A DNA stretch of 64,000 bases from the NCBI RefSeq assembly GCF_028401385.1, contig NZ_JAQOMR010000001.1, positions 1,056,501-1,120,500 on the forward strand, given 5' to 3'. A model generated the notes under the pieces. It did not search any database. It saw nothing but the letters and a program-made list of their open reading frames with translations, and had not been told where the DNA came from. This DNA comes from Marinicella algicola. GTDB taxonomy: Bacteria; Pseudomonadota; Gammaproteobacteria; Xanthomonadales; Marinicellaceae. How positions within the stretch are numbered: the stretch's first letter is position 1; every line of letters begins with the position of its first letter. This document shows, piece by piece, positions 1-64,000 of the stretch. Position numbers and translations under genes: made by a program.

Positions 1-409
1 ATGCTGATTTCAGCAGAAATCTCATTGCGTTCTTGCCCGCTAATCGGTTCCATCTAAGCGTGTCCGGGCGGCCACGCTTTCAAACACTATCATAGGACGG
101 TAAATGAGCTGCTAAAAGGGTGGCGGTTGCCGCCCATTGCGGAAGATGTGGTTCGCGTCTCTGCTGTTTTCATAAAAAGGTATTTTAATACAATATGTTG
201 GATTGAAATATAAGGGCAGGGAAGGTCGGTGCCTGCCAAGGATTATTAACCATATTACCTGTTTTAGGTACAACTACACATCGTATGTATCTGGCCGGGG
301 CACGTTCATTCCATTACCCTTCGTTAAGTCGCGCCGGTTACTTTGGCGCGAATCCGGAGGGCGAGCGATGCCCTTGGTTTTCCGGGGTATGACTGAAGAG
401 TGATGATCA
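1..409. other. Leading region without a confident gene
   Basis: No gene is supported here. A plus-strand frame open from base 1 closes at base 57 and could be the tail of an upstream gene. Just after it, bases 56-62 and 73-79 form a 7-bp stem (AAGCGTG/CACGCTT) with little U-tract, so at best a weak terminator. Bases 165-300 are clearly A/T-richer than the surroundings and probably hold the promoter for the gene at 410. Short ORFs in this stretch show no family features. Confidence 0.4.
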
Positions 410-1341
410 ATGGCGAAGGCAAAGAAAACACCGACCAGGCGCAAGAAGAAGACACCGTCGGTTATGACGCGCGGTCTGTCTTCGGCGGGGCTTTCATCGG
501 CCGGCACCCCTCCTGGGTCGGTGGGCCGCTGGTTTTCGGCATCGTTCTCAGTTTCGTGTCTGCGAATGCGCTATGGTATCAGCCGGGTCCACATCCCGAG
601 CCGCTGATGAAAACCCGGCAATCTTCCGATCCTTATGTCGTTCCGGGACGAAGGATGGCAAGCGAAGAGAATTTCGAAACGTTCCGGATCGAGATGGAGC
701 AAGACGATGACGGCGCCGCGGTCGAGGTCGCGGCCGTTGACAGGTCCGGCGGCGGTGACGACCTGATGGCGATACTCGAAGCCGTCCAGACTGCGCCGCC
801 AGGGTCGTCTTCCGTGCCCCTGCCACAGCCGTTCAAGATGGTTGTCGTTGATGACCGGATCATTGTCCGCCAGGTTCAGGAGCAGCTTGCCGCAGCGGGT
901 TATTACAAGGGTAAGCCGGACGGTGTCACCGGTCCGTTGACAGAAGCGGCCGTGCGCGCTTTCCAGGGCGATCAGGGGCTTGCCAGAACCGGTGTTGCAG
1001 ATTCCGGGCTGCTGGCGATCCTTAAAAGCGGGAATGACGGTCGGCCGCCGGTGCCGACACCGCGCGCCGAAACGGTGTCTGGCGCTGAAACCTCGGATAC
1101 GGTCGCTACCTTGCAGGAAACGGCGGATGCGGCGGGGTCCGTGCCGGTTGCCGATCCAATGGTTGTGGAAATCCAGCGCGGCCTCGTCAATATCGCATAT
1201 GATGACGTGACCGTTGACGGCGTGGCGGGCGACAATACCCATGCCGCGATCCTTCAGTTCCAGAAACATTACCGCTTGCCGGAAACAGGCGAGCCGAGTG
1301 TCGCAGTGCGTGACAAGCTTCAGGAAATCGGTGCGCTCTGA
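410..1341 (+). CDS. Membrane-anchored peptidoglycan-binding domain protein (frame break near 480)
   Basis: The start at 410 gives a very basic N-terminus (MAKAKKTPTRRKKKTPS) that should sit in the cytoplasm. The conserved frame then moves, around 478-490, to the one carrying a single membrane segment (VGGPLVFGIVLSFVSANALW). After that come an acidic low-complexity linker and two PG_binding_1-type repeats: one around VRQVQEQLAAAGYYKGKPDG, and a second near the C-terminus (VVEIQRGLVNIAYDDVTVDG). Such proteins anchor periplasmic domains to the cell wall; no catalytic domain is visible. An alternative start at 400 in the second frame avoids the shift but loses the basic head, which I recall from rhizobial homologues. 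Followed after 38 bp by a DUF1491 gene. Confidence 0.75.
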
Positions 1342-1379
1342 GCACCGGGCGAACTTTCCTATCAACAGGATGCCGGGCC

Positions 1380-1730
1380 ATGCGCCTCAAATCGGATATT
1401 TTTGTTTCTGCTCTGGTGCGCCGGGTGTTTTCCAGCGGTGATTTTGCCGTTGTGGAGCGAAAAGGCGCGGAAGATGCTGGCGCGATCGCGATCCGGCAGG
1501 TGATGCGGGGCGGGCGGGAATGCCTGTTCATGCCGGCGCCGCAGTATTTTTCGGCAGAAAGCGCCGAAGACCGGCTTTTTGAAAAGCGACTGGATCTGGC
1601 ACCGGCTGAAGAGGTCGAGAGCCGGCTTGAACGTGAGATCCGCTATGACAGCGATCTCTGGATCGTCGTTCTGGAAACCGAGAGCGTCGAGGGCCTTTTC
1701 GCTGTGGCCAGCGAGGATGACGCCCAGTAG
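1380..1730 (+). CDS. DUF1491 family protein
   Basis: This is a 116-residue protein beginning MRLKSDIFVSALVRRVF and containing the family hallmarks AIAIRQVMRGG and the acidic C-terminal half with RYDSDLWIVVLE. DUF1491 proteins are small, soluble, alphaproteobacterial and without known function. It lies 38 bp after the peptidoglycan-binding gene and may be cotranscribed with it. The reading frame is intact and of normal family length. Confidence 0.8.
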   Translation: MRLKSDIFVSALVRRVFSSGDFAVVERKGAEDAGAIAIRQVMRGGRECLFMPAPQYFSAESAEDRLFEKRLDLAPAEEVESRLEREIRYDSDLWIVVLETESVEGLFAVASEDDAQ

Positions 1731-1752
1731 CGCGTATCAGCAGCGCGCATCA

Positions 1753-1911
1753 TTAGCGCTCAGGCGGACCGGCGCGTCTGGCGTCGCGTGGGACCTTTTC
1801 GGATGCTGCCTGCTGTTCGGTGCGGATGCTTTGCCAGGCCAGCAATTCCTCGATACAGGCTGTCGGTGAGAGGCTCTGGACAAGCTTTTCCGTTGCCTCT
1901 TCGACACTCAT
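1753..1911 (-). CDS. Small ORF overlapping the DUF2336 stop (possible C-terminal continuation)
   Basis: A 52-residue frame (MSVEEATEKLVQSLSPTACI...) starts with an ATG that overlaps the TGA of the DUF2336 gene (ATGA). It could be a translationally coupled small protein. It could also be the C-terminal tail of the DUF2336 protein, displaced by a one-base indel like the many others in this window. No domain is recognised. The helical, acidic start and proline-rich end do not decide between the two. Confidence 0.4.
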   Translation of the reverse strand: MSVEEATEKLVQSLSPTACIEELLAWQSIRTEQQAASEKVPRDARRAGPPER

Positions 1912-2714
1912 TTTTCGTTCGCTATAGCGGGTGCGATGCGCGGCAGAACGTAGGATGTGTCGTCTTTGGTCATTCCGAGTGCGATAAGTGCGATACCGAG
2001 CCGCCGTCCGCTGGTTTCCGACAAGATATCTGTGGCCAGAACCCGGTCGCCGCCAAGCGCGCGGGCAAATGTTTCCAGAAACAGCGCCCTTTCGCCGCGC
2101 CGTGCAAAGCGCACAAGAAGGGCGGTCTGAAGTTCGGTGAGTGTCGAGAGGCCAAGCCTGTCCTCCGCCTCGCTTCCTGCCTTTGCCGCCATTGCCTTCA
2201 GGGTCTGTCGCAGGATCTCGCTTTCGTCGCGGCTGCCGTCGCGCACTTCGAAATTACCCTGGGGGATTTCGCTGTGTTGCGGACGGTGGCAGCCGATCAA
2301 TGCCTGGATGACCTTTTGTGACAGGTCAGCGCGGTGAATGATCGCGCGGACATGTTCCTCGCCCATGGTCTCGATGAGCGTGGTCAGGGTTTCGTCGGAC
2401 ATGGCAGGGGAACGGGCCAGAAAGGGCGCGGCGATGGCGATGTCCTGCGCGCCGATATAGCGGCAGATTTCCTGTGGCACGTGCGGATGACCGGACAGGG
2501 CTGCAACCGCCTGCCGGCGGGCTTCCGGCGTGGAGGCCTCGTAGACCGGCGGAAACAGCTCTACAAACCGGCGACGTTCGGCGTCACTGGGTTTTTCCAG
2601 AGCCCCGAAACTCGATACCGTCGCCATCAACACGACGTCGAGCTTGCGCGCGTTTTTCAGCCCTTCAAGTTCCCGGTAACGATCGACCAAGGCCGTACTC
2701 CCCGACTGGATCAT
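1908..2714 (-). CDS. DUF2336 domain protein
   Basis: The protein starts MIQSGSTALVDRYRELEGL and consists of helical repeat-like segments (e.g. FVELFPPVYEASTPEARRQA, GHPHVPQEICRYIGAQDIAI), typical of the DUF2336 family of alphaproteobacteria. Its function is not established. An upstream in-frame start at 2810 would add a cysteine/arginine-rich stretch unlike the family, so I prefer 2714, although its Shine-Dalgarno is weak. It is convergent with the DUF1491 gene. Confidence 0.7.
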   Translation of the reverse strand: MIQSGSTALVDRYRELEGLKNARKLDVVLMATVSSFGALEKPSDAERRRFVELFPPVYEASTPEARRQAVAALSGHPHVPQEICRYIGAQDIAIAAPFLARSPAMSDETLTTLIETMGEEHVRAIIHRADLSQKVIQALIGCHRPQHSEIPQGNFEVRDGSRDESEILRQTLKAMAAKAGSEAEDRLGLSTLTELQTALLVRFARRGERALFLETFARALGGDRVLATDILSETSGRRLGIALIALGMTKDDTSYVLPRIAPAIANEK

Positions 2715-2908
2715 CCCGCGGGTTCCGCTTGATGATCGCGTTCTTCCTCTGATACATCGGATTGTCGAAAAACGGCAGCCGCCTTTTTGCCGACGCTCCA
2801 ATGTCTTCATTCTGACAAGAGGTTAGGAGCAAATCGTTAGAAAGATGTTAACCATAGAGCATTGTTTGCATCGGCCGCCCGGTGCGGTGCGATCTTCACG
2901 CCCGGAGA

Positions 2909-3679
2909 TCAGATCGCCAGATATTCCTCACGCAGTTCTGCATTATCGAGCACGTCCTGGGCGCTGCCGGAGAAAACAACCTCACCGGTATCCATGATCA
3001 CTGCGCGGTCGGATAGCCTGAGGGCGGCCACCGCATTTTGTTCGACGATGATTGTGGTGATGCCGAGATCGCGGATCTGGCCGACTATCTTCTCGATTTC
3101 CTGCACGATGACCGGAGCCAGCCCCTCATAGGGTTCGTCGAGGAACAGGATCTTGATCTTGCGGGCAAGCGCGCGGGCCACGGCCAGCATCTGCTGTTCG
3201 CCGCCGGAAAGCGTGATAGCTTCCTGATTGCGCCGTTCGGCAAGGCGCGGAAAACGGTCGTAGACCTCCTCGATCGACCAGCCCTTTTCGCCGGCGACTT
3301 GAGCAAGGATCAGGTTTTCTTCCACAGTAAGCCCACCGATGATCCGCCGGTCTTCCGGCACCAGCTGCACACCTGACAATGCGGCCTGGAAAGCGCGTTT
3401 GTTGTGCAGCGGCTCGCCATCGAGCCAGATCTCGCCCTGACTGAGCGCCGGACTGTCGAGACGGGCAAGGGTTCGAAGCGTTGTTGTTTTGCCGGCGCCA
3501 TTGCGGCCGAGTAGTGAAAGGACCTCGCCTTTCTTGATGTCGAAGGACACGCCCTGCACGATATAGCTTTCACCATACCAGGCATGGATGTCGCGAACCG
3601 ACAGAAATGCATCATTGACTGTTTCCGACACGTTGACCTGCTCCCCGGCGAAATTGCGTTTTTCCGTGACCACGTTCAT
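2909..3679 (-). CDS. ABC transporter ATP-binding protein, LivF type
   Basis: ATPase of 256 residues for a branched-chain amino acid/amide-type (HAAT) importer. It shows Walker A (GRNGAGKTT), the signature LSGGEQQ, Walker B (ILFLDEP) and the LivF-typical EDRRIIGGLTVEENL segment. It is the last gene of a minus-strand operon and its ATG overlaps the stop of the LivG-type gene (ATGA). The N-terminus is about 25 residues longer than in E. coli LivF. It would energise uptake at the cytoplasmic face; the substrate cannot be told from this subunit. Confidence 0.9.
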   Translation of the reverse strand: MNVVTEKRNFAGEQVNVSETVNDAFLSVRDIHAWYGESYIVQGVSFDIKKGEVLSLLGRNGAGKTTTLRTLARLDSPALSQGEIWLDGEPLHNKRAFQAALSGVQLVPEDRRIIGGLTVEENLILAQVAGEKGWSIEEVYDRFPRLAERRNQEAITLSGGEQQMLAVARALARKIKILFLDEPYEGLAPVIVQEIEKIVGQIRDLGITTIIVEQNAVAALRLSDRAVIMDTGEVVFSGSAQDVLDNAELREEYLAI

Positions 3680-4443
3680 TCGTGGGCCTCCCCGAGATAA
3701 GCTTCCCTGACCTTCGGATTGCCGCGTACCTCATCGGGAGAACCTTCCGCGATAATGCGGCCCTGGGCAAGAACCGAGATCTTGTCTGCCAGAGAGAATA
3801 CGACATGCATGTCATGCTCGATGATGACCTTGGTCATGCCGCGGGCCTTGATCCGCTGCAAAAGCTCGATGGTCATGTTGGTGTCATGGCGGGCCATGCC
3901 GGCTGTCGGCTCGTCGAGCAACAACAGTTTCGGTTTCTGGATCAGACACATGGCCAGTTCCAGCCGGCGCTTGTCGCCGCGTGACAGCGATCCGGCTTCA
4001 TGATGACGACGCGCGGAAAGGCCGATATCCTCGAGCATGAATTCTGCCTCGTCGCGGATTTCCTTTTCGCCGGCAAGCGCTTTGATGGCATTGAGCCGGA
4101 AGGCACCGTCGCGCCGGGCAAAGGCCGGGATCATGACGTTTTCGATCAGCGTCAGGTCCGGAAATATTTCAGGTGTCTGAAATACGCGCGAAACCCCCAT
4201 CTGGTTGATCTCGTGCGGTTCGTGCTCGTCAAGCGTCTGCCCGTCGAAGATCACATGGCCGTGGCTCGGCTTGATGCGCCCGATGCAGACATTGAGCAGT
4301 GTCGACTTTCCGGCGCCGTTTGGGCCGATGATGGCGTGAACCTTGCCGCTTTCGACCTCGAGATTGACATCGGAAAGGGCGCGCAGACCGCCGAAGCTCT
4401 TGTGGACGTCGGCAACGTGCAGGACGATGTTGTTGTCTGCCAT
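3676..4443 (-). CDS. ABC transporter ATP-binding protein, LivG type
   Basis: The chosen start (MADNNIVLHVADVHKSFGG) removes an alanine-rich upstream extension and gives the usual 255 residues. Walker A is GPNGAGKST, the signature region LSRGDKR and Walker B LLLLDEP, followed by the LivG-type switch histidine segment KVIIEHDMHV. It partners with the LivF-type ATPase to power the LivHM-type permeases. It starts 5 bp after the permease gene and overlaps the next gene by 4 bp, so the operon is tightly coupled. Confidence 0.9.
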   Translation of the reverse strand: MADNNIVLHVADVHKSFGGLRALSDVNLEVESGKVHAIIGPNGAGKSTLLNVCIGRIKPSHGHVIFDGQTLDEHEPHEINQMGVSRVFQTPEIFPDLTLIENVMIPAFARRDGAFRLNAIKALAGEKEIRDEAEFMLEDIGLSARRHHEAGSLSRGDKRRLELAMCLIQKPKLLLLDEPTAGMARHDTNMTIELLQRIKARGMTKVIIEHDMHVVFSLADKISVLAQGRIIAEGSPDEVRGNPKVREAYLGEAHE

Positions 4444-4447
4444 GGTT

Positions 4448-5591
4448 TTACTCCGCTGGCTGAATTTTGGCGGCCGACTGTGCCTTGCGACCGCCGCCGC
4501 CGCCGCCGAAGCGGGCACGCAGGCGTTTGACGCCTTCCATGATGCCGCCGGGCAGGAAGATAACGATGGCCATGAAGATCAGCCCGAGTGTCAGATGCCA
4601 GCCATCGCCGACAAACAGCGATAGAAGCCCGACCAGCGGGGTCTCGATGAAGTCCGGCAGGAATGACAGTGCACTGTGCAGCGCCTGATCATTGAACGAG
4701 GAGAAAATGTTCTCGAAATATTTGATCACGACCGCCCCGATGACCGGGCCAAGCAGCGTGCCGACTCCGCCGAGAATGGTCATCAGAACCACTTCACCCG
4801 AGGCCGTCCACTGCATGCGCTCGGCGCCCGCCAGCGGATCTGTGACGGCCATCAGCGCGCCGGCAAGCCCTGCGAACATGCCCGAGATGATGAAGGCGGA
4901 GCGCAGATAGGGTCGCGTGTTGAAGCCGGTATAGATCATCCGGTTTTGGTTGGTTTTACCGCCTTCAGCATCATGCCGAAAGGCGAACGGAATATCCTGA
5001 GTGTCAGGAAAAAGCAGATGAGAAGGGCGATGGCGCAGAAATAGAACCCGGCATAGCCCTGCAGCTGGATCCCGAAAAGTCAGGCGAAGGCAGGCCTTCA
5101 CCCGGCGTCAGAAACATGTGGTCGATGATGCGCGGGTCGTTTTGTGAAAGCTGCAGCCCGGTCTCGCCGTTGGTAATCGGCGTCAGCACCGAATAGGCGA
5201 GATTGTAGCTCATCTGTGCAAAGGCGAGTGTGAGGATCGAGAAATAGATACCCGAGCGGCGCAGGCTGACATAGCCGATAAGCGCTGCAAACAGCCCTGA
5301 ACAGATGACCGCGAAGACAATCGCCGGAATGGCGTTCATGGTGAAAAGCTTGAACGACCAGACGGCCGCATAGGATCCGACTCCCAGAAAGGCTGCGTGA
5401 CCGAAGGAGAGATAGCCGGTCAGACCAAACAGCAGGTTGAAGCCGATGGCGAAGATCCCGTAGATCGCGAATTTCTGCAGAAGGGCGGGATAGGCAGCAC
5501 CAAGCGGCATGAACAGGATCGGCGCCAGCAGCACAATCGCCGAAAACACGATGAACAGGATCCAGTCGTTGCGCGAAAGATTGGCAAACAT
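4448..5591 (-). CDS. ABC transporter permease, LivM type (two frame breaks)
   Basis: The N-terminal half, from [20 protein letters not shown], carries the LivM signature [20 protein letters not shown]. The C-terminal half has the EAA-like permease loop and [13 protein letters not shown]. Between about 5078 and 4955 the conserved sequence is in the third frame ([16 protein letters not shown] then LRIFRSPFG), so two single-base indels disrupt it. The combined length of about 381 residues fits the family. It forms the channel together with the LivH-type subunit. The breaks are probably sequence errors, because the rest of the operon is intact. Confidence 0.8.
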
Positions 5592-5596
5592 GCGGG

Positions 5597-6613
5597 CTAT
5601 TCCTCCATCACGCCACTGCGGCCCATGAGGCCGCGCGGCATGGTCAAGAGTATTATGACGGCAACGAGGTAGATGATCACCTGGTCAATACCGGGAATGA
5701 TGGCCTTAATCTCGTTCATCGAGGCAAAGGACTGCAGGATGCCGAGGGTGAAACCGGCAACCACAGCGCCTGGCAGCGAGCCCATGCCGCCGACAACGAC
5801 GACGACGAAGCTCAGGACCAGAAAATCCATGCCCATATGGTAGTTCGGCGGCAGGATCGGGGTGTACATCACGCCGGCGATACCCGCGACCACAGCGGCG
5901 ATGCCGAAGACGACGGTGAAACGCTTTTCGATGTTGATACCGAGCAGGCCGACGGTTTCGCGATCACGCATGCCGGCACGCACCACCATGCCGTAGGTGG
6001 TGAATTGCAGGAAGGCGAACACGGCCCCGATGATCAGGAAGGCAAACAGGAAATAGATCAGTCGCCACCAGGGGTAGACGATGAAGGCATCGGCCATGCC
6101 GAACCATGCGGCGATATTGGCGGTACCGGCAAAGGCGTCGGGGGCAGCCTGCGGTATGGGGTTGGCACCGTAGATTTTCTTGATGATCTCCTGCAGCACG
6201 ATGGCCAGCCCGAAGGTCACCAGAATCTGATCGGCATGCGGACGCTTGTAAAAGAACCGGATCAGCCCGCGTTCCATGGTGAGGCCGATGATCAGCATGA
6301 CCGGGATCGCCAGAAGTATCGAAAGCGGCACCGACCAGTTGATGATGGCAACACCCAAATCGCCGAAGGCGTATTCCATGTAGGGCACGGGGCGGGGCGC
6401 AAACAGCGCGCCTTCCACCTTTGGCGGCTGGACCGGCCATGTCAGAAGAGCATTGAAAGTGACGGCGCAAAACGCGCCAAGCATGAACAGCGCGCCGTGG
6501 GCGAAGTTGACTACGCCCAGCGTGCCGAAGACCAACGTCAGGCCAAGGGCGATCAGCGAATAGGCTGCGCCCTTGTCGAGGCCGTTCAGGAATTGAATGA
6601 TGATGGCGTCCAT
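5597..6613 (-). CDS. ABC transporter permease, LivH type
   Basis: Intact polytopic membrane protein of about 338 residues. It has the LivH hallmarks [21 protein letters not shown] near the N-terminus and [16 protein letters not shown] near the C-terminus. The start [11 protein letters not shown] at 6613 has a GGAAA-type ribosome site; two ATGs slightly upstream are too close to it. A roughly 40-residue insertion ([20 protein letters not shown]) lies between the first membrane segments. It is the second gene of the operon, 77 bp after the binding protein. Confidence 0.9.
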
Positions 6614-6690
6614 TGACCGCATTTCCACTGTTGCCGGAAGGGCCGGGCGCTTTTCGAACGCCCGGCCGAAAGTGCAGTGATCGCTTCAGA

Positions 6691-8037
6691 TCAGCAGGTC
6701 TTGGCGGTGTCGGGGCCGAGCTCGCCGCCGAAGATCGCCGGGTCGTAATCGACGTCGGTGCGCGGCACGACCTTGACGACTTTCAAGAGGTCGAACTCGC
6801 TTTGCGGATCCGGATTACCGCGCACCACGAGCACATCCTTCATGCACTGATGGTCAGCGGCACGGTAAAGCGTTGGACCATTGCCCATGCCGTCGAATTC
6901 GAAGCCTTCCAGCGCCTTGATGACTGCCGGTGCGAAGAAGGTGCCGGCGCGTTCCACCGCATCGGCATAAAGCAGCGCCTGAACGTAGCAGGTGTGGGCG
7001 GCCTGTGACGGCGGGAAGCCGTATTCGGCCCCGAAGGATTTGACGAAAGCCTGGCTGCCCGCATCATCCAGAGACCAGTTCCAGTTGGCCGAGCCGAGGA
7101 TGTTTTCAGCGGCCGAACCGGCGCCTTGCGCCATCAGACGCGAGAACAGCGGCACCACGATTTCGAAGTTCTTGCCGTTGACCTGCTTGTCCTTCAGGCC
7201 GAACTGGACGGCCTGGGTCAGCGAATTGACCATGTCGCCGCCATAGTGATTGAGAATCAGCACATCGGCGCCGGAGTTGAGAACCGGGGTGATGTACTGC
7301 GAAAAGTCACCAGCGCCGACTGGTGTCTTGACGGCCTGAACGGTTTCCCACCCGAGGCCTTCGGTGGCATTCTTGATCGATTCTTCCTGGGTCCAGCCCC
7401 AAGTATAATCGGCAGTGAGGTGATAGGCGCGACGATCTGAACCGTATTCTTGCTGGAGCACCGGTGCCAGCGCTTCGCCGGACTGGTAGGCGTTGAAGAA
7501 GTGGCGGAAACCATAGCGGCGTTTGTCCTTGCCGGTGGTGTCGTTGGAATGGGTAAGGCCAGCCATAAAGATGACGCCCATATCCTGGCACAGGCTTTGA
7601 ACTGCAACCGCAACGCCGGAGGAAGAACCGCCGGTGATCATGACCGCGCCTTCCTTTTCGATCATGCGCTTGGCACTGTCACGGGCGGCGTCGGATTTGG
7701 TTTGGGTGTCGCCGGTGACGTAGTTGACCTTCTTGCCGAGAATGCCGTTGCCCTTCAGCGCCTTGGACGAGAAAGTGGCGAGCATGCCGCCGTCGCCTTC
7801 GCCGTTCAGGTGTTTGGCGGCAAGCTGCAGCGCCTTCATTTCATCCGCACCCTCATCGGCGTATGGCCCGGTCTGCGGGACATTGAAACCGAGGGTGACG
7901 GTACTGCCGGTTGGCATGTTGCACGACATGTCGGCGGCATAGGCCCCGCGCATGAAGTGCATCGGGGCGGCCAGCGTTACACCGGCGGCGGCGCCGGCTC
8001 TCAACAGGCTGCGCCTGTTCATGATAAATTTCGACAT
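6691..8037 (-). CDS. ABC transporter substrate-binding protein (type I fold, Tat signal)
   Basis: The start MSKFIMNRRSLLRAG has a strong GGGAGGAG ribosome site. The twin-arginine motif RRSLLR, a hydrophobic stretch and AYA suggest Tat export to the periplasm. The mature part is a Peripla_BP_6/LivJ-like protein (VTLGFNVPQTGPYADEGAD; AVMITGGSSSGVAVAV; GAGDFSQYITPVLNSGADV). At 448 residues it is longer than LivJ and closer to urea- or amide-type binding proteins, but I cannot assign the ligand. First gene of the importer operon and divergent from the ycgN-like gene. Confidence 0.88.
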   Translation of the reverse strand: MSKFIMNRRSLLRAGAAAGVTLAAPMHFMRGAYAADMSCNMPTGSTVTLGFNVPQTGPYADEGADEMKALQLAAKHLNGEGDGGMLATFSSKALKGNGILGKKVNYVTGDTQTKSDAARDSAKRMIEKEGAVMITGGSSSGVAVAVQSLCQDMGVIFMAGLTHSNDTTGKDKRRYGFRHFFNAYQSGEALAPVLQQEYGSDRRAYHLTADYTWGWTQEESIKNATEGLGWETVQAVKTPVGAGDFSQYITPVLNSGADVLILNHYGGDMVNSLTQAVQFGLKDKQVNGKNFEIVVPLFSRLMAQGAGSAAENILGSANWNWSLDDAGSQAFVKSFGAEYGFPPSQAAHTCYVQALLYADAVERAGTFFAPAVIKALEGFEFDGMGNGPTLYRAADHQCMKDVLVVRGNPDPQSEFDLLKVVKVVPRTDVDYDPAIFGGELGPDTAKTC

Positions 8038-8277
8038 CGGACTCCTCCCAAGTCGTCTGAAAAAGGCTGCGCGCTCCTTAAGGGCGCAGAGGCGCTTTCC
8101 TCCAAAGCGCATGGGAGACAGTAACAAGCAGTCAAATTGTCGCAATTGAGCGAAAGTGATAAGACCTTTGTTGAAGGTAGCGGAGACTTACGCTCTTCAA
8201 TTGCTGCGAGGGTGACGGGTTGAACCGCACGGCGCGGCAGCGCATATAGCGTCCTTCAGGACGAAGGTGATCCGCAC

Positions 8278-8775
8278 ATGGTCGACAAGACAGAAGAAAG
8301 AGAGCCATTCTGGCGGGCAAAACAGCTCGACCAGATGAGCAATCAGGAATGGGAAAGCCTCTGCGACGGCTGCGGGCTTTGTTGTCTTAACAAGCTTGAG
8401 GACTGGGAGACAGGCGAGGTGGCCTTCACCTCGGTCGCCTGTCGCCTGCTTGATGGTCACAGCTGCCAGTGTTCTGACTATGAGGAGCGTTGGAAGACCG
8501 TGCCGGAATGTATCCAGCTCGATATCGAAGGTGTGAAGGAAATCCCCTGGCTGCCGCCGACCTGCGCCTACAGGCTCGTTCATGAAGGCCATGACCTCTA
8601 TTGGTGGCATCACCTTGTCTCCGGCGACCGCGAAACGGTGCATCAGGCTGGTATTTCCGCGCGCGATCGGACCGTGAGCGAGATGGAGGTGCCAGTCGAG
8701 GACTATGAGGATTACATCATCGAATGGCCGGTGCTGACGGGGAGAATACCGGCTGATTCGGGTGTCTGCTATTGA
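8278..8775 (+). CDS. YcgN/UPF0260 family cysteine-cluster protein
   Basis: 165 residues with the family cysteine pattern CDGCGLCCLNK near the N-terminus, followed by CRLLDGHSCQCSDYEERW and the tryptophan-rich IPWLPPTCAYR. The many conserved cysteines suggest metal or Fe-S binding; the family has no firm function. It starts after an AAGGTG site and is divergent from the importer operon, with about 240 bp between the two starts to hold both promoters. Confidence 0.88.
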   Translation: MVDKTEEREPFWRAKQLDQMSNQEWESLCDGCGLCCLNKLEDWETGEVAFTSVACRLLDGHSCQCSDYEERWKTVPECIQLDIEGVKEIPWLPPTCAYRLVHEGHDLYWWHHLVSGDRETVHQAGISARDRTVSEMEVPVEDYEDYIIEWPVLTGRIPADSGVCY

Positions 8776-8826
8776 CGTCCGTGCCGGGCAGGCTTGATTC
8801 AGCGCAAGGCGGAGCGACGGAAATTA

Positions 8827-8854
8827 TATATTCATCATCGTAAGTATGAATATA
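8827..8854. promoter_or_regulatory. Perfect 9-bp inverted repeat, putative operator
   Basis: TATATTCAT at 8827-8835 and its exact reverse complement ATGAATATA at 8846-8854 flank a 10-bp spacer. The site lies immediately before the ribosome binding site of the AhpD-like gene at 8867. Its size and position fit a dimeric repressor site, or a hairpin in the 5' leader. No regulator gene is adjacent, so the cognate factor is unknown. Confidence 0.5.
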
Positions 8855-8866
8855 AAGGATGTTCCC

Positions 8867-9211
8867 ATGGCTACCGATTACCTTCAGATGACCGCCGATA
8901 TCTCCAAGCAGACTGCCGTGCTGCGCAAGGATCTTCCCGACACCATGAGCGGGTTCTCTGCGATGGCGGGTGCGGCCTGCAAGGCCGGCGCTCTTGATGC
9001 CAAGACCAAGGAATACATTGCGCTCGGCATTGCCGTGGCGCTGCGCTGCGAGCCCTGCATTGCCTTTCATGCCAAGGCGCTGGTCAAGCTTGGCGTGACC
9101 CGTGCGGAATATGAGGAGGTTCTGGGCGTTTCCATTTATATGGATGGCGGTCCGGGGCTGATGTATGCCGCGCATGCCATGGAGGCTTTCGACCAGTTTT
9201 CCGCAAAATAA
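8867..9211 (+). CDS. Carboxymuconolactone decarboxylase/AhpD-like protein
   Basis: 114 residues of the CMD/AhpD fold. The redox-type CxxC is visible in ALRCEPCIAFHAKALVKLGV, with the family histidine downstream of the second cysteine. Such proteins reduce peroxides or act as alkylhydroperoxidases; some only share the fold. I choose ATG 8867 (MATDYLQM) because AAGGA lies about 8 bases before it. An ATG at 8846 lies inside the inverted repeat and lacks a ribosome site. Confidence 0.85.
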   Translation: MATDYLQMTADISKQTAVLRKDLPDTMSGFSAMAGAACKAGALDAKTKEYIALGIAVALRCEPCIAFHAKALVKLGVTRAEYEEVLGVSIYMDGGPGLMYAAHAMEAFDQFSAK

Positions 9212-9341
9212 GAAAAAATCTTATTATAGGAAAATAGTCCTTGACGGCGTAACGGTCGTCTGGTAAGTTTTGTCTACAGTCGGAAATCTGCGGCGGTCGA
9301 TAGTGACCGTTATGGTTTCAGATTTTTTGCCAGATTTTTCC

Positions 9342-9368
9342 AAGCCCGGTTCTCGACCGGGCTTTTTG
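9342..9368 (+). terminator. Intrinsic terminator hairpin just before the GTA cluster
   Basis: AAGCCCGGT (9342-9350), loop TCTCG, ACCGGGCTT (9356-9364), then further T residues. It may end transcription of the AhpD-like gene. Only about 40 bp separate it from the GTA g1 start, so a GTA promoter either lies upstream of this hairpin or is squeezed into that gap. Confidence 0.75.
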
Positions 9369-9407
9369 TTGCCGAACGGCTCTCCGGGCGGTTGGCAGGA
9401 GGGTTTT

Positions 9408-9896
9408 ATGGTTGACCATGAGACAATCGATATTGCGCTGTTCGGGCTCTGGCCGCGCAGCCCGCGCTATGACGGCGACCCTGCCGGGCGGCGGGTTGAT
9501 GCGGCCTATCATGAGATCGAGCCGAAGGCGCGGCCCGGCGATGCCGATGACGATCTCAGGCTGTTGCTGAATGACCTGACATCCGAGATGCGGGCCCAGT
9601 TTGCATTTTTCCGCAAGCTCAGGATGGCGGCTGTGAAAAAGAGCCGTGGGGGCGAGGCAGCAGATGTGCGCGGCGAGGTCAAGGCGGCGGCCGATGCGGT
9701 GTCGCTGATCATCCGCACGCTGGAAAAGGCCGACGAGATGCAGCGGCGGCTTGCCGAAAACCGCCGCAATGCGGACGAGCGCGACCTCAACCTCAGGGAC
9801 TATGATGATGCCAAAGCCCATTTCCTCGACCTTATCGAAAAGCGGGCCGGGGAACTTGCGGAAAGGCGGATTGCCGAACGGTCAGGCGAACAATGA
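9408..9896 (+). CDS. GTA g1-like protein (candidate small terminase)
   Basis: First gene of the GTA cluster. The start MVDHETIDIALFGLWPRSP at 9408 has an AGGAGG ribosome site; the open frame upstream runs back through the terminator and is not coding. The 162-residue product is highly charged, with a long predicted coiled-coil second half rich in Arg, Asp and Glu. Its position before the large terminase matches RcGTA g1, reported to be a small-terminase-like packaging protein. The assignment rests on position and general character; sequence similarity cannot be checked here. Its 3' end overlaps the terminase gene. Confidence 0.6.
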   Translation: MVDHETIDIALFGLWPRSPRYDGDPAGRRVDAAYHEIEPKARPGDADDDLRLLLNDLTSEMRAQFAFFRKLRMAAVKKSRGGEAADVRGEVKAAADAVSLIIRTLEKADEMQRRLAENRRNADERDLNLRDYDDAKAHFLDLIEKRAGELAERRIAERSGEQ

Positions 9897-11214
9897 TCCT
9901 TACGCCTTTGTTCGCGCGCTTTCGCGTGACTGGTCCTTTCTGGCGCGGCCCGAACAGCTGCCGCCGAAGGCCGACTGGCGCACCTGGTTGTTGATGGGCG
10001 GGCGCGGCTCCGGCAAGACGCGGGCCGGTTCGGAATGGGTTCAGGGCCTCGCACTGGCAGCCGGCCCGAAAAGCGATCTGCGCATTGCTCTGGTGGCCGA
10101 AACGCTCGGCGATGCCCGCGAGGTGATGATTGACGGGGTTTCCGGCATCTGCCGGGTGGCGCGGCGGATGAAGCCGGTTTTCGAGATCACACGGCGCAGG
10201 CTGGTCTGGCCGAATGGCGCAATGGCCTATCTGTTTTCGTCCGAGGACCCGGAGGCGCTGCGCGGGCCCCAGTTTCACTATGCCTGGTGCGATGAACTTG
10301 CGAAATGGCGCTACGGTCAGGAATGCTGGGATATGCTGCAGTTTGGGCTGCGCCTTGGCGCTGCGCCATCTCAAATGGTGACGACCACGCCACGTGCGGT
10401 GCCGTTGCTGAAGAAATTGATCGCGGAGAGTGACACGGCGCTGACGCGGATAGCGACGGCGGATAACCGTGCCAATCTGGCGCCGGGTTTCATCAAGGCG
10501 CTTTCAAGCCGCTATGGCGGCACGCGTCTTGGCCGTCAGGAGCTTGATGGCGAGCTGATCGAGGATCGTGAGGATGGACTGTGGCGGCGCGTGGAGCTTG
10601 AGACAGCGGTTTCTCGCAATGCGATGGCGACGGGGCGTATAGTCGTGGCCGTGGATCCGCCGTCCGGCTCCGGCCGCAAATCCGTCTGCGGTATCGTGGT
10701 TGCCGGAGGAATGGAAAACGGCGGTGCGTTGGTTCTGGCCGATTGTTCTGTTGAAGGCGGCACGCCGGCGCAATGGGCGCGGGCGGTGGTCGAGGCTTTC
10801 CGGCGGTTCGATGCCGACCGGGTGGTGGCCGAGATCAACCAAGGAGGGGACATGGTCACCGCGATGCTCAAGAGCGTCGACGAGCGCCTGCCGGTTTCAA
10901 CGGTGCGCGCCAGGCGCGGCAAGTTTCTGCGCGCCGAGCCGGTCGCAGCCCTCTACGAGCAGGGCAGGGTGCGCCATGCCGGCTATTTTGCCCGGCTTGT
11001 CGACCAGATGTGCGATTTCGGGCCGGACGGGCTTTCCGCCGGGAGATCACCCGACCGTCTGGATGCGCTGGTGTGGGCGTTGACGGCACTGCTTCTGGAG
11101 GGGACGGGGTGCCGCGCGTGCGCAGGGTTTGAGACGCTATTGCAGCTTGCACCGCACCATGCTAGCCGATTGCCGCTATCGGCTATTTCGGCACTGCAAG
11201 AGGTTTTCGCATGA
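9871..11214 (+). CDS. GTA large terminase (g2)
   Basis: DNA-packaging motor of the GTA. Walker A GGRGSGKT lies about 43 residues after the TTG start I propose at 9871, Walker B is in HYAWCDELAKW, and the nuclease domain shows VAVDPP, AEINQGGDMV and SPDRLDALVWALTAL. An ATG at 9751 in the same frame would overlap g1 by almost 150 bp and add a Met/Ser/Thr-rich stretch unlike terminases, so the start is uncertain. The frame is intact. The stop overlaps the next ATG (ATGA). In RcGTA the terminase fills capsids by headful packaging of host DNA. Confidence 0.88.
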   Translation: MPNGQANNDPYAFVRALSRDWSFLARPEQLPPKADWRTWLLMGGRGSGKTRAGSEWVQGLALAAGPKSDLRIALVAETLGDAREVMIDGVSGICRVARRMKPVFEITRRRLVWPNGAMAYLFSSEDPEALRGPQFHYAWCDELAKWRYGQECWDMLQFGLRLGAAPSQMVTTTPRAVPLLKKLIAESDTALTRIATADNRANLAPGFIKALSSRYGGTRLGRQELDGELIEDREDGLWRRVELETAVSRNAMATGRIVVAVDPPSGSGRKSVCGIVVAGGMENGGALVLADCSVEGGTPAQWARAVVEAFRRFDADRVVAEINQGGDMVTAMLKSVDERLPVSTVRARRGKFLRAEPVAALYEQGRVRHAGYFARLVDQMCDFGPDGLSAGRSPDRLDALVWALTALLLEGTGCRACAGFETLLQLAPHHASRLPLSAISALQEVFA

Positions 11215-11528
11215 TCAGACATATCGTTTTCTTTTCGGTACCGGAGGGCGGCGACGCGGATGCGGTCGAGGCCGGTCTTTCGATCCTGACGGAAAACCCG
11301 CATGCGAACGTGCTGGAAATCGGCCGTAATGCGCGCAGCGACCTTTATGACGAAAAGGTCGAGTTCGTGGTCTATGGTGAGTTCGAGGACGAGGAAGCGC
11401 TGGCTGCTTATCGCGCCCACCCGCTTTACAAGAAGTCGACTACCGTGGTCCGGCCGATCCGGGAGATGCGCATCGCCGCCGACTATGACACGGCATCTGC
11501 GCTACGACATTCGCGCTACCGGGATTGA
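11211..11528 (+). CDS. Dabb-domain (stress-responsive A/B barrel) protein inside the GTA cluster
   Basis: 105 residues: MIRHIVFFSV at the N-terminus, then a central acidic helix and the Dabb-typical AYRAHPLYKKSTTVVRPI. Dabb proteins are small dimeric alpha/beta barrels of mostly unknown role. The ATG overlaps the terminase stop (ATGA), so it is translated as part of the GTA operon, but it has no RcGTA counterpart that I know of. A terminator-like hairpin follows 25 bp later, so it ends the first transcriptional segment of the cluster. Confidence 0.8.
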   Translation: MIRHIVFFSVPEGGDADAVEAGLSILTENPHANVLEIGRNARSDLYDEKVEFVVYGEFEDEEALAAYRAHPLYKKSTTVVRPIREMRIAADYDTASALRHSRYRD

Positions 11529-11553
11529 TATCCCGACTGAATTTCGACTGACG

Positions 11554-11578
11554 AAGCCCCGGTTTTCCGGGGCTTTTT
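11554..11578 (+). terminator. Intrinsic terminator-like hairpin between the Dabb gene and g3
   Basis: AAGCCCCGG (11554-11562), loop TTTT, CCGGGGCTT (11567-11575), followed by TTT. The stem is perfect and GC-rich. It lies only 28 bp before the portal gene start, so either read-through or antitermination must feed the downstream GTA genes. Confidence 0.75.
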
Positions 11579-11606
11579 GTTTCAAGCCGAGGAAAAGGGG
11601 TGAGGC

Positions 11607-12764
11607 ATGAAAATGCCCTTTCATCTGCCGGGCAGGCGCCCGGCCGACGCCGTTGGCGTGTCTGACAAAAAGGCGGCGACAATGATTTCCGCGATTGCGC
11701 TCAGTGGCGAGGCGCGCTGGTCCGGTCGGTCCTATGCCGCCCTTTCTCGCGAAGGCTTTATGAAAAACCCGGTTGCCCACCGAGCCGTCAGGCTGATTGC
11801 GGAAGCCGCCGGTAGCATGCCTTGGCAATTGTTCGAAAATGGCACGCTGGTCTCCGATCATCCGCTGCTTGCACTTCTCAGGCGGCCAAACCGGCGAATG
11901 TGCGGTGCCGATTTCCTGGAGGCGTTGTTCGGCGGGCTGCTGCTATCTGGCAACGCCTATATTGAGCCGATCACCCTTGGCGAGGACTTGAGGGAACTGC
12001 ATCTTTTAAGGCCCGACCGCATCCGCGTGATCGAGGGACGCGACGGTTGGCCGGAGGCCTATGAATACCGCACCGGCAATCATGTGACCCGGTTTAGCAG
12101 CGAAGGTGACGGGCTCTCGCTGTTACACATGCGGCTGTTTCATCCGCTTGACGACCAGACGGGTTTCTCGCCGCTGGCCGCGGCCCAGGTGGCGCTCGAC
12201 CTGCACAATGCTTCATCCGTCTGGAACAAGGCGCTGCTCGATAATTCGGCGCGGCCTTCCGGCGCGCTGGTCTATCAGCCGAAGGATGGCGGCAATCTCA
12301 CCGAAGAACAGTATGAGCGGCTGAAGCAGGAGCTTGAGGAAGGCTATAGCGGCCCCATGAAGGCCGGGCGGCCGCTGCTTCTGGAGGGCGGGCTCGACTG
12401 GAAGGCGATGGGCCTGACCCCGCGCGACATGGATTTCACCGAGGCACGCAACGGGGCGGCCCGCGACATCGCACTCGCCATCGGCGTGCCACCGATGATG
12501 CTGGGCATTCCCGGAGACAACACCTATTCGAATTATCAGGAGGCCAACCGCGCCTTCTACCGTCTCACGGTCTTGCCACTGATTGCCCGCACCGCCGCCT
12601 CGCTGACCACATGGCTGGAGCCGATCTATGGCGACGGGCTGAAGCTCGAGCCTGATCTCGACCAGGTGTCCGCTCTGGCCGCTGAACGCGACGCGCTGTG
12701 GGCTCGTGTTTCGGCGGCGGATTTCCTGACTGACGAAGAGAAGCGCGAGGCTGTGGGGTATTAG
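11607..12764 (+). CDS. GTA portal protein, HK97 family (g3)
   Basis: 385 residues, intact. Family features are the early NPVAHRAVRLIAEAAGSMPW, GGLLLSGNAYIEPI, the segment LLDNSARPSGAL, and the C-terminal GVPPMMLGIPGDNTYSNYQE. The portal forms the dodecameric ring through which the terminase pumps DNA and to which the tail attaches. The start follows GGGGTGAGGC. It is the first gene of the head module and sits 3 bp before the prohead protease frame. Confidence 0.92.
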   Translation: MKMPFHLPGRRPADAVGVSDKKAATMISAIALSGEARWSGRSYAALSREGFMKNPVAHRAVRLIAEAAGSMPWQLFENGTLVSDHPLLALLRRPNRRMCGADFLEALFGGLLLSGNAYIEPITLGEDLRELHLLRPDRIRVIEGRDGWPEAYEYRTGNHVTRFSSEGDGLSLLHMRLFHPLDDQTGFSPLAAAQVALDLHNASSVWNKALLDNSARPSGALVYQPKDGGNLTEEQYERLKQELEEGYSGPMKAGRPLLLEGGLDWKAMGLTPRDMDFTEARNGAARDIALAIGVPPMMLGIPGDNTYSNYQEANRAFYRLTVLPLIARTAASLTTWLEPIYGDGLKLEPDLDQVSALAAERDALWARVSAADFLTDEEKREAVGY

Positions 12765-12767
12765 CGC

Positions 12768-13484
12768 ATGAAACAGAAAAACCCTGAAACAGGAGCGGAT
12801 ATGGGCGGGAAAACCATGCTGGCCGATGAAATGAAATATGCCGATCTTTCGCTGACGGACCTGGCCGGAGATGGTTCGTTTTCCGGCTATGCCAGCCTGT
12901 TTGGCGAAATCGATCTCGGCAAGGACATGATTGAGCGCGGCGCGTTTTCCCGCTCGCTGCAAAAGCGCGGTGCCGAAGGGGTCCGGATGTTGTTTCAGCA
13001 CGACCCTTCGGAGCCGATCGGGGCCTGGCGCAAGATCCGCGAGGACGGTCGCGGGCTTTATGTAGAGGGCGTGCTTTCTGCCGATGTGGCGCGGGCCCGC
13101 GAGGTGCACGCGCTGATGAAATCGGGCGGGCTCGACGGGCTTTCCATCGGATTTCAGACCGTGCGCGCCAAGACGGATGCCAAAACCGGCGTGCGCCGGG
13201 TGCTGGAGGCAGACCTCTGGGAAATTTCGATCGTCACCTTTCCGATGCTGCCTTCGGCACGCATCACCAGCGTGAAGCAGGCGGGTGACGCTTTTCCCAC
13301 GATCCGGGAATTCGAGAGATGGCTGACGCGGGACGCCGGCCTGAGCCGAAAGGCAGCACGCCGGTTTCTTGCCGGCGGCTATACCACGCTTGTCGGCGGG
13401 CGGGACGCGGCCGGCGGCGACGATATGGACGACGAACGGCTGCTCGGGCTTTTGAACCGCGCACGCCGGTTGATGTCGTCCTGA
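12768..13484 (+). CDS. GTA prohead protease, HK97 family (g4)
   Basis: 238 residues. The U35/HK97 prohead protease core is visible: GYASLFGEIDLGKDMIERGA, then MLFQHDPSEPIGAW with the catalytic-type histidine, GLSIGFQT with the serine, and LWEISIVTFPM. It matures the capsid by removing the N-terminal delta domain of g5. The exact start is uncertain, because internal ATGs (for example MGGKTMLADEMKYADL) lie closer to the conserved core. Intact frame between portal and capsid genes, the classic HK97 order. Confidence 0.92.
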   Translation: MKQKNPETGADMGGKTMLADEMKYADLSLTDLAGDGSFSGYASLFGEIDLGKDMIERGAFSRSLQKRGAEGVRMLFQHDPSEPIGAWRKIREDGRGLYVEGVLSADVARAREVHALMKSGGLDGLSIGFQTVRAKTDAKTGVRRVLEADLWEISIVTFPMLPSARITSVKQAGDAFPTIREFERWLTRDAGLSRKAARRFLAGGYTTLVGGRDAAGGDDMDDERLLGLLNRARRLMSS

Positions 13485-13512
13485 GTTTTTCACGCATTGA
13501 GAGGAATGCACC

Positions 13513-14757
13513 GTGACCAATACGAAGATGAAAACAGCGCCCGAGATCAAGAGCGGGCCCGCAGGCATTTCCGAGGCTTTCGAAGCCTTCATGTCCAGCT
13601 TCGAGAGTTTCAAGGATACCAATGACCGCCGGCTCGGCGAAATCGAGAGCAAGATGGGCGAGGATGTGGTGACCCGCGAAAAGGTCGACCGCATCAACCG
13701 CGCCATGGATCTCCAGGCCCGCCAGCTCGACGAGATGCAACTGAAGAAGGCACGCCCGGCACTTGGACATGGCACGAGCCTTGCGGCGAGCGAGCACAAG
13801 GCCGCATTCGAAAACTATATCCGCCGCGGCGATGAGCATGGCTTGCGGGCGCTTGAGGCCAAGGCGATCTCCACCACGGAAAGCGATGGCGGCTACCTGG
13901 TGCCGGATGAGACCGACACCGAAATCGGCCGCAGGCTTTCCGCCGTCTCTCCGATCCGAAGGCTGGCAACGGTGCGTCAGGTTTCAGGCGCCGTGCTGAA
14001 GAAACCGTTCATCGCTTCAGGGTTCACCGCCGGCTGGGTCGGAGAGATTGCCGATCGCGACCAGACGGCAACGCCGGATATTTCCGAACTCACCTTCCCG
14101 ACGATGGAGCTTTACGCCATGCCGGCGGCAAGCGCCTCGCTGCTTGACGATGCGGCCGTCGATGTCGAGAGCTGGATCGCCTCGGAGATCGATATTGCCT
14201 TCGCCGAACAGGAAGGTGCGGCCTTTGTGAGCGGCAATACGGCGAGCACACCGAAGGGCTTTCTGAGCTATACGACGGTGGCTGACAGCGCCTGGGAATG
14301 GGAAAAGCTGGGATACATCGCGACCGGCGTCGACGGCGGTTTCAAGGCGGCCGACCCGTCTGATACGCTGATCGAAACCATCTATGCGCTGAAGGCGGCC
14401 CACCGCCAGAATGCCCACTTTGTGATGAACCGGAAGACGCAAGGTGCGATCCGCAAGTTCAAGGACGATGATGGCAATTATCTCTGGCAGCCACCGGCAA
14501 GTCTCGGCCAGCCAGCCTCGCTGATGGGCTTTCCGGTGACCGAGGCCGAGGACATGCCGGATATCGGAACAGACAGCATGTCTGTCGCATTCGGTGATTT
14601 CGCTGCCGGTTATCTGGTCGTGGACCGGGCGGGCGTGCGGATCCTGCGCGACCCCTATTCCGCCAAACCCTATGTGCTGTTTTACACCACCAAGCGCGTG
14701 GGCGGCGGCGTTCAGAACTTCGAAGCCATCAAACTGGTCAAGTTCGGCGAAATGTAA
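13513..14757 (+). CDS. GTA major capsid protein, HK97 family (g5)
   Basis: 414 residues with two parts. The first, of about 110 residues, is a charged coiled coil that would act as the scaffolding delta domain. The HK97 fold follows, starting around TTESDGGYLVPDETDTEIGR and including LLDDAAVDVESWIASEI and GFPVTEAEDMPDIG. Protease cleavage is likely near the junction (KAISTTESDGG); this is inferred from position. A strong terminator-like hairpin follows the stop, which could help keep capsid levels above those of the tail proteins. Confidence 0.93.
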   Translation: MTNTKMKTAPEIKSGPAGISEAFEAFMSSFESFKDTNDRRLGEIESKMGEDVVTREKVDRINRAMDLQARQLDEMQLKKARPALGHGTSLAASEHKAAFENYIRRGDEHGLRALEAKAISTTESDGGYLVPDETDTEIGRRLSAVSPIRRLATVRQVSGAVLKKPFIASGFTAGWVGEIADRDQTATPDISELTFPTMELYAMPAASASLLDDAAVDVESWIASEIDIAFAEQEGAAFVSGNTASTPKGFLSYTTVADSAWEWEKLGYIATGVDGGFKAADPSDTLIETIYALKAAHRQNAHFVMNRKTQGAIRKFKDDDGNYLWQPPASLGQPASLMGFPVTEAEDMPDIGTDSMSVAFGDFAAGYLVVDRAGVRILRDPYSAKPYVLFYTTKRVGGGVQNFEAIKLVKFGEM

Positions 14758-14781
14758 GCGATTACAACGCGAAATAGATAC

Positions 14782-14810
14782 AACCCCGGCAGTTTTTGCC
14801 GGGGTTTTTT
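14782..14810 (+). terminator. Intrinsic terminator-like hairpin after the capsid gene
   Basis: AACCCCGGC (14782-14790), A-T closed loop, GCCGGGGTT (14798-14806) and a T run. It lies between the capsid stop and g6, which starts only 22 bp later. Third hairpin of this type in the GTA cluster. Confidence 0.8.
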
Positions 14811-14832
14811 GATGGCAAAAGGATAAAAAGCG

Positions 14833-15396
14833 ATGAGCTATGCGCTGATAACGCCTGCGGCGGAAGAGCCTGTGACACTTGCCGAGGTCAAGGATTTTTG
14901 CGTATTGACAGCGGTGACGAGGATGCGCTGCTCGGCGATCTTCTCACCGCGGCGCGGGACTATCTGGAAACGGTCAGCGGTCTCTCTCGTCACTCAGGCG
15001 TGGCGGCTTTACCGCGATGACTGGCCTTCTAGCGGCATGGTGTCGCTTGCGCGCGGTCCGGTTCAATCGGTCGATACCGTTACGGCTTATGATGGCAGAG
15101 GCTTAGCTTCTTTAGTTTCGCTCGATCATGCGCGGCTGGATGGCCGGGCACGGCCGGCGCGTTTCTGCCTGCCGGAACTCGCCGGACGGAAAGCGGGCAT
15201 GAACGGGATCGAAGTGGATTTCACAACGGGGTTCGGGGCTGCTGGGGATGTGCCGGAGGTCGCGAAACAGGCGATCCTGCGCCACGTCGCCCACATGTTT
15301 GCGTTTCGCGGTGTTGTGCAATCCGATCTACAGCCTGCCGCGACGCCGGATGGCTATGACCTGCTGATTGCACCGCTGAAAGCCTGGAGGCTTTGA
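14833..15396 (+). CDS. GTA head-tail connector (g6), with a compensating pair of frame shifts
   Basis: Gp6-like adaptor that sits below the portal. The open frame runs through, but residues between about 14897 and 14985 are nonsense (CVLTAVTRMRCSAIF). The neighbouring frame encodes the expected conserved segment there (FLRIDSGDEDALLGDLLTAA, then RDYLETVSG). The original frame resumes with LVTQAWRLYRDDWP and ends at AILRHVAHMFAFRG...APLKAW. A minus and a plus indel about 90 bp apart therefore explain it. The stop overlaps the g7 start (TGATG). Confidence 0.8.
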   Translation: MSYALITPAAEEPVTLAEVKDFCVLTAVTRMRCSAIFSPRRGTIWKRSAVSLVTQAWRLYRDDWPSSGMVSLARGPVQSVDTVTAYDGRGLASLVSLDHARLDGRARPARFCLPELAGRKAGMNGIEVDFTTGFGAAGDVPEVAKQAILRHVAHMFAFRGVVQSDLQPAATPDGYDLLIAPLKAWRL

Positions 15397-15725
15397 TGCT
15401 GACACTCGACCCCGGCGCTTTTTCGGCGCGCCTCGATCTGATGACGCCCGAAACTGTTTCGGACGGGCAGGGCGGAGCGACCATCACCTATGCGCTTGTG
15501 GCCAAGGCCTGGGCCAGGATCGAGCCGGTCTCGATCCGTTTCAGCGAAGAGGCCAATGGCGAGACATTTCAGGTGAGCCATGAGATCTGGCTGCGGGCGC
15601 GGACCGATCTCGTGCCCGGCATGCGGCTGCAGCGCGGCAGCCGGGTTTTCAGACTTGCAGGCTGGCGCGACCCGGATGAGACGGCGCGCTACACGGTCTG
15701 CCGTTGCGAGGAGGTGGCGTCATGA
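15396..15725 (+). CDS. GTA head closure/head-tail adaptor protein (g7)
   Basis: 109 residues: MLTLDPGAFSARLDLMTPE, WARIEPVSIRFSEEANGE, and a C-terminal beta-rich region, as in the phage head-tail adaptor (SPP1 gp16-like) family. The ATG at 15396 follows a GGAGG site and overlaps the g6 stop. Its own stop overlaps the g8 start (ATGA). Intact frame. Confidence 0.85.
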   Translation: MLTLDPGAFSARLDLMTPETVSDGQGGATITYALVAKAWARIEPVSIRFSEEANGETFQVSHEIWLRARTDLVPGMRLQRGSRVFRLAGWRDPDETARYTVCRCEEVAS

Positions 15726-16129
15726 GTTCCGCTGAAAATGCGCTGTTGGGCGCAATCCATATGGCTCTGTCGTCTGACGCGGCGCTGTCTGCGCTGATCG
15801 GGCCGGATGCCATTTTCGACCGGCTGCTGAGCCGGCCGCAACTACCTGCAATCGTCTTCGGCGAATGCGAGACGCGCGACTATTCAACGGTAACCGAGAG
15901 CGGAAACGAGCATTTTCTGACCCTCGAAATCTGGTCTGAGGCACATGGGCGCAAGGCGTTGCAGGCAATCGAAGCGCGGGTCAAAGCGCTGCTTCATGAC
16001 GCCGAGCTTGCCCTGTCCGGTTTTGCCCTTGTGAACCTGAGGCACCGTTCCACGCGGGTGCGGCGGGTCGCGAGGACCGGTTATTTCTTGGCCGAAATGC
16101 GGTTTCGCGCGGTGAGCGAACCCATTTGA
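15722..16129 (+). CDS. GTA tail terminator-like protein, DUF3168 (g8)
   Basis: 135 residues from MSSAENALLGAIHMALSSDA. The DUF3168 pattern is clear: LPAIVFGECETRDYSTVTES, HFLTLEIWSEAHGRKALQAI and VNLRHRSTRVRR. DUF3168 proteins cap the tail tube or join it to the head. Start ATG overlaps the g7 stop after GAGGTGG. Intact frame. Confidence 0.88.
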   Translation: MSSAENALLGAIHMALSSDAALSALIGPDAIFDRLLSRPQLPAIVFGECETRDYSTVTESGNEHFLTLEIWSEAHGRKALQAIEARVKALLHDAELALSGFALVNLRHRSTRVRRVARTGYFLAEMRFRAVSEPI

Positions 16130-16162
16130 ACCGAGTTTTTACAATTCTGAACGGAGAGTGTG

Positions 16163-16572
16163 ATGACAGCCCAGAAGGCCAAGGATCTGCTGCTGAAGCT
16201 GCATAACGGAAGTACCTATGAGACCGTTGCCGGGCTGAGATCGAAGCGGCTGGCATTCAACGCCGAGACGGTGGACATTACCGATTCGGAAAGTGCGGGA
16301 CGCTGGCGTGAGCTTCTCAGTGGCGCCGGTGTTCAGCGCGCTTCGATGACGGCAAGCGGCATCTTCAAGGATGCTGCCTCCGATGAAACGGTGCGTGCGG
16401 CATTTTTGCCGGCGCGCTTGTGAGTGCGGAGATTGTCATTCCGGGGTTCGGCACGCTTGCCGGTCCGTTCCAGTTTACGTCACTCGAATATTCCGGCCAG
16501 CATAATGGAGAGCTGCAGTTTGAGGTTGCGCTGGAATCTGGCGGGGCAATCAGCTTTGGAGCCAGCGCATGA
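16163..16572 (+). CDS. GTA major tail protein, TP901-1 type (g9), one frame break
   Basis: Begins MTAQKAKDLLLKLHNGSTYE, with FNAETVDITDSESAGRWREL, the major tail tube pattern. At the T-run near 16400 the frame is lost. The other frame continues with FAGALVSAEIVIPGFGTLAG and ends GGAISFGASA, giving the usual length of about 136 residues. One missing T would restore it. The stop overlaps the g10 ATG. Confidence 0.85.
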
Positions 16573-16919
16573 CACGCAGCAATGCAGCAGGCCGCGCCAA
16601 TCGCTATCGGGGCGAAGTGGAGGCGGTGATTGACGGCGAGCGCCGCATTCTGTGCCTAACACTCGGGGCGCTGGCCGAGCTTGAGACGGCATTTTCGGCC
16701 GATGGTCTCGGTGATCTTGGAAAGCGGCTCGCAGCCGGGCGACTGAAAGCGCATGACCTGATTGCCATCATTGGGGCGGGCCTGCGCGGTGGGGGCAATG
16801 CTATCGACGATGACGAGGTGGCAGCGATGAGCATGGAGGGCGGCGTGGCCGCCTATGCAAAGCTTGTCGGGGAACTTCTGACCGTGACGTTTTCGGGAGG
16901 GAGGCCGTTGGCCCGGTGA
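16569..16919 (+). CDS. GTA gp10 family protein (tail assembly chaperone-like)
   Basis: 116 residues, intact. The core RYRGEVEAVIDGERRILCLT, LGALAELETAFSADGLGDL and LIAIIGAGLRGGGN match the GTA-gp10 family, found between the tail tube and tape measure genes. It is thought to act as a tail assembly chaperone. Overlaps g9 upstream (ATGA) and g10.1 downstream (GTGA). Confidence 0.88.
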   Translation: MTRSNAAGRANRYRGEVEAVIDGERRILCLTLGALAELETAFSADGLGDLGKRLAAGRLKAHDLIAIIGAGLRGGGNAIDDDEVAAMSMEGGVAAYAKLVGELLTVTFSGGRPLAR

Positions 16920-17183
16920 CGGATGCAACCAGGCCGGACCCTTCCTAGCCGCAGCGGCAGGCCCCGAGCCTCCCGGCGCCGAACCCTTTCCTGGCGTTCG
17001 GTGCTTCACACAGGGCTTTGCCTGCTGCGGCTGCAACCCGATGATTTCTGGGCGCTTTCGCCGGTCGAATTCGCATCGATGACGGGCACTTTCGCGCCGG
17101 CCGCGCCCTATCCCACACGCGCAGGCCTGGAAGATTTGATGATGCGCTATCCCGACAAAACGAGGAATGGTGATGGAACCTGA
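16916..17183 (+). CDS. GTA tail assembly chaperone-like small protein (g10.1), two frame breaks
   Basis: A GTG start at 16916 overlaps the gp10 stop and gives MTDATRPD. Restoring one C near 16941 gives FLAAAAGPEPPGAEPFP, and restoring one C near 16988 leads into WRSVLHTGLCLLRLQPDDFW and the C-terminus DLMMRYPDKTRNG. The product of about 90 residues is the rcc01693-like small protein that precedes the tape measure gene in GTAs. Two losses of single C residues from C-runs are the simplest explanation for the broken frame. Confidence 0.75.
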
Positions 17184-17752
17184 TGCAAGCGACACGTATG
17201 CCGAGGCGGTCAGCGGGGCGAGCGCGCTCTATGATGTTCTGACCGATCTTGAGGCGCAGTCCGACCGGTTTTCGTCGGCGATCACCGGCGCGCTGAAGAT
17301 GCAACGCTTTCCGGCAAGGGTCTGGAAAGCGTGCTGGGAGGCCTCGGGCGACGGCTGAGCGAACTGGCACTGAACTCTGCCATCAAGCCTCTCGAAAACG
17401 CGATTTCCGGCCAGATCGGCAATCTGACCGATGGGCTGTTGCAGGTCTTCGCGCATGCCGATGGTGGCGTTCCGGGCCGGATCACGCCGTTTGCCTCAGG
17501 CGGCGTTGTTTCGCGGCCAACCTATTTTCCGATGAGTGGCGGCCTCGGTTTGATGGGCGAGGCGGGAAGCGAGGCGATCATGCCGCTGAAACGTGGACCG
17601 GACGGTTCGCTTGGTGTTTCCGCTTCAGGGGAGGCAGCCCGCATATCGTCTTCAATGTGACAGCCCAGGACGCGGCAAGTTTTCAGAAGAGCCAGGGTCA
17701 GATTTCGGCGATGCTGGCGAGAGCCGTGCGCTCAGGCCAGCGCAACATCTGA
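17173..17752 (+). CDS. GTA tape measure protein, short form (g11), two frame breaks
   Basis: Starts MEPDASDTYAEAVSGASALY after a GAGGA site. A missing A near 17299 shifts into the frame with LGGLGRRLSELALNSAIKPL, then the conserved GRITPFASGGVVSRPTYFP and GLMGEAGSEAIMPLKRGPDG. A missing G near 17632 leads to HIVFNVTAQDAASFQKSQGQ and the end at 17752. At about 193 residues it is much shorter than typical siphophage tape measures, as expected for the short tails of rhizobial GTAs. It would set tail length. Confidence 0.8.
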
Positions 17753-17761
17753 GGAGGCACT

Positions 17762-18403
17762 ATGAGCGCGAGTTTTCACGAAGTGCGTTTTCCGTTGCGG
17801 CTTTCGCTCGCCGTCAGCGGCGGACCGGTGCGCCGCACCGATATTGTCAGCCTTTCCAACGGACGGGAGAACCGCAACCAGCGCTGGCGCAATGCGCGGC
17901 GCGCTTATGATGCCGGTTCCGCCGTGCGTTCGGTTGCCGACCTTTATGAGTTGACCGAATTCTTCGAGGCGCGGAGCGGCCAGCTTCACGGTTTCCGTTT
18001 CCGCGATCCGGTGGACTTCAAGTCCTGTGGGCCGCTTGCCGAACCCGGCCCTTTTGACCAGCAGATAGGGACAGGTGATGGCGAGAACACCCAGTTCCAG
18101 CTCATCAAGATCTATGGCGACGCGGCGGCCTCCTTTGAGAGGGTCATCGGAAAGCCGGTGGTCGGTAGCGTGCGGGTTTCGGTCGACGGGATCGAGGCGC
18201 CGGACATCGACTTTTCTGTCGATGCAACAACCGGGATCGTGACATTTTCTGGTGGAGCCATCCCGGCGATCGGGGCCGAAATATTCGCCGGATATGCCTT
18301 CGATGTTCCCGTGCGGTTCGATACCGACCGCATCGATATCAACATGAAAGCCTTCAACGCCGGCAGCGTTCCTTCGGTCCCGTTGATGGAGATTATGCCA
18401 TGA
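17762..18403 (+). CDS. GTA distal tail protein, DUF2460 (g12)
   Basis: 213 residues, intact. DUF2460 features are FHEVRFPLRLSLAVSGGPVR, RTDIVSLSNGRENRNQRW and the repeated FRFRDPVDFKSC segment. It corresponds to RcGTA g12, the distal tail component connecting the tube to the baseplate. It starts after GAGGAGG and overlaps g13 by 4 bp. Confidence 0.92.
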   Translation: MSASFHEVRFPLRLSLAVSGGPVRRTDIVSLSNGRENRNQRWRNARRAYDAGSAVRSVADLYELTEFFEARSGQLHGFRFRDPVDFKSCGPLAEPGPFDQQIGTGDGENTQFQLIKIYGDAAASFERVIGKPVVGSVRVSVDGIEAPDIDFSVDATTGIVTFSGGAIPAIGAEIFAGYAFDVPVRFDTDRIDINMKAFNAGSVPSVPLMEIMP

Positions 18404-19290
18404 GAGTGATGAATGCTGCGCTCGAGGCGCACCTTTCACAGGACACCACAACGGTTTGTTACTGCTGGCGGTTGACGATGAAGAACGGCGCAGTGCTTGG
18501 CTTTACCGAGCATGACCGCGATCTGTTTTTCGCCACTACGCTTTTTCTGGCGGCCAGCGGTTTTGTTGCGTCAGGTTTTGAGGTCGAGGAGGGGCTTGCG
18601 GCCAGCACCAATGAGGTTGTTGGCGGGTTTTCGCATGACGCGATCACCGAGGAAGCGCTGGCGGCTGGCGACTATGATGGCGCCCGCGTGGAGATCTTTA
18701 TCGTGAACTGGCAGGAACCTGGTCAGCACCAGATCATTCAGGTGAGTGAGGTTGGAGAGGTTTCACGCGAAGGCGGTGGTTTCGGTGCGGAGTTGCGTGC
18801 GATCACGCACCGCCTATCGCAACCGCAGGGGCGCAGTATCACGCGGCGTTGCGACGCGGTGTTCGGCGATGCCGCCTGCGGTTTTGATCGGCAGAGCCCG
18901 GGATTTTTCAAGACGGGGACGATTGTAGCCGCCGAAAGCGAAACCCGGCTTGTTATTGCGGCGGATGGAACTGCCGCCGAAGGCTTCTTTTCCCACGGCT
19001 TGCTAACGTTCGAGAGCGGAGGCCTTTCCGGACGCGCTTTCGAAATTGAAACCAGTGGTCTTTTGGCAGGTACGATCCGCATCGATCTCTGGTTGCCTCT
19101 GGAAAAAATGCCGGATGCCAGTGATCAGGTGCGGCTGACGGCAGGCTGTGACAAGGCCTTTACCACCTGCAGGGAGAAGTTCGGAAATCATCTCAATTTC
19201 AGAGGGTTCCCCCATGTTCCGGGCGCCGATTTTGCTTATTCCTATGTGAATGGCGAGAGCGCGCATGACGGAAGTCCGTTGTTCAAATGA
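18400..19290 (+). CDS. GTA baseplate hub protein, DUF2163 (g13)
   Basis: 296 residues, intact. It has the DUF2163 N-terminus (CYCWRLTMKNGAVLGFTEHD), a paired-cysteine motif TRRCDAVFGDAACGF, and the C-terminal GCDKAFTTCREKFGNHLNFR. In RcGTA the orthologue binds an Fe-S cluster and forms the hub. Overlaps g12 and g14 by 4 bp each. Confidence 0.92.
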   Translation: MRVMNAALEAHLSQDTTTVCYCWRLTMKNGAVLGFTEHDRDLFFATTLFLAASGFVASGFEVEEGLAASTNEVVGGFSHDAITEEALAAGDYDGARVEIFIVNWQEPGQHQIIQVSEVGEVSREGGGFGAELRAITHRLSQPQGRSITRRCDAVFGDAACGFDRQSPGFFKTGTIVAAESETRLVIAADGTAAEGFFSHGLLTFESGGLSGRAFEIETSGLLAGTIRIDLWLPLEKMPDASDQVRLTAGCDKAFTTCREKFGNHLNFRGFPHVPGADFAYSYVNGESAHDGSPLFK

Positions 19291-19717
19291 CGGTGCTGGG
19301 GGAGCGGGCGGTCACAGAGGCCGAGAAATGGATCGGAACGCCCTACCGTCACCAGGCCTGCGAGATCGGGGTCGGATGCGACTGCCTTGGGCTTGTGCGT
19401 GGCGTCTGGGGCGCTCTTTACGGTGAGGTCCCCGTGTCGGCGCACCATATGCTGCCGACTGGGCCGAGCGGACCGGAACCGAGCGGTTGCTCGAGGCCGC
19501 CCTGCACCACTGCGGAACGGCCATTGCCCCAAACTGCATGGAGCCGGGCGATATTCTGCTGTTTCGCTGGCGATCACAGTTCGCCGCCAAGCACGCCGGT
19601 ATTCTGAGCGCACCGGATTATTTTATCCACGCCTACGAACAGGCCGGTGTCATCCGTTCGGCGCTTGTGCCCGGATGGCGGCGAAGGATCGCCGGCGTGT
19701 TCCGCTTTCCGGCATAA
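19287..19717 (+). CDS. GTA NlpC/P60-type cell wall peptidase (g14), one frame break
   Basis: The catalytic cysteine lies in IGVGCDCLGLVRGVWGALYG, and the histidine motif in SQFAAKHAGILSAPDYFIH. Near 19443 the frame changes: the correct path reads APYAADWAERTGTERLLEAA. The joined product of about 143 residues is the usual length of GTA peptidases. They degrade the recipient or host peptidoglycan during DNA delivery. Confidence 0.85.
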
Positions 19718-19836
19718 GCCGCCAGCACCATGCAGTGAGCGCGGGAAACCGTGCATCCGCACCAGGACATCTGAAACCAGAGCAGGCCTCGCTACCGAAA
19801 CCGGCGCGCGCCTTGCATTTACGTTGAGGCGAAGAG

Positions 19837-22800
19837 ATGGCGACAATCGTTTTCAGGCCGCCGGCGCTGCCATCGGAGGAATACTGGGCCCTTTCGGGGC
19901 GATTGCCGGCAGGGCAGTCGGCGGGCTGGCCGGTGCCGCGTTTGACGGCTCGATCTTCTCCGGCGGGCGCAGCGTCAAAGGGCAGCATCTGGCGACTGCG
20001 CGGGTTGGCGGAGCCGAAGAGGGCGCCGTTATCCCGCGGGTCTACGGCACGTCGCGGGTGGGCGGTACGCTGATCTGGGCGACACGGTTCGAGGAGCAAG
20101 TGACCGAGGAACGCTCGGGCGGCAAGGCGACGGGACCGACGGTGGAGAGTTTTGCCTATTTCGGTAATTTCGCGTTCGGTATTTGCGAGGGGCCGGTTGC
20201 CGCGATCAGACGGGTATGGGCCGATGGCCGCGAACTGGATCTGACCACGATCCAGATGCGGTTTTATCCCGGTGATGAGGGGCAATTGCCGGATCCGCTG
20301 ATCGAGGCAAAGCAGGGTATGGGCGCTGCCCCGGCCTATCGTGGGCTTTGCTATGTGGTTTTCGATCGGCTGCCGCTGGATGGTTTCGGAAACCGGATAC
20401 CGGTGTTTCAGTTCGAGGTGTTGAGGCCGACGGGAAAACTTGAGACCCAGATAAAGGCGATTGCCGTGATCCCCGGTGCGACCGAGCACGGGCTGTGCCC
20501 GTTTCCTGTAACCGAGGCGCTTGGCAGCGGACAACAGAGGATACTGAACCGCAACACGCTTGTCGGGGTAACGGATTTCGAGGCCTCGATTGACGAACTG
20601 ATGGCGCTTTGTCCCAATCTGGAACGCGTGGCCCTGGTGGTCACGTGGTTCGGCTCGGACCTCAGGGCGGGAGAATGCCGGATCCGTCCGGGTGTGGAGA
20701 CATCCTTTCGCAGCGAGGAAAGCACCCCTGGAAGGTTTCGGGGATCGCGCGCGCGTCGGCCTATGTTGTGTCCACCATTGATGGTGGCCCGGCCTATGGC
20801 GGTACGCCCAACGATGCCGGGTTGATGGCGACGATTGCCGATCTCAGGGCGCGGGGCCTTGAGGTCTATCTCTACCCATTCATCATGATGGATGTCCCTT
20901 CTGCCAATGGTTTGCCGGACCCTTATGGCGGTGCCGAGCAGGCGGTCTATCCCTGGCGCGGGCGCATTACATGTCATCCGGCTGCCGGTTGGCCGGGCAC
21001 GAGCGACCGGAGCGTGGCAGCGCGGTCGGAGGTCGAGGCATTTCTCGGCACCGCTGAGTCGCATCATTTTACCCCGGCTGCCGATGGTGTTGCATTCGCG
21101 GGTTCTGACGAGGGATACAGGCGACTGGTCCTGCATTATGCGCATCTCGCGGCGGCCGCAGGCGGTGTCGAGGGGTTCATCATTGGCTCTGAGCTGCGGG
21201 GACTGACGTCCATCCGTGATGACAATGGTGCTTTTCCCTTTGTCGAGGGGCTGGTCGAGCTGGCTGCCGATGTGCGCGGTATTGTGGGGCCGTCAACGGC
21301 GCTGACCTACGGTGCGGATTGGAGCGAATATTTCGGTTACCACCCGAATGATGGCAGCGGCGATGTTTTCTTCAACCTCGATGCGCTGTGGGCAAGTCCT
21401 GATATCACCGCTGTCGGTATCGACAATTATATGCCGCTTTCCGACTGGCGGGACGACGATCTTGCGTCCCAAAATCCCGATGGCTTCCGTGTCACGACAG
21501 ATCCGTCCGCGCTCGGGAGCCAGATCGCGTCGGGCGAGGGGTATGACTGGTACTATCAAGATGACGCTGCACGGGCCGCTCGCCTGCGCTCGGCGATTAC
21601 GGATGGACTGGCTGGCAAGCCCTGGGTCTATCGATACAAGGATCTCGCCGGCTGGTGGTCGCACCCGCATCATGATCGGATCGGGGGCAGTGAGATGGCA
21701 ACGCCGACGGCCTGGACGCCGATGTCAAAGCCGATCTGGTTCACCGAACTTGGCTGTCCCGCTGTCGACAAGGGCAGTTGCCAGCCGAATGTATTCGTCG
21801 ATCCAAAATCGGCTGAATCTGCTTATCCTTACTTTTCCAACCGCAGCCGTTCGGATGATGAACAGCGCAGGTTTCTGGAGGTGCATCTTGACTGGTGGGC
21901 TGGCCCGGAAGCTCCGGCCAATATGGTGGATCCGGACCGCATCTTTCTCTGGTGCTGGGATATCCGGCCATACCCGGCCTTTCCCGGGACGCGGATCTGT
22001 GGAGCGATGGCAGAAACTGGGAAGCCGGCCACTGGCTGAATGGTAGGCTTGGCACATCAACACTTGCAGATACCGTGCGCGCACTTCTTGCCGACCACGG
22101 GTTTACCGATTGCGATACCGCCCTGCTGAGCGGCGATCTGGTCGGCTATCAGCAGGCAGATATCAGCTCCGCGCGAGATCTGATCGAGCCGTTGCTCTCG
22201 CTTTATGCTGCAGACAGTATCGAGAGGGCAGGCAGACTGACGTTTCGTTCACGCAACCGGACCAGCCTGCCGCCGCGGACAATCGAGGTGCTTGCCGAGC
22301 GCGACGACAGCGCGGGGCTTTGGCGCGAAACGCGGCGGCATGATAGTGACCTCGCCGGTGAGACGTCGATAACCTATTTCGATCCCGCGACCGATTATGA
22401 GCAGGCGTCTGCACGATCGGGCCGCGCGCTGGAGGCAAATGATCGCGTCTTGCGCTACGGCCTGCCGGCCGTACTGCCCGAGGCGACCGCGCTCGAACTG
22501 GCGAGAATACTGTTGCGCGAAAACCGGGTCGCGTTGCGCGAGATCAGCTTCGAGCTTTCACCGCAGGAGCAGAGCCTGGAAGTCGGGGATGTCATACGCC
22601 TGCCCGACGGGCCTGCCGGTCGTTTTATGGTCACGCGCGCTGAAGTTGCCGAGACGATCCGGTTTGAGGCGCGCTCGTTCATCGCGAGTGGCGGCGGTGG
22701 TGTTCGCGCGCAAACACGACAGGGCGCCGGCGATCTTGCATCGGCCGGATTCGCTCCGAGGGTCGTGTTCATGGACCTCGCACGCGATGGCTCGGGCGCT

Positions 22801-23684
22801 GCCGAAAGCTTTGCGCGCGTTGCCGTCTTTGCCAGGCCCTGGCGGCGGTGTGTCATTGCGTCGTCAGCCACAGGCGAGGGCTTTCAGCCAAGCGCCATCA
22901 TTGAAAGACCGGCAGGGACAGCACGGCTCGCTGCCGCGCTTTCACCGGGAAACATCGGTCGTTTCGATTTCACGGACGAGCTTGTGATCGATCTTGATTT
23001 TGGCGGACTGTCATCGGCCTCGATGCCTGCCGTACTCAGCGGCGCAAACCGCATCGCGGTCAGCGCCAACAATGATGTTTTCGAGATCATCGGATTCCTG
23101 GAGGCTACTGAAATTTCGTCCGGCCGCTGGCGACTTGCGGGACTCGCTGCGCGGGCTGAACGGCACTGACGATGCAATGCTGGCCGGTGCGGCAGTCGGG
23201 CGCGACGCAGTGGTGCTTGATGCGGCGGCGGTCCCGCTGGGGCTCAGCGCTCGCGATGTAGGGCTTGCGCGCAATTATGCCGCGGAAACGGCGCAGGGTC
23301 GGGTTGATCCGAAAGCCCCATACGTTTTTGCGGGTGGGCTGCGCGCGGAAACGCCGTTTTCGCCGGTACATCTGCGAGCGAGGCGGCTCGACACGGGCGA
23401 TGTTGTGCTGACCTGGGTCCGGCGCTCCCGTATTGATGCGGATGACTGGAGCGCCGCCGAAATTCCGTTGGACGAGGATAGCGAAAGCTATCGTCTGGAG
23501 ATTTTTCCGGTGAGACTTTGCTGCGAAGCGTTGAAACGACGTCGCCGTTCTACTCGTATTCTGAAGCCGACCAGATTGCCGATTTCGGCATGCTGCCTGA
23601 TCTGCTTGCGATCAGGCTACGTCAGCGCGGCCGAAAGGTCCCGCTCGGTGTTGCGCTGAACGCGCAGCTTTCCTTCCCAACTGA
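19837..23684 (+). CDS. GTA megatron/host-specificity protein with TIM barrel (g15), about six frame breaks
   Basis: The largest GTA gene, about 1280 residues when joined, the family length. It begins MATIV, then after a missing T the glycine-rich QAAGAAIGGILGPFGAIAG. The central GTA_TIM domain includes YLYPFIMMDVPSANGLPDP, GFIIGSELRGLTSIRDDNGA and the glycosidase-like WFTELGCPAVDKG. The C-terminal hub-like region follows (YEQASARSGRALEANDRVL; LPEATALELARILLRENR). Breaks lie near 19853, 20727, 21985, 23145, 23506 and 23670; several are single losses in T, C or G runs. It forms the tail tip and mediates receptor contact. The exact stop depends on the last break. Confidence 0.85.
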
Positions 23685-23701
23685 ACAGAAAGGACTTGAT
23701 C

Positions 23702-23911
23702 ATGGACTTTGCGAAAAAATGGTATCTGTCGAAAACCGTATGGGGTGCCCTTTTGGCGATCCTCGCTCCGCTGTTTCAGCTTTGCGGCATATATCTCGAT
23801 GAAGGCATGCAGCATGAACTGGCTGCGTCGATCACGACACTTGTCGGCGCTTCAGGCGGGATGATTGCGCTTTTGGGACGGCTTTCGGCCAAGGGAATGC
23901 TGACTCGCTGA
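23702..23911 (+). CDS. Small holin-like membrane protein at the GTA 3' end
   Basis: 69 residues: MDFAKKWYLSKTVWGALLAI begins with a short amphipathic head, followed by a first membrane segment (ALLAILAPLFQLCGIYL), a short acidic loop, and a second (ITTLVGASGGMIALLGRL) with a basic tail. This two-helix layout and the KKWxxSKTxWGAL motif resemble holin-type proteins of rhizobial phages. It follows g15 with its own AAAGGA site. The role in GTA release is inferred from position. Confidence 0.6.
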   Translation: MDFAKKWYLSKTVWGALLAILAPLFQLCGIYLDEGMQHELAASITTLVGASGGMIALLGRLSAKGMLTR

Positions 23912-24045
23912 CTATCGTCGCTTCAAGATTCCCGCCGGCTCCACTCAATGCCGGTGGGCGGCATTTGACGGGCTATTCATTTGCAGTTCAGCCTATTATC
24001 TTTAAGAGGTTAGTGGTGAATGGAACTCGTGGGGAAAATCGTGTT

Positions 24046-24291
24046 ATGTCCAGAGCGAAACATGGGGTGCGGATCCTGATCGCGGGCCTTCCGCTTGTTA
24101 TAGGCTCGACTGGCGCGTCAGATGCGGCCGACTGCGCCGCGGCTGCAAGGGCTGTTATCGCAAGTACGGGTGGTGAGCTTTTGTCGGCTTTAGCGGCGCC
24201 CGATGGTAAAGATTGCCTTGTAACTGTTTTTGTACCGGCGAACGCTGGCAATCCACCGCGTAAGATCACGCGGCGTGTTCCCGTAAGCTGA
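24046..24291 (+). CDS. feuN: Small secreted protein upstream of feuPQ, FeuN-like
   Basis: 81 residues starting MSRAKHGVRILIAGLPLVIG. It has a cleavable signal peptide (ASDAADC region), then a small domain with two cysteines (DCAAAARAVIAS and GKDCLVTVFVPA) that could form a disulfide. It directly precedes a FeuP/FeuQ-type two-component system. In Sinorhizobium meliloti a small periplasmic inhibitor, FeuN, is encoded next to feuPQ and restrains FeuQ. The assignment rests on position, size and export signal. Confidence 0.55.
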   Translation: MSRAKHGVRILIAGLPLVIGSTGASDAADCAAAARAVIASTGGELLSALAAPDGKDCLVTVFVPANAGNPPRKITRRVPVS

Positions 24292-24354
24292 AGCAGTGGT
24301 GGCAGCCGCAGAATGAAGATGCAAGGCAGTCCCGCAACCAGTGAATAGATACAG

Positions 24355-25016
24355 ATGCGTATTCTCCTCATCGAAGACGACGAAAACCTCAACCGGCAAC
24401 TTGCACAGATGCTTCGGGATTCCGATTACGTGGTCGATTGCGCCTATGATGGGGACGAAGGATATTTCCTTGGCGATACAGAACCCTACGATGCGGTGAT
24501 CCTCGACATTGGCCTTCCAACGATGGACGGTGTGACAATTCTCGAGAAGTGGCGTGCGGCCGGTCGGAATATGCCTGTGCTGATCCTGACGGCGCGCGAC
24601 CGCTGGAGCGACAAGGTTGCCGGTATCGACGCCGGCGCGGATGACTATGTCACCAAACCTTTTCATATCGAGGAGGTGATGGCCCGTATCCGCGCCCTGA
24701 TCCGGCGGGCGGCCGGCCATGCCGCGGGCACGATAAGATGCGGGCCGATCGAGCTTGACGTCAAGGCCTCGAAGGCAACCCTTGGCGGCCAACAACTGCG
24801 CCTTACCTCTCACGAATACCGATTGCTGTCTTATCTGATGCACCATCAGGGCGAGGTTATTTCGCGAACCGAACTGACTGAACATCTTTACGATCAGGAC
24901 TTCGATCGTGATTCCAATACGATCGAAGTCTTTGTCGGACGGCTGCGTAAAAAATCGGCCCCGAATGGATAGAAACGGTTCGCGGGCTCGGCTACCTTAT
25001 GCGGGCACCCGAATGA
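24355..25016 (+). CDS. feuP: FeuP-type OmpR-family response regulator (one frame break)
   Basis: Receiver domain with the acidic pair IEDDEN, phospho-acceptor Asp in AVILDIGLPTMDG, and Lys in DDYVTKPFHIEEV; the winged-helix effector ends with DRDSNTIEVFVGRLRKK. At the A-run near 24950 the frame is lost. With one more A it continues IGPEWIETVRGLGYLMRAPE to 25016. The stop overlaps the kinase ATG (ATGA). It resembles the rhizobial FeuP/PhoP group, which controls cell-envelope and osmoadaptation genes such as ndvA in S. meliloti. Confidence 0.8.
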
Positions 25017-26389
25017 AATGGGCCAATTCACTCACGTTGCGCTCCCTGGCCCTGACGACCATGTGGTTTGTCATCGCTCTGCTGGTCATAGCCGTGGTGA
25101 TTTCTGCACTCTACCGCAACGCCGCTGAACGGGGCTTCAGGCAATTGCTTCAGGCGGAGATGTTCAACGTCGTCAACTCTGTCTCGATCAATGAGCAAGG
25201 TGATCTTCAGGGATCGCCGCAGACAGGCAACCTGAGCTACCAACAACCGCAGACGGGATGGTACTGGGTTGTCGACCCGCTCTATGATGCGTCAAAGGAA
25301 ACACTGCGGTCGCCGTCTCTTGGGGCCACCGAGTTGCCGATCAAGCCTGAAAGCGAAGTCCCCTATGACGGTGATTTCAAGCGGACCTATCTCGTCAGGG
25401 ATGATCACGGCAATGAACTGGCCGTAATCGAAACGGTGGTTGTGATCGACGAAAATGATCGGGCCACCCGAGTGCGGGTCTCGGGCAATCTTGATGCGGT
25501 CGATAATGACGTTCGCTGGTTTTCAGAGCGTCTCTATATCGCTCTTGCTCTTTTGGAGTTGCGAGCGTACTGCTGAACGGGCTGATCATTCTCTTTGCGC
25601 TTCGGCCACTCGACAGCGCGCGTGCTGCACTCAGGCAGATTTCCGACGAGGGCGAGGGCGTAATGAAGGGGCTTTCCCCGTCGAGATCCAACCGCTCGCT
25701 GATGAAATCAATGCGCTTCTCGCCAACAACCGAGCCATCGTCGAGCGTGCCCGCATGCAAGTGGGAAATCTTGCCCATTCGCTGAAGACCCCGATCGCGG
25801 TGCTGCTGAACGAAGCCCAGAGCATGGGTGGGCAGGGCGGTAAACTCATCGCCTCGCAGGTTGTCATGATGCAAGCGCAGGTACAGGCTTATCTGAACCG
25901 TGCAAGAATTGCTGCGCAAACTGAATCGGTGCTCACACGCTGCGAAATCGAGCCCGTGCTGGAACGGCTTGTCCGGGTCATGCGAAGGCTCAATCCCGAA
26001 ACGGTATTTTCGCTTTCGTGCGCCGGTGGCCTTGTACTCGCTGCTGAGCAGCAGGATATTGAGGAAATCGTTGGAAACCTGCTCGAGAATGCAGCCCGTT
26101 TCGCCAAACGTCAGGTCAGCGTCAGTGCACAGTGGCTTGAGGGGCTGACGAAACCGGAGATTGGGCGGAGATCATTGTTGTTGACGACGGGCCGGGTCTG
26201 ACGCCGGAGGAAATCCGCACAGCAATGAAGCGCGGGCAGCGCCTTGACGAGAGCGGCTCTGGGTCCGGATTGGGCCTGTCCATCGTCGATGACGTTGTGC
26301 AGGCCTATGGTGGACGCTTTGAGCTGACCGGTCTGAATGGTTCCGGCCTGCATGCCCGGGTCGTTCTGCCGGCAAAGTGCAAGAAGTAG
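25013..26389 (+). CDS. feuQ: FeuQ-type sensor histidine kinase (three frame breaks)
   Basis: Starts MKWANSLTLRSLALTTMWFV with a first membrane helix, then a periplasmic sensor region to about WFSERLYIALAL and a second helix (GLIILFALRPL). The H-box is NLAHSLKTPIAVLLNEA, the N-box GNLLENAARFAK, then DDGPGL and GSGLGLSIVDD. Breaks lie near 25556 (T-run), 25668 and 26163 (G-run). The joined length of about 458 residues fits the family. It would phosphorylate FeuP and be held in check by a FeuN-like periplasmic protein. Confidence 0.8.
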
Positions 26390-26507
26390 TATTTGCGTGA
26401 CTGGCGGTTTGTCCGGTGCGGCGAAATCTGGCCATAATCTGCCTCTACGACCGAACCAATCTTGCGTCAGAACGTTTGGTCTTTGCAGATCGTTGAGAGA
26501 AACCGCT

Positions 26508-26531
26508 CGGTTTATCGTCGCTGATAAACCG
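26508..26531. promoter_or_regulatory. Perfect 9-bp inverted repeat upstream of a lipoprotein gene
   Basis: CGGTTTATC (26508-26516), 6-base spacer, GATAAACCG (26523-26531). It lies about 35 bp before the GTG start of the lipoprotein gene. It could be an operator or a leader hairpin; there is no T-run, so it is not an intrinsic terminator of feuQ. Confidence 0.4.
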
Positions 26532-26565
26532 CGATATTGTTTGAATTCAGGGTTCAGAAGCCGTC

Positions 26566-26975
26566 GTGAAAAGTAATGTGCTGCTTATTGGTCTCGCTCT
26601 GGTCGTTGCAGGTTGTTCTTTGAGGCAGCAGGCCGCGCCGCCGTCTGTTGGGCAAAGCGTCGCTCCGGCACAGTCGGTTCAGACCACGTCGCTTGATGGT
26701 GGGTTGGTTGAAAGAACCGGCGTTACGCTTTCACCGGCCGATCGTGCACGTGCGCTACGGGCTGAGCAATATGCGCTTTCGGCAGTTCCGCCGGTGAGTC
26801 GGTAAACTGGCAAGGCAAGGCTGCGAGTGGAGACGTCAAGGTTGCAAGTCCCTATCAGGTCGGAGACCAGAACTGCCGCCAATACACCCAAAGGGTGACC
26901 GTTAAGGACGCTGAATATGTCGGCCGCGGCGCAGCCTGTCGTGGCCCGGATGGTGTCTGGACCCTTTTGAACTAG
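26566..26975 (+). CDS. Lipoprotein with surface-antigen-like C-terminus (one frame break)
   Basis: The GTG start gives MKSNVLLIGLALVVAGCSLR: a lipoprotein signal with lipobox VAGC. A low-complexity linker follows. Near 26785 the frame moves and continues SAGESVNWQGKAASGDVKV, YQVGDQNCRQYTQRVTVKD and GRGAACRGPDGVWTLLN. That C-terminal module resembles the 17-kDa surface antigen/RT0821 family, in which two cysteines are conserved. It likely sits in the outer membrane. Function unknown. Confidence 0.7.
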
Positions 26976-27094
26976 CTGCAAATTTTGCCGTCGGTTATGG
27001 CGTCTGCCGCGCTGCGACCTTTTGCGGCAGATGAAACACAATAGAACTTTAGTGTGTTGGCTATTTCGCTGCGGTAGCGTACGAAGATGCCATT

Positions 27095-28230
27095 ATGATT
27101 TTCGCGACCGTTGCCCTTGTCATGTTCGTTGTTGCAGCCTTCGTGGTTGCACTGCCTCTATTGCAGACGTCAGGCTCGAGTGCAGACCATATCATGGCCG
27201 GCCAGGCCGCAGTCTATCGCGATCAACTGCGGGAAATCGAGCGTGAACGCAGGGAAGGGCTTCTCAGCGAACCGGAATACGAGGCGGCGCGCACCGAAAT
27301 CGGCAGGCGACTGCTGGCCGTCAGTGATCGAACGAACGGAACGGCCTTGCGCGGCCGCAATGGCCGCACGTCTCGGTGGGGCGCTGCTGTTGCTATTGTG
27401 ATTGTCCTGCTGGGGGCAGGCTTTATCTATCCATTTGTTGGAACGCCTGGAGCTCCGGACCAGCCGCTTGCCGACCGCATCAATGCCGACGAACCGGATC
27501 TTGCCGTGCTCGTGGCCCGTGTCGAGCAGCATCTGGCGGTAAACCCCGATGACGGACGGGGTGGGACGTGATCGCACCGATATATCTGCGCGAAAATCGT
27601 TTCGAGGCGGCACAGAACGCCTACGCCAATGCGATACGGGTTTCTGGCCCGACGGCTGATCGTCTTGCCGGACTGGGTGAGGCGATCGTCGTCCAGAATT
27701 CCGGAATTGTGACAGATGGAGCGTTGGACGTGTTCAAACAGGCCGAGGCGATCGATCCGGAAAATCTCCGAACGCTCTATTTTACCGCCCTAGCCGCCGA
27801 ACAATCGGGTGACAGTGTCTTTGCTATAGAGCGTTTTGAACGCCTGCAAGCTGCGCTCCCCGACAACTCGCCGTGGCATGAAATGGTGGCTCGCCAGATC
27901 GCTCTGAACCGCGTGCGCCTGGCCGATGGCGGCGTTGTTGAGAACGGACCGGATGAACAGGCCGTCGCGGCAGCGGCCGAGCTTGCACCTGAAGCGCGCG
28001 CCGATATGATCGCTGGCATGATTTCAGGTCTTGAGCAAAGGCTGAACGAAGAGCCCGATGACATCGACGGCTGGATGCGCCTGATACGCTCCTATTCCGT
28101 TCTTGGGGAACAGAGAAAAGCGGCTTTGGCACTGGAGCAGGCCATCGGTTATTATGGGGTGAGCAGCGAGCAGGGCACCCGTTTGGCAGCGTTTGGAGAC
28201 TCGCTTGAGATATCGGGAGCAGAGCCTTGA
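27095..28230 (+). CDS. ccmI: Cytochrome c maturation protein CcmI (CycH), one frame break
   Basis: The N-terminal membrane helix ([20 protein letters not shown]) is followed by the CcmI leucine-zipper-like region [20 protein letters not shown], a second helix, and a TPR-rich periplasmic domain ([20 protein letters not shown] and later repeats). CcmI chaperones apocytochrome c to the haem ligation complex. A break at the G-run near 27555 splits it into two frames; the joined length is about 378 residues. It starts the ccmIEFH operon and overlaps ccmE by 4 bp. Confidence 0.88.
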
Positions 28231-28676
28231 ATCGCAAACAGAAAAGGCTGGCTGTCATTGCAGGCGGTGTCGGGTTTATCGCCGTTGCTGTGCTATTGGT
28301 GATGTTCGCGCTCAGCCGCAGTGTTTCGTATTTTTACATGCCGTCAGATCTTGCCGATAAGCCAGTTGGTGAAGGAACGCGCATCAGACTTGGCGGGCTG
28401 GTCGAAGAAGGCTCGATCAGGCGTGCCGAAAATTCCAATGTTCTTTTCACCGTGACCGATGGTTCAGGCACCGTCGAGGTCCGCTATGCGGGGATATTGC
28501 CTGACCTGTTTCGTGAGGGGCAAGGCGTGGTTACCGAAGGCCGGTTCGACGGCAACGGCGCGTTCCACGCTGATACGGTGCTGGCCAAGCATGACGAAAA
28601 CTACATGCCCAAGGAAGTTGCTGACCGTCTGAAGGAGGATGGTGTCTGGGAAGGGAGGCCAGCCCGTGACTGTTGA
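28227..28676 (+). CDS. ccmE: Haem chaperone CcmE (CycJ)
   Basis: 149 residues, starting at a TTG that overlaps the ccmI stop. It has an N-terminal membrane anchor, an OB-fold core ([40 protein letters not shown]) and the haem-attachment motif with the key histidine in [10 protein letters not shown]. It carries haem covalently in the periplasm to CcmF/H. Intact frame; it overlaps ccmF. Confidence 0.93.
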
Positions 28677-30661
28677 ACTCGGTCTCTTCGCGCTTGTTCT
28701 CGCGCTGGCGGTGGCAGCGATTACCTTTGTTGTGCCCGCTGTCGGGGTCAGGCGCAACAGTCCGCAATTGATGACGGTTGCCGTCAGCGGAACGCTAACA
28801 CTCTTTGCGCTTGTGGCACTCTCCTTCGGCGTGTTGATCCGCAGCCACCTAGTTTCCGATTTTTCCGTGCGCAATGTCTGGGAAAACTCGCATTCGATGA
28901 TGCCGCTTGTCTACAAGTTTTCCGGTGTCTGGGGAAATCACGAGGGGTCGATGATGCTCTGGCTGCTGATCCTGACGCTGTTCAGTGCCCTCGTTGCAGC
29001 TTTCAGCCGGAACCTTCCCAATGATCTGCGCGCCAATGTCCTGTCCGTCCAGGCCCTGATTGCGACGGCGTTTCTGCTGTTCATCATTTTGACTTCGAAC
29101 CCGTTCATGCGGGTGTTTCCGGTACCTGGTGAGGGTCAGGACCTCAACCCGATTCTTCAGGACTTTGGCCTGGCTATCCATCCTCCGCTTCTTTACCTCG
29201 GTTATGTCGGGTTTTCAGTCTGCTTTTCCTTTGCCGTGGCTGCTCTGATCAGCGGGCGGATTGATGCGGCCTGGGCGCTCTGGGTGCGGCCCTGGGCATT
29301 GCTGGCGTGGTTGTTTCTGACCGCTGGCATCGCGATGGGATCTTACTGGGCCTATTACGAACTCGGTTGGGGCGGCTGGTGGTTCTGGGATCCGGTAGAA
29401 AACGCTTCCTTCATGCCCTGGCTGGCGGGGACGGCGCTTCTGCATTCCGCGCTGGTGATGGAGAAACGCGAAGCGCTCAAAATCTGGACGGTGCTGCTGT
29501 CGATCCTGACCTTTTCGCTGTCATTGCTCGGTACGTTCCTTGTCCGATCCGGTGTTTTGACTTCAGTACATGCTTTCGCAACAGACCCCACGCGTGGCAT
29601 CTTCATTCTCACAATCCTCGCTCTCTTCGTTGGCGGATCATTGGCGCTTTTTGCCTGGAGGGCACCGCTTTTGCGCGCCGGCGGCCTGTTTTCGCCGATT
29701 TCGCGCGAGGGTGCCCTGGTCTTCAACAACCTGATCCTGACGGTGGCAACGGGAACGGTGCTGACTGGCACGCTCTATCCGCTTGTGCTTGAGACCCTGA
29801 CGGGCGACAAGATTTCGGTCGGTCCGCCATTCTTCAACATGACCTTCGGGGTTTTGATGATCCCGCTTCTGCTTGCTGTTCCCTTCGGCCCGATGCTGTC
29901 ATGGAAACGGGGGACCTGAAGGCCGCAGGCGAACGTCTGCTGGCCGCAGGTTTTCTCGCCATCGTTCTGGCGGTTGCTTTCATTTATTATCATTCCGGCG
30001 GACCGGTGCTTGCCGTTTTTGCAGTGGCAATTGCATTTTTCTGATCTTCGGTGCGGCAAGCGACCTTTTGTTCCGCTCCGGCTTCGGCCGGATGCCGCTG
30101 TCCAGGGTTTGGCCGAGATTCGCCGGCCTGCCGCGCTCGGCCTTCGGGGCGGCGCTTGCCCATTTCGGTCTCGGGGTGACGGTACTGGGCATTGTCGCCG
30201 TTTCGCTTTACGAGACCGAGGCAGTTCTGGAGATGTCTCCCGGCATGACTGTCGATGCAGGTGGTTATACGGTAACCTTCGAGGGCACGACGCCGGTAAC
30301 GGGGCCTAACTATGTTGATGAACGCGGTCTGTTCAAGATCTCGCAAGACGGCCAGGTGATCCGGGACAGCTATTCGGCAAAGCGGGTCTATCTCTCCAAC
30401 AACATGCCCACGACTGAAGCCGGTATTTCCACATTCGGCCTGAGCCAGCTCTATGTTTCGCTCGGGGACGAGCGGACCGATGGCGCCTGGGTTGTTCGGG
30501 TGTGGTGGAAGCCGTTCATCCTTTGCATCTGGCTCGGTGGCGTTGCCATGGCACTTGGCGGCGTGGCTTCGATTACGGATCGCCGGCTTCGCGTCGGAGC
30601 TCCGGAGCGAAGTCGCAAGCGCCGCCTGTCCGCAGCCACTCAGGCGGGAGCGGCTGAATGA
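28666..30661 (+). CDS. ccmF: Haem lyase subunit CcmF (CycK), two frame breaks
   Basis: GTG start at 28666 ([19 protein letters not shown]) inside the end of ccmE. It is a polytopic membrane protein with the WWD motif [20 protein letters not shown] and conserved histidines ([21 protein letters not shown]). The frame is lost at a G-run near 29915 and again near 30042, after which [20 protein letters not shown] and the C-terminal periplasmic domain continue. The joined length, about 665 residues, is normal. It ligates haem to apocytochrome c together with CcmH and CcmI. Confidence 0.9.
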
Positions 30662-31122
30662 GGCTCCGCGTTTTTCTGATTGCGCTTTTGATACTGTTGC
30701 CATTGGCGACCGCTCGAGCGGTGATGCCCGATGAGGTGCTGGACGATCCGACCCTTGAGATACGCGCTCGCGAGATTTCCGCACAATTGCGCTGCATGGT
30801 CTGCCAGAACCAGTCGATCGATGATTCGAACGCTGAACTTGCACGCGACCTAAGACTACTAGTGCGGATCCGTCTGGTAGACGGTGACAGCAATGCGCAA
30901 GTCATTGACTATGTGGTCTCGCGTTATGGCGAATTTGTGCTTCTGAAACCGCAGTTTTCGCCCAAGACATGGCTTTTGTGGGGCGCGCCGGCTGTGCTGA
31001 TTCTTTTCGGAACTCTGGTGCTATGGCGGCTTTCTGCAAACCGTCATACGAAGGATCGCCCGCTTTCGAAGGACGAAGAGGCCCGGCTCGATCGGCTTCT
31101 TTCTGGTGATGCCGAGGATTAA
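30658..31122 (+). CDS. ccmH: Cytochrome c maturation thioredoxin-like protein CcmH (CycL)
   Basis: 154 residues: a signal peptide ([21 protein letters not shown]), the thiol motif [20 protein letters not shown], then [19 protein letters not shown] leading into a membrane helix. The CxxC reduces the apocytochrome haem-binding cysteines. Intact; overlaps ccmF by 4 bp and closes the operon. Confidence 0.93.
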
Positions 31123-31184
31123 CAATCCGTCATTTTGTGGACAGATTTCCGTAAGGTCGTAACCTTTATAGTGCCTTTATCAAG

Positions 31185-31202
31185 TTTGAAGACAGCTTCA
31201 AA
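31185..31202. promoter_or_regulatory. 7-bp inverted repeat in the degP leader
   Basis: TTTGAAG (31185-31191), ACAG, CTTCAAA (31196-31202), about 30 bp before the degP start. A second short palindrome, AAGGT-CGTA-ACCTT, lies upstream near 31153. They could bind an envelope-stress regulator or fold in the mRNA leader. No consensus is recognised. Confidence 0.3.
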
Positions 31203-31230
31203 AACGTCACTAAAGGAAAAGGTAGACCAG

Positions 31231-32766
31231 ATGTTGGACCAGACTTCCGGACACAACAAGTTCAAGCCGATTTTGAAAGCCTCGGCGGTTGCCGGCGTTG
31301 CCGCAGTTCTGTTTTCGGCAGGTGCGCCGCTTACGGTTCCCGAAGCGCTCGCCGATCCGGTTCAGGTCGAAGCCCCCAAGGTTCCGGGCTTCGCTGACGT
31401 CGTTGAAGCGGTGTCGCCTGCCGTCGTTTCCGTCGTTGTAGAAAGCAATGTCCAGCCGGTTGCCCAGAATGAAGGCTTCGGCTTTGGCTTTGGTGGTCGC
31501 GGCTTCGATGATCTTCCCGACGATCATCCTTTGAAGCGTTTCTTCCGTGATTTCGGCGCGCCGGTCGAGCCCCAGCAGCCGCCAAAGCCTCGCAGTGGTG
31601 GCCCGCGTCCGGTCGCGCAAGGGTCGGGCTTCTTCGTTTCAGGAGATGGCTATCTCGTGACGAATAACCACGTCGTGGGCGAAGGCGACACCTTCTCCGT
31701 TTTGATGGACGACGGAACCAAATATGCTGCCACGCTGGTCGGAACAGACCCGCGCACCGATCTGGCCGTTTTGAAGGTCGACGCCGATCACGAGTTTACC
31801 TATGTGAAATTCGCCGACGATTCCAAGCTGCGCGTTGGTGACTGGGTGGTTGCCGTCGGCAATCCCTTCGGCCTTGGCGGCACTGTTACCTCGGGGATTG
31901 TCTCCGCACTTGGCCGCGATATCGCCTCCGGCCCCTATGACGACTACATTCAGGTCGATGCCGCGGTTAATCACGGTAATTCCGGTGGTCCGACTTTCGA
32001 TCTCAATGGTCAGGTTGTCGGAATCAACACTGCGATCTTCTCGCCGTCGGGCGGCAATGTCGGCATTGCCTTCGCCATTCCCGCACATCTAGCCCAGAAT
32101 GTTGTCAACGATCTGATTGATGATGGCACGGTCGAGCGCGGCTGGCTCGGTGTTCGCATCCAGCCGGTGACCGATGATATCGCCGAATCGATTGGCCTTG
32201 CCAAGCCGGAAGGCGCGCTGATTTCCGAACCGACCTCCGATAGCCCCGGTGCGAAGGCGGGCCTTCTTCAGGGTGACGTGATTACTGCCGTCAATGGCGA
32301 TGTCATCGAGGATGCCCGTTCGCTGTCACGGATGATAGGCATGATGGAGCCGGGCGATGATGTCGAGCTTTCGGTCTGGCGGGATGGCAAGTCCCAGACG
32401 ATCGACGTCAAGCTCGGCGAGTTTCCGACCGAAGATCAACTGGCAGCCGTCGAAGGCATTAGCGGCCCAGAAGAAAGCTCGCTGATGAGCCGGATGGGGA
32501 TCGAAGTGCGCCCGTCGGATGATGGCGCGGGTGTGACTGTGACGGCCGTAAACCCTGACTCTGATGCAGCATCCAAGGGGCTGACCGAGGGCCAGAAGAT
32601 CCTGAGCGTCAACAACAAAGCGGTTGCCTCGGCCGACGACATTCTCAAACAGGTTAAAGAAGCCGCCGGCAATGGACGAAAGCAGGCGCTCTTTCAGGTC
32701 GAGACTGAAAACGGCAGCATGTTTACTGCTCTGCCGACCGGCAACGAGAACGAGGATGCCGGCTGA
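31231..32766 (+). CDS. degP: Periplasmic serine endoprotease DegP/HtrA
   Basis: 511 residues from MLDQTSGHNKFKPILKASAV, with an export signal ending around EALADP. The catalytic triad is visible: His in LVTNNHVVGEG, Asp in DPRTDLAVLKVD and Ser in NHGNSGGPTFD. A Q-rich/glycine-rich LA-loop region lies before the protease core, and two PDZ domains follow (GWLGVRIQPVTDDIAESIGL and MGIEVRPSDDGAGVTVTAVN). It degrades misfolded envelope proteins. I chose the start after AAGGAAAAGG; an upstream ATG at 31135 lacks one. A terminator follows. Confidence 0.92.
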   Translation: MLDQTSGHNKFKPILKASAVAGVAAVLFSAGAPLTVPEALADPVQVEAPKVPGFADVVEAVSPAVVSVVVESNVQPVAQNEGFGFGFGGRGFDDLPDDHPLKRFFRDFGAPVEPQQPPKPRSGGPRPVAQGSGFFVSGDGYLVTNNHVVGEGDTFSVLMDDGTKYAATLVGTDPRTDLAVLKVDADHEFTYVKFADDSKLRVGDWVVAVGNPFGLGGTVTSGIVSALGRDIASGPYDDYIQVDAAVNHGNSGGPTFDLNGQVVGINTAIFSPSGGNVGIAFAIPAHLAQNVVNDLIDDGTVERGWLGVRIQPVTDDIAESIGLAKPEGALISEPTSDSPGAKAGLLQGDVITAVNGDVIEDARSLSRMIGMMEPGDDVELSVWRDGKSQTIDVKLGEFPTEDQLAAVEGISGPEESSLMSRMGIEVRPSDDGAGVTVTAVNPDSDAASKGLTEGQKILSVNNKAVASADDILKQVKEAAGNGRKQALFQVETENGSMFTALPTGNENEDAG

Positions 32767-32787
32767 CCGGCCCTGACAAGATGAAAA

Positions 32788-32820
32788 AGGCGCACGGGAA
32801 TATCCGTGCGCCTCTTTCAT
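32788..32820 (+). terminator. Intrinsic terminator after degP
   Basis: AGGCGCACGG (32788-32797), loop GAATAT, CCGTGCGCCT (32804-32813), then CTTTCATT. A 10-bp perfect stem that separates degP from the following two-component genes. Confidence 0.8.
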
Positions 32821-32846
32821 TCTGCACCTGTTGCGGAGTACCCACA

Positions 32847-33590
32847 ATGTCTGTCGATGAAACCCGTGAGATCGCTTGTAACGCTGATCGCAATGGCGAT
32901 ATGGTCGCCACCATGCGTATTTTGGTAATTGAAGACGATCTCGAGGCCGCCGCCTACCTGACCAAGGCCTTTCGTGAGGCCGGCATCACCTGCGAGCATG
33001 CGGGCGATGGCGAGAGCGGTTTGTTCATGGCGAGCGAAAACGAATACGACGTGCTGGTGGTCGACCGCATGTTGCCGCGCCGCGACGGATTGTCGGTGAT
33101 ATCTGCGCTCAGATCCAAAGCCATCCACACGCCGGTCCTTATTCTTTCAGCGCTGGGGCAGGTCGATGACCGGGTGACGGGTTTGAGGGCCGGTGGCGAC
33201 GACTACCTGCCAAAACCCTATGCGTTCAGCGAACTTCTGGCGCGGGTGGAGGTGCTTGGGCGGCGCAAGGGCATGCCGGATCAGGATGTCGTCTACCGGG
33301 TTGGCGATCTGGAGCTCGACCGCCTCTCGCACGAGGTGCGCCGGGCGGGCCGCGAGATCACGCTCCAGCCGCGCGAATACAGACTGCTCGAATATCTCAT
33401 GAAAAACGCCGGGCAGGTGGTCACGCGCACCATGCTCCTGGAGAATGTCTGGGATTACCACTTCGATCCACAGACCAATGTGATCGATGTGCATGTGTCG
33501 CGGCTGCGCTCCAAGATCGAGAAGGAGTTTGACAAGCCCTTGCTGAAGACGATCCGTGGTTCCGGCTATATGATCAAAAATGATGCCTAG
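32847..33590 (+). CDS. OmpR-family response regulator
   Basis: The start MSVDETREIA follows GGAG; the receiver domain proper begins at MRILVIEDD (32913), a possible alternative start. The phospho-acceptor Asp is in VLVVDRMLPRRDG and the Lys in DDYLPKPYAFSEL. The winged-helix effector ends TNVIDVHVSRLRSKIEKEF. Overlaps the cognate kinase by about 8 bp. The degP-RR-HK-glnE order is conserved in rhizobia as far as I recall; target genes are unknown, but the link with degP suggests envelope stress or metals. Confidence 0.9.
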   Translation: MSVDETREIACNADRNGDMVATMRILVIEDDLEAAAYLTKAFREAGITCEHAGDGESGLFMASENEYDVLVVDRMLPRRDGLSVISALRSKAIHTPVLILSALGQVDDRVTGLRAGGDDYLPKPYAFSELLARVEVLGRRKGMPDQDVVYRVGDLELDRLSHEVRRAGREITLQPREYRLLEYLMKNAGQVVTRTMLLENVWDYHFDPQTNVIDVHVSRLRSKIEKEFDKPLLKTIRGSGYMIKNDA

Positions 33591-35026
33591 AGCGGTTCAG
33601 GTGAGAGATCGTCTGCGGCTGCTGTTCAAATCCACCGCTGTCCGTCTTTCGGCTGTTTATATCCTGCTGTTCGGCCTCTGTGCTGCCGTCATGGTGTTCT
33701 ATGTCACAGCTGTGTCTGAGGATCTTGTTCTGCGTCAGACGCGGGATCTCGCTCGAAAAAGAAGTTGCCCAACTCGACCTTACCTATGAAAAGGGCGGCA
33801 TTCGGCGGGTGTTCAATATTATCGAGAGACGTGCCCGTCAGCCCGGTGCCAATCTTTATGTCATCGCCAGTCCTCAGGGCGAGATACTGGCCAGCAACGT
33901 CGCGTCGCTGCAGCCGGGTGTCTTGAACCGGCTCGGCTGGATCGAGCCACCTTTCCGTTACGAGGGTTTTGCAGAAAACAACAGCGGATCGCACCAGAAC
34001 CTCGCGGCAGGCTATGTCATCGAGCTTGACAACGGCATCAGGCTGCTGATCGGGCGAGATCTTGGCGACCCGGAACGCCTGCATATCGTTGTCAGGCAGG
34101 CTCTGTTGCTTGCGCTCATCATCATGGGCGTTGGCGCTCTCGTGATCTGGTTCGCGATCGGGCGCAATGCTTTGAAGCGCATGGACCGGATGTCGAGTGC
34201 CAGCGGCAAGATCATGGCTGGCGACCTCTCCCAGCGTCTTCCCGTTACGGGATCCGGCGATGAGTTTGACCGGCTTTCCAACTCGCTTAACCTGATGCTC
34301 GACAGGATCGTGCGGCTGAATGAGGGGCTACGACAGGTTTCGGACAATATCGCTCACGACCTCAAAACCCCGCTGACACGCCTGCGCAATAAGGCGGCTG
34401 ATGCTGGTGCCACCGAAAGCCCCGACGAGCGCCGTGCTGCGCTTGAAGGGATCATCGCCGAATCGGACCAGTTGATCCGAACCTTCAACGCGCTTTTAAT
34501 GATATCTCGCGTTGAGGCAGGTGCTGTCGCTGCCGAAATGTCAGTCGTCTGTCTGTCAGCGATTGTTGAGGACAGCGCCGAGCTTTACGGTCCCGTTGCC
34601 GAAGAGGCCGGCCTTTCGCTCGACTGTGCAATCGAGCCGGATATTTCGATTAACGGCAATCGCGAACTGATCGGCCAAGCGATCTTCAATCTTCTCGACA
34701 ACGCCATCAAGTATTCCGAAGGCAGTGGACAGTCGATACATCTGTCGCTGAAGCGCGAAGACGGGCGTGCGGTTTTCGTTGTGGCTGATAACGGGCCCGG
34801 CATTCCGTCCTCGCGAATGGACGACGTCAAGCAGCGCTTCTTCCGCCTCGATGAAAGCCGTTCGAAGCCTGGCACGGGGCTTGGTCTCTCGCTGGTCGAT
34901 GCTGTCGCTTCCATGCATGGAGGTGTGTTTTCGCTTACCGAAGCAAAATGCCTGCTGGAAAACTATACTGGTCTGGGGGCGGTCCTGAGCTTTCCGCTCG
35001 CCCGTCAAAAAGGAAGCCTGGACTGA
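33583..35026 (+). CDS. Sensor histidine kinase, partner of the preceding regulator (one frame break)
   Basis: N-terminal helix VYILLFGLCAAVMVFYVTAV, a periplasmic domain, a second helix (ALLLALIIMGVGALVIWFAI), HAMP, then H-box NIAHDLKTPLTRLRNK, N-box NLLDNAIKYS, DNGPGIP and GTGLGLSLVDA. The frame is lost near 33757; the second frame picks up at LEKEVAQLDLTYEKGG. The joined length is about 481 residues. ATG 33580 and 33583 are both possible starts inside the regulator's 3' end. Confidence 0.85.
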
Positions 35027-35167
35027 GCGGTTCGGGTTGGCGCACTTACCTTCTTCCCTCAAAGATATCAGTGAGCAGTTCATTTCCGAGGCCTGCATCT
35101 CTTCCTCTTTGGCTTTAAGCCGGCGTCCCACGATGTTAAGGCAGATAAAACCATTGCGGAGGATATG

Positions 35168-38136
35168 ATGAGCGATCGGGTAGCCGTTACATTGCGGGAT
35201 ATTTCGGGAGAGCCCGTCTTTCCGCTGAATGACCAACTGGCGCTGTCTGCCTTCGACGAGATGGCAGCCGGCGTCGATAAGCACGATCTCCCTCAATTTC
35301 TTGCTGATCGCGATGACCCGCTGACGGCCTTCCTCGCGGCCTCTTTTTCGCTTTCACCTTTCCTTTTCGACAGCTTCCGCGCGCATCCGGAATTGCTTCT
35401 CCGTATCGAGGAGCCGTTTATTCCGCAGCTTGAGGGCGAGATAGAAACTGCACGAGTTGCCTGGCGCGATGCGGACGGAAAGATCAGCGACAACGATATT
35501 ATGGTGCGCCTGCGGGTTTCAAGGCGCCGCATCGCCTTTCTGACAGCACTTGCCGACCTGGCGGGCATAATCGCGCCCAAAAGACGACCTCGCTGCTGAG
35601 TGAATTTGCGAGTGCTGCCGTCACTGCGACGGTGGATCATCTGCTAGCTTCAGCCGCGCGGGAGGGCAAGCTGACGCTGAAAAATGCCGATGCACCCTCT
35701 GAGCAATCGGGTGTCGTGGTTCTGGGTATGGGCAAGCTGGGCGCATGCGAGCTGAATTACTCCTCCGATATCGACATTGTCGTCTTCTTCGACCCTGAGG
35801 CCGGAATCGTCAGCGAGACAGACGACCCGAGGTCGCTTTTTCCGCGTCTCATGCGTCGCCTCATCCGGATACTGCAGGAGCGTACCGGTGATGGCTATGT
35901 GTTCCGCACGGATATGCGGCTGCGACCCGATCCCGGATCGACCGCGCTGGCTATTCCGGTCGAGGCAGCGCTTCTCTACTATGAGAGCCGTGGCCAGAAC
36001 TGGGAACGGGCCGCCTATATCAAGGCGCGGCCGATCGCCGGCGATCTGGCCGCGGGCGAGGCTTTTCTGGGCGAAATGATCCCGTTCATCTTTCGCAAAT
36101 ATCTCGATTATGCAGCGATCGCCGATATCCATTCCATCAAGCGACAGATCCATGCGCACAAGGGGTTCGGTCTTGTTGCTGTCAATGGGCATAATGTCAA
36201 ACTCGGACGCGGCGGGATCCGCGAGATCGAGTTCTTCGTTCAGACCCAGCAATTGATCGCTGGTGGACGTATGCCGGAGCTGCGGTGCCGGCGGACGGTG
36301 GATGCGCTTGAGGCCTTGCACGAAGCGCGCTGGATTGACAAGGCCACGAGCGACGAACTCACCTCTGCCTACTGGTTCCTGCGCAATGTCGAACACCGGA
36401 TACAGATGGTGCGTGACGAGCAGAGCCATGTTCTGCCGGACGATAATGCCGATCTGCTGCGGATCGCGCATATGAGCGGCTTTGAGACGACTGAAGCCTT
36501 TTCAGAAGCCGTGCTCGAAGTGCTGAAAATCGTCGAACGGCGCTATGCACGGCTGTTCGAGCAGGAGGCGGCCCTTTCAGGCGAGACTGGCAATCTTGTG
36601 TTTACCGGCGAAGACAATGATCCGGGAACGCTGGAGACCTTGAGCAAGATCGGGTTTGAGCGTCCCGAGGACATCGCCAAGGTCATCCGGATATGGCATT
36701 ATGGACGCTATCGCGCCACGCAAACGGACAAGGCCCGCCAGCGCCTCACCGAGATCATGCCGGATCTGCTGAAGGCCTTCGGTGCAAGCCGAAGGGGAGA
36801 CGAGGCGTTGCTGCGCTTCGACCGCTTCCTCGCCGGTCTGCCGGCCGGTGTCCAGTTGTTTTCACTGCTGAAGAGCAATCCGAATCTTCTTCTGCTGATG
36901 GTGGAGGTGATGTCGGCGGCGCCGCGACTTGCCGAGATCATTGCCGGGCGCGCCCATATTGTCGACGGCATGCTCGATCCCGCCTTGATGACGGAAATTC
37001 CGACCCGCGAATATCTTCTCGAACGGCTCGAGGCCTTCCTTAGCGGAGCGGAGATCTACGAGGAACGGCTCGACCGGCTCAGGATTTTTGCGGCAGAGCA
37101 GCGTTTCCTGATTGGTATCAGGCTTGTGACCGGTTCGATTAGCGGCTTTGCCGCCGGTCGGGCGCTGACGATGCTGGCAACGTTGGTCATCGACGAAGCT
37201 TTGCAGGGAGTGCTTGCCCAGATGCAAGAGGCGCATGGTCTGGTGGACGGCCAGCGGACCTGTGTGCTGGCCATGGGCAAGCTCGGCAGTTCCGAACTGA
37301 CCGCAGGCTCGGATGTCGATGTGATCGTGCTTTACGATTGCGATGATCCGCTTTCGATGTCCTCAGGTCCGAAGCAGCTCGATGTGCCGCGCTACTTCGC
37401 CCGCGTGACCCAGCGTCTGGTGGCTGCACTGAGCGCCCCCACGGCGGAAGGTGTGCTTTACGAGGTCGATATGCGGCTTCGACCTTCCGGAAATGCAGGG
37501 CCGCTTGCGACACGACTGGCTGCTTTCGAAAAATATCAGCTGAATGACGCCTGGACCTGGGAACATATGGCGCTTTCCCGTGCACATCCTCTGTGCGGCG
37601 ACGCCACACTGATGAAGGATACCGGAGCGGTGATCGATGCCATTCTTGGGCGCCCGCGCGACCAAGAGGAACTGGCTCGCGATATCGCCGAGATGCGCGC
37701 CAGGATCGAGCGCGACAAACCGGCCAAGAGTTCGTGGGATCTGAAGCTTATACCGGGCGGACTGGTCGATATCGAGTTCATCGCGCAGTACTGCCATCTG
37801 GCCTGCCATGTGCCGCGCGGTGAGGTCGGCGGCTGCGAGGTGATGACCACAGATGATGTCCTGGCGCGGTTTGCTCCCGGCGTGATGCCTGAAGGTGATC
37901 TCGAGGTCTGTCGCAGGGCGCTCGCGCTTTATACCGATATTGCCCAGCTGACCCGGGCCTGCCTCAATGAAGGGTTCGAACCTGATACCGCGCCCGCGGG
38001 TCTTCTGGAACGTCTTTGCAAGCTTGCGGATTGCCCTGATGTCGGTGCGATGGAAGCGATGATTGCCGATCTGGCCGGCGATGTGCGGGCGGTCTTCCGG
38101 AAGCTGCTTCCAGCCGCCGGAGGTGCGACCGGATAA
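35168..38136 (+). CDS. glnE: Bifunctional glutamine synthetase adenylyltransferase/deadenylylase (one frame break)
   Basis: About 989 residues when joined, the normal size of GlnE. Two nucleotidyltransferase domains each show the signature: GMGKLGACELNYSSDIDIVV in the N-terminal (deadenylylase) half and AMGKLGSSELTAGSDVDVIV in the C-terminal (adenylylase) half. It modulates glutamine synthetase activity in response to PII state. The first 135 residues are in another frame, with the break near 35575 beside a C/A run. The start at 35168 follows GGAGG. Convergent with the next gene, only 6 bp apart. Confidence 0.92.
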
Positions 38137-38142
38137 CGCCCA

Positions 38143-40018
38143 TCAGCCAACGATGCGTCGTACTACGGGGCCGTCATGGCCGTCGCTCGCAAAGTACACT
38201 TCGCCCTTGTTTTCAAGGCGTTCAACCAGCGCATGGAGCGCCTTGCCGCCAGCATGAATGTGGCGGGCGTATTCGTCGAGCTTGCAGCCCGGCTGCCGCG
38301 CTTTTTCGGTTTCGGCAATCATCAGCTCCGAAAAGCCAAGCACAGCGTTTAGGGACGTGCGCATCTCTGCGGGGACCGCATGGTCGGCAGTTTGGCCGGC
38401 AAAAGCCTTTTCTGCCTGGGAAGGGACACCTGCCGGACCATCAAGAGCGCTTTCCAGCGACGCGCATCGCAGTTCGAGCTTGCGGTGCGAGGTCGCCATC
38501 GCGCTGACTTTTTCTCTGAGGCGCTCCTGTTCGACCTGAAGGCGGTTCTGTTCTTCCTTGAAACGGGTGATATTCGTTCCCATCGTCAGCTGTGTACCGT
38601 TTTCAAAACGATGTTCTGCAAGCTGCATCCATTCCCCATGCGTTGTCCTGACTTCGGCGGTGCTGCTGTTACCCGATTGCGTGCGTCGCACGACAACAGC
38701 ATGGCCGTCGCCTTCGACCGAGAGCGCCTCGCGGCGAACGGCGTTGTGGCTACCATCGATATCATATGCTGACCGGAACGATGCGTTTGCGAGATCGAGG
38801 CTGCCGTCCTTGCGCCAAAGAGCGAGCGGTTGAGGCAGTGCATCGAAAGCAGCCTCGAGTATGCAGACCTTCCGGGTGGCTGCTTCCAGTGCCTGGTGGC
38901 GGCCGGATGCCGCGCGGATTGCCGCGCCCGACACGGTTACGCGGCCTGACTTGATTGCCGCATGCGCACGGATTGCAAAAGCCGGTAGCGACCATCATCT
39001 TGGCGAATGCGGATATTGGTCTCGATCAGTCCGTTATCGGAGGGCCGGAGATTGCGCGCAAGACCGTGGCGGTCGTTAGGATGAACAAGGCCGAGTAGCT
39101 CGCGGTAGGTGATTTCACGCTGCTGAGAGCCGAGCCCGAGGGCGGCACTTGCCGAGCCGTCCAGAATAGCGCGCCGCGTTGCTGGCTCGAACGACCACAG
39201 ACCTGCTTCACCATTGGCAAGCATGGCGTCGCGCGTGCTGCGCTCCGCAGACATGATGTCTCTTGTCTCATCAGCACGATTGATCTGTGTGTAATAAGCG
39301 TAGACAACGACGAGCAGCAGAAGTGCCATGGAGGCAAACAGGGTGACGTTGAGATTGACCTCGGCCCGCCAGAAGGCGTTCATTCGCTCCATCGCGTGCA
39401 GCGCGATCACCATTCCGCCATTGTCACCAACCAGGTGCATCGAGACCTGGTAGGGGCGCCGTCAATCCGGGTTTCGACGACTTGACCGGCCGTGCGCGGA
39501 TGGTGTGCCGATGTCAGTTCGGGGAACACGGATGCCAGTGAACGACCGATAAGGTTTGTACGCGCTGTGGTTGTGGTCAGCACGGAGCCCGTGGTGTCGA
39601 TCATCAGAAGATCGGTATCCGATCCGGTTGAAGCGATCGAATTCAACGACTGCAACCTTTCTTCGGCGGCGGCTGCGTTTTCCGGTTCGAACAATGCCGG
39701 CTCATTTTCGAGTGCAACAACAGCCATCGCTGATGTCAGTTCTGTGGCCTGTCGCACAGCATCTTCCATGCGGCTGTGGCTCGACATCAAGGAGAAACCG
39801 CGGGCGGCGGCAACACAGATGAGAAAAGCAATGATCAGATACTGAATCGAATTCTTCAGAACTCTTTCGACGATCGGCCGTTTGGCTGCGGCCAATGCAC
39901 CAAGCCCCGAAAATCCGCGACGTTGCTGGCCTGAGAGTGCCTGTTTTGCAGTGAATCCAGAGCGCAGGCTCCCGTTCACTGCGGGGTCTTCCCACAGATC
40001 TGATCGTTTCATTTGCAT
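38143..40018 (-). CDS. PAS-domain membrane sensor with degenerate kinase core (two frame breaks)
   Basis: Joined product of about 625 residues. Helix 1 (IQYLIIAFLICVAAARGF), a periplasmic sensor, helix 2 (LFASMALLLLVVVYAYY), a first PAS (WSFEPATRRAILDGSAS), a second PAS (FDALPQPLALWRKDGSLDLA) and a coiled coil. A HisKA-like segment follows, AEMRTSLNAVLGFSELM, where the normally phosphorylated His is Ala. The protein stops about 60 residues later with no ATPase domain, and glnE lies 6 bp away, leaving no room for one. Breaks near 39450 and 38978. Probably a non-catalytic sensor or scaffold. Confidence 0.75.
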
Positions 40019-40238
40019 AAGTTCCCTCGTCTGATCCGCGAAACCGCCTTGCGAATCTACCCTAGTGAATCAAAGGTGATTCGGGTTGTCCAGCACCCAG
40101 AGGGAAGCTTTTGTTAACCATATACCAAATAAGGCTTTTTTGTGGATTGACGGCCGCCGCGGGGTTTGAGTGGAAGAGGTGCGGCGGACCGTTTTGTCGA
40201 AAAAGGGACTCGGATTACGTGTCTTGGCAAGGGCCAAA

Positions 40239-42886
40239 TCAGCTTTTCAACATCCGATCGACAATATCCCTCAGGTTGCGGGACAGGTCGTCATGAGACG
40301 CAATGCGTTTGATTGCCTTGCGGGCCAGCGCGCGCCGGCCTGGCTCAAGTGCCTCGAACGAGCGCATCGCCGTCATCAGCCGAGCCGTCAGCGTGGCATT
40401 GCGCTTGTCGGAGGTCAGGATGAAATCGGCGAAGAAGGCATAACCGGCACCGTCGGCGCGGTTGAAGCCGGTCGGGTTCGACGAGGCGAAGGCCCCAATG
40501 AGGGCGCGCACGCGATTGGGGTTGGTCTCGTCGAAGGCCTCGTCGCCCATCAGCGCTGCAACGCGCTCCAGCGTCGCCTCTCCGGGTACCGTTGCCAGCG
40601 TCGAGAACCATTTGTCGAGCACGAGCGGTTCATCGGCAAAGCGCTGCCTGAAATCGGCAAGGGCATTTTCGGTCTCCGCTGAACCTGCAAACTGGTGCGC
40701 CAGCACGCGCATGGCGGCCAGCATGTCGGTCATGTTGTCGGCTTTCTCATAGGCTCGGCTGGCGCGGTGCGGGGACTTTTCGGCAGCAGCCGCAAGGGCA
40801 AGGGCGGCATTGCGCAGCGCCCGGCGGCCGGCGCCCTCTGCATCAGGACTGAAAGCGCCGGTATTCTGCATCTCCTCCGCCAGCTGCGCGAACGTATCGC
40901 GTCCGACTGTGGCAATGGCTTCAACCACTGCCTTGCGCGCCACATGGATCGCATCCGGATCGACATCGCCACCGAGCTCGCGTCCAATCTCGAGTTCGCC
41001 AGGAAGCGTCAGGGCAAGCGCCCGGAAAGCAGGCTCAAGTGTTGCATCTTCTGCCGTGGCCACCAGTACCTCGCTCAAGGCTGCGTCGGTCACCACCGGT
41101 TTACCCGCCTTGGCGTCCCTAGCGGCCTTCACAAGCACCTCAAGCGCCAGCGCATTGACCGTATCCCAGCGGGCGACCAGATCGCTCTCGGCGCCTGCGA
41201 TGCGCAACCTGTCTTCGCGCGACTGATCGAAACGGATTTTCACCGGTGCGGAGAAATCACGGTTGACTGATACGGCTGGCCGGGCGCCGATTCCTCGAAC
41301 ACAAAGGCCTGTTCGCTCTCGGTGATCTCCAAGACGTCCTTCCGGTGTTCTCCGCCGGTGATTGCCGTCGGGGCCATGTCGTCGCCATTGGGACCAATAA
41401 GTCCGACCCGCAGCGGAATGTGCAGCGGCTTCTTGGTGCTTTCGCCGGGCGTCGGCGGTGTGGTCTGGCTGAACGTCAGCTTCAACTGGCTCTTCTTTTC
41501 ATCATAGAAGCTTGCGACCGATATCACCGGTGTACCGGCCTGGTGATACCAGAGCGCAAAATGCGAGAGGTCATGGCCGGTCGCGTCCTCGAAGCATTTG
41601 AGATAGTCCTCGATCGTCACAGCGCCGCCGTCATGACGTTCGAAGAACAGATCAAGCCCCGTGCGGAACCCGTCATGGCCGAGAAGCGTGGCAATCATCC
41701 GCGAGACTTCCGAGCCTTTCTCGTAGACCGTCGTGGTGTAGAAATTGTCGATCTCGAGATATTGCGTCGGGCGCACCGGATGGGCGAGCGGGCCACCATC
41801 TTCCGGGAACTGGTGGGCACGAAGGAACTTGACCTCATCGACGCGCACAACCGGGCGTGAGCGCTGGTCGGCGGAAAACTCATGCTCGCGATAGACCGTC
41901 AGGCCTTCCTTCAGGCTCAGCTGGAACCAGTCGCGGCAGGTTATCCGGTTTCCGGTCCAGTTGTGAAAATATTCGTGTGCCACTACGGCTTCGATCCGCG
42001 CATAGTCGTCGTCGGTCGCAGTTTCCGGGTCCGCAAGGATCAGCCGGTCATTGAAGATGTTGAGACCCTTGTTCTCCATCGCCCCCATGTTGAAGTCGGA
42101 GACAGCGACAATCATGAAAATGTCGAGGTCATATTCCCGCCCGAAGCGCTCCTCGTCCCATTGCATCGAGCGCCTGAGCGAGATCCATGGCATAGCCGGC
42201 GCGCGCCGCCTTGCCGTGCTCGACATAGATCCTGAGTGCCACGTCACGTCCAGACATGGTCGTAAAACTGTCCTCGATCATCGCCAGATCACCGGCAACG
42301 AGCGCGAAGAGGTAGGACGGCTTCATGAAAGGGTCGTGCCACCTGGCCATGTGGCGGCCGTCACCGAGATCCTGTTTCTCGATAAGGTTGCCATTCGAGA
42401 GCAGGAGAGGGCAGGTCTCTTTGTCCGCTATGATGGTAACGGTGTAGACTGCCAGCACGTCGGGCCGGTCGTAAAAATATGTGATGCGGCGAAACCCTTC
42501 GGCCTCGCACTGGGTCGAGTAGATGCCGTTGGTGCGGTAGAGCCCCAGGAGTTGGCTGTTGGCGGAGGGGTTGATCCGTGTCTTGATCGTCAGCTTGAAC
42601 GGGCCTTCCTCGGGAAGATCGCGGATCGTCAGGAGTCTGCATCGCAGTCATAGCGTTCGGGCAGAAGCGGCTTGCCGTCGAGCGCGAGGCCGGAAAGCGC
42701 CAGCCCGTCGCCATCGAAAACGAGCGGTGCGGACGGATCGGCGCCGGGCCGCCGGCGCATTAGGATTTCGCTGCCAACGGTTGTCAGCGTTTCGCCGAGG
42801 TCGAATACCAGGTCAACGGTTTCGATGATGAAATCCGTCGGCTGATAGTCTTTCAGGTAAACGGTCCGGTTTTTGTCCGTACGCAT
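40239..42886 (-). CDS. pepN: Aminopeptidase N, M1 family (three frame breaks)
   Basis: About 882 residues when joined, the normal PepN length. It starts [19 protein letters not shown] after AGAGGAAG. The M1 signatures are intact: exopeptidase motif GAMENKGLN, and zinc site [10 protein letters not shown] with the second Glu in [13 protein letters not shown]. Breaks lie near 42640, 42182 and 41262. It removes N-terminal residues from peptides in the cytoplasm. Divergent from the EamA transporter gene. Confidence 0.9.
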
Positions 42887-43074
42887 GATCTTCCTCTTTA
42901 ACATTTTTGTGCGGCTGCGCCGATCGATGCACAACAAAGCGCCGAAGCAGCTGAATTGCAAATGCTTCGCCGAATTTTGATGAAATCTGTACAATTGCGC
43001 GGGAAGTGGCGTAAGGACGGCGACATTTCTGCGACCGTTATCGTCGCCCATTCAAACACAAGAATGTGCCCTTC

Positions 43075-44015
43075 ATGCCTTTCGAAGACAACGCCAACCC
43101 CATCCGCGGTATCGTTCTCAAGCTTTCGTCGATCCTTGCCTTTCTGTGTATGCAGACCTGCATCAAGCTGGCGGGGGCGGGGATTGCGCCGGGGCAGGTG
43201 ACGTTTTACCGCTCGCTGTTCGGCATTGTACCGATCATCGTCTATCTCGCCTGGCGCCATGAACTGAAGGGGGCCTACAGGACAAAGCGTCCCGTCGGGC
43301 ACTTTCTGCGCTCCCTGATCGGGATAACCTCCATGGGCATGGGTTTTTACGGGCTGATGCACCTGCCGCTGCCGGAGGTTATTGCGCTTGGATATGCCAT
43401 GCCGCTGCTGTCCGTTGTGTTTGCTGCGTTGTTTTTGGGGAAGTCGTGCGGGTCTATCGCTGGTCGGCTGTCGGTGTCGGGCTTTTCGGGGTGCTGGTCA
43501 TTTCCTGGCCGAAACTGACGCTTTTTCGCGAAGGCGGGATCGGGTCGGAGGACGCCCTTGCGGTGGTGCTCGTTCTGGCCGGTGCCGCTCTCGGTGCGCT
43601 TGCGATGATCCAGGTGCGTCGTCTGCTGGTCACGGAAAAGGGACCGACAATCGTCCTTTATTTCTCCAGCTTTGCGGCGCTTCTGTCGCTTGCCACATTG
43701 CCTTTCGGCTGGGCCCCACTGGCGTTTTGGCCGATGGTTCTGCTGGTTCTGTCTGGACTCTTCGGTGGTATCGGGCAGATCATGATGACCGAATCCTACC
43801 GTTTTGCAGACGCCTCGACGATTGCGCCGTTTGACTACAGCTCAATTATTTTCGGAACTGCGATCTCGTTCTTTATCTTTGCTGAAATCCCGACGATGAA
43901 TACGCTCACCGGTTCTGTGTTTGTGGTCGGCGCCGGCATCTTTATCATCTTTCGAGAGCACAGGCTGGGGCTTGAGCGCCGCAAGATCCGGCGCGTCTCG
44001 CCATCCCAGACCTGA
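43075..44015 (+). CDS. EamA/DMT-family transporter (one frame break)
   Basis: About 313 residues with ten predicted membrane helices in two EamA repeats: LSSILAFLCMQTCIKLAGAG at the start, PLPEVIALGYAMPLLSVVFA at the end of the first repeat, and AIAPFDYSSIIFG-type sequence in the second (STIAPFDYSSIIFGTAISFF). The break at the G-run near 43440 is repaired by one G (FLGEVVRVYRWSAVGVGLFG). Substrate unknown; the family exports metabolites and amino acids. Confidence 0.85.
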
Positions 44016-44025
44016 ACTGATCGGC

Positions 44026-45288
44026 TTATTCCGTCTGCGAGGGATCGTACTCGGTTTCATAATCGACCGCGATACTGCCAGCCGGATCTGTACCGCGCAT
44101 GGGAACAGCAATGGCGTGGAAGTCACTGCGTTCATCAGCCGAGACGGTGGGGTTGCCGCGCATCACACGCCAGCCGGCATAGGCGGCGTAGATAGCGAAA
44201 CCGATTGCGAGATACAGCATCAGGCCACGGGGCCCAGCGAGTTCCATCGCACTGCCGCCGATCAGCGGACCGGCAACCGTACCGAAACCGTACAGGATCA
44301 TCAGCGAGCTTGAGATCGTGACATATTCGCTCGGATCTGCACGGTCATTGGCATGGGCAACATTGAGAGAATAGATCGGATAGAGCATGGAGCCGACGAT
44401 GAATGCCGCGCTGTAAAGCAGGCGCGGGGTTTCTGGCGACATGAAAAACATTGCAAAAGCCGCGACAACGCCGACGCCGCCGCAGGCGCTCATCACATAG
44501 CGCCGGTCGGTCAGGTCGGATATGCGTCCGATCGGGATCTGACCAAGCGCGCCGCCGGCCAGCACAAAGGCCAGCAGGGTCGCGCCCTGACCCGTCGTGA
44601 AGCCGCTCTGCGTCGTATAGACGCCGCCGAGGCTCGACCATGTGCCGGATAGTATCCCGGCCAGAATGGCGCCGACAAAAGCGGCTGGCGAGCGCTGATA
44701 GAGCTTGCGCAGACCGAGTTGCACCTGCGCAATCGGTGCCGGAGACTGGGCTGTCGAGAGTGCGGTTGGAAGAATGGAGATGGCAAAGACGATACCGCAG
44801 ACGATGAACAGCGTTGTATTCAGCGGGTCGCCGAGGGGAACGAGATATTGTCCGCCGATCGACCCGGCGAGTGTTACCATCATGTAGATTGAGAACACCG
44901 AGCCCCGGGTTTCGTTGGTCACCCGTTCATTCAGCCAGCTTTCAATCACCAGATAGCAGCCTGCGACTGCAAATCCCGAAATCGCCCTGAAGACAATCCA
45001 TGTGCGCCAGTCAACAAGAAGGGAACTGGCGAGGATCGAGGCCGTCAGCAACGTAATCAGCGCGCCAAACACCCGGACATGGCCGACGCGCAGCACCAGT
45101 TTCGGGGTTGCGATACACGATACAGTAAAGCCGACGGTATAGCCGGTCGCGATCACCGAAATCAGGATCGGTGACCATCCTTCTGCCACCGAACGGACTG
45201 GAATCAGATAGTTCATCAGCCCGTAACCAACCATCATCAGCATGGCCGAAATCATCAGGGACGCAATGGAGACGAGACTGGCAAACAT
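44026..45288 (-). CDS. MFS transporter
   Basis: 420 residues, intact, twelve predicted membrane helices. MFS motifs are visible in the loop ATPKLVLRVGHVRVFGALI and in QIPIGRISDLTDRRYVM. The soluble acidic C-terminal tail ends DYETEYDPSQTE. It resembles the YcaD-like sugar/efflux group, but the substrate is not assignable. Convergent with the EamA gene with a 10-bp gap, and divergent from the gene at 45524. Confidence 0.88.
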   Translation of the reverse strand: MFASLVSIASLMISAMLMMVGYGLMNYLIPVRSVAEGWSPILISVIATGYTVGFTVSCIATPKLVLRVGHVRVFGALITLLTASILASSLLVDWRTWIVFRAISGFAVAGCYLVIESWLNERVTNETRGSVFSIYMMVTLAGSIGGQYLVPLGDPLNTTLFIVCGIVFAISILPTALSTAQSPAPIAQVQLGLRKLYQRSPAAFVGAILAGILSGTWSSLGGVYTTQSGFTTGQGATLLAFVLAGGALGQIPIGRISDLTDRRYVMSACGGVGVVAAFAMFFMSPETPRLLYSAAFIVGSMLYPIYSLNVAHANDRADPSEYVTISSSLMILYGFGTVAGPLIGGSAMELAGPRGLMLYLAIGFAIYAAYAGWRVMRGNPTVSADERSDFHAIAVPMRGTDPAGSIAVDYETEYDPSQTE

Positions 45289-45523
45289 GGGATTCTCTCG
45301 CTGCGGTGTTCAAGAGTGTCTCTGGTTTCCGCCGGAAGCACGGCCAGCGCGGCGACTTCCGGCCCTATAGGATTTTCGTCACGATGCCGCAACCTTTTTC
45401 AGGCGTGATTTTGCGTCTGTATTTTCCCTTTCGGATCAACTAGGGTCCGCCAAACACAAAAGACGAGAGGCCTGGAAGCGGTCCAATTTCTGGCACGCAG
45501 GCGCCGGTAAACATATTTGAGCA

Positions 45524-46371
45524 ATGCCGCTATCATCAGACACGATTGCGAACCACCCTTCCTTCCTCCCTTCACTTTCGCTTTACAGCGAAAATCTTAC
45601 AGGGGTTTACCAGGAAAACCAGCGCCTTGGTGCCAATTTCGGTTCACAACGCCGCTGGCTGATATCGCAATCGGCGCTTGCCCTTTATTGGGGCGGGAGC
45701 GGAGGGCTGACCATCAGCGCTCTGATTGATATGCTGAAGCCCTTCAAGGTTGCCAGCCCCAACACGATCCGAGACTATATCGATGAAACTCTTGCATACG
45801 GTTTCCTTCAGCCTGACCCTGCACGTCAAAGTCTGAGGCCGCGCTATTTCGCGCCGACTGAGCCGGTTTACGACGCCATTGGCCTCTGGTTTACGGCAAA
45901 CCTGTCAATCCTTGACGCGCTCGATGGGGCTGGCCGCGTGGCGGAATTCTCCGCGCGGCCTGAGTTGATCCCGGCCATTCAGCCACATCTTGCCAGGGGT
46001 GCCTTCATGACTCCGCCTGGCGCGAACCGCCGCCGCGGATTGCGCTGCTGCAGAAAACGATCTCCGGCGGTTTGGTAATGGATAACATCATCATTCTGGT
46101 CGGGCACCAGAAACGAGATCGGGGACGATACCTGATCCCGGCTCTCAATGCGCGGGAGATCGCCCAACGGATACTGATCTCGCGTACACATCTTCAGCGC
46201 ATCCTGCGCAAGATCATCAATGTCGGGGCAATTGGCTGGACGGGTAAGCCATTCGAAAGCGTGATGTGGGTCGACGGCGCCTTCATCGATGAATATATTT
46301 GCTGGCAGGCCGTCAAGTCTCATCACCTGGACAGGGTTTTTGGCGTGGTTGCAGGACAGAAGGTCGATTAG
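45524..46371 (+). CDS. Winged-helix-like protein of unknown function (one frame break)
   Basis: The joined product has about 282 residues. The first half contains LTISALIDMLKPFKVASPNT, which looks like a winged-helix recognition region, followed by a domain with YGFLQPDPARQSLRPRYFAP. After a missing C near 46007 the second half has a second helix-turn-helix-like stretch, NAREIAQRILISRTHLQRIL. No family name can be given. Probably a DNA-binding regulator of the MarR or replication-initiator-like fold, by inference only. Monocistronic. Confidence 0.55.
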
Positions 46372-46577
46372 GAACTGCCTGCAAAGGCCGGACTATTTCT
46401 GGTAAAATGCCCTTTTGCTTGGTGTCTACCCACATTTAGCTATGTTTCATGTTTAATATGAGATTTACCTCAAAGTCTTATGATGGTTGTCTTGAAGGCC
46501 ACGCGCCAGGCTATCATCATGAAGGATATTTTGATCTTACCTTACTCGGCGCTTAAACCGCTCGACTGGACAAACGG

Positions 46578-47840
46578 ATGCGATTGATGGATTCCGAATT
46601 GCCTCAGACGGCTGACACAAGACCTGTTGTGCAGACGCTTAACCGTGCGCCTGAACGTGTTTTGCTGGTCGACCCATATGGTCTGATCGAAATTGCCAAT
46701 GAGGCAGCGCTTTCTTTTCTGGGGGCTGGTGAGACTGATGTTTGTGGAACATCGCTGGTCTCCTGGTTTTCGGAGGCTAACCGCAAGGATATAGAGCGGG
46801 CAATGGCGCGTGTGCTTTCCGACGATCCCGGCAATCGGCTGGAGGAAGTTTCGGCGGATTTCTCCGGTGGTTCCGGCGGAAGTTCGCAGCTTTCGATTGC
46901 CCGCATGCGCCACCGCGATGGGGTATGCGTGGTGGTAAGCCCGACCTCGGGTATGCGCCAAACATCGCACAGGACTGTACCCATGCCTAAGGTCGACAAC
47001 ACCGAATTCGGTATCGCGACACCCGAGAGCGGACGGCCGCTACCGGTGCGTCAAGAAAGAGATTCCGCACCCGTGAACAGTCAGATGCCATGGAACACGC
47101 TGCGTACCCGCTCGTCTGCGGAACCGGTGCGCCCCCAGCGCATTTCCAAAAACGTCTTTGCCCGGCAGCCCTCCGATCAGGAGAATGAGGCCACAGACCT
47201 GGAATATCTTCATTCCAGTATGCCCGCCCCAGCGATATCCGGACGCGCTGAAACGCTGCAGCCGAAAACCATTGACAGCGCTAGCACAGCCGAGGGAAAC
47301 ACCATCGCTCAGACCTCGCCTGCGTCTCCATCGACGCTATTTAATCGCGACATTTATGCCGAATTCGAAACCGAACGTGATCGCAAGGAACGTCAGCATG
47401 ATACACCGCTGATCTCTCCGGAAAAATGTCTTCGCGCTGCGCTCCAGCAGTATCGTAGCGAGGCGCTGGCCGAGAGTATCACGCTGGTAACGAAGGTTGG
47501 TGAGGGAGGCCGTGGTGTCCCCGTTGATGACGTGTTGTTGACTGCGTTGTTTTCGCATCTCATTGAGCGGCTGATTGCTGTGTCGCCGCCATATTGCGAT
47601 GCCCAGATCACGCTTGAGGCCACGCAACCGGAAGGCTTTCTGGCCCGGTTCACTGACATTGGCAGGGGATTGAGCGAAAATGAGCTCGATGCTGTCTTCA
47701 GTCAGCCGGAACTGTCCATGGGGATTTCCCACACCTGTCTCGTCAAGGCACAGGAGGCCGCTTCCGGACTTGGCTTGAAGTTTTCGGTCCGGACAGCGGT
47801 GGAAACCGGAACGACCGTCGAAGTGGCCTTCATCGACTGA
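46578..47840 (+). CDS. PAS protein with histidine-kinase-type ATPase domain but no HisKA
   Basis: 420 residues, intact. A PAS-like domain (VLLVDPYGLIEIANEAALSF) is followed by a long disordered, Ser/Thr/Pro-rich middle (about residues 130-270). The C-terminal GHKL-like ATPase fold is divergent: N-box position LFSHLIERLIAVS, then DIGRGLSENELDAVF and GLGLKFSVRTAVETGTTVEV. There is no H-box, so autophosphorylation is unlikely. A bidirectional terminator follows. Function unknown. Confidence 0.6.
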   Translation: MRLMDSELPQTADTRPVVQTLNRAPERVLLVDPYGLIEIANEAALSFLGAGETDVCGTSLVSWFSEANRKDIERAMARVLSDDPGNRLEEVSADFSGGSGGSSQLSIARMRHRDGVCVVVSPTSGMRQTSHRTVPMPKVDNTEFGIATPESGRPLPVRQERDSAPVNSQMPWNTLRTRSSAEPVRPQRISKNVFARQPSDQENEATDLEYLHSSMPAPAISGRAETLQPKTIDSASTAEGNTIAQTSPASPSTLFNRDIYAEFETERDRKERQHDTPLISPEKCLRAALQQYRSEALAESITLVTKVGEGGRGVPVDDVLLTALFSHLIERLIAVSPPYCDAQITLEATQPEGFLARFTDIGRGLSENELDAVFSQPELSMGISHTCLVKAQEAASGLGLKFSVRTAVETGTTVEVAFID

Positions 47841-47861
47841 TAACGGCGCGCGCATACAGAA

Positions 47862-47890
47862 AAGCCGGGACGTATCCCGGCTTCTCAAAA
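47862..47890. terminator. Bidirectional intrinsic terminator
   Basis: AAGCCGGGA (47862-47870), loop CGTA, TCCCGGCTT (47875-47883), with A-rich and T-rich flanks on both sides. It serves the PAS/ATPase gene from the left and possibly the small minus-strand gene from the right. Confidence 0.75.
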
Positions 47891-47964
47891 GTACTGCGAT
47901 TTTTCCATGCTGCGTTCAGCGGCGCAGGTCCGGTGCCGAAGACCAGAGCTCCGGCGTCAGCTGT

Positions 47965-48156
47965 TCACGCGCCGAGAGCCCGCATTGCCGGGCGCCGAGT
48001 GCTGGCGTCGTGATGGCCAAGTGTCTTGGCAAAGCCCTTGGCAATCGCGCGGTCGATGCCCCGCTGGCCATGGTAGCCATTGGTCGAGCGTCCGAGTTCG
48101 AGAGAAATGCGCGTGTTCTGCATAAGGGTTTCGTCCATGTCCTGTACGTGTCTCAT
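47965..48156 (-). CDS. Small basic protein of unknown function
   Basis: 63 residues, MRHVQDMDETLMQNTRISLE then LGRSTNGYHGQRGIDRAIAK and a basic tail ending RALGA. The start at 48156 follows AGGAACC; longer forms starting upstream lack a ribosome site. No domain is recognised. A perfect terminator 75 bp beyond its stop supports it being a real transcript. Confidence 0.45.
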   Translation of the reverse strand: MRHVQDMDETLMQNTRISLELGRSTNGYHGQRGIDRAIAKGFAKTLGHHDASTRRPAMRALGA

Positions 48157-48372
48157 TGCCTTGGTTCCTGTGGATCCTCCCAAGACATGAGCTCTTATCC
48201 CTGAAACGCCCGCGACGAGCAATGGGCCCTGCCGGAGGGCAGCCATGCGCCTGGCGCATGCCGGTGTTAAAGGATTGGAAACATTTTAAATTTCCGGCGA
48301 CGATAACCGACTTGAATGCTCTTTGGATAGGGTGCGTTTCCGTTTCAGATGGCCGTCATTTTCCGGGTGTGG

Positions 48373-49213
48373 CTAGTCGAGACGAGCCTTGAAAGCCAGT
48401 AGGTCGTGCCAGGCCGGCTTCTTGTTGGCGGGGGCTGCGAGAAGCTCTGTCGGGGAGAACGTCACCAGTGCCTCGACAGAGTGTCCGTCGATCTCGCGCG
48501 TATGCCATTTGCCGCGCAGATCGAAAACGGTCTTGGTGCCGTCAATCAGCATCCGGCTCGCGAAATTGCCGAGTACGAGAAGAATACGAGGTTCAGCAAG
48601 CGCGATCTGGCGCTCGATAAACGGCCGGCAGATGTCCATTTCCGAAAGGGTGGGGCTGCGGTCTCCCGGAGTACGCCAGGGAATGGCGGTGGTGACTGCA
48701 ACCGCCTCGCGCGTCAGGCCAATGGCCGCGAGCATCCGTTCGAACAGGCCGCCTGCACGTCCGGCAAGCGGAGCGCCGTAGCGGTCATCATCGCCGGTCG
48801 GAAAGCCGCAGATTGCCAGAATTCCGCTCTCCGGCAGGGTGTCGAGCGCGATAGTCGAGCGTGCATTATGCTTTAGATTGCATCCCGAAAAACCGTTCAG
48901 GACGGTTTTAAGCTCGTTGAGGAGCGTGCGGATTCGGCCGCAAACTGCGCATCGGAAACGGCTTTTTCATCTGGTATCGTTGTCGCACCGCCGGTAGACC
49001 GCGGCACGGGCGCTGCCTGAGGCGCTGATACCGGTGCTGCCGGTGCTTTTGCCGGGGAGCGGCTGGACCTTTCTTCGGCGCCGCAGCAGGCGTTTCGGCA
49101 CGGACCGTCAGATTGACGGGTTCGTCCTCTATCAGCATGTCCACCCCTGCATCGGCATAAAAATGCAAAAGGGCTGCTGCTTCGCGCGCTGTCAGTTCCC
49201 GGGTGGTGGTCAT
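48373..49213 (-). CDS. Uracil-DNA glycosylase superfamily protein, divergent (at least two frame breaks)
   Basis: The N-terminal helix LTAREAAALLHFYADAGVDM and acidic linker are typical of rhizobial family-4 UDGs; the Ala/Pro-rich spacer crosses frames near 49060 and 48932. The core reads NGFSGCNLKHNARS, then FPTGDDDRYGAPLAGRAGGL and FERMLAAIGL, and ends with AEPRILLVLGNFASRML and VEALVTFSPTELLAAP. Where active family-4 enzymes have GEAPG-type catalytic motif A, this protein has GFPTG, and only one of the usual Fe-S cysteines is evident (GCNL). The joined length of about 280 residues is normal. Activity is doubtful. Confidence 0.7.
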
Positions 49214-49279
49214 TATCTGTCGTGCTTCCCTCAGGCGGCCGCCAGGCCGCCCGCCAGTGCGTTTATAACTGCATTGATA

Positions 49280-50067
49280 TCAGATTGCGCGTGTTGCGCC
49301 ACCATCACAGCGGATCAGGCTTCCCGTCAGGTAGCTTGCCTGCCTTGAGCAAAGGAAGGCGGCCACGCTGGCAAATTCTTCGACGCGCCCGAGCCTGCCC
49401 GCCGGGATCGTCGCCAGCGAAGCCTTACGCACGTCAGTCAGGCTCTGGCCACTGCGCTCGGCATTGGCGTGATCCAGTTCATCGATCCTGTCGGTGTGGA
49501 TGCGACCCGGCAGAAGAAGATCTGCGGTGATGCCGGAGGCCGCCACTTCGTTCGAAAGTGTCTTGTTCCAACCGACCAGTGCCGAGCGCAGCGTGTTTGA
49601 AAAGGCAAGATTGGGAATCGGCTCGATCACACCGCCAGAAGCAACAGTCACAATCCTGCCCCAGCCCTTTTTCTGCATCTGCGGGATCAGGGCATTGGTC
49701 AGCGTGATGATCGGGGAAACCATCGACTGAAAAAAGCGGCTGAGCTTTTCCGGGCTCATGTCGGCCACCGTGCCGGGCGTCGGGCCGCCGGAGTTGTTGA
49801 CGAGGATGTCGACGCCGCCAAGTTTTTCGTTGATGGCCGACAGCAGATCCTCAACGAAGTTCTCCGCGGCGATGTCGGCGACTGCGAAATCCGCTTTCCC
49901 CGGCGTCGTGTCATTGATGACCTTGCAGTTTGCCGCAAGCCGGTCTTCGGTGCGTCCGCAAAGAAGCACATGCGCGCCTTCCTTTGCCAGCGCTTCGGCG
50001 ATGCCGGCTCCCAGACCGCGTGAAGAGGCAAGCACCACGGCCTTTTTTCGGCAATACCAAAATCCAT
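49280..50067 (-). CDS. SDR-family oxidoreductase (one frame break)
   Basis: About 262 residues from MDFGIAEKKAVVLASSRGLG. One A missing from an A-run near 50045 separates the start from the rest. NAD(P)-binding TGxxxGxG equivalent is ASSRGLGAG, then VDILVNNSGG (NNAG equivalent). A serine lies in RIVTVASGGVI, but the usual Tyr-x3-Lys is not clear (FSNTLRSALVGWNKTLSNE). C-terminal CDGGATR. Likely a reductase or dehydrogenase with atypical catalytic residues; substrate unknown. Confidence 0.8.
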
Positions 50068-50344
50068 GAAAAACTCCCTTGGCCGGAAACGGCCGATTTC
50101 TCGAAAATGAATGGCAGAATTTGGCATTCACCATAGACGCCTGCCATGTCGTCAATCAATCATTATCGGACGCAAGGACAGGCACTTAGCGCGCTGAGAC
50201 TGTGGAAACCTTATCTGGCCTGGGCTCTGGCCTGGTGGCCAGATGCTTTCAATTTGCCCGGAACGTCTCTAGGAATAGTCAATCAGGCTTACGAGAAAAC
50301 GTGCGTCGGCGATTTCGGGTAATCGTGGCACGGGAAGGGATGAT

Positions 50345-52001
50345 ATGGCTGAAGAACTGCCGGAACGCGAGAGCATGGAATTCGATGTTGTGATTGTCGG
50401 GGCCGGACCATCGGGCCTTGCAGCTGCCATTCGGCTTAAACAGCTCAATGAGGATCTGAACATCGTTGTTCTGGAAAAGGGAGCCGAAGTCGGCGCCCAT
50501 ATCCTCTCCGGGGCCGTGGTCGATCCCTCCGGTATCGATGCTCTTCTGCCCGGTTGGCGCGATGAAGAGGGCCATCCCTTCAAGACTGCAGTGACCCGCG
50601 ACCGCTTCCTGCTGCTCGGGCCATCCGGTTCGATTGCGCTGCCGAACTTCGTGATGCCGCCGCTGATGAATAATCACGGCAATTACGTTGTTTCGCTGGG
50701 CAATGTCTGTCGATGGCTCGGCGAAAAGGCCGAGGCGCTAGGGGTCGAGATCTATCCCGGTTTCGCCGCTTCGGAAGTGCTCTATGATGACAATGGCGCT
50801 GTCATTGGCGTTGCCACCGGTGATATGGGCATTGAACGGAACGGCACGCCCGGCCCGAACTATACCCGCGGCATGGCGCTTCTTGGCAAATATGTGCTGA
50901 TCGGCGAGGGCGTGCGTGGCTCGCTCGCCAAACAGCTGATCGCGAAATTCGGCCTCGATGAGGGGCGCGAGCCGCAGAAATACGGTATCGGCCTGAAGGA
51001 ATTGTGGGAGGTCTCTCCCGAGCAAAGCAAGCCCGGTCTGGTCCAGCACAGTTTCGGCTGGCCGCTTGACGCCAGAACCGGTGGCGGCTCGTTCCTGTAT
51101 CATCTGGAAGGCAATCAGGTGGCGGTCGGCTTCGTGCTGCATCTGAACTACAAAAACCCCTATCTCTCACCGTTCGAGGAATTCCAGCGGTTCAAGACCC
51201 ATCCCGCGATTGCGCCGGTCTTCGAGGGCGCCAAGCGCGTCTCCTATGGGGCCCGAGCGATTTCCGAGGGCGGTTACCAGTCGGTTCCGAAGCTTTCATT
51301 CCCGGCGGTGCTTTGCTCGGCTGTTCGGCGGGGTTGGTCAATGTTCCGCGTATCAAGGGCTCACACAATGCGGTGCTGTCCGGCATGCTCGCTGCCGAGC
51401 GGGTCGTGGAGGCCCTTGCGGCAGGGCGTTCCAATGACGAGATCGCCGAAATCGAGGCAGATTGGCGCGACGGCGCGATTGGACGCGATCTGAGGAAGGT
51501 TCGCAACGTCAAGCCGTTGTGGTCGAAGCTCGGCACCTATGCCGGCATTGCGCTCGGTGGTCTCGACATGTGGACCAACACACTGTTCGGCTTTTCGTTT
51601 TTCGGGACACTGAAACACGGCAAGAGCGATGCCGCTTCGCTGGAACCGGCCGCCGGTCACAAGCCGATCGACTACCCCAAACCCGATGGCGTTCTGACTT
51701 TCGATCGTTTGTCGTCGGTCTTCCTGTCCAACACCAATCACGAGGAGGACCAGCCGGTCCACCTGAAGGTGAAGGACATGGCGCTTCAAGAGACGTCCGA
51801 ATATGAGGTCTATGCAGGCCCGTCGGCGCGTTACTGTCCCGCCGGTGTCTATGAATGGGTCGAGGAAAACGGCGCGGAGAAATTCGTGATCAACGCCCAG
51901 AACTGCGTTCACTGCAAGACCTGTGACATCAAGGACCCGAACCAGAACATCACCTGGGTGCCGCCCCAGGGGGCGAAGGGCCGGTCTATCCGAATATGTA
52001 G
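50345..52001 (+). CDS. Electron transfer flavoprotein-ubiquinone oxidoreductase (two frame breaks)
   Basis: About 552 residues when joined, the family length. FAD site DVVIVGAGPSGLAAAIRLKQ, the ubiquinone-binding region GFVLHLNYKNPYLSPFEEF, and the C-terminal 4Fe-4S motif NCVHCKTCDIKDPNQNITWV. It passes electrons from ETF, reduced by acyl-CoA and other dehydrogenases, to the quinone pool at the inner membrane. Breaks near 51303 (one C missing; PGGALLGCSAGLVNVPRIKG follows) and 51972 (G-run). Starts after GGAAGGGATGAT. Confidence 0.9.
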
Positions 52002-52125
52002 GCGGTCACCGGATCGCCGCATGTAAGGCGTTGTCTGCTTATGTGACTTCCGGCGTCAGTCCCGGCACCGGAACCTATGTCTGCATGACGACGTTAAGCG
52101 GCTGTGATCATTCTAAGGACAAGCG

Positions 52126-53031
52126 ATGCGTCTCAAAGGCATTTTCAACCGCGACGGCGGCACCTTCAAAACCACCGATATGGACGCGTTTTCGGAGCTT
52201 GCCAGCAACATCTTTCGCGATGCCGGTCATGATTTCGAGTGCGAAATCGTCAAGGGCAGCGAGATCTCGGATATCATCAGGCAGGCGGCCGCCGCCGAGG
52301 GGTTTGACGGTCTCATTGTCGGCGGCGGTGACGGATCGATATCGCTTGCTACGGGCTGCATGTACGGTACGGACAAGCTGCTGGGCGTGGTCCCGGCTGG
52401 AACCATGAACCTGTTTGCCCGCAGCCTCGGTCTGCCGCTCGACATCGAGGAAGCGCTGAGAACGCTTGCAAATGGAAAGATGGCCCGTGTCGATGTGCCG
52501 ACGATGAACGACCGACCATTCATCCATCAGTTCTCCGCAGGCCTGCATGCCACGATGATCAGGAACCGCGAACAAATCGAGTATGATTCGCGGCTCGGAA
52601 AGATTTCCGCGAGCACGCGCGCCTGGATCGACACGCTGCGCACCATTCCCGAAATCAGGCTGAGTTATGAAAGCGACGCGGCAAGCGGTGAGGGCGTTTT
52701 CGCGCTTGTCGGTGTTTCCAACAACCGCATCCATGGCAATGCCAGCCTGTTCACTGATCGTCCGCAAGGCGGCAAGCTGGTACTTTATCTGTTGAGGGCC
52801 GATGAGGTTGATTCGGTACTGGGCTTTGCTCTCAACTATGTTTCCGGGCGCATTGAGGACAGCGAAAACGTCATCGTGATCGAGACGGAAAAACTGACGC
52901 TGGATTTTCATTCAAAAGACTTTGATCAGTCTTTCGACGGCGACCCGCTCGATGAAGTGCTTCACGCCGTTATCGAGCAACACCCAAGCTCGCTGCAGGT
53001 CATCGTTCCTTTTGACAGCGCGCTTGAGTAG
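52126..53031 (+). CDS. Diacylglycerol kinase catalytic-domain protein
   Basis: 301 residues, intact. The DAGK/lipid kinase signature LIVGGGDGSISLATGCMYG, and the following GVVPAGTMNLFARSLGLPLD, are conserved, as is the beta-sandwich C-terminal domain. It probably phosphorylates a lipid alcohol using ATP. Substrate not determinable; could also be a YegS-like lipid kinase. It ends just before the repeat element. Confidence 0.85.
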   Translation: MRLKGIFNRDGGTFKTTDMDAFSELASNIFRDAGHDFECEIVKGSEISDIIRQAAAAEGFDGLIVGGGDGSISLATGCMYGTDKLLGVVPAGTMNLFARSLGLPLDIEEALRTLANGKMARVDVPTMNDRPFIHQFSAGLHATMIRNREQIEYDSRLGKISASTRAWIDTLRTIPEIRLSYESDAASGEGVFALVGVSNNRIHGNASLFTDRPQGGKLVLYLLRADEVDSVLGFALNYVSGRIEDSENVIVIETEKLTLDFHSKDFDQSFDGDPLDEVLHAVIEQHPSSLQVIVPFDSALE

Positions 53032-53038
53032 CGGACTT

Positions 53039-53292
53039 TACTGAAAGGCCGTCAGCTTGTTGACAAAGCCCGCTTCCCGCTCATTCGTTATGCTCGGGCC
53101 TGTCCCGAGCGTCCCGGCACCTCTCGCCACGACAAGCGTCTCGGATGAAAAGACGAAATCATTCAGTCTGTTTTAAAACAAAAGCGGCGCCTATGCGGCA
53201 ATCTGGTTGGATCTTCGGCACAGGGCCGAGGATGACGTCCTTGGAATGGATAGCTGTGTCAGCCAACTGACGGTCTCTACTGAAAGGCCGTC
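53039..53292. repeat. RIME-like intergenic palindromic element flanked by 15-bp direct repeats
   Basis: TACTGAAAGGCCGTC occurs at 53039-53053 and again at 53278-53292, where it is the last codons and stop of amn on the minus strand. Between them lie two hairpins: GCTCGGG-CCTGT-CCCGAGC (53092-53110) and ATCTTCGGC-ACAGG-GCCGAGGAT (53211-53233). The two-palindrome layout and the words CTCGGGCCTGTCCCGAG and CCGAGGATGACG resemble the mosaic intergenic repeats of Rhizobiales. The outer repeats suggest a duplication made on insertion. Confidence 0.6.
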
Positions 53293-54773
53293 TCGTAAAA
53301 GCTTCTGAGTTTGCGCGAATGTAGCCTTTCCGGTGGCATGGAGGCCAGTTTCTGCACGGCCTTGATACCGATGTGCAGGTGTTGACGGACCTGGGTCGTA
53401 TAAAAGGCGGTTGCCATGCCTGGCAGCTTCAGTTCACCGTGAAGCGGCCTGTCGGAAACGCACAGCAGCGTGCCATAAGGCACGCGGAAGCGGAAACCGT
53501 TGGCCGCGATCGTCGCCGATTCCATGTCAAGGGCGATCGCGCGCGACTGGGACAGGCGTTTGACCGGACCGCTCTGGTGCGAGAGTTCCCAGTTGCGGTT
53601 GTCTATGGTGGCAACGGTACCGGTGCGCATCACCCGTTTCAGTTCGTATCCCTCAAGCCCCGTGACTTCGCCGACGGCGTCCTCGAGGGCCTGCTGGACC
53701 TCCGCCAGTGCCGGGATCGGTACCCAGATCGGCAGGTCGTCGTCGAGAACGTGATCCTCGCGTACATAGGCATGGGCAAGCACATAGTCGCCGAGCTTCT
53801 GGCTGTTGCGCAGACCGGCACAGTGGCCCAGCATCAGCCAGGCATGGGGTCTCAGCACCGCGATATGGTCGGTAATCGTCTTGGCGTTGGAGGGGCCTAC
53901 GCCGATATTGACCATGGAAATGCCCGAATTGTCGGCGCGTTTCAGATGATAGGCTGGCATTTGCGGCATGCGGACCCCGGCATGTCCGCCCTCGGGCTCG
54001 ACTTCGCCGGGTAGGGTGATGTTGTTGCCGGGTTCGACGAAGGCGCTGTAGCCTTCGCCGCCCTTGGCCATCATCTCACGTGCAAAGGCGCAGAACTCGT
54101 CGACATAAAACTGATAGTTGGTAAACAGCACGAAGTTCTGGAAATGCGCCGAACTTGTCGCGGTATAGTGGCTAAGGCGCGCCAGCGAATAATCGATGCG
54201 CTGGGCCGTGAATGGCGCCAGTGGTTGCGGCTCGCCCGGCTCCGGCTCGTATTCGCCGTTGGCGATCTGGTCGTCGGTGGTGTTGAGATCGGGGGTGTCG
54301 AAGATGTCGCGCAGCGGCACATCGGCGAGCGCTGCCAGATCGGCTTCGACATGGGTGTTCTCGCCGAAGGCGAAGTGCAACGGAATGGGGGTCTCCGATT
54401 CCCCCACCGTCACCGCAACACCATGGTTCTTGATCAGCAGGTCGAGTTGTTCGATTAGGTAGTTCTCAAACAGCACCGGGTGGCTGATGGTCGTGGCATA
54501 GGTGCCCGGCGTTGCCACATGTCCGAAGGACAGGCGCGAATCGGTCAGGCCGTAGCTGCCGGTCTCGATGCTGACTTGCGGATAGCAGGCGCGGTAGCGA
54601 CCTTTGATCGGCGCGCCGCCGGCAAGTTCAAGAAAGGCATCAATGACAAAACGCGTGTTGCGTTTGTAGAGCGCCTGCAAGGCTTTTACGGCCTCTTGCG
54701 CATCTGTGTAGCTTTGCGGTTCCACCGGATCCGGCGAGATAACGTTTGCTGTCAAAGGTTCGTTCTCGTGCAT
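53277..54773 (-). CDS. amn: AMP nucleosidase
   Basis: 498 residues, intact. It starts MHENEPLTANVISPDPV after GAGGG. Family features include FGHVATPGTYATTISHPVLF, the phosphorylase-like core NIGVGPSNAKTITDHIAVLR, PHAWLMLGHCAGLRNSQKLG, and the active-site segment ALDMESATIAANGFRFRVPY. It hydrolyses AMP to adenine and ribose 5-phosphate. The last codons form one copy of the 15-bp repeat bordering the downstream element. Divergent from the GST gene. Confidence 0.92.
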   Translation of the reverse strand: MHENEPLTANVISPDPVEPQSYTDAQEAVKALQALYKRNTRFVIDAFLELAGGAPIKGRYRACYPQVSIETGSYGLTDSRLSFGHVATPGTYATTISHPVLFENYLIEQLDLLIKNHGVAVTVGESETPIPLHFAFGENTHVEADLAALADVPLRDIFDTPDLNTTDDQIANGEYEPEPGEPQPLAPFTAQRIDYSLARLSHYTATSSAHFQNFVLFTNYQFYVDEFCAFAREMMAKGGEGYSAFVEPGNNITLPGEVEPEGGHAGVRMPQMPAYHLKRADNSGISMVNIGVGPSNAKTITDHIAVLRPHAWLMLGHCAGLRNSQKLGDYVLAHAYVREDHVLDDDLPIWVPIPALAEVQQALEDAVGEVTGLEGYELKRVMRTGTVATIDNRNWELSHQSGPVKRLSQSRAIALDMESATIAANGFRFRVPYGTLLCVSDRPLHGELKLPGMATAFYTTQVRQHLHIGIKAVQKLASMPPERLHSRKLRSFYETAFQ

Positions 54774-54890
54774 GGCGACCCTCGTTTTTGTAGAAACAGC
54801 GTTCCACCGGCTTTCGCTGGTCTTTTTCAGTTTCAAATCGATCTATATCGAAGAGGACGATATTTTGCGACACGATGAGGATGATTTTTC

Positions 54891-55588
54891 ATGACCGCAC
54901 CGATCGAGCTTTTCTACTGGCCGACGCCGAACGGCTACAAGATTGCGATTTATCTTGAAGAGGCCGGCGTTCCCTACAACGTCAATCTGGTGAACATCGG
55001 CAAGGGCGACCAGTTCAAGCCGGAGTTTCTCAAGATTTCGCCCAACAATCGCATGCCTGCGATCATCGACCCCGAAGGGCCAGGCGGCGAACCTGTCTCG
55101 GTTTTTGAATCCGGAGCGATCCTTCAGTATCTCGGCCGCAAGTTCAAAAATTCTATCCCGAGACCGAACGCGAACGCATTGCCGTCGAGGAATGGCTGTT
55201 CTGGCAGATTGGCGGGCTTGGCCCCATGGCCGGGCAGGCACATCATTTCCGCAATTATGCGCCCGAAAAGATTGCCTATGGCATTGACCGCTACACCAAT
55301 GAGGTCAACCGGCTTTACGGCGTGATGGACAGGCGGCTTGGCGAGGCGGAATATCTCGGCGGTGACTATTCGATCGCCGACATGGCCTCGGTCGGCTGGG
55401 TCAGGTCATACGAGGCGCAGGGGCAGAATCTCGATGATTTTCCGAACCTGAAGCGCTGGTATGAGGCCGTGATGGACCGACCCGGCGTCAAGGCCGGGAT
55501 CGCCGTCGGCCAGCAAGAGCGTGCCAAAATGAACCTGGCGTCAGACAAAGACGCTCAATCGGTTCTCTTCGGACAGAAAGCGCGCTGA
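54891..55588 (+). CDS. Glutathione S-transferase family protein (one frame break)
   Basis: About 232 residues when joined. Thioredoxin-fold N-terminus IELFYWPTPNGYKIAIYLEE with LKISPNNRMPAIIDPEG, and the cis-Pro and ESGAILQYLGRKF segment. After a missing A near 55148 the helical domain continues: ERIAVEEWLFWQIGGLGPMA and YLGGDYSIADMASVGWV. It resembles the YfcG/YghU (Nu-class) group, which has disulfide-bond reductase activity. Preceded by a short palindrome TCGAT-CTAT-ATCGA about 50 bp before the start. Confidence 0.85.
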
Positions 55589-55624
55589 GCGCCATCACTC
55601 TTTGAAGAGTTTCAGGCGTTGGGA

Positions 55625-56735
55625 TCAGTCCAGCGCCTGAAGCACGGTCGGCAGTTCTCGGGCGAACAGCTCAATGTCTTCGCTCAGGCCTGTCGAAACC
55701 CGGATGCAGCGGTCGAGCGGCGCCACGCCCGGCATGCGGATGAAGACACCGCGCGCGCCCAGCCCTTCAACAATGGCGCGCGAATAGGCGCCGTCGCGGC
55801 CGCAGTCGATGGCGACGAAATTGGTTGCTGATGGCAGCGGCGAAAGCCCGTTTTTACGCGCGATCCGGGCAATTTCGTCACGCGCATCGCGGATGCGGCC
55901 GATGACGCTCTGCAAATAGGCCTGATCGGCGAGGGCCGCCTCGGCGGCAACGAGGGAGAGGTGCGGCATGCCAAAATGGTTGCGGATCTTGTTGAACGCG
56001 GCAATCGTCTGCGCTTCGCCGATGACGTAACCTGCTCTGACGCCGGCCAGTCCATAGGCTTTTGAAAACGTCCGGAACCGCAGAATATTCGGCCTGTCGA
56101 GAAAACGATCGATGGCGGGAAAGGCTTCGGCCGGCCCGCATTCGCAATAGGCCTCGTCGAGCACCATCATGCAGGTTTCTGGAAGCGCGTCGACGAACCG
56201 CGCAACATCGTCCTCATGCCAGAAACTGCCCATCGGATTGTCGGGATTGGCAAAATAGACCATCGTGGCGTCATGCTCTTGAACGGCAGCCAGCAGCGCC
56301 TCGAGGTCTTCCCGGTCATGGCTGTAGGGCACGCTGATCCGCACTCCGCCAAAACCGTCGACATGGTAGTTGAAGGTGGGGTAGGCGCCAAGCGAGGTGA
56401 CGACTTTCGTGCCCGGTGAGACCACCAGCCTGACGGCCATGCCCAGAAGGCCGTCCACACCTTCCCCGATCATCAGGTTTTCGATCCCGCAGCCGTGGTG
56501 ATCCGCCAGCGCCTTGCGCAGTGACAGGTGTTCGGAATCCGAATATTTCCAAATGTCGCCAGCAGCTTCGCGGATGGCCGCGAGCACGGAGGGGCCGGGC
56601 CGAAACCGCTTTCATTGGCGCCGATCCGGGCGATGATCGGGTAATTGCGGGTGCGTTCGAGTGCTTCTGGCCCGACGAAGGGGACCGTGGATGGCAGTTC
56701 CTGATCAAGGGCGTGAAGCGCGAAAATTCAGCCAT
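55625..56735 (-). CDS. HisC-like PLP-dependent aminotransferase (two frame breaks)
   Basis: About 370 residues when joined. From ATG 56735 (MAEFSRFTPL) the conserved path runs DQELPSTVPFVGPEALERTR and IGANESGFGPAP in a second frame, then AAIREAAGDIWKYSDSEHLS in a third (breaks near 56710 and 56600). The core is intact: YFANPDNPMGS, VLDEAYCE, and the PLP lysine in FRTFSKAYGLAGVRAGY. It belongs to the histidinol-phosphate aminotransferase family. Standing alone, away from his genes, it may act on aromatic or other amino acids. Confidence 0.82.
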
Positions 56736-56824
56736 GCTATGCGTTCCGGTTTATTTGAAAAGGCGCTTCAACATAGTCACTGCGACCTGGAAGGCAAGAT
56801 GGGATAGGGTGGCACCAACGCAAA

Positions 56825-56845
56825 ACGGCGCCCGTAAGGCGCCGT
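56825..56845 (-). terminator. Intrinsic terminator downstream of a DUF1127 gene
   Basis: Stem ACGGCGCC (56825-56832)/GGCGCCGT (56838-56845) with loop CGTAA. Read on the minus strand it is followed by TTTTG. It lies just beyond the stop of the DUF1127 gene at 56871. Confidence 0.65.
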
Positions 56846-56870
56846 AGCAAAACTATCAGTCTGGCTTGTC

Positions 56871-57014
56871 TCAGCGAAATGCGCGGGCTGCAACACGCTC
56901 GATATCGCCCGGAAGCAGGCCGATATCCTTGAGCTCTGCGGCAGTGAGATTGCGCAGCTGGGAGCGGGTACGACGATAGCTGAACCATTTCATGGTGAAG
57001 TCAAAGGGATGCAT
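56871..57014 (-). CDS. DUF1127 small protein
   Basis: 47 residues, MHPFDFTMKWFSYRRTRSQL, then the DUF1127 signature NLTAAELKDIGLLPGDIERV. It starts after GAGGAAA. DUF1127 proteins are small, arginine-rich, and linked to RNA turnover and stress or phosphate responses in Rhodobacter and Agrobacterium. Second of two such genes here on the same strand, with its own terminator. Confidence 0.85.
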   Translation of the reverse strand: MHPFDFTMKWFSYRRTRSQLRNLTAAELKDIGLLPGDIERVAARAFR

Positions 57015-57234
57015 GGGTGTTTCCTCGAATTTTCCGGCAGTCTGTGGCTGCATTGATTTTGACTGAGAAAATACAGGGAGAATCGCGAAACGTCGTGTGC
57101 AGTTTTTATGCAACTGCCATGCATTTGTGCAGGGTATTGCATATTTTGAGGGCTGCGTGGCGATGGTGGGTAGTTTTAAGGCACCCGCAGATGACAGAGC
57201 TCAATTCGGGGAACGGATATCGTTCAGGCATAAA

Positions 57235-57267
57235 AAAGCCCCGCGCCGGGTTCGGCGTGGGGCTTTT
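57235..57267 (-). terminator. Intrinsic terminator downstream of the first DUF1127 gene
   Basis: AAAAGCCCC (57235-57243) pairs with GGGGCTTTT (57259-57267), extended inward by partial GCGCC/GGCGT pairing. On the minus strand a TTTTTT run follows the stem. Confidence 0.8.
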
Positions 57268-57289
57268 GCAAAGTCAGTCAATGGCGCGC

Positions 57290-57433
57290 TCAGAATGCGG
57301 CCTTGCGGGCAACGCGACGGATATCATCACGGTTGATACCAAGATCGGACAGTTCGCGTGCATTCATGCGGCCGAGTTCGGTGACGGTCTGACGGTACTT
57401 CATCCAGTTGTTGAACGAACGGGTCATGCTCAT
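57290..57433 (-). CDS. DUF1127 small protein
   Basis: 47 residues, MSMTRSFNNWMKYRQTVTEL, then GRMNARELSDLGINRDDIRR, a clear DUF1127 sequence. The start follows AGGAGAGAG; an upstream ATG at 57478 is less likely. The anti-SD sRNA at 57650-57775 lies about 220 bp upstream on the same strand. Confidence 0.87.
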   Translation of the reverse strand: MSMTRSFNNWMKYRQTVTELGRMNARELSDLGINRDDIRRVARKAAF

Positions 57434-57649
57434 GTTTCTCTCTCCTGTTTGCTGGGGCGCTTGTTTGCTGCGCCTCAATCTCTGATGACTGGGATATAGT
57501 CCTTTCCCGGTAACTCGGTCAGGGGCTTATCGGTAAAGCCGCTATGCACTGGATGCATGGCGTCGTCCGAAGGGCAGGATTCGCCTATCAAGATAGAGGC
57601 AGGTCTGCTTGAAATGGTGTGGGAGGTGGCCGACAATCGCCGAAAAAGG

Positions 57650-57775
57650 CAAAAAATAACGCCCACCGGGGAGGAGGATCCGGTGAGCGTCATTTGCTTT
57701 GGCTAACGACTGGGAGGAGGAGCGTCGTCGGCCCATCAAAGCGCGCTGGGAGGAGGAGTGCGCAGCTTCGAATAT
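57650..57775 (-). ncRNA. Candidate trans-acting sRNA with three CCUCCUCCC (anti-Shine-Dalgarno) loops
   Basis: On the minus strand CCTCCTCCC occurs three times in about 90 nt (57748-57756, 57712-57720, 57669-57677). Each copy is framed by complementary arms: GCGCACT/AGCGCGC, ACGACGCT/AGTCGT, and the 11-bp stem ACGCTCACCGG/CCGGTGGGCGT (57680-57690 with 57659-57669) followed by TTATTTTTT, a terminator. This is the architecture of the rhizobial alpha-r14 (NfeR1/Smr14C) and Rhodobacter CcsR 'cuckoo' RNAs, which bind ribosome sites of mRNAs. The 5' end is estimated; no promoter is assigned. Confidence 0.8.
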
Positions 57776-57951
57776 CTACCCGGAGGCCGGGTCAGGTGAT
57801 GTTGCCTACTCGGTTCGTCTGAGTGGGCTCAATCATCTTGTTGAACCCAATATAGGTGAGGTGGCCGGAAAAGTGCAGTGCCATCTCGGAATAGAAGATA
57901 TGCGCCAAGCGCATGTCTGCATTTGTGTGCATCTGCGAAGAGACAGTCGCT

Positions 57952-60545
57952 TCAGTTGATCACGGAAGGTGGCTGTTTGCCCAGTAGTGCGATCAGATGA
58001 TCTTCATTCATGGGGCGTGAGAAATAATAGCCCTGTTGCAGGAAGCACCCGAGCGACCGCAGCATTTCAGAGTGACTGCGCGATGTGACGCCTTCGCAGA
58101 TGACGCCGATGCCAAAGGATTTCGCGATCCGTGTGATGGTTTCGACGATCTGAACGCTCTCCTCGGAACTGATAATGGGCGTCACAAGCTGCCCCGCGAT
58201 CTTGAGCCGGTCGGGACGGACCAGGGTCAGCCCCACCAGTGAGGCATAACCGGATCCGAAATCATCCAGATCGATACCGATGCCCAGTGCCCTGATGGCG
58301 TTTACCGTCTTGATCAGCGCGGCATCGGGGCGGTCGAAGGGAATCGATTCGAGTAGTTCGAAGTGAACGATGCCAGGGGCAGGTCGAGGGCTGAGAGCAT
58401 GGACACCAGTGCGGGATCACGCAAGCGCTGCGAGGAAACGTTGACCGATATGCCCGGGAGTGAGACGCCGGATTCCTTGCTGCGTTCGATGATTGACAGC
58501 GCCTTGCGGAAGACGATGTCGTCGATTGCGTCAAGCAGCCCCAATTGCTCCGCCACATCGAGAAATGCCTTGGGCTCCAGGAGGTTGCGGCGCGGATGCT
58601 GCCAGCGGGCCAGCGCTTCGACGCCGATAATTTCGGATGTCCTGACATCGAAAATCGGCTGGTAGTACGCCGTGATTTCGCCGGCTTCGACAGCCTCCTG
58701 CAGTTCGTCCGCCTGTTGCTTGAGCGAGAAAGTCTTGGCCATCAGATTGCTGGTGTAGTTCACGGTGCGGGCCCGCCCGCGGTTTTGGCTTCATAGAGCG
58801 CAAGGTCGGCTTTGGTCAGCAGGTCCGAAGCCGTGTCGCGGAATCCTCCGCGGTTGCGATCCCCAGGCTGACACCCATGCGGCAAGACCTCCCATTTATG
58901 CGCACGGGCTTCGCAAATGAAGCGGTCACTGCGTTGGTAAAGCCCTCCACGTCACTGTCTTCCCGCATTAGCACGACGAACTCGTCGCCTCCGGTACGCG
59001 CCAGGAAATCGTTCGGGCCGAGTTTCTCGTTGAATTTTCCCGCGGCGTACCGCAGGACTTCGTCGCCGAAGACGTGGCCCATAGTGTCGTTGATGGTCTT
59101 GAAGCCGTCGAGGTCGATCAGCACGATCTTCATGCCTGCCGGCAGCTTGCCGTCGGTCTGTGCGGCTTCCATCTGCTTTTCGAAATGTCTTCGGTTGGGA
59201 ATGCCGGTCAAGGTGTCCTGCAGCGCAATTTTCTCCATGCGCCGGCGCGCTTCTTCGACTTCGATATGCTGGGCCTCAGCCTTGGCCTTGGCTTCCGTGA
59301 GCGCTTCCTGAAGGCGCTTGTCGGCCGAGACGTCCCAGTTGACGCCGACGAATTTGCGCCGGCCGTCGGCATCAGCATAGGCATTACCTGCCGAACGGAC
59401 TGTCTTTTCCTGGCCACCGGGGGTGATGATCCGATATTCAGTGAGGAAGCCTTTGTCTTTTTCAGCATCCTCCCAGCTGAATTGCCTGAATTTCTCCTGG
59501 TCTTCGGGATGAAGGGAGGCGCTCCAGCTGTCGAAGCTCTGGATGTGGCTTCCGCCTTCCATTCCGTAGATCTTCAGGATCTGGTCATCCCAGACCTGCT
59601 CGCCGGATTCCAGGTCGTGTTCCCAAAGGCCGATATTGGAGGCGTTGAGCGCCACATCGAGCTGGCGCGAGAGGTTCTCCACCGCCATCATGCTGCGACG
59701 GATATTGTTATTGTCGCGAAGGCGCGCCCGAAACAACAGCAACAGCGCGCCGAGCGGTGTGAAAAAGCGATTGCGAATACGATCAGCGCGAAGCCGAATG
59801 CCTTGCGCCAGTCGAAACTGCCTTCTGAAAGCGCCAACGGCGCGACGCTGACGGTCCATGTGGAGTTTCCGATGTTCAGTTTCGTCTGCGCCGGGTTTTC
59901 CGTCTTCAGGATCCTGGCGCCGGCTGTGGCCTCTCCGCCTGAACCGGCAAGCGTGGCTGTCTGAACGCTCAATTGTATTGTTTGCTCCAGCTCCATCAGG
60001 CCGATTGCATCGAGAATCGCTTCGAAACCAACCGCAACGTCGAGCGTCCCATCCGCAAATGCGTATCTGAAGATCAGCACACGTTGGCTATTGGGCAGGG
60101 AATAAGGACCGAAAATCTGCCGGCTGCCCTCCGATGCTCCGGCAGGAACGTCCACGGCTCGCATGGTCTGTTCAATATCACTCGGAAAGACTACGGTTCG
60201 GTCTTCCTGTCGAAGAATCACGGCTTTTGTCCACGGTGCAGCAGTAAGGTAGGCCTGAACCGTATCGTCATATGCGGCGAGCCCGTCCGTGTCGCTCAGT
60301 GACGACGACAATGCCACGCCGACCTTTTCTGTTAGGTCCAGAACCGACTTGAGGGCCTTGGCAAAGCCTGCCGCGCGGATTTCTGCCTGCTGCTGTCTTT
60401 CCTGTTTTACGGCTTCGCGAATGTAGAAGCCGCCGACAAATGTTCCGGTTGCGACTGTCGTGAAGAAAAGCAGGGTCAGGAGCGCAAATAGCCTGATCTT
60501 TGCCCGGTGCTTCTGCGGTATGCTGTTCGCTTTCAGTCTTGTCAT
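57952..60545 (-). CDS. Membrane GGDEF-EAL c-di-GMP protein with PAS domain (about four frame breaks)
   Basis: About 864 residues when joined. Helix 1 (LFALLTLLFFTTVATGTF), a periplasmic sensor region, helix 2 (FGFALIVFAIAF), a PAS domain (NIGLWEHDLESGEQVWDDQI), and a GGDEF domain with intact FLARTGGDEFVVLM. Then an EAL domain with VEALARWQHPRR, FELLESIPF, DLDDFGSGYASL and the lysine in RPDRLKIAG. The I-site position reads GPND, so product inhibition via RxxD is absent. Both active-site signatures are present, so it may make or degrade c-di-GMP. Breaks near 59763, 58838, 58775 and 58375. Confidence 0.85.
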
Positions 60546-60848
60546 ATTTGCATCCGCTGAATAAGCGCCGCTTCAGATGGCATTGCTCGCTCCCCTACTG
60601 AACATACTGTTTGCCCGCTGTCGCCAGCCCTTCATAGCCGAGGGGCGTCTTCCTGTCGTATGGCGCCTGCCTGTTCGTGCAAACCCGTCCGGTCAGGGTC
60701 TGGACGCCTCCACAACCCACAGAAACGGTTGATAGACCTCAGGAAACTGCCAACTATCTTTGATAGGAGCCGACGCTAATATAGTCAAACGGCTTTGGCC
60801 TCAGTCATCGCTCCCGTCGGGGGCTATGGGCAGGTGAGCGATCGCTTG
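60546..60848. other. Intergenic region without a recognised gene
   Basis: About 300 bp between the GGDEF-EAL start and the stop of the small winged-helix gene, so it should contain the GGDEF-EAL promoter. A short hairpin CTATC-TTT-GATAG lies near 60755. I see no RNA gene, repeat or coding frame with family features. Confidence 0.35.
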
Positions 60849-61145
60849 TCAGTGCCCGGGCACGCTGCGTTGGACGGTAAAAATCCGCGATGTTCGAGCG
60901 TCGCGTTTGATGATTTCTATAAGGCACGGCTCGCGCAAAAGTGTAGTAACGGCACGCAGGGCCAGTGCATGGGCAATCGAAAGGTGGCGGGCGGCGGTTC
61001 TGCTGTCACGGGCCTCTTCCAAAAGCGCAAGCGCCAGCACGGACGCGGCAATCGGGTCGAGATCAAGGCGATCCATGTCCAAAGGCTGGGCCATGTCCGA
61101 AGCCGGGGCCGCGAGCGTATCCGGTTCGGGCCGGTCATTCGTCAT
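60849..61145 (-). CDS. Small winged-helix-like protein coupled to the FdhF/YdeP gene
   Basis: 98 residues starting MTNDRPEPDTLAAPASDMAQ, with an ATG overlapping the stop of the oxidoreductase gene (ATGA). After a short acidic tail, DLDPIAASVLALALLEEARD, AARHLSIAHALALRAVTTLL and EIIKRDARTSRIFTV read as a small winged helix (helix, recognition helix, beta wing). It may regulate the oxidoreductase. The extreme C-terminus (QRSVPGH) may be altered by an indel. Confidence 0.55.
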   Translation of the reverse strand: MTNDRPEPDTLAAPASDMAQPLDMDRLDLDPIAASVLALALLEEARDSRTAARHLSIAHALALRAVTTLLREPCLIEIIKRDARTSRIFTVQRSVPGH

Positions 61146-63457
61146 CGGCGATCGCTCTCCCCGCTCAGGCGGATCCGCACCGGGATCGATTTCGAGGTCG
61201 GGGTGCCGCTCCCTCACCATAGCTTGAAAGTGGCACCAGCACGTTGAGTTCGGGGAAATAACCGGCAACGCAACCGCGCGGAATGTCATAGGGTATGATC
61301 TTGAAACCCTGTGCAACACGGGAGACGCCGTCGTCGTCCGGGCCAGTGATTTCCACGCTCTGGTGCGCGCGCGCCAAGATCCGTGATGTCGGCGGGATTG
61401 ATGAAGATCACCCTGCGCTCGCCGTAGACGCCGCGGTAGCGATCATCCAGCCCGTAAACTGTGGTGTTATACTGGTCGTGGCTGCGCATGGTCTGGAGCA
61501 CGAAGCGGTCCGGGCGTCTTCCCGTGCCTGAAAAGCGGTCTTTTCCGGCAGCGGACCGGTATAGAAATTGGCGCGATGCGTTGGCGTGTTCCACTGGCGT
61601 TTTGCTGCGGTGTTGCCAAGATCGAAGCCGCGCGGTTCTCGCACCCGTGTGTTGAAATCGTGAAAGCCGGGGATCGTCTTCCCGATCAGGTCGCGGATCC
61701 TGTCATAGTCCTGTGCAAGCGCTGCCCAGTCGACAATCTGCGTGCCGATCGTCGCTGTGGCTATCCCTGCCACGATGGCAATCTCGGATCGAAGCTCGGG
61801 GCTGGCTGGCGCATTGATGCCCGCCGAGCCATGGACCATGCTCATGGAATCCTCGACGGTGACCAGTTGCGGCTCGCCTCGAGCGTTGAGATCGATTTCG
61901 GTCCGTCCGAGGCAGGGCAGAAGATATGCGTTTTCGCCCGGCATGGTATGGCTGGCATTGAGCTTGGTCGCGATATGGACGGTCAGCATCTGTCCGCGCA
62001 GGGCCTTTTCGATGAAGCCGCTGTCCGGCACAGCACGGGCAAAATTGCCGCCAAGGCCGACAAAGGCGCGGGAGCGCCCGGAGATCATGGCGCCGATGGC
62101 CTCGATTGTGCTGTTGCCGTTTTCGCGCGGCGGTGAGAAGCCGAAGACTGTCTCCAGTGCGTCGAGCAGGGCCACCGGTGGTTTTCGTTGATGCCCATGG
62201 TGCGGTCGCCCTGCACATTGGAATGGCCGCGAACCGGGCAAAGCCCGGCACCCGGGCGGCCGATCTGTCCGCGCAGCATCATGAAGCTGGTGATTTCCCG
62301 GATGGTGGCGACCGAATGCTCGTGTTGGGTGATGCCCATCGCCCATGTGCAGATCATATTGTCGGCACCGAGATAGATCGCTGCCGCCTTTTCGATTTCG
62401 GCCCGCAACAGGCCGGATTGGTCCTCGATGGCGCTCCATTCGGTCGCGCTGACGGCTGCGACATAGCCTTCAAAATCGTGGCAATGGTTGCGAATGAAGT
62501 CATCATCGATCACGCCTGTGCCACTTTCTGCGCGCGCCTTCCGGTCGGTGTCGAGCACTGCTTTCGCCATGCCGCGGAAGACGGCCATGTCGCCGCCCAG
62601 CCGCGGCTGAAAGTAGTCGCTTGCAATCGGTGCGCTGCCGCCGGTGACCATTTCGCGTTTGCGCTGCGGGTCGGCGAAGCGCTGAAGGCCGCGCTCCTTC
62701 AGCGTGTTCAGCGCCACGATACGTGCACCGCGGTCTGCGGCGCGGCGTAGATCGCCAAGCATGCGCGGATGATTGGTGCCGGGGTTCTGGCCGACCACGA
62801 AGATCGCATCGGCCTTCTCGAAATCTTCAAGCCGCACGGTACCCTTGCCGATGCCGATGGCCTGGGTCAGCGCGACGCCGGAGGCCTCGTGGCACATATT
62901 GGAGCAGTCAGGCATGTTGTTGGTGCCGAAGATGCGGACAAAGAGCTGATAGAGAAAAGCCGCCTCGTTACTGGCGCGGCCAGATGTATAAAACTGCGCT
63001 TCGTCGGGAGAACCGAGCGCCTTGAGGGCCGCCGCGATGCCGGTAAAGGCCTCCTCCCAGGAGACGGGTTCGTAATGATCCGTATCCCGGTTATAGCGCA
63101 TCGGATGGGTCAGGCGGCCATGGTTTTCCAGCGTATAATCGTCAAGCCGGGCAAGTTCGCTGACCGTGAAACGCGAAAAAACGACGGATCGGCCCGCGCA
63201 TCGGTCGCTTCCCAAGATACCGCCTTCACGCCGTTTTCACAGAATTCGAAAGATGAGCCATGCTCGGGGTCGCCCCAGGCGCAGCCGGGGCAATCAAACC
63301 CGTCGGGCTGGTTCGCCTTACTGAGCGCCCGGGCCCCGACCAGCGGTGCGCCGCTTGCCATCAGCGACCGACCAGAAGCGATCAGCGCTTCCCAGCCGCC
63401 TGCCGCCTTGCCGTTGTCTTTGTGCTTTTTACCGCGCTCTATTTTACCGCGTTCCAT
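61142..63457 (-). CDS. FdhF/YdeP-family molybdopterin oxidoreductase (about five frame breaks)
   Basis: About 771 residues when joined, the family length. It starts MERGKIERGKKHKDNGKAAG after GGGGAGG. Conserved pieces: FDCPGCAWGDPEH, YTSGRASNEAAFLYQLFVRI, MCHEASGVALTQAIG, GQNPGTNHPRMLGDLRRAAD, MGITQHEHSVATIREITSFM, GMLRGQIGRPGAGLCPVRGH-type text, and the C-terminal MRSHDQYNTTVYGLDDRYRG. It carries a bis-MGD cofactor; the physiological substrate of this family is unclear (acid-resistance or formate-related roles have been suggested). Breaks near 63183, 62180, 61535, 61370 and 61217. Confidence 0.85.
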
Positions 63458-63702
63458 GTGACCTCCCCAGGCCGCTGATGTCTCTGCCAGTTCACTGTAT
63501 TTCAAGAGAATTTAACAAAAAACAAGAATACCGTACATCACTTAGGTAATGCTCTGCGCCGCGGCCGCCAACCGCGACACAGCGGCGCGATCAGAAAAGG
63601 TTGCTCCGGAGCGATTTCATTTCCTGCGAAACCAACTAAGAGATGGGCGCGGTTTCGGAACCGCGCGGGCAGGATTGCGTTGCTGACAGAAAGGTTTTCC
63701 GT

Positions 63703-64000
63703 ATGAGCCATCTGGATGAAGAGTTGCTGAACCAGTCCGAAACGCGCGAACAAACCCGCGATATCTACGATGAGGAAGGCACTGTCAGTGCCGAATTTCT
63801 CGGCGGGGTTCAGCAGGCTATTGCCAATGCGGACAGCGCGTTTCTGCTTGATCAGGTCGCCAGTCTGCATGAATCCGAAATCGGCGATGTCATCGAGGCG
63901 CTCGACCATGAAAGCCGTCCGGAACTTGTCCGACTTCTCGGTAATGATTTTGACCTGACAGCCCTGACGGAAGTGGATGAGGCGATCCGCCTCAATATCA
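63703..64000 (+). CDS. mgtE: Magnesium transporter MgtE, N-terminal part (runs off the window)
   Basis: Open from ATG 63703 (after AGAAAGG) to the end of the window, 99 codons. The sequence MSHLDEELLNQSETREQTRD, ANADSAFLLDQVASLHESEI and GDVIEALDHESRPELVRLLG is the start of the cytosolic MgtE N domain of superhelical repeats, which gates the channel with Mg2+. CBS and membrane domains would follow outside the window. Confidence 0.8.
   Translation, partial: MSHLDEELLNQSETREQTRDIYDEEGTVSAEFLGGVQQAIANADSAFLLDQVASLHESEIGDVIEALDHESRPELVRLLGNDFDLTALTEVDEAIRLNI

Follow-up and report, generated by a model that had tools for sequence, protein, structure and literature searches.

A small anti-Shine-Dalgarno RNA of the ar14/NfeR1 family and a neighbouring DUF1127 gene with promoters that look co-regulated

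The window, that is, the whole stretch of 64,000 nucleotides that was analysed, carries on its minus strand a small RNA (sRNA) of the ar14/NfeR1 type, followed by two genes for small DUF1127 proteins, called here D and D'. Because the sRNA and D are preceded by near-identical promoters of a regulator-dependent type, they look like one co-regulated switch, and the locus probably consists of two separately started but co-regulated units of the LsrB/VtlR type, one for an anti-Shine-Dalgarno (anti-SD) sRNA and one for the small protein D, with a third relative besides. What is new here is the promoter shared by the sRNA and the first DUF1127 gene (TGCR-N6-GCAT-N44-CTATAT); otherwise the locus is a normal member of its family, in an association that is already known.

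The sRNA and its family

The first-pass annotation of this DNA had described three anti-SD motifs in hairpin loops on the minus strand, the last of them in an intrinsic terminator, and had proposed a 'cuckoo' RNA of the ar14 or CcsR kind, with a covariance search as a check. That search supports the first of these families and not the second. An ar14/NfeR1-type anti-SD sRNA (Rfam RF02344) is located at 57654..57776 (minus strand) by covariance match and fold: the RF02344 model scores 88.3 bits in the window, against a gathering score of 58.8 (cmscan), and aligns with the sRNA end to end (positions 1-123 of 123). The CcsR1 model (RF02791) stays below its threshold when the sRNA is scanned (24.4 bits against 65.3), which rules out CcsR membership as far as this model is concerned. 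Judged by these matches, the sRNA belongs, as an ordinary member, to an established family of small RNAs that prevent translation initiation, one characterised by a 123-nt, Hfq-independent transcript, and it resembles NfeR1 of Sinorhizobium meliloti (RF02344) in its full-length model match and its three hairpins with CCUCCUCCC loops.

The motif CCTCCTCCC occurs in the sRNA at 57748..57756, 57712..57720 and 57669..57677 (all on the minus strand; pattern matches that form loops in the predicted fold). In the whole window, both strands taken together, it is found four times, where 0.66 occurrences would be expected, and none of 100 shuffles reached four. The predicted fold of the minus strand has three hairpins, each with CCUCCUCCC unpaired in its loop; its energy is -52.9 kcal/mol (z = -5.1), and none of 200 shuffled sequences was equally stable. 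Motif 3 is the loop of a long terminator hairpin that is followed by a T run (57651..57694, minus strand; sequence and fold). The coordinates and counts are as originally described. A simple terminator scan, which accepts loops of 3-8 nt, does not have this hairpin in its list; the predicted loop is of 10 nt.

It might be argued that the motifs are a chance run of C-rich repeats and that there is no RNA gene. Seven of the 120 listed public stretches with the exact triple pattern are titled Actinobacteria, Firmicutes or myxobacterium, and these were judged to be chance occurrences by their titles alone. The covariance match, the fold z-score, the conserved neighbours and the promoter all oppose this explanation for the window, and we consider it refuted, its probability being negligible, because of the compensatory changes: in an alignment of 30 of the 61 ar14 relatives above the cut-off, both-sided changes are seen at 24 of the 27 consensus pairs. 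Pairing in the first stem is disrupted in as many as 8 of these 30 relatives. Of the loops, motif 1 is invariant across the 30 sequences and motif 2 nearly so; motif 3 shifts in the alignment. Endobacterium has an ar14-like RNA (L253, at the beginning of the ar14 region) with four consecutive copies of CCTCCTCCC, preceded by the promoter pattern that is described below for the window.

The DUF1127 genes and their linkage to the sRNA

The two DUF1127 genes that had been reported next to the sRNA are confirmed by matches to PF06568 (cut-off 23.3 bits), and both follow it on its strand. Both encode proteins of 47 aa, D at 57290..57433 (minus strand; 53.5 bits) and D' at 56871..57014 (minus strand; 38.6 bits), and the order along the strand is sRNA, D, D'. 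The genome to which the window belongs has three ar14 copies and seven DUF1127 matches, and every one of the three copies has a DUF1127 gene within 250 nt on the same strand, copy 1 being arranged as D-RNA, copy 2 as D-RNA-D and the window copy as RNA-D-D'. Nearby, genes for a GST (54891-55588, plus strand), an aminotransferase (55625-56735, minus strand) and an EAL protein (58262-58803, minus strand) are apparently split between frames, by sequencing errors or decay; further away, at 18400-22036 (plus strand), lie genes of the phage-tail or gene-transfer-agent type (baseplate hub, BR0599, GTA TIM-barrel).

The link between DUF1127 genes and 'cuckoo' RNAs is already published, as the 'CIN1 locus'. 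In the passages cited, ccaF1 and CcsR1-4 of Rhodobacter form one RpoHI/RpoHII transcript, and their association is given this name (PMC10253847; PMC8307010). What the CIN1 locus of Rhodobacter sphaeroides shares with the window is that a DUF1127 gene and CCUCCUCCC RNAs lie on the same strand; in CIN1, however, the protein comes first and there is a single RpoHI/RpoHII transcript, whereas in the window the RNA comes first and the LsrB-like promoters are separate. The other two ar14 copies of the window's genome have DUF1127 upstream, as in Rhodobacter.

How general the linkage is can be seen from public genomes, in which the exact triple motif was found in at least 120 stretches (a sample). Out of 42 genomes, 20 were searched for ar14, DUF1127 and promoter sites: the window's own and 19 behind public stretches that had been found by the triple motif, not by DUF1127. 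They contain 61 ar14 matches over the cut-off, and DUF1127 lies within 1 kb of 32 of these, in no case on the opposite strand (0.15 expected). It is upstream only in 18 of the linked copies, downstream only in 11 and on both sides in 3. Among the 120 listed stretches, every DUF1127 match at 1 kb or less from a triple is likewise on the strand of the triple. For 41 of the 121 DUF1127 matches in the 20 genomes there is an ar14 within 1 kb, and since 29 of the 61 ar14 matches have no DUF1127 within that distance, the pair is not obligatory.

The earlier claim of an ancient pair of DUF1127 protein and anti-SD RNA, rearranged in this genome, had come with the suggestion of such a synteny check, and its two parts fare differently. 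The link is conserved and far beyond chance. A rearrangement special to this genome, on the other hand, is rejected, because the order RNA-D-D' is also found in 7 of the 19 further genomes searched (G256, G258, G260, G262, G263, G265 and G267) and the genome's own other two copies have DUF1127 upstream. When the window ORFs were compared by tblastn with the 120 listed public stretches, only identities of 26-41% were obtained, none of them beside the sRNA in the same order.

A tree of ar14 copies (140 rows, 147 columns) is unrooted, has 65 of its 137 inner branches open and serves for broad grouping only. Seven stretches whose titles are not alphaproteobacterial were left out of it, as were triples at 24-30 nt or less from the edge of a stretch, and 20 of the 140 rows, with a flank under 1 kb, have no class. 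The window copy falls in a set of 32 rows, with DUF1127 upstream in 15, downstream in 11, on both sides in 5 and one solo, and all 11 RNA-first rows of this unrooted and weakly resolved tree are within that set.

Closest relatives

For the AMP nucleosidase encoded near the locus, identity is 91% with the protein of Martelella mediterranea IOP_24 and at most 79% with those of the other 40 named genomes compared. The sRNA aligns to the same genome at 87%, and the 3.9 kb downstream of it (window ~53278-57182) at 79%; at the orthologous place, M. mediterranea has kept the RNA and D', and D is absent. On account of the nucleosidase identity and the synteny, the window's genome appears to be Martelella or near it, and the recorded kinship sets were for the same reason excluded from the comparison. 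In the recorded 'family' set (33 genomes), ar14 or DUF1127 is found in the window's genome (G000) only. In the recorded 'order' set (250 genomes), ar14 exceeds the cut-off in G000 only, 15 other genomes having weak matches below it, and DUF1127 is present in one genome besides G000. A 16S search of G000 gave no match. This near-absence of both elements in the recorded kin is at odds with the Martelella-like gene and synteny, and the recorded kinship may be wrong.

The promoters of the sRNA and of D

Before the sRNA lies an LsrB-like box, TGCGCTTGGCGCAT (57900..57913, minus strand), which is one letter off the published TGCA-N6-GCAT (TGCG, i.e., G for A at the fourth letter). It is followed after 44 nt by the -10 element CTATAT (57850..57855, minus strand), 17 nt upstream of which CTGCAC occupies the -35 position (57873-57878, minus strand). 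The box of D, TGCATCCAGTGCAT (57544..57557, minus strand), fits the published TGCA-N6-GCAT, and its -10, again CTATAT, is also 44 nt away (57494..57499, minus strand). D' has a weaker box-like stretch (57116..57131, minus strand; by eye), with half-sites 5 nt apart and outside the strict pattern, and its letters are nearly identical in M. mediterranea.

The idea that box and -10 are a constant distance apart came from three ar14 loci read by eye. In the form TGC[AG]-N6-GCAT-N42-46-NTATA[TCA], this strict pattern has two sites only in the window, one upstream of the sRNA (57850-57913) and one upstream of D (57494-57557), with a spacer of 44 nt in both; shuffled windows contain on average 0.02 strict sites with a spacer of 43-44 nt. 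Both promoters are absent from the list of an E. coli-type sigma-70 scan. Counting from the -10, a leader of 67 nt is predicted between the start of the RNA and the ar14 match (57777..57843, minus strand), and the box would lie near -70 to -57 of this start. The predicted leader holds a 14-codon ORF (57792-57836, minus strand; from sequence), which may or may not encode a leader peptide; M. mediterranea has GTG-ATC-GAG in place of the window's ATG-ATT-GAG, and the later letters differ (by eye).

NfeR1 is described, in the passages cited, as activated by LsrB at TGCA-N6-GCAT (-72 to -60), repressed by NtrC and provided with a sigma-70 promoter, CTTAGAC-N17-CTATAT, just before the RNA (PMC10746234). 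The window sRNA is like it in its -10 (CTATAT) and in an LsrB-like box at a nearly equal distance. It is unlike it in its -35 (CTGCAC-N17-CTATAT instead of the CTTAGAC type), in the position of the promoter about 75 nt before the RNA, in the predicted 67-nt leader before the ar14 part, and in the DUF1127 genes directly downstream. According to excerpts of the literature on this regulator, VtlR, as LsrB is called in Brucella, is there an activator of AbcR2 and of three DUF1127 genes (PMC12595884), and VtlR of Agrobacterium binds abcR1, atu1667 (a homologue of one Brucella small protein) and vrsA, its targets varying from species to species (PMC7486931); LsrB is said to be confined to Rhizobiales (PMC11975290). 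The window is comparable to the LsrB/VtlR regulon of Agrobacterium, Brucella and Sinorhizobium in its sRNA, its small DUF1127 proteins and the shape of the box, but its putative membership is deduced solely from box and spacing. The passages of this literature for the three genera do not state joint control of an ar14 and a neighbouring DUF1127 gene, and among the papers searched none combines DUF1127 with NfeR1 or with CCUCCUCCC.

Two other explanations have to be weighed at this point. In the first, the sRNA is simply a relative of NfeR1 with its own separate control, and the DUF1127 genes are its neighbours through descent alone, neither regulated nor working together with it. This would agree with the 29 of 61 ar14 matches that stand alone and with the description of NfeR1 without a DUF1127 partner, DUF1127 being unmentioned in PMC10746234; it is rather unlikely given that DUF1127 is on the same strand in all 32 linked copies, and that box and spacing are common to the promoters of the sRNA and D. 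In the second, the sRNA is a leader or attenuator of D, whose terminator stops the RNA unless a signal permits read-through into the gene. The order of the genes, with the RNA first and D about 230 nt further on, invites this idea, and one DUF1127 gene of S. meliloti is reported to be under attenuation control in its leader (PMC12218461, in the part cited). However, a strict promoter of D's own (57494-57557) stands ahead of the gene and beyond the terminator, the sRNA forms a complete ar14 structure whose pairs show compensatory changes, and many ar14 copies have no downstream gene within 1 kb, all of which makes attenuation a very improbable explanation. Two separately started, co-regulated units are the reading that we consider probable.

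The promoter pattern across genomes

In the 120 listed public stretches, the distance from box to -10 peaks at 43-44 nt (32 of 53 sites with spacers of 15-89 nt; 7 at 43 and 25 at 44), and the gap between half-sites peaks at 6 (32 of 47). With a spacer of 43-44 nt, the pattern has 55 sites in 14 of the 20 genomes, compared with 6 in a backwards control. A target in the right direction directly follows 34 of the 55, an ar14 in 14 cases and a DUF1127 gene in 20; a further 7 precede unnamed ORFs of 52-57 aa, and the remaining 14 comprise 3 labelled alike by letters alone and 11 without any such gene. The matching of sites to genes used 61 of 81 ar14 and 44 of 121 DUF1127 matches, and the omitted DUF1127 matches, checked by eye, include none beside the 21 unmatched sites. 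The published VtlR box, GCAT-N3-TG-N3-T (PMC7486931, passage cited), is independent of the way in which the sites were found: of the 34 ar14/DUF1127 sites 19 contain it, and it is missing from all 11 sites without such a gene and from the 10 others. Its TG is absent from both window sites, as it is from 15 of the 34, and this counts against the proposed co-regulation. Rhodobacterales stretches, among the matches listed and read by eye, have no strict site.

The unnamed ORFs directly after the pattern are L227 1609-1779 (+), L230 1297-1452 (-), L232 1277-1447 (-), L239 1276-1446 (-), L246 1613-1783 (+), L249 1204-1368 (-) and L252 1684-1848 (+), that of L249 belonging to the window's genome. 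Neither Pfam nor NCBIfam gives a match; the motifs A-R-x-R-Q and L-D-D-x-x-L-K-x-x-G-x-S-R-x-x-L-R-R recur in most of them, slightly reminiscent of DUF1127. AbcR as the owner of the other promoter sites was rejected on the basis of 7 of them, in which there is no AbcR-type Rfam match.

Among the RNA-first loci, those of the window, Rhizobium daejeonense, Shinella and Sinorhizobium have the extra letters CACTGCAC near -35 in common (by eye), which is what a single inherited promoter would lead one to expect. The -10 and the first loop are separated by 52-120 nt in 8 of the 9 RNA-first loci (26 in the ninth, a second tandem copy in Shinella), 22-24 nt in four loci with no DUF1127 in view, and 208-266 nt in protein-first loci, with 410-436 nt in further ones. 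A broader hypothesis can be offered, tentatively and at a considerably lower confidence than the reading of the locus itself. The DUF1127 proteins and ar14 RNAs of Rhizobiales could be two arms of one LsrB/VtlR module whose promoter has a fixed layout (box, 43-44 nt, -10) and would also drive the unnamed family of about 55 aa. The RNA-first loci would, on the basis of the distances above and of the 140-copy tree, be former protein-RNA operons that have lost the upstream protein frame, so that an RNA of the 3' UTR became a free sRNA on the old protein promoter.

Predicted targets and proposed mechanism

The sequence GGGAGGA-N4-9-ATG has 121 sites in the window's genome versus 12 in the backwards control. 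Among 20 proteins scanned from the first 30 of the 121 SD sites by position, 10 are transporter components. The rough background, 30 of the 59 window ORFs (21 with any Pfam match), contains 4 transporters, 3 of which belong to a probable operon whose first gene, a predicted target, encodes a periplasmic binding protein and carries GGGAGGAG ahead of its ATG (8035-8049). The ABC transporter operon at 2912-8145 (minus strand) comprises ATPases, branched-chain-type permeases and the periplasmic binding protein, and GGGAGGAG is the SD of its first gene. The predicted abundance of transporters fits the targets of NfeR1, which is described in the passages cited as acting on ntrB and two transporter mRNAs via three redundant loops (PMC10746234), but purine-rich SDs are common.

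In the proposed mechanism, a LysR-type regulator of the LsrB/VtlR kind would bind the TGCR-N6-GCAT boxes 44 nt upstream of the -10 elements and switch on the sRNA, of about 120 nt or, with its leader, about 190 nt, which would end at its own terminator. The same regulator would switch on the 47-aa D from a separate start. The three CCUCCUCCC loops could then pair with purine-rich SDs and block the translation of many mRNAs, chiefly those of solute transporters, while D may, as CcaF1 does, act on RNA processing, or else target kinases such as PhoR, on which small DUF1127 proteins act in Agrobacterium (PMC12501420, passage cited). The analysis itself establishes the family membership, fold and conservation of the RNA, the gene linkage and the promoter geometry; the regulator, the transcription, the targets and the role of D are inferred.

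Implications

If the shared promoter holds, the control of NfeR1 by LsrB, the control of DUF1127 genes by VtlR and the pairing of CcaF1 with CcsR would come together in one testable regulon, and the rule TGCR-N6-GCAT-N43/44-TATA would predict its members in each genome. The RNA-first loci may exemplify an sRNA that has become independent of a 3' UTR. Should the hypothesis of a two-arm module be true, a mechanism joining the arms, for example a DUF1127 protein that steers RNA maturation, would be general and not specific to Rhodobacter.
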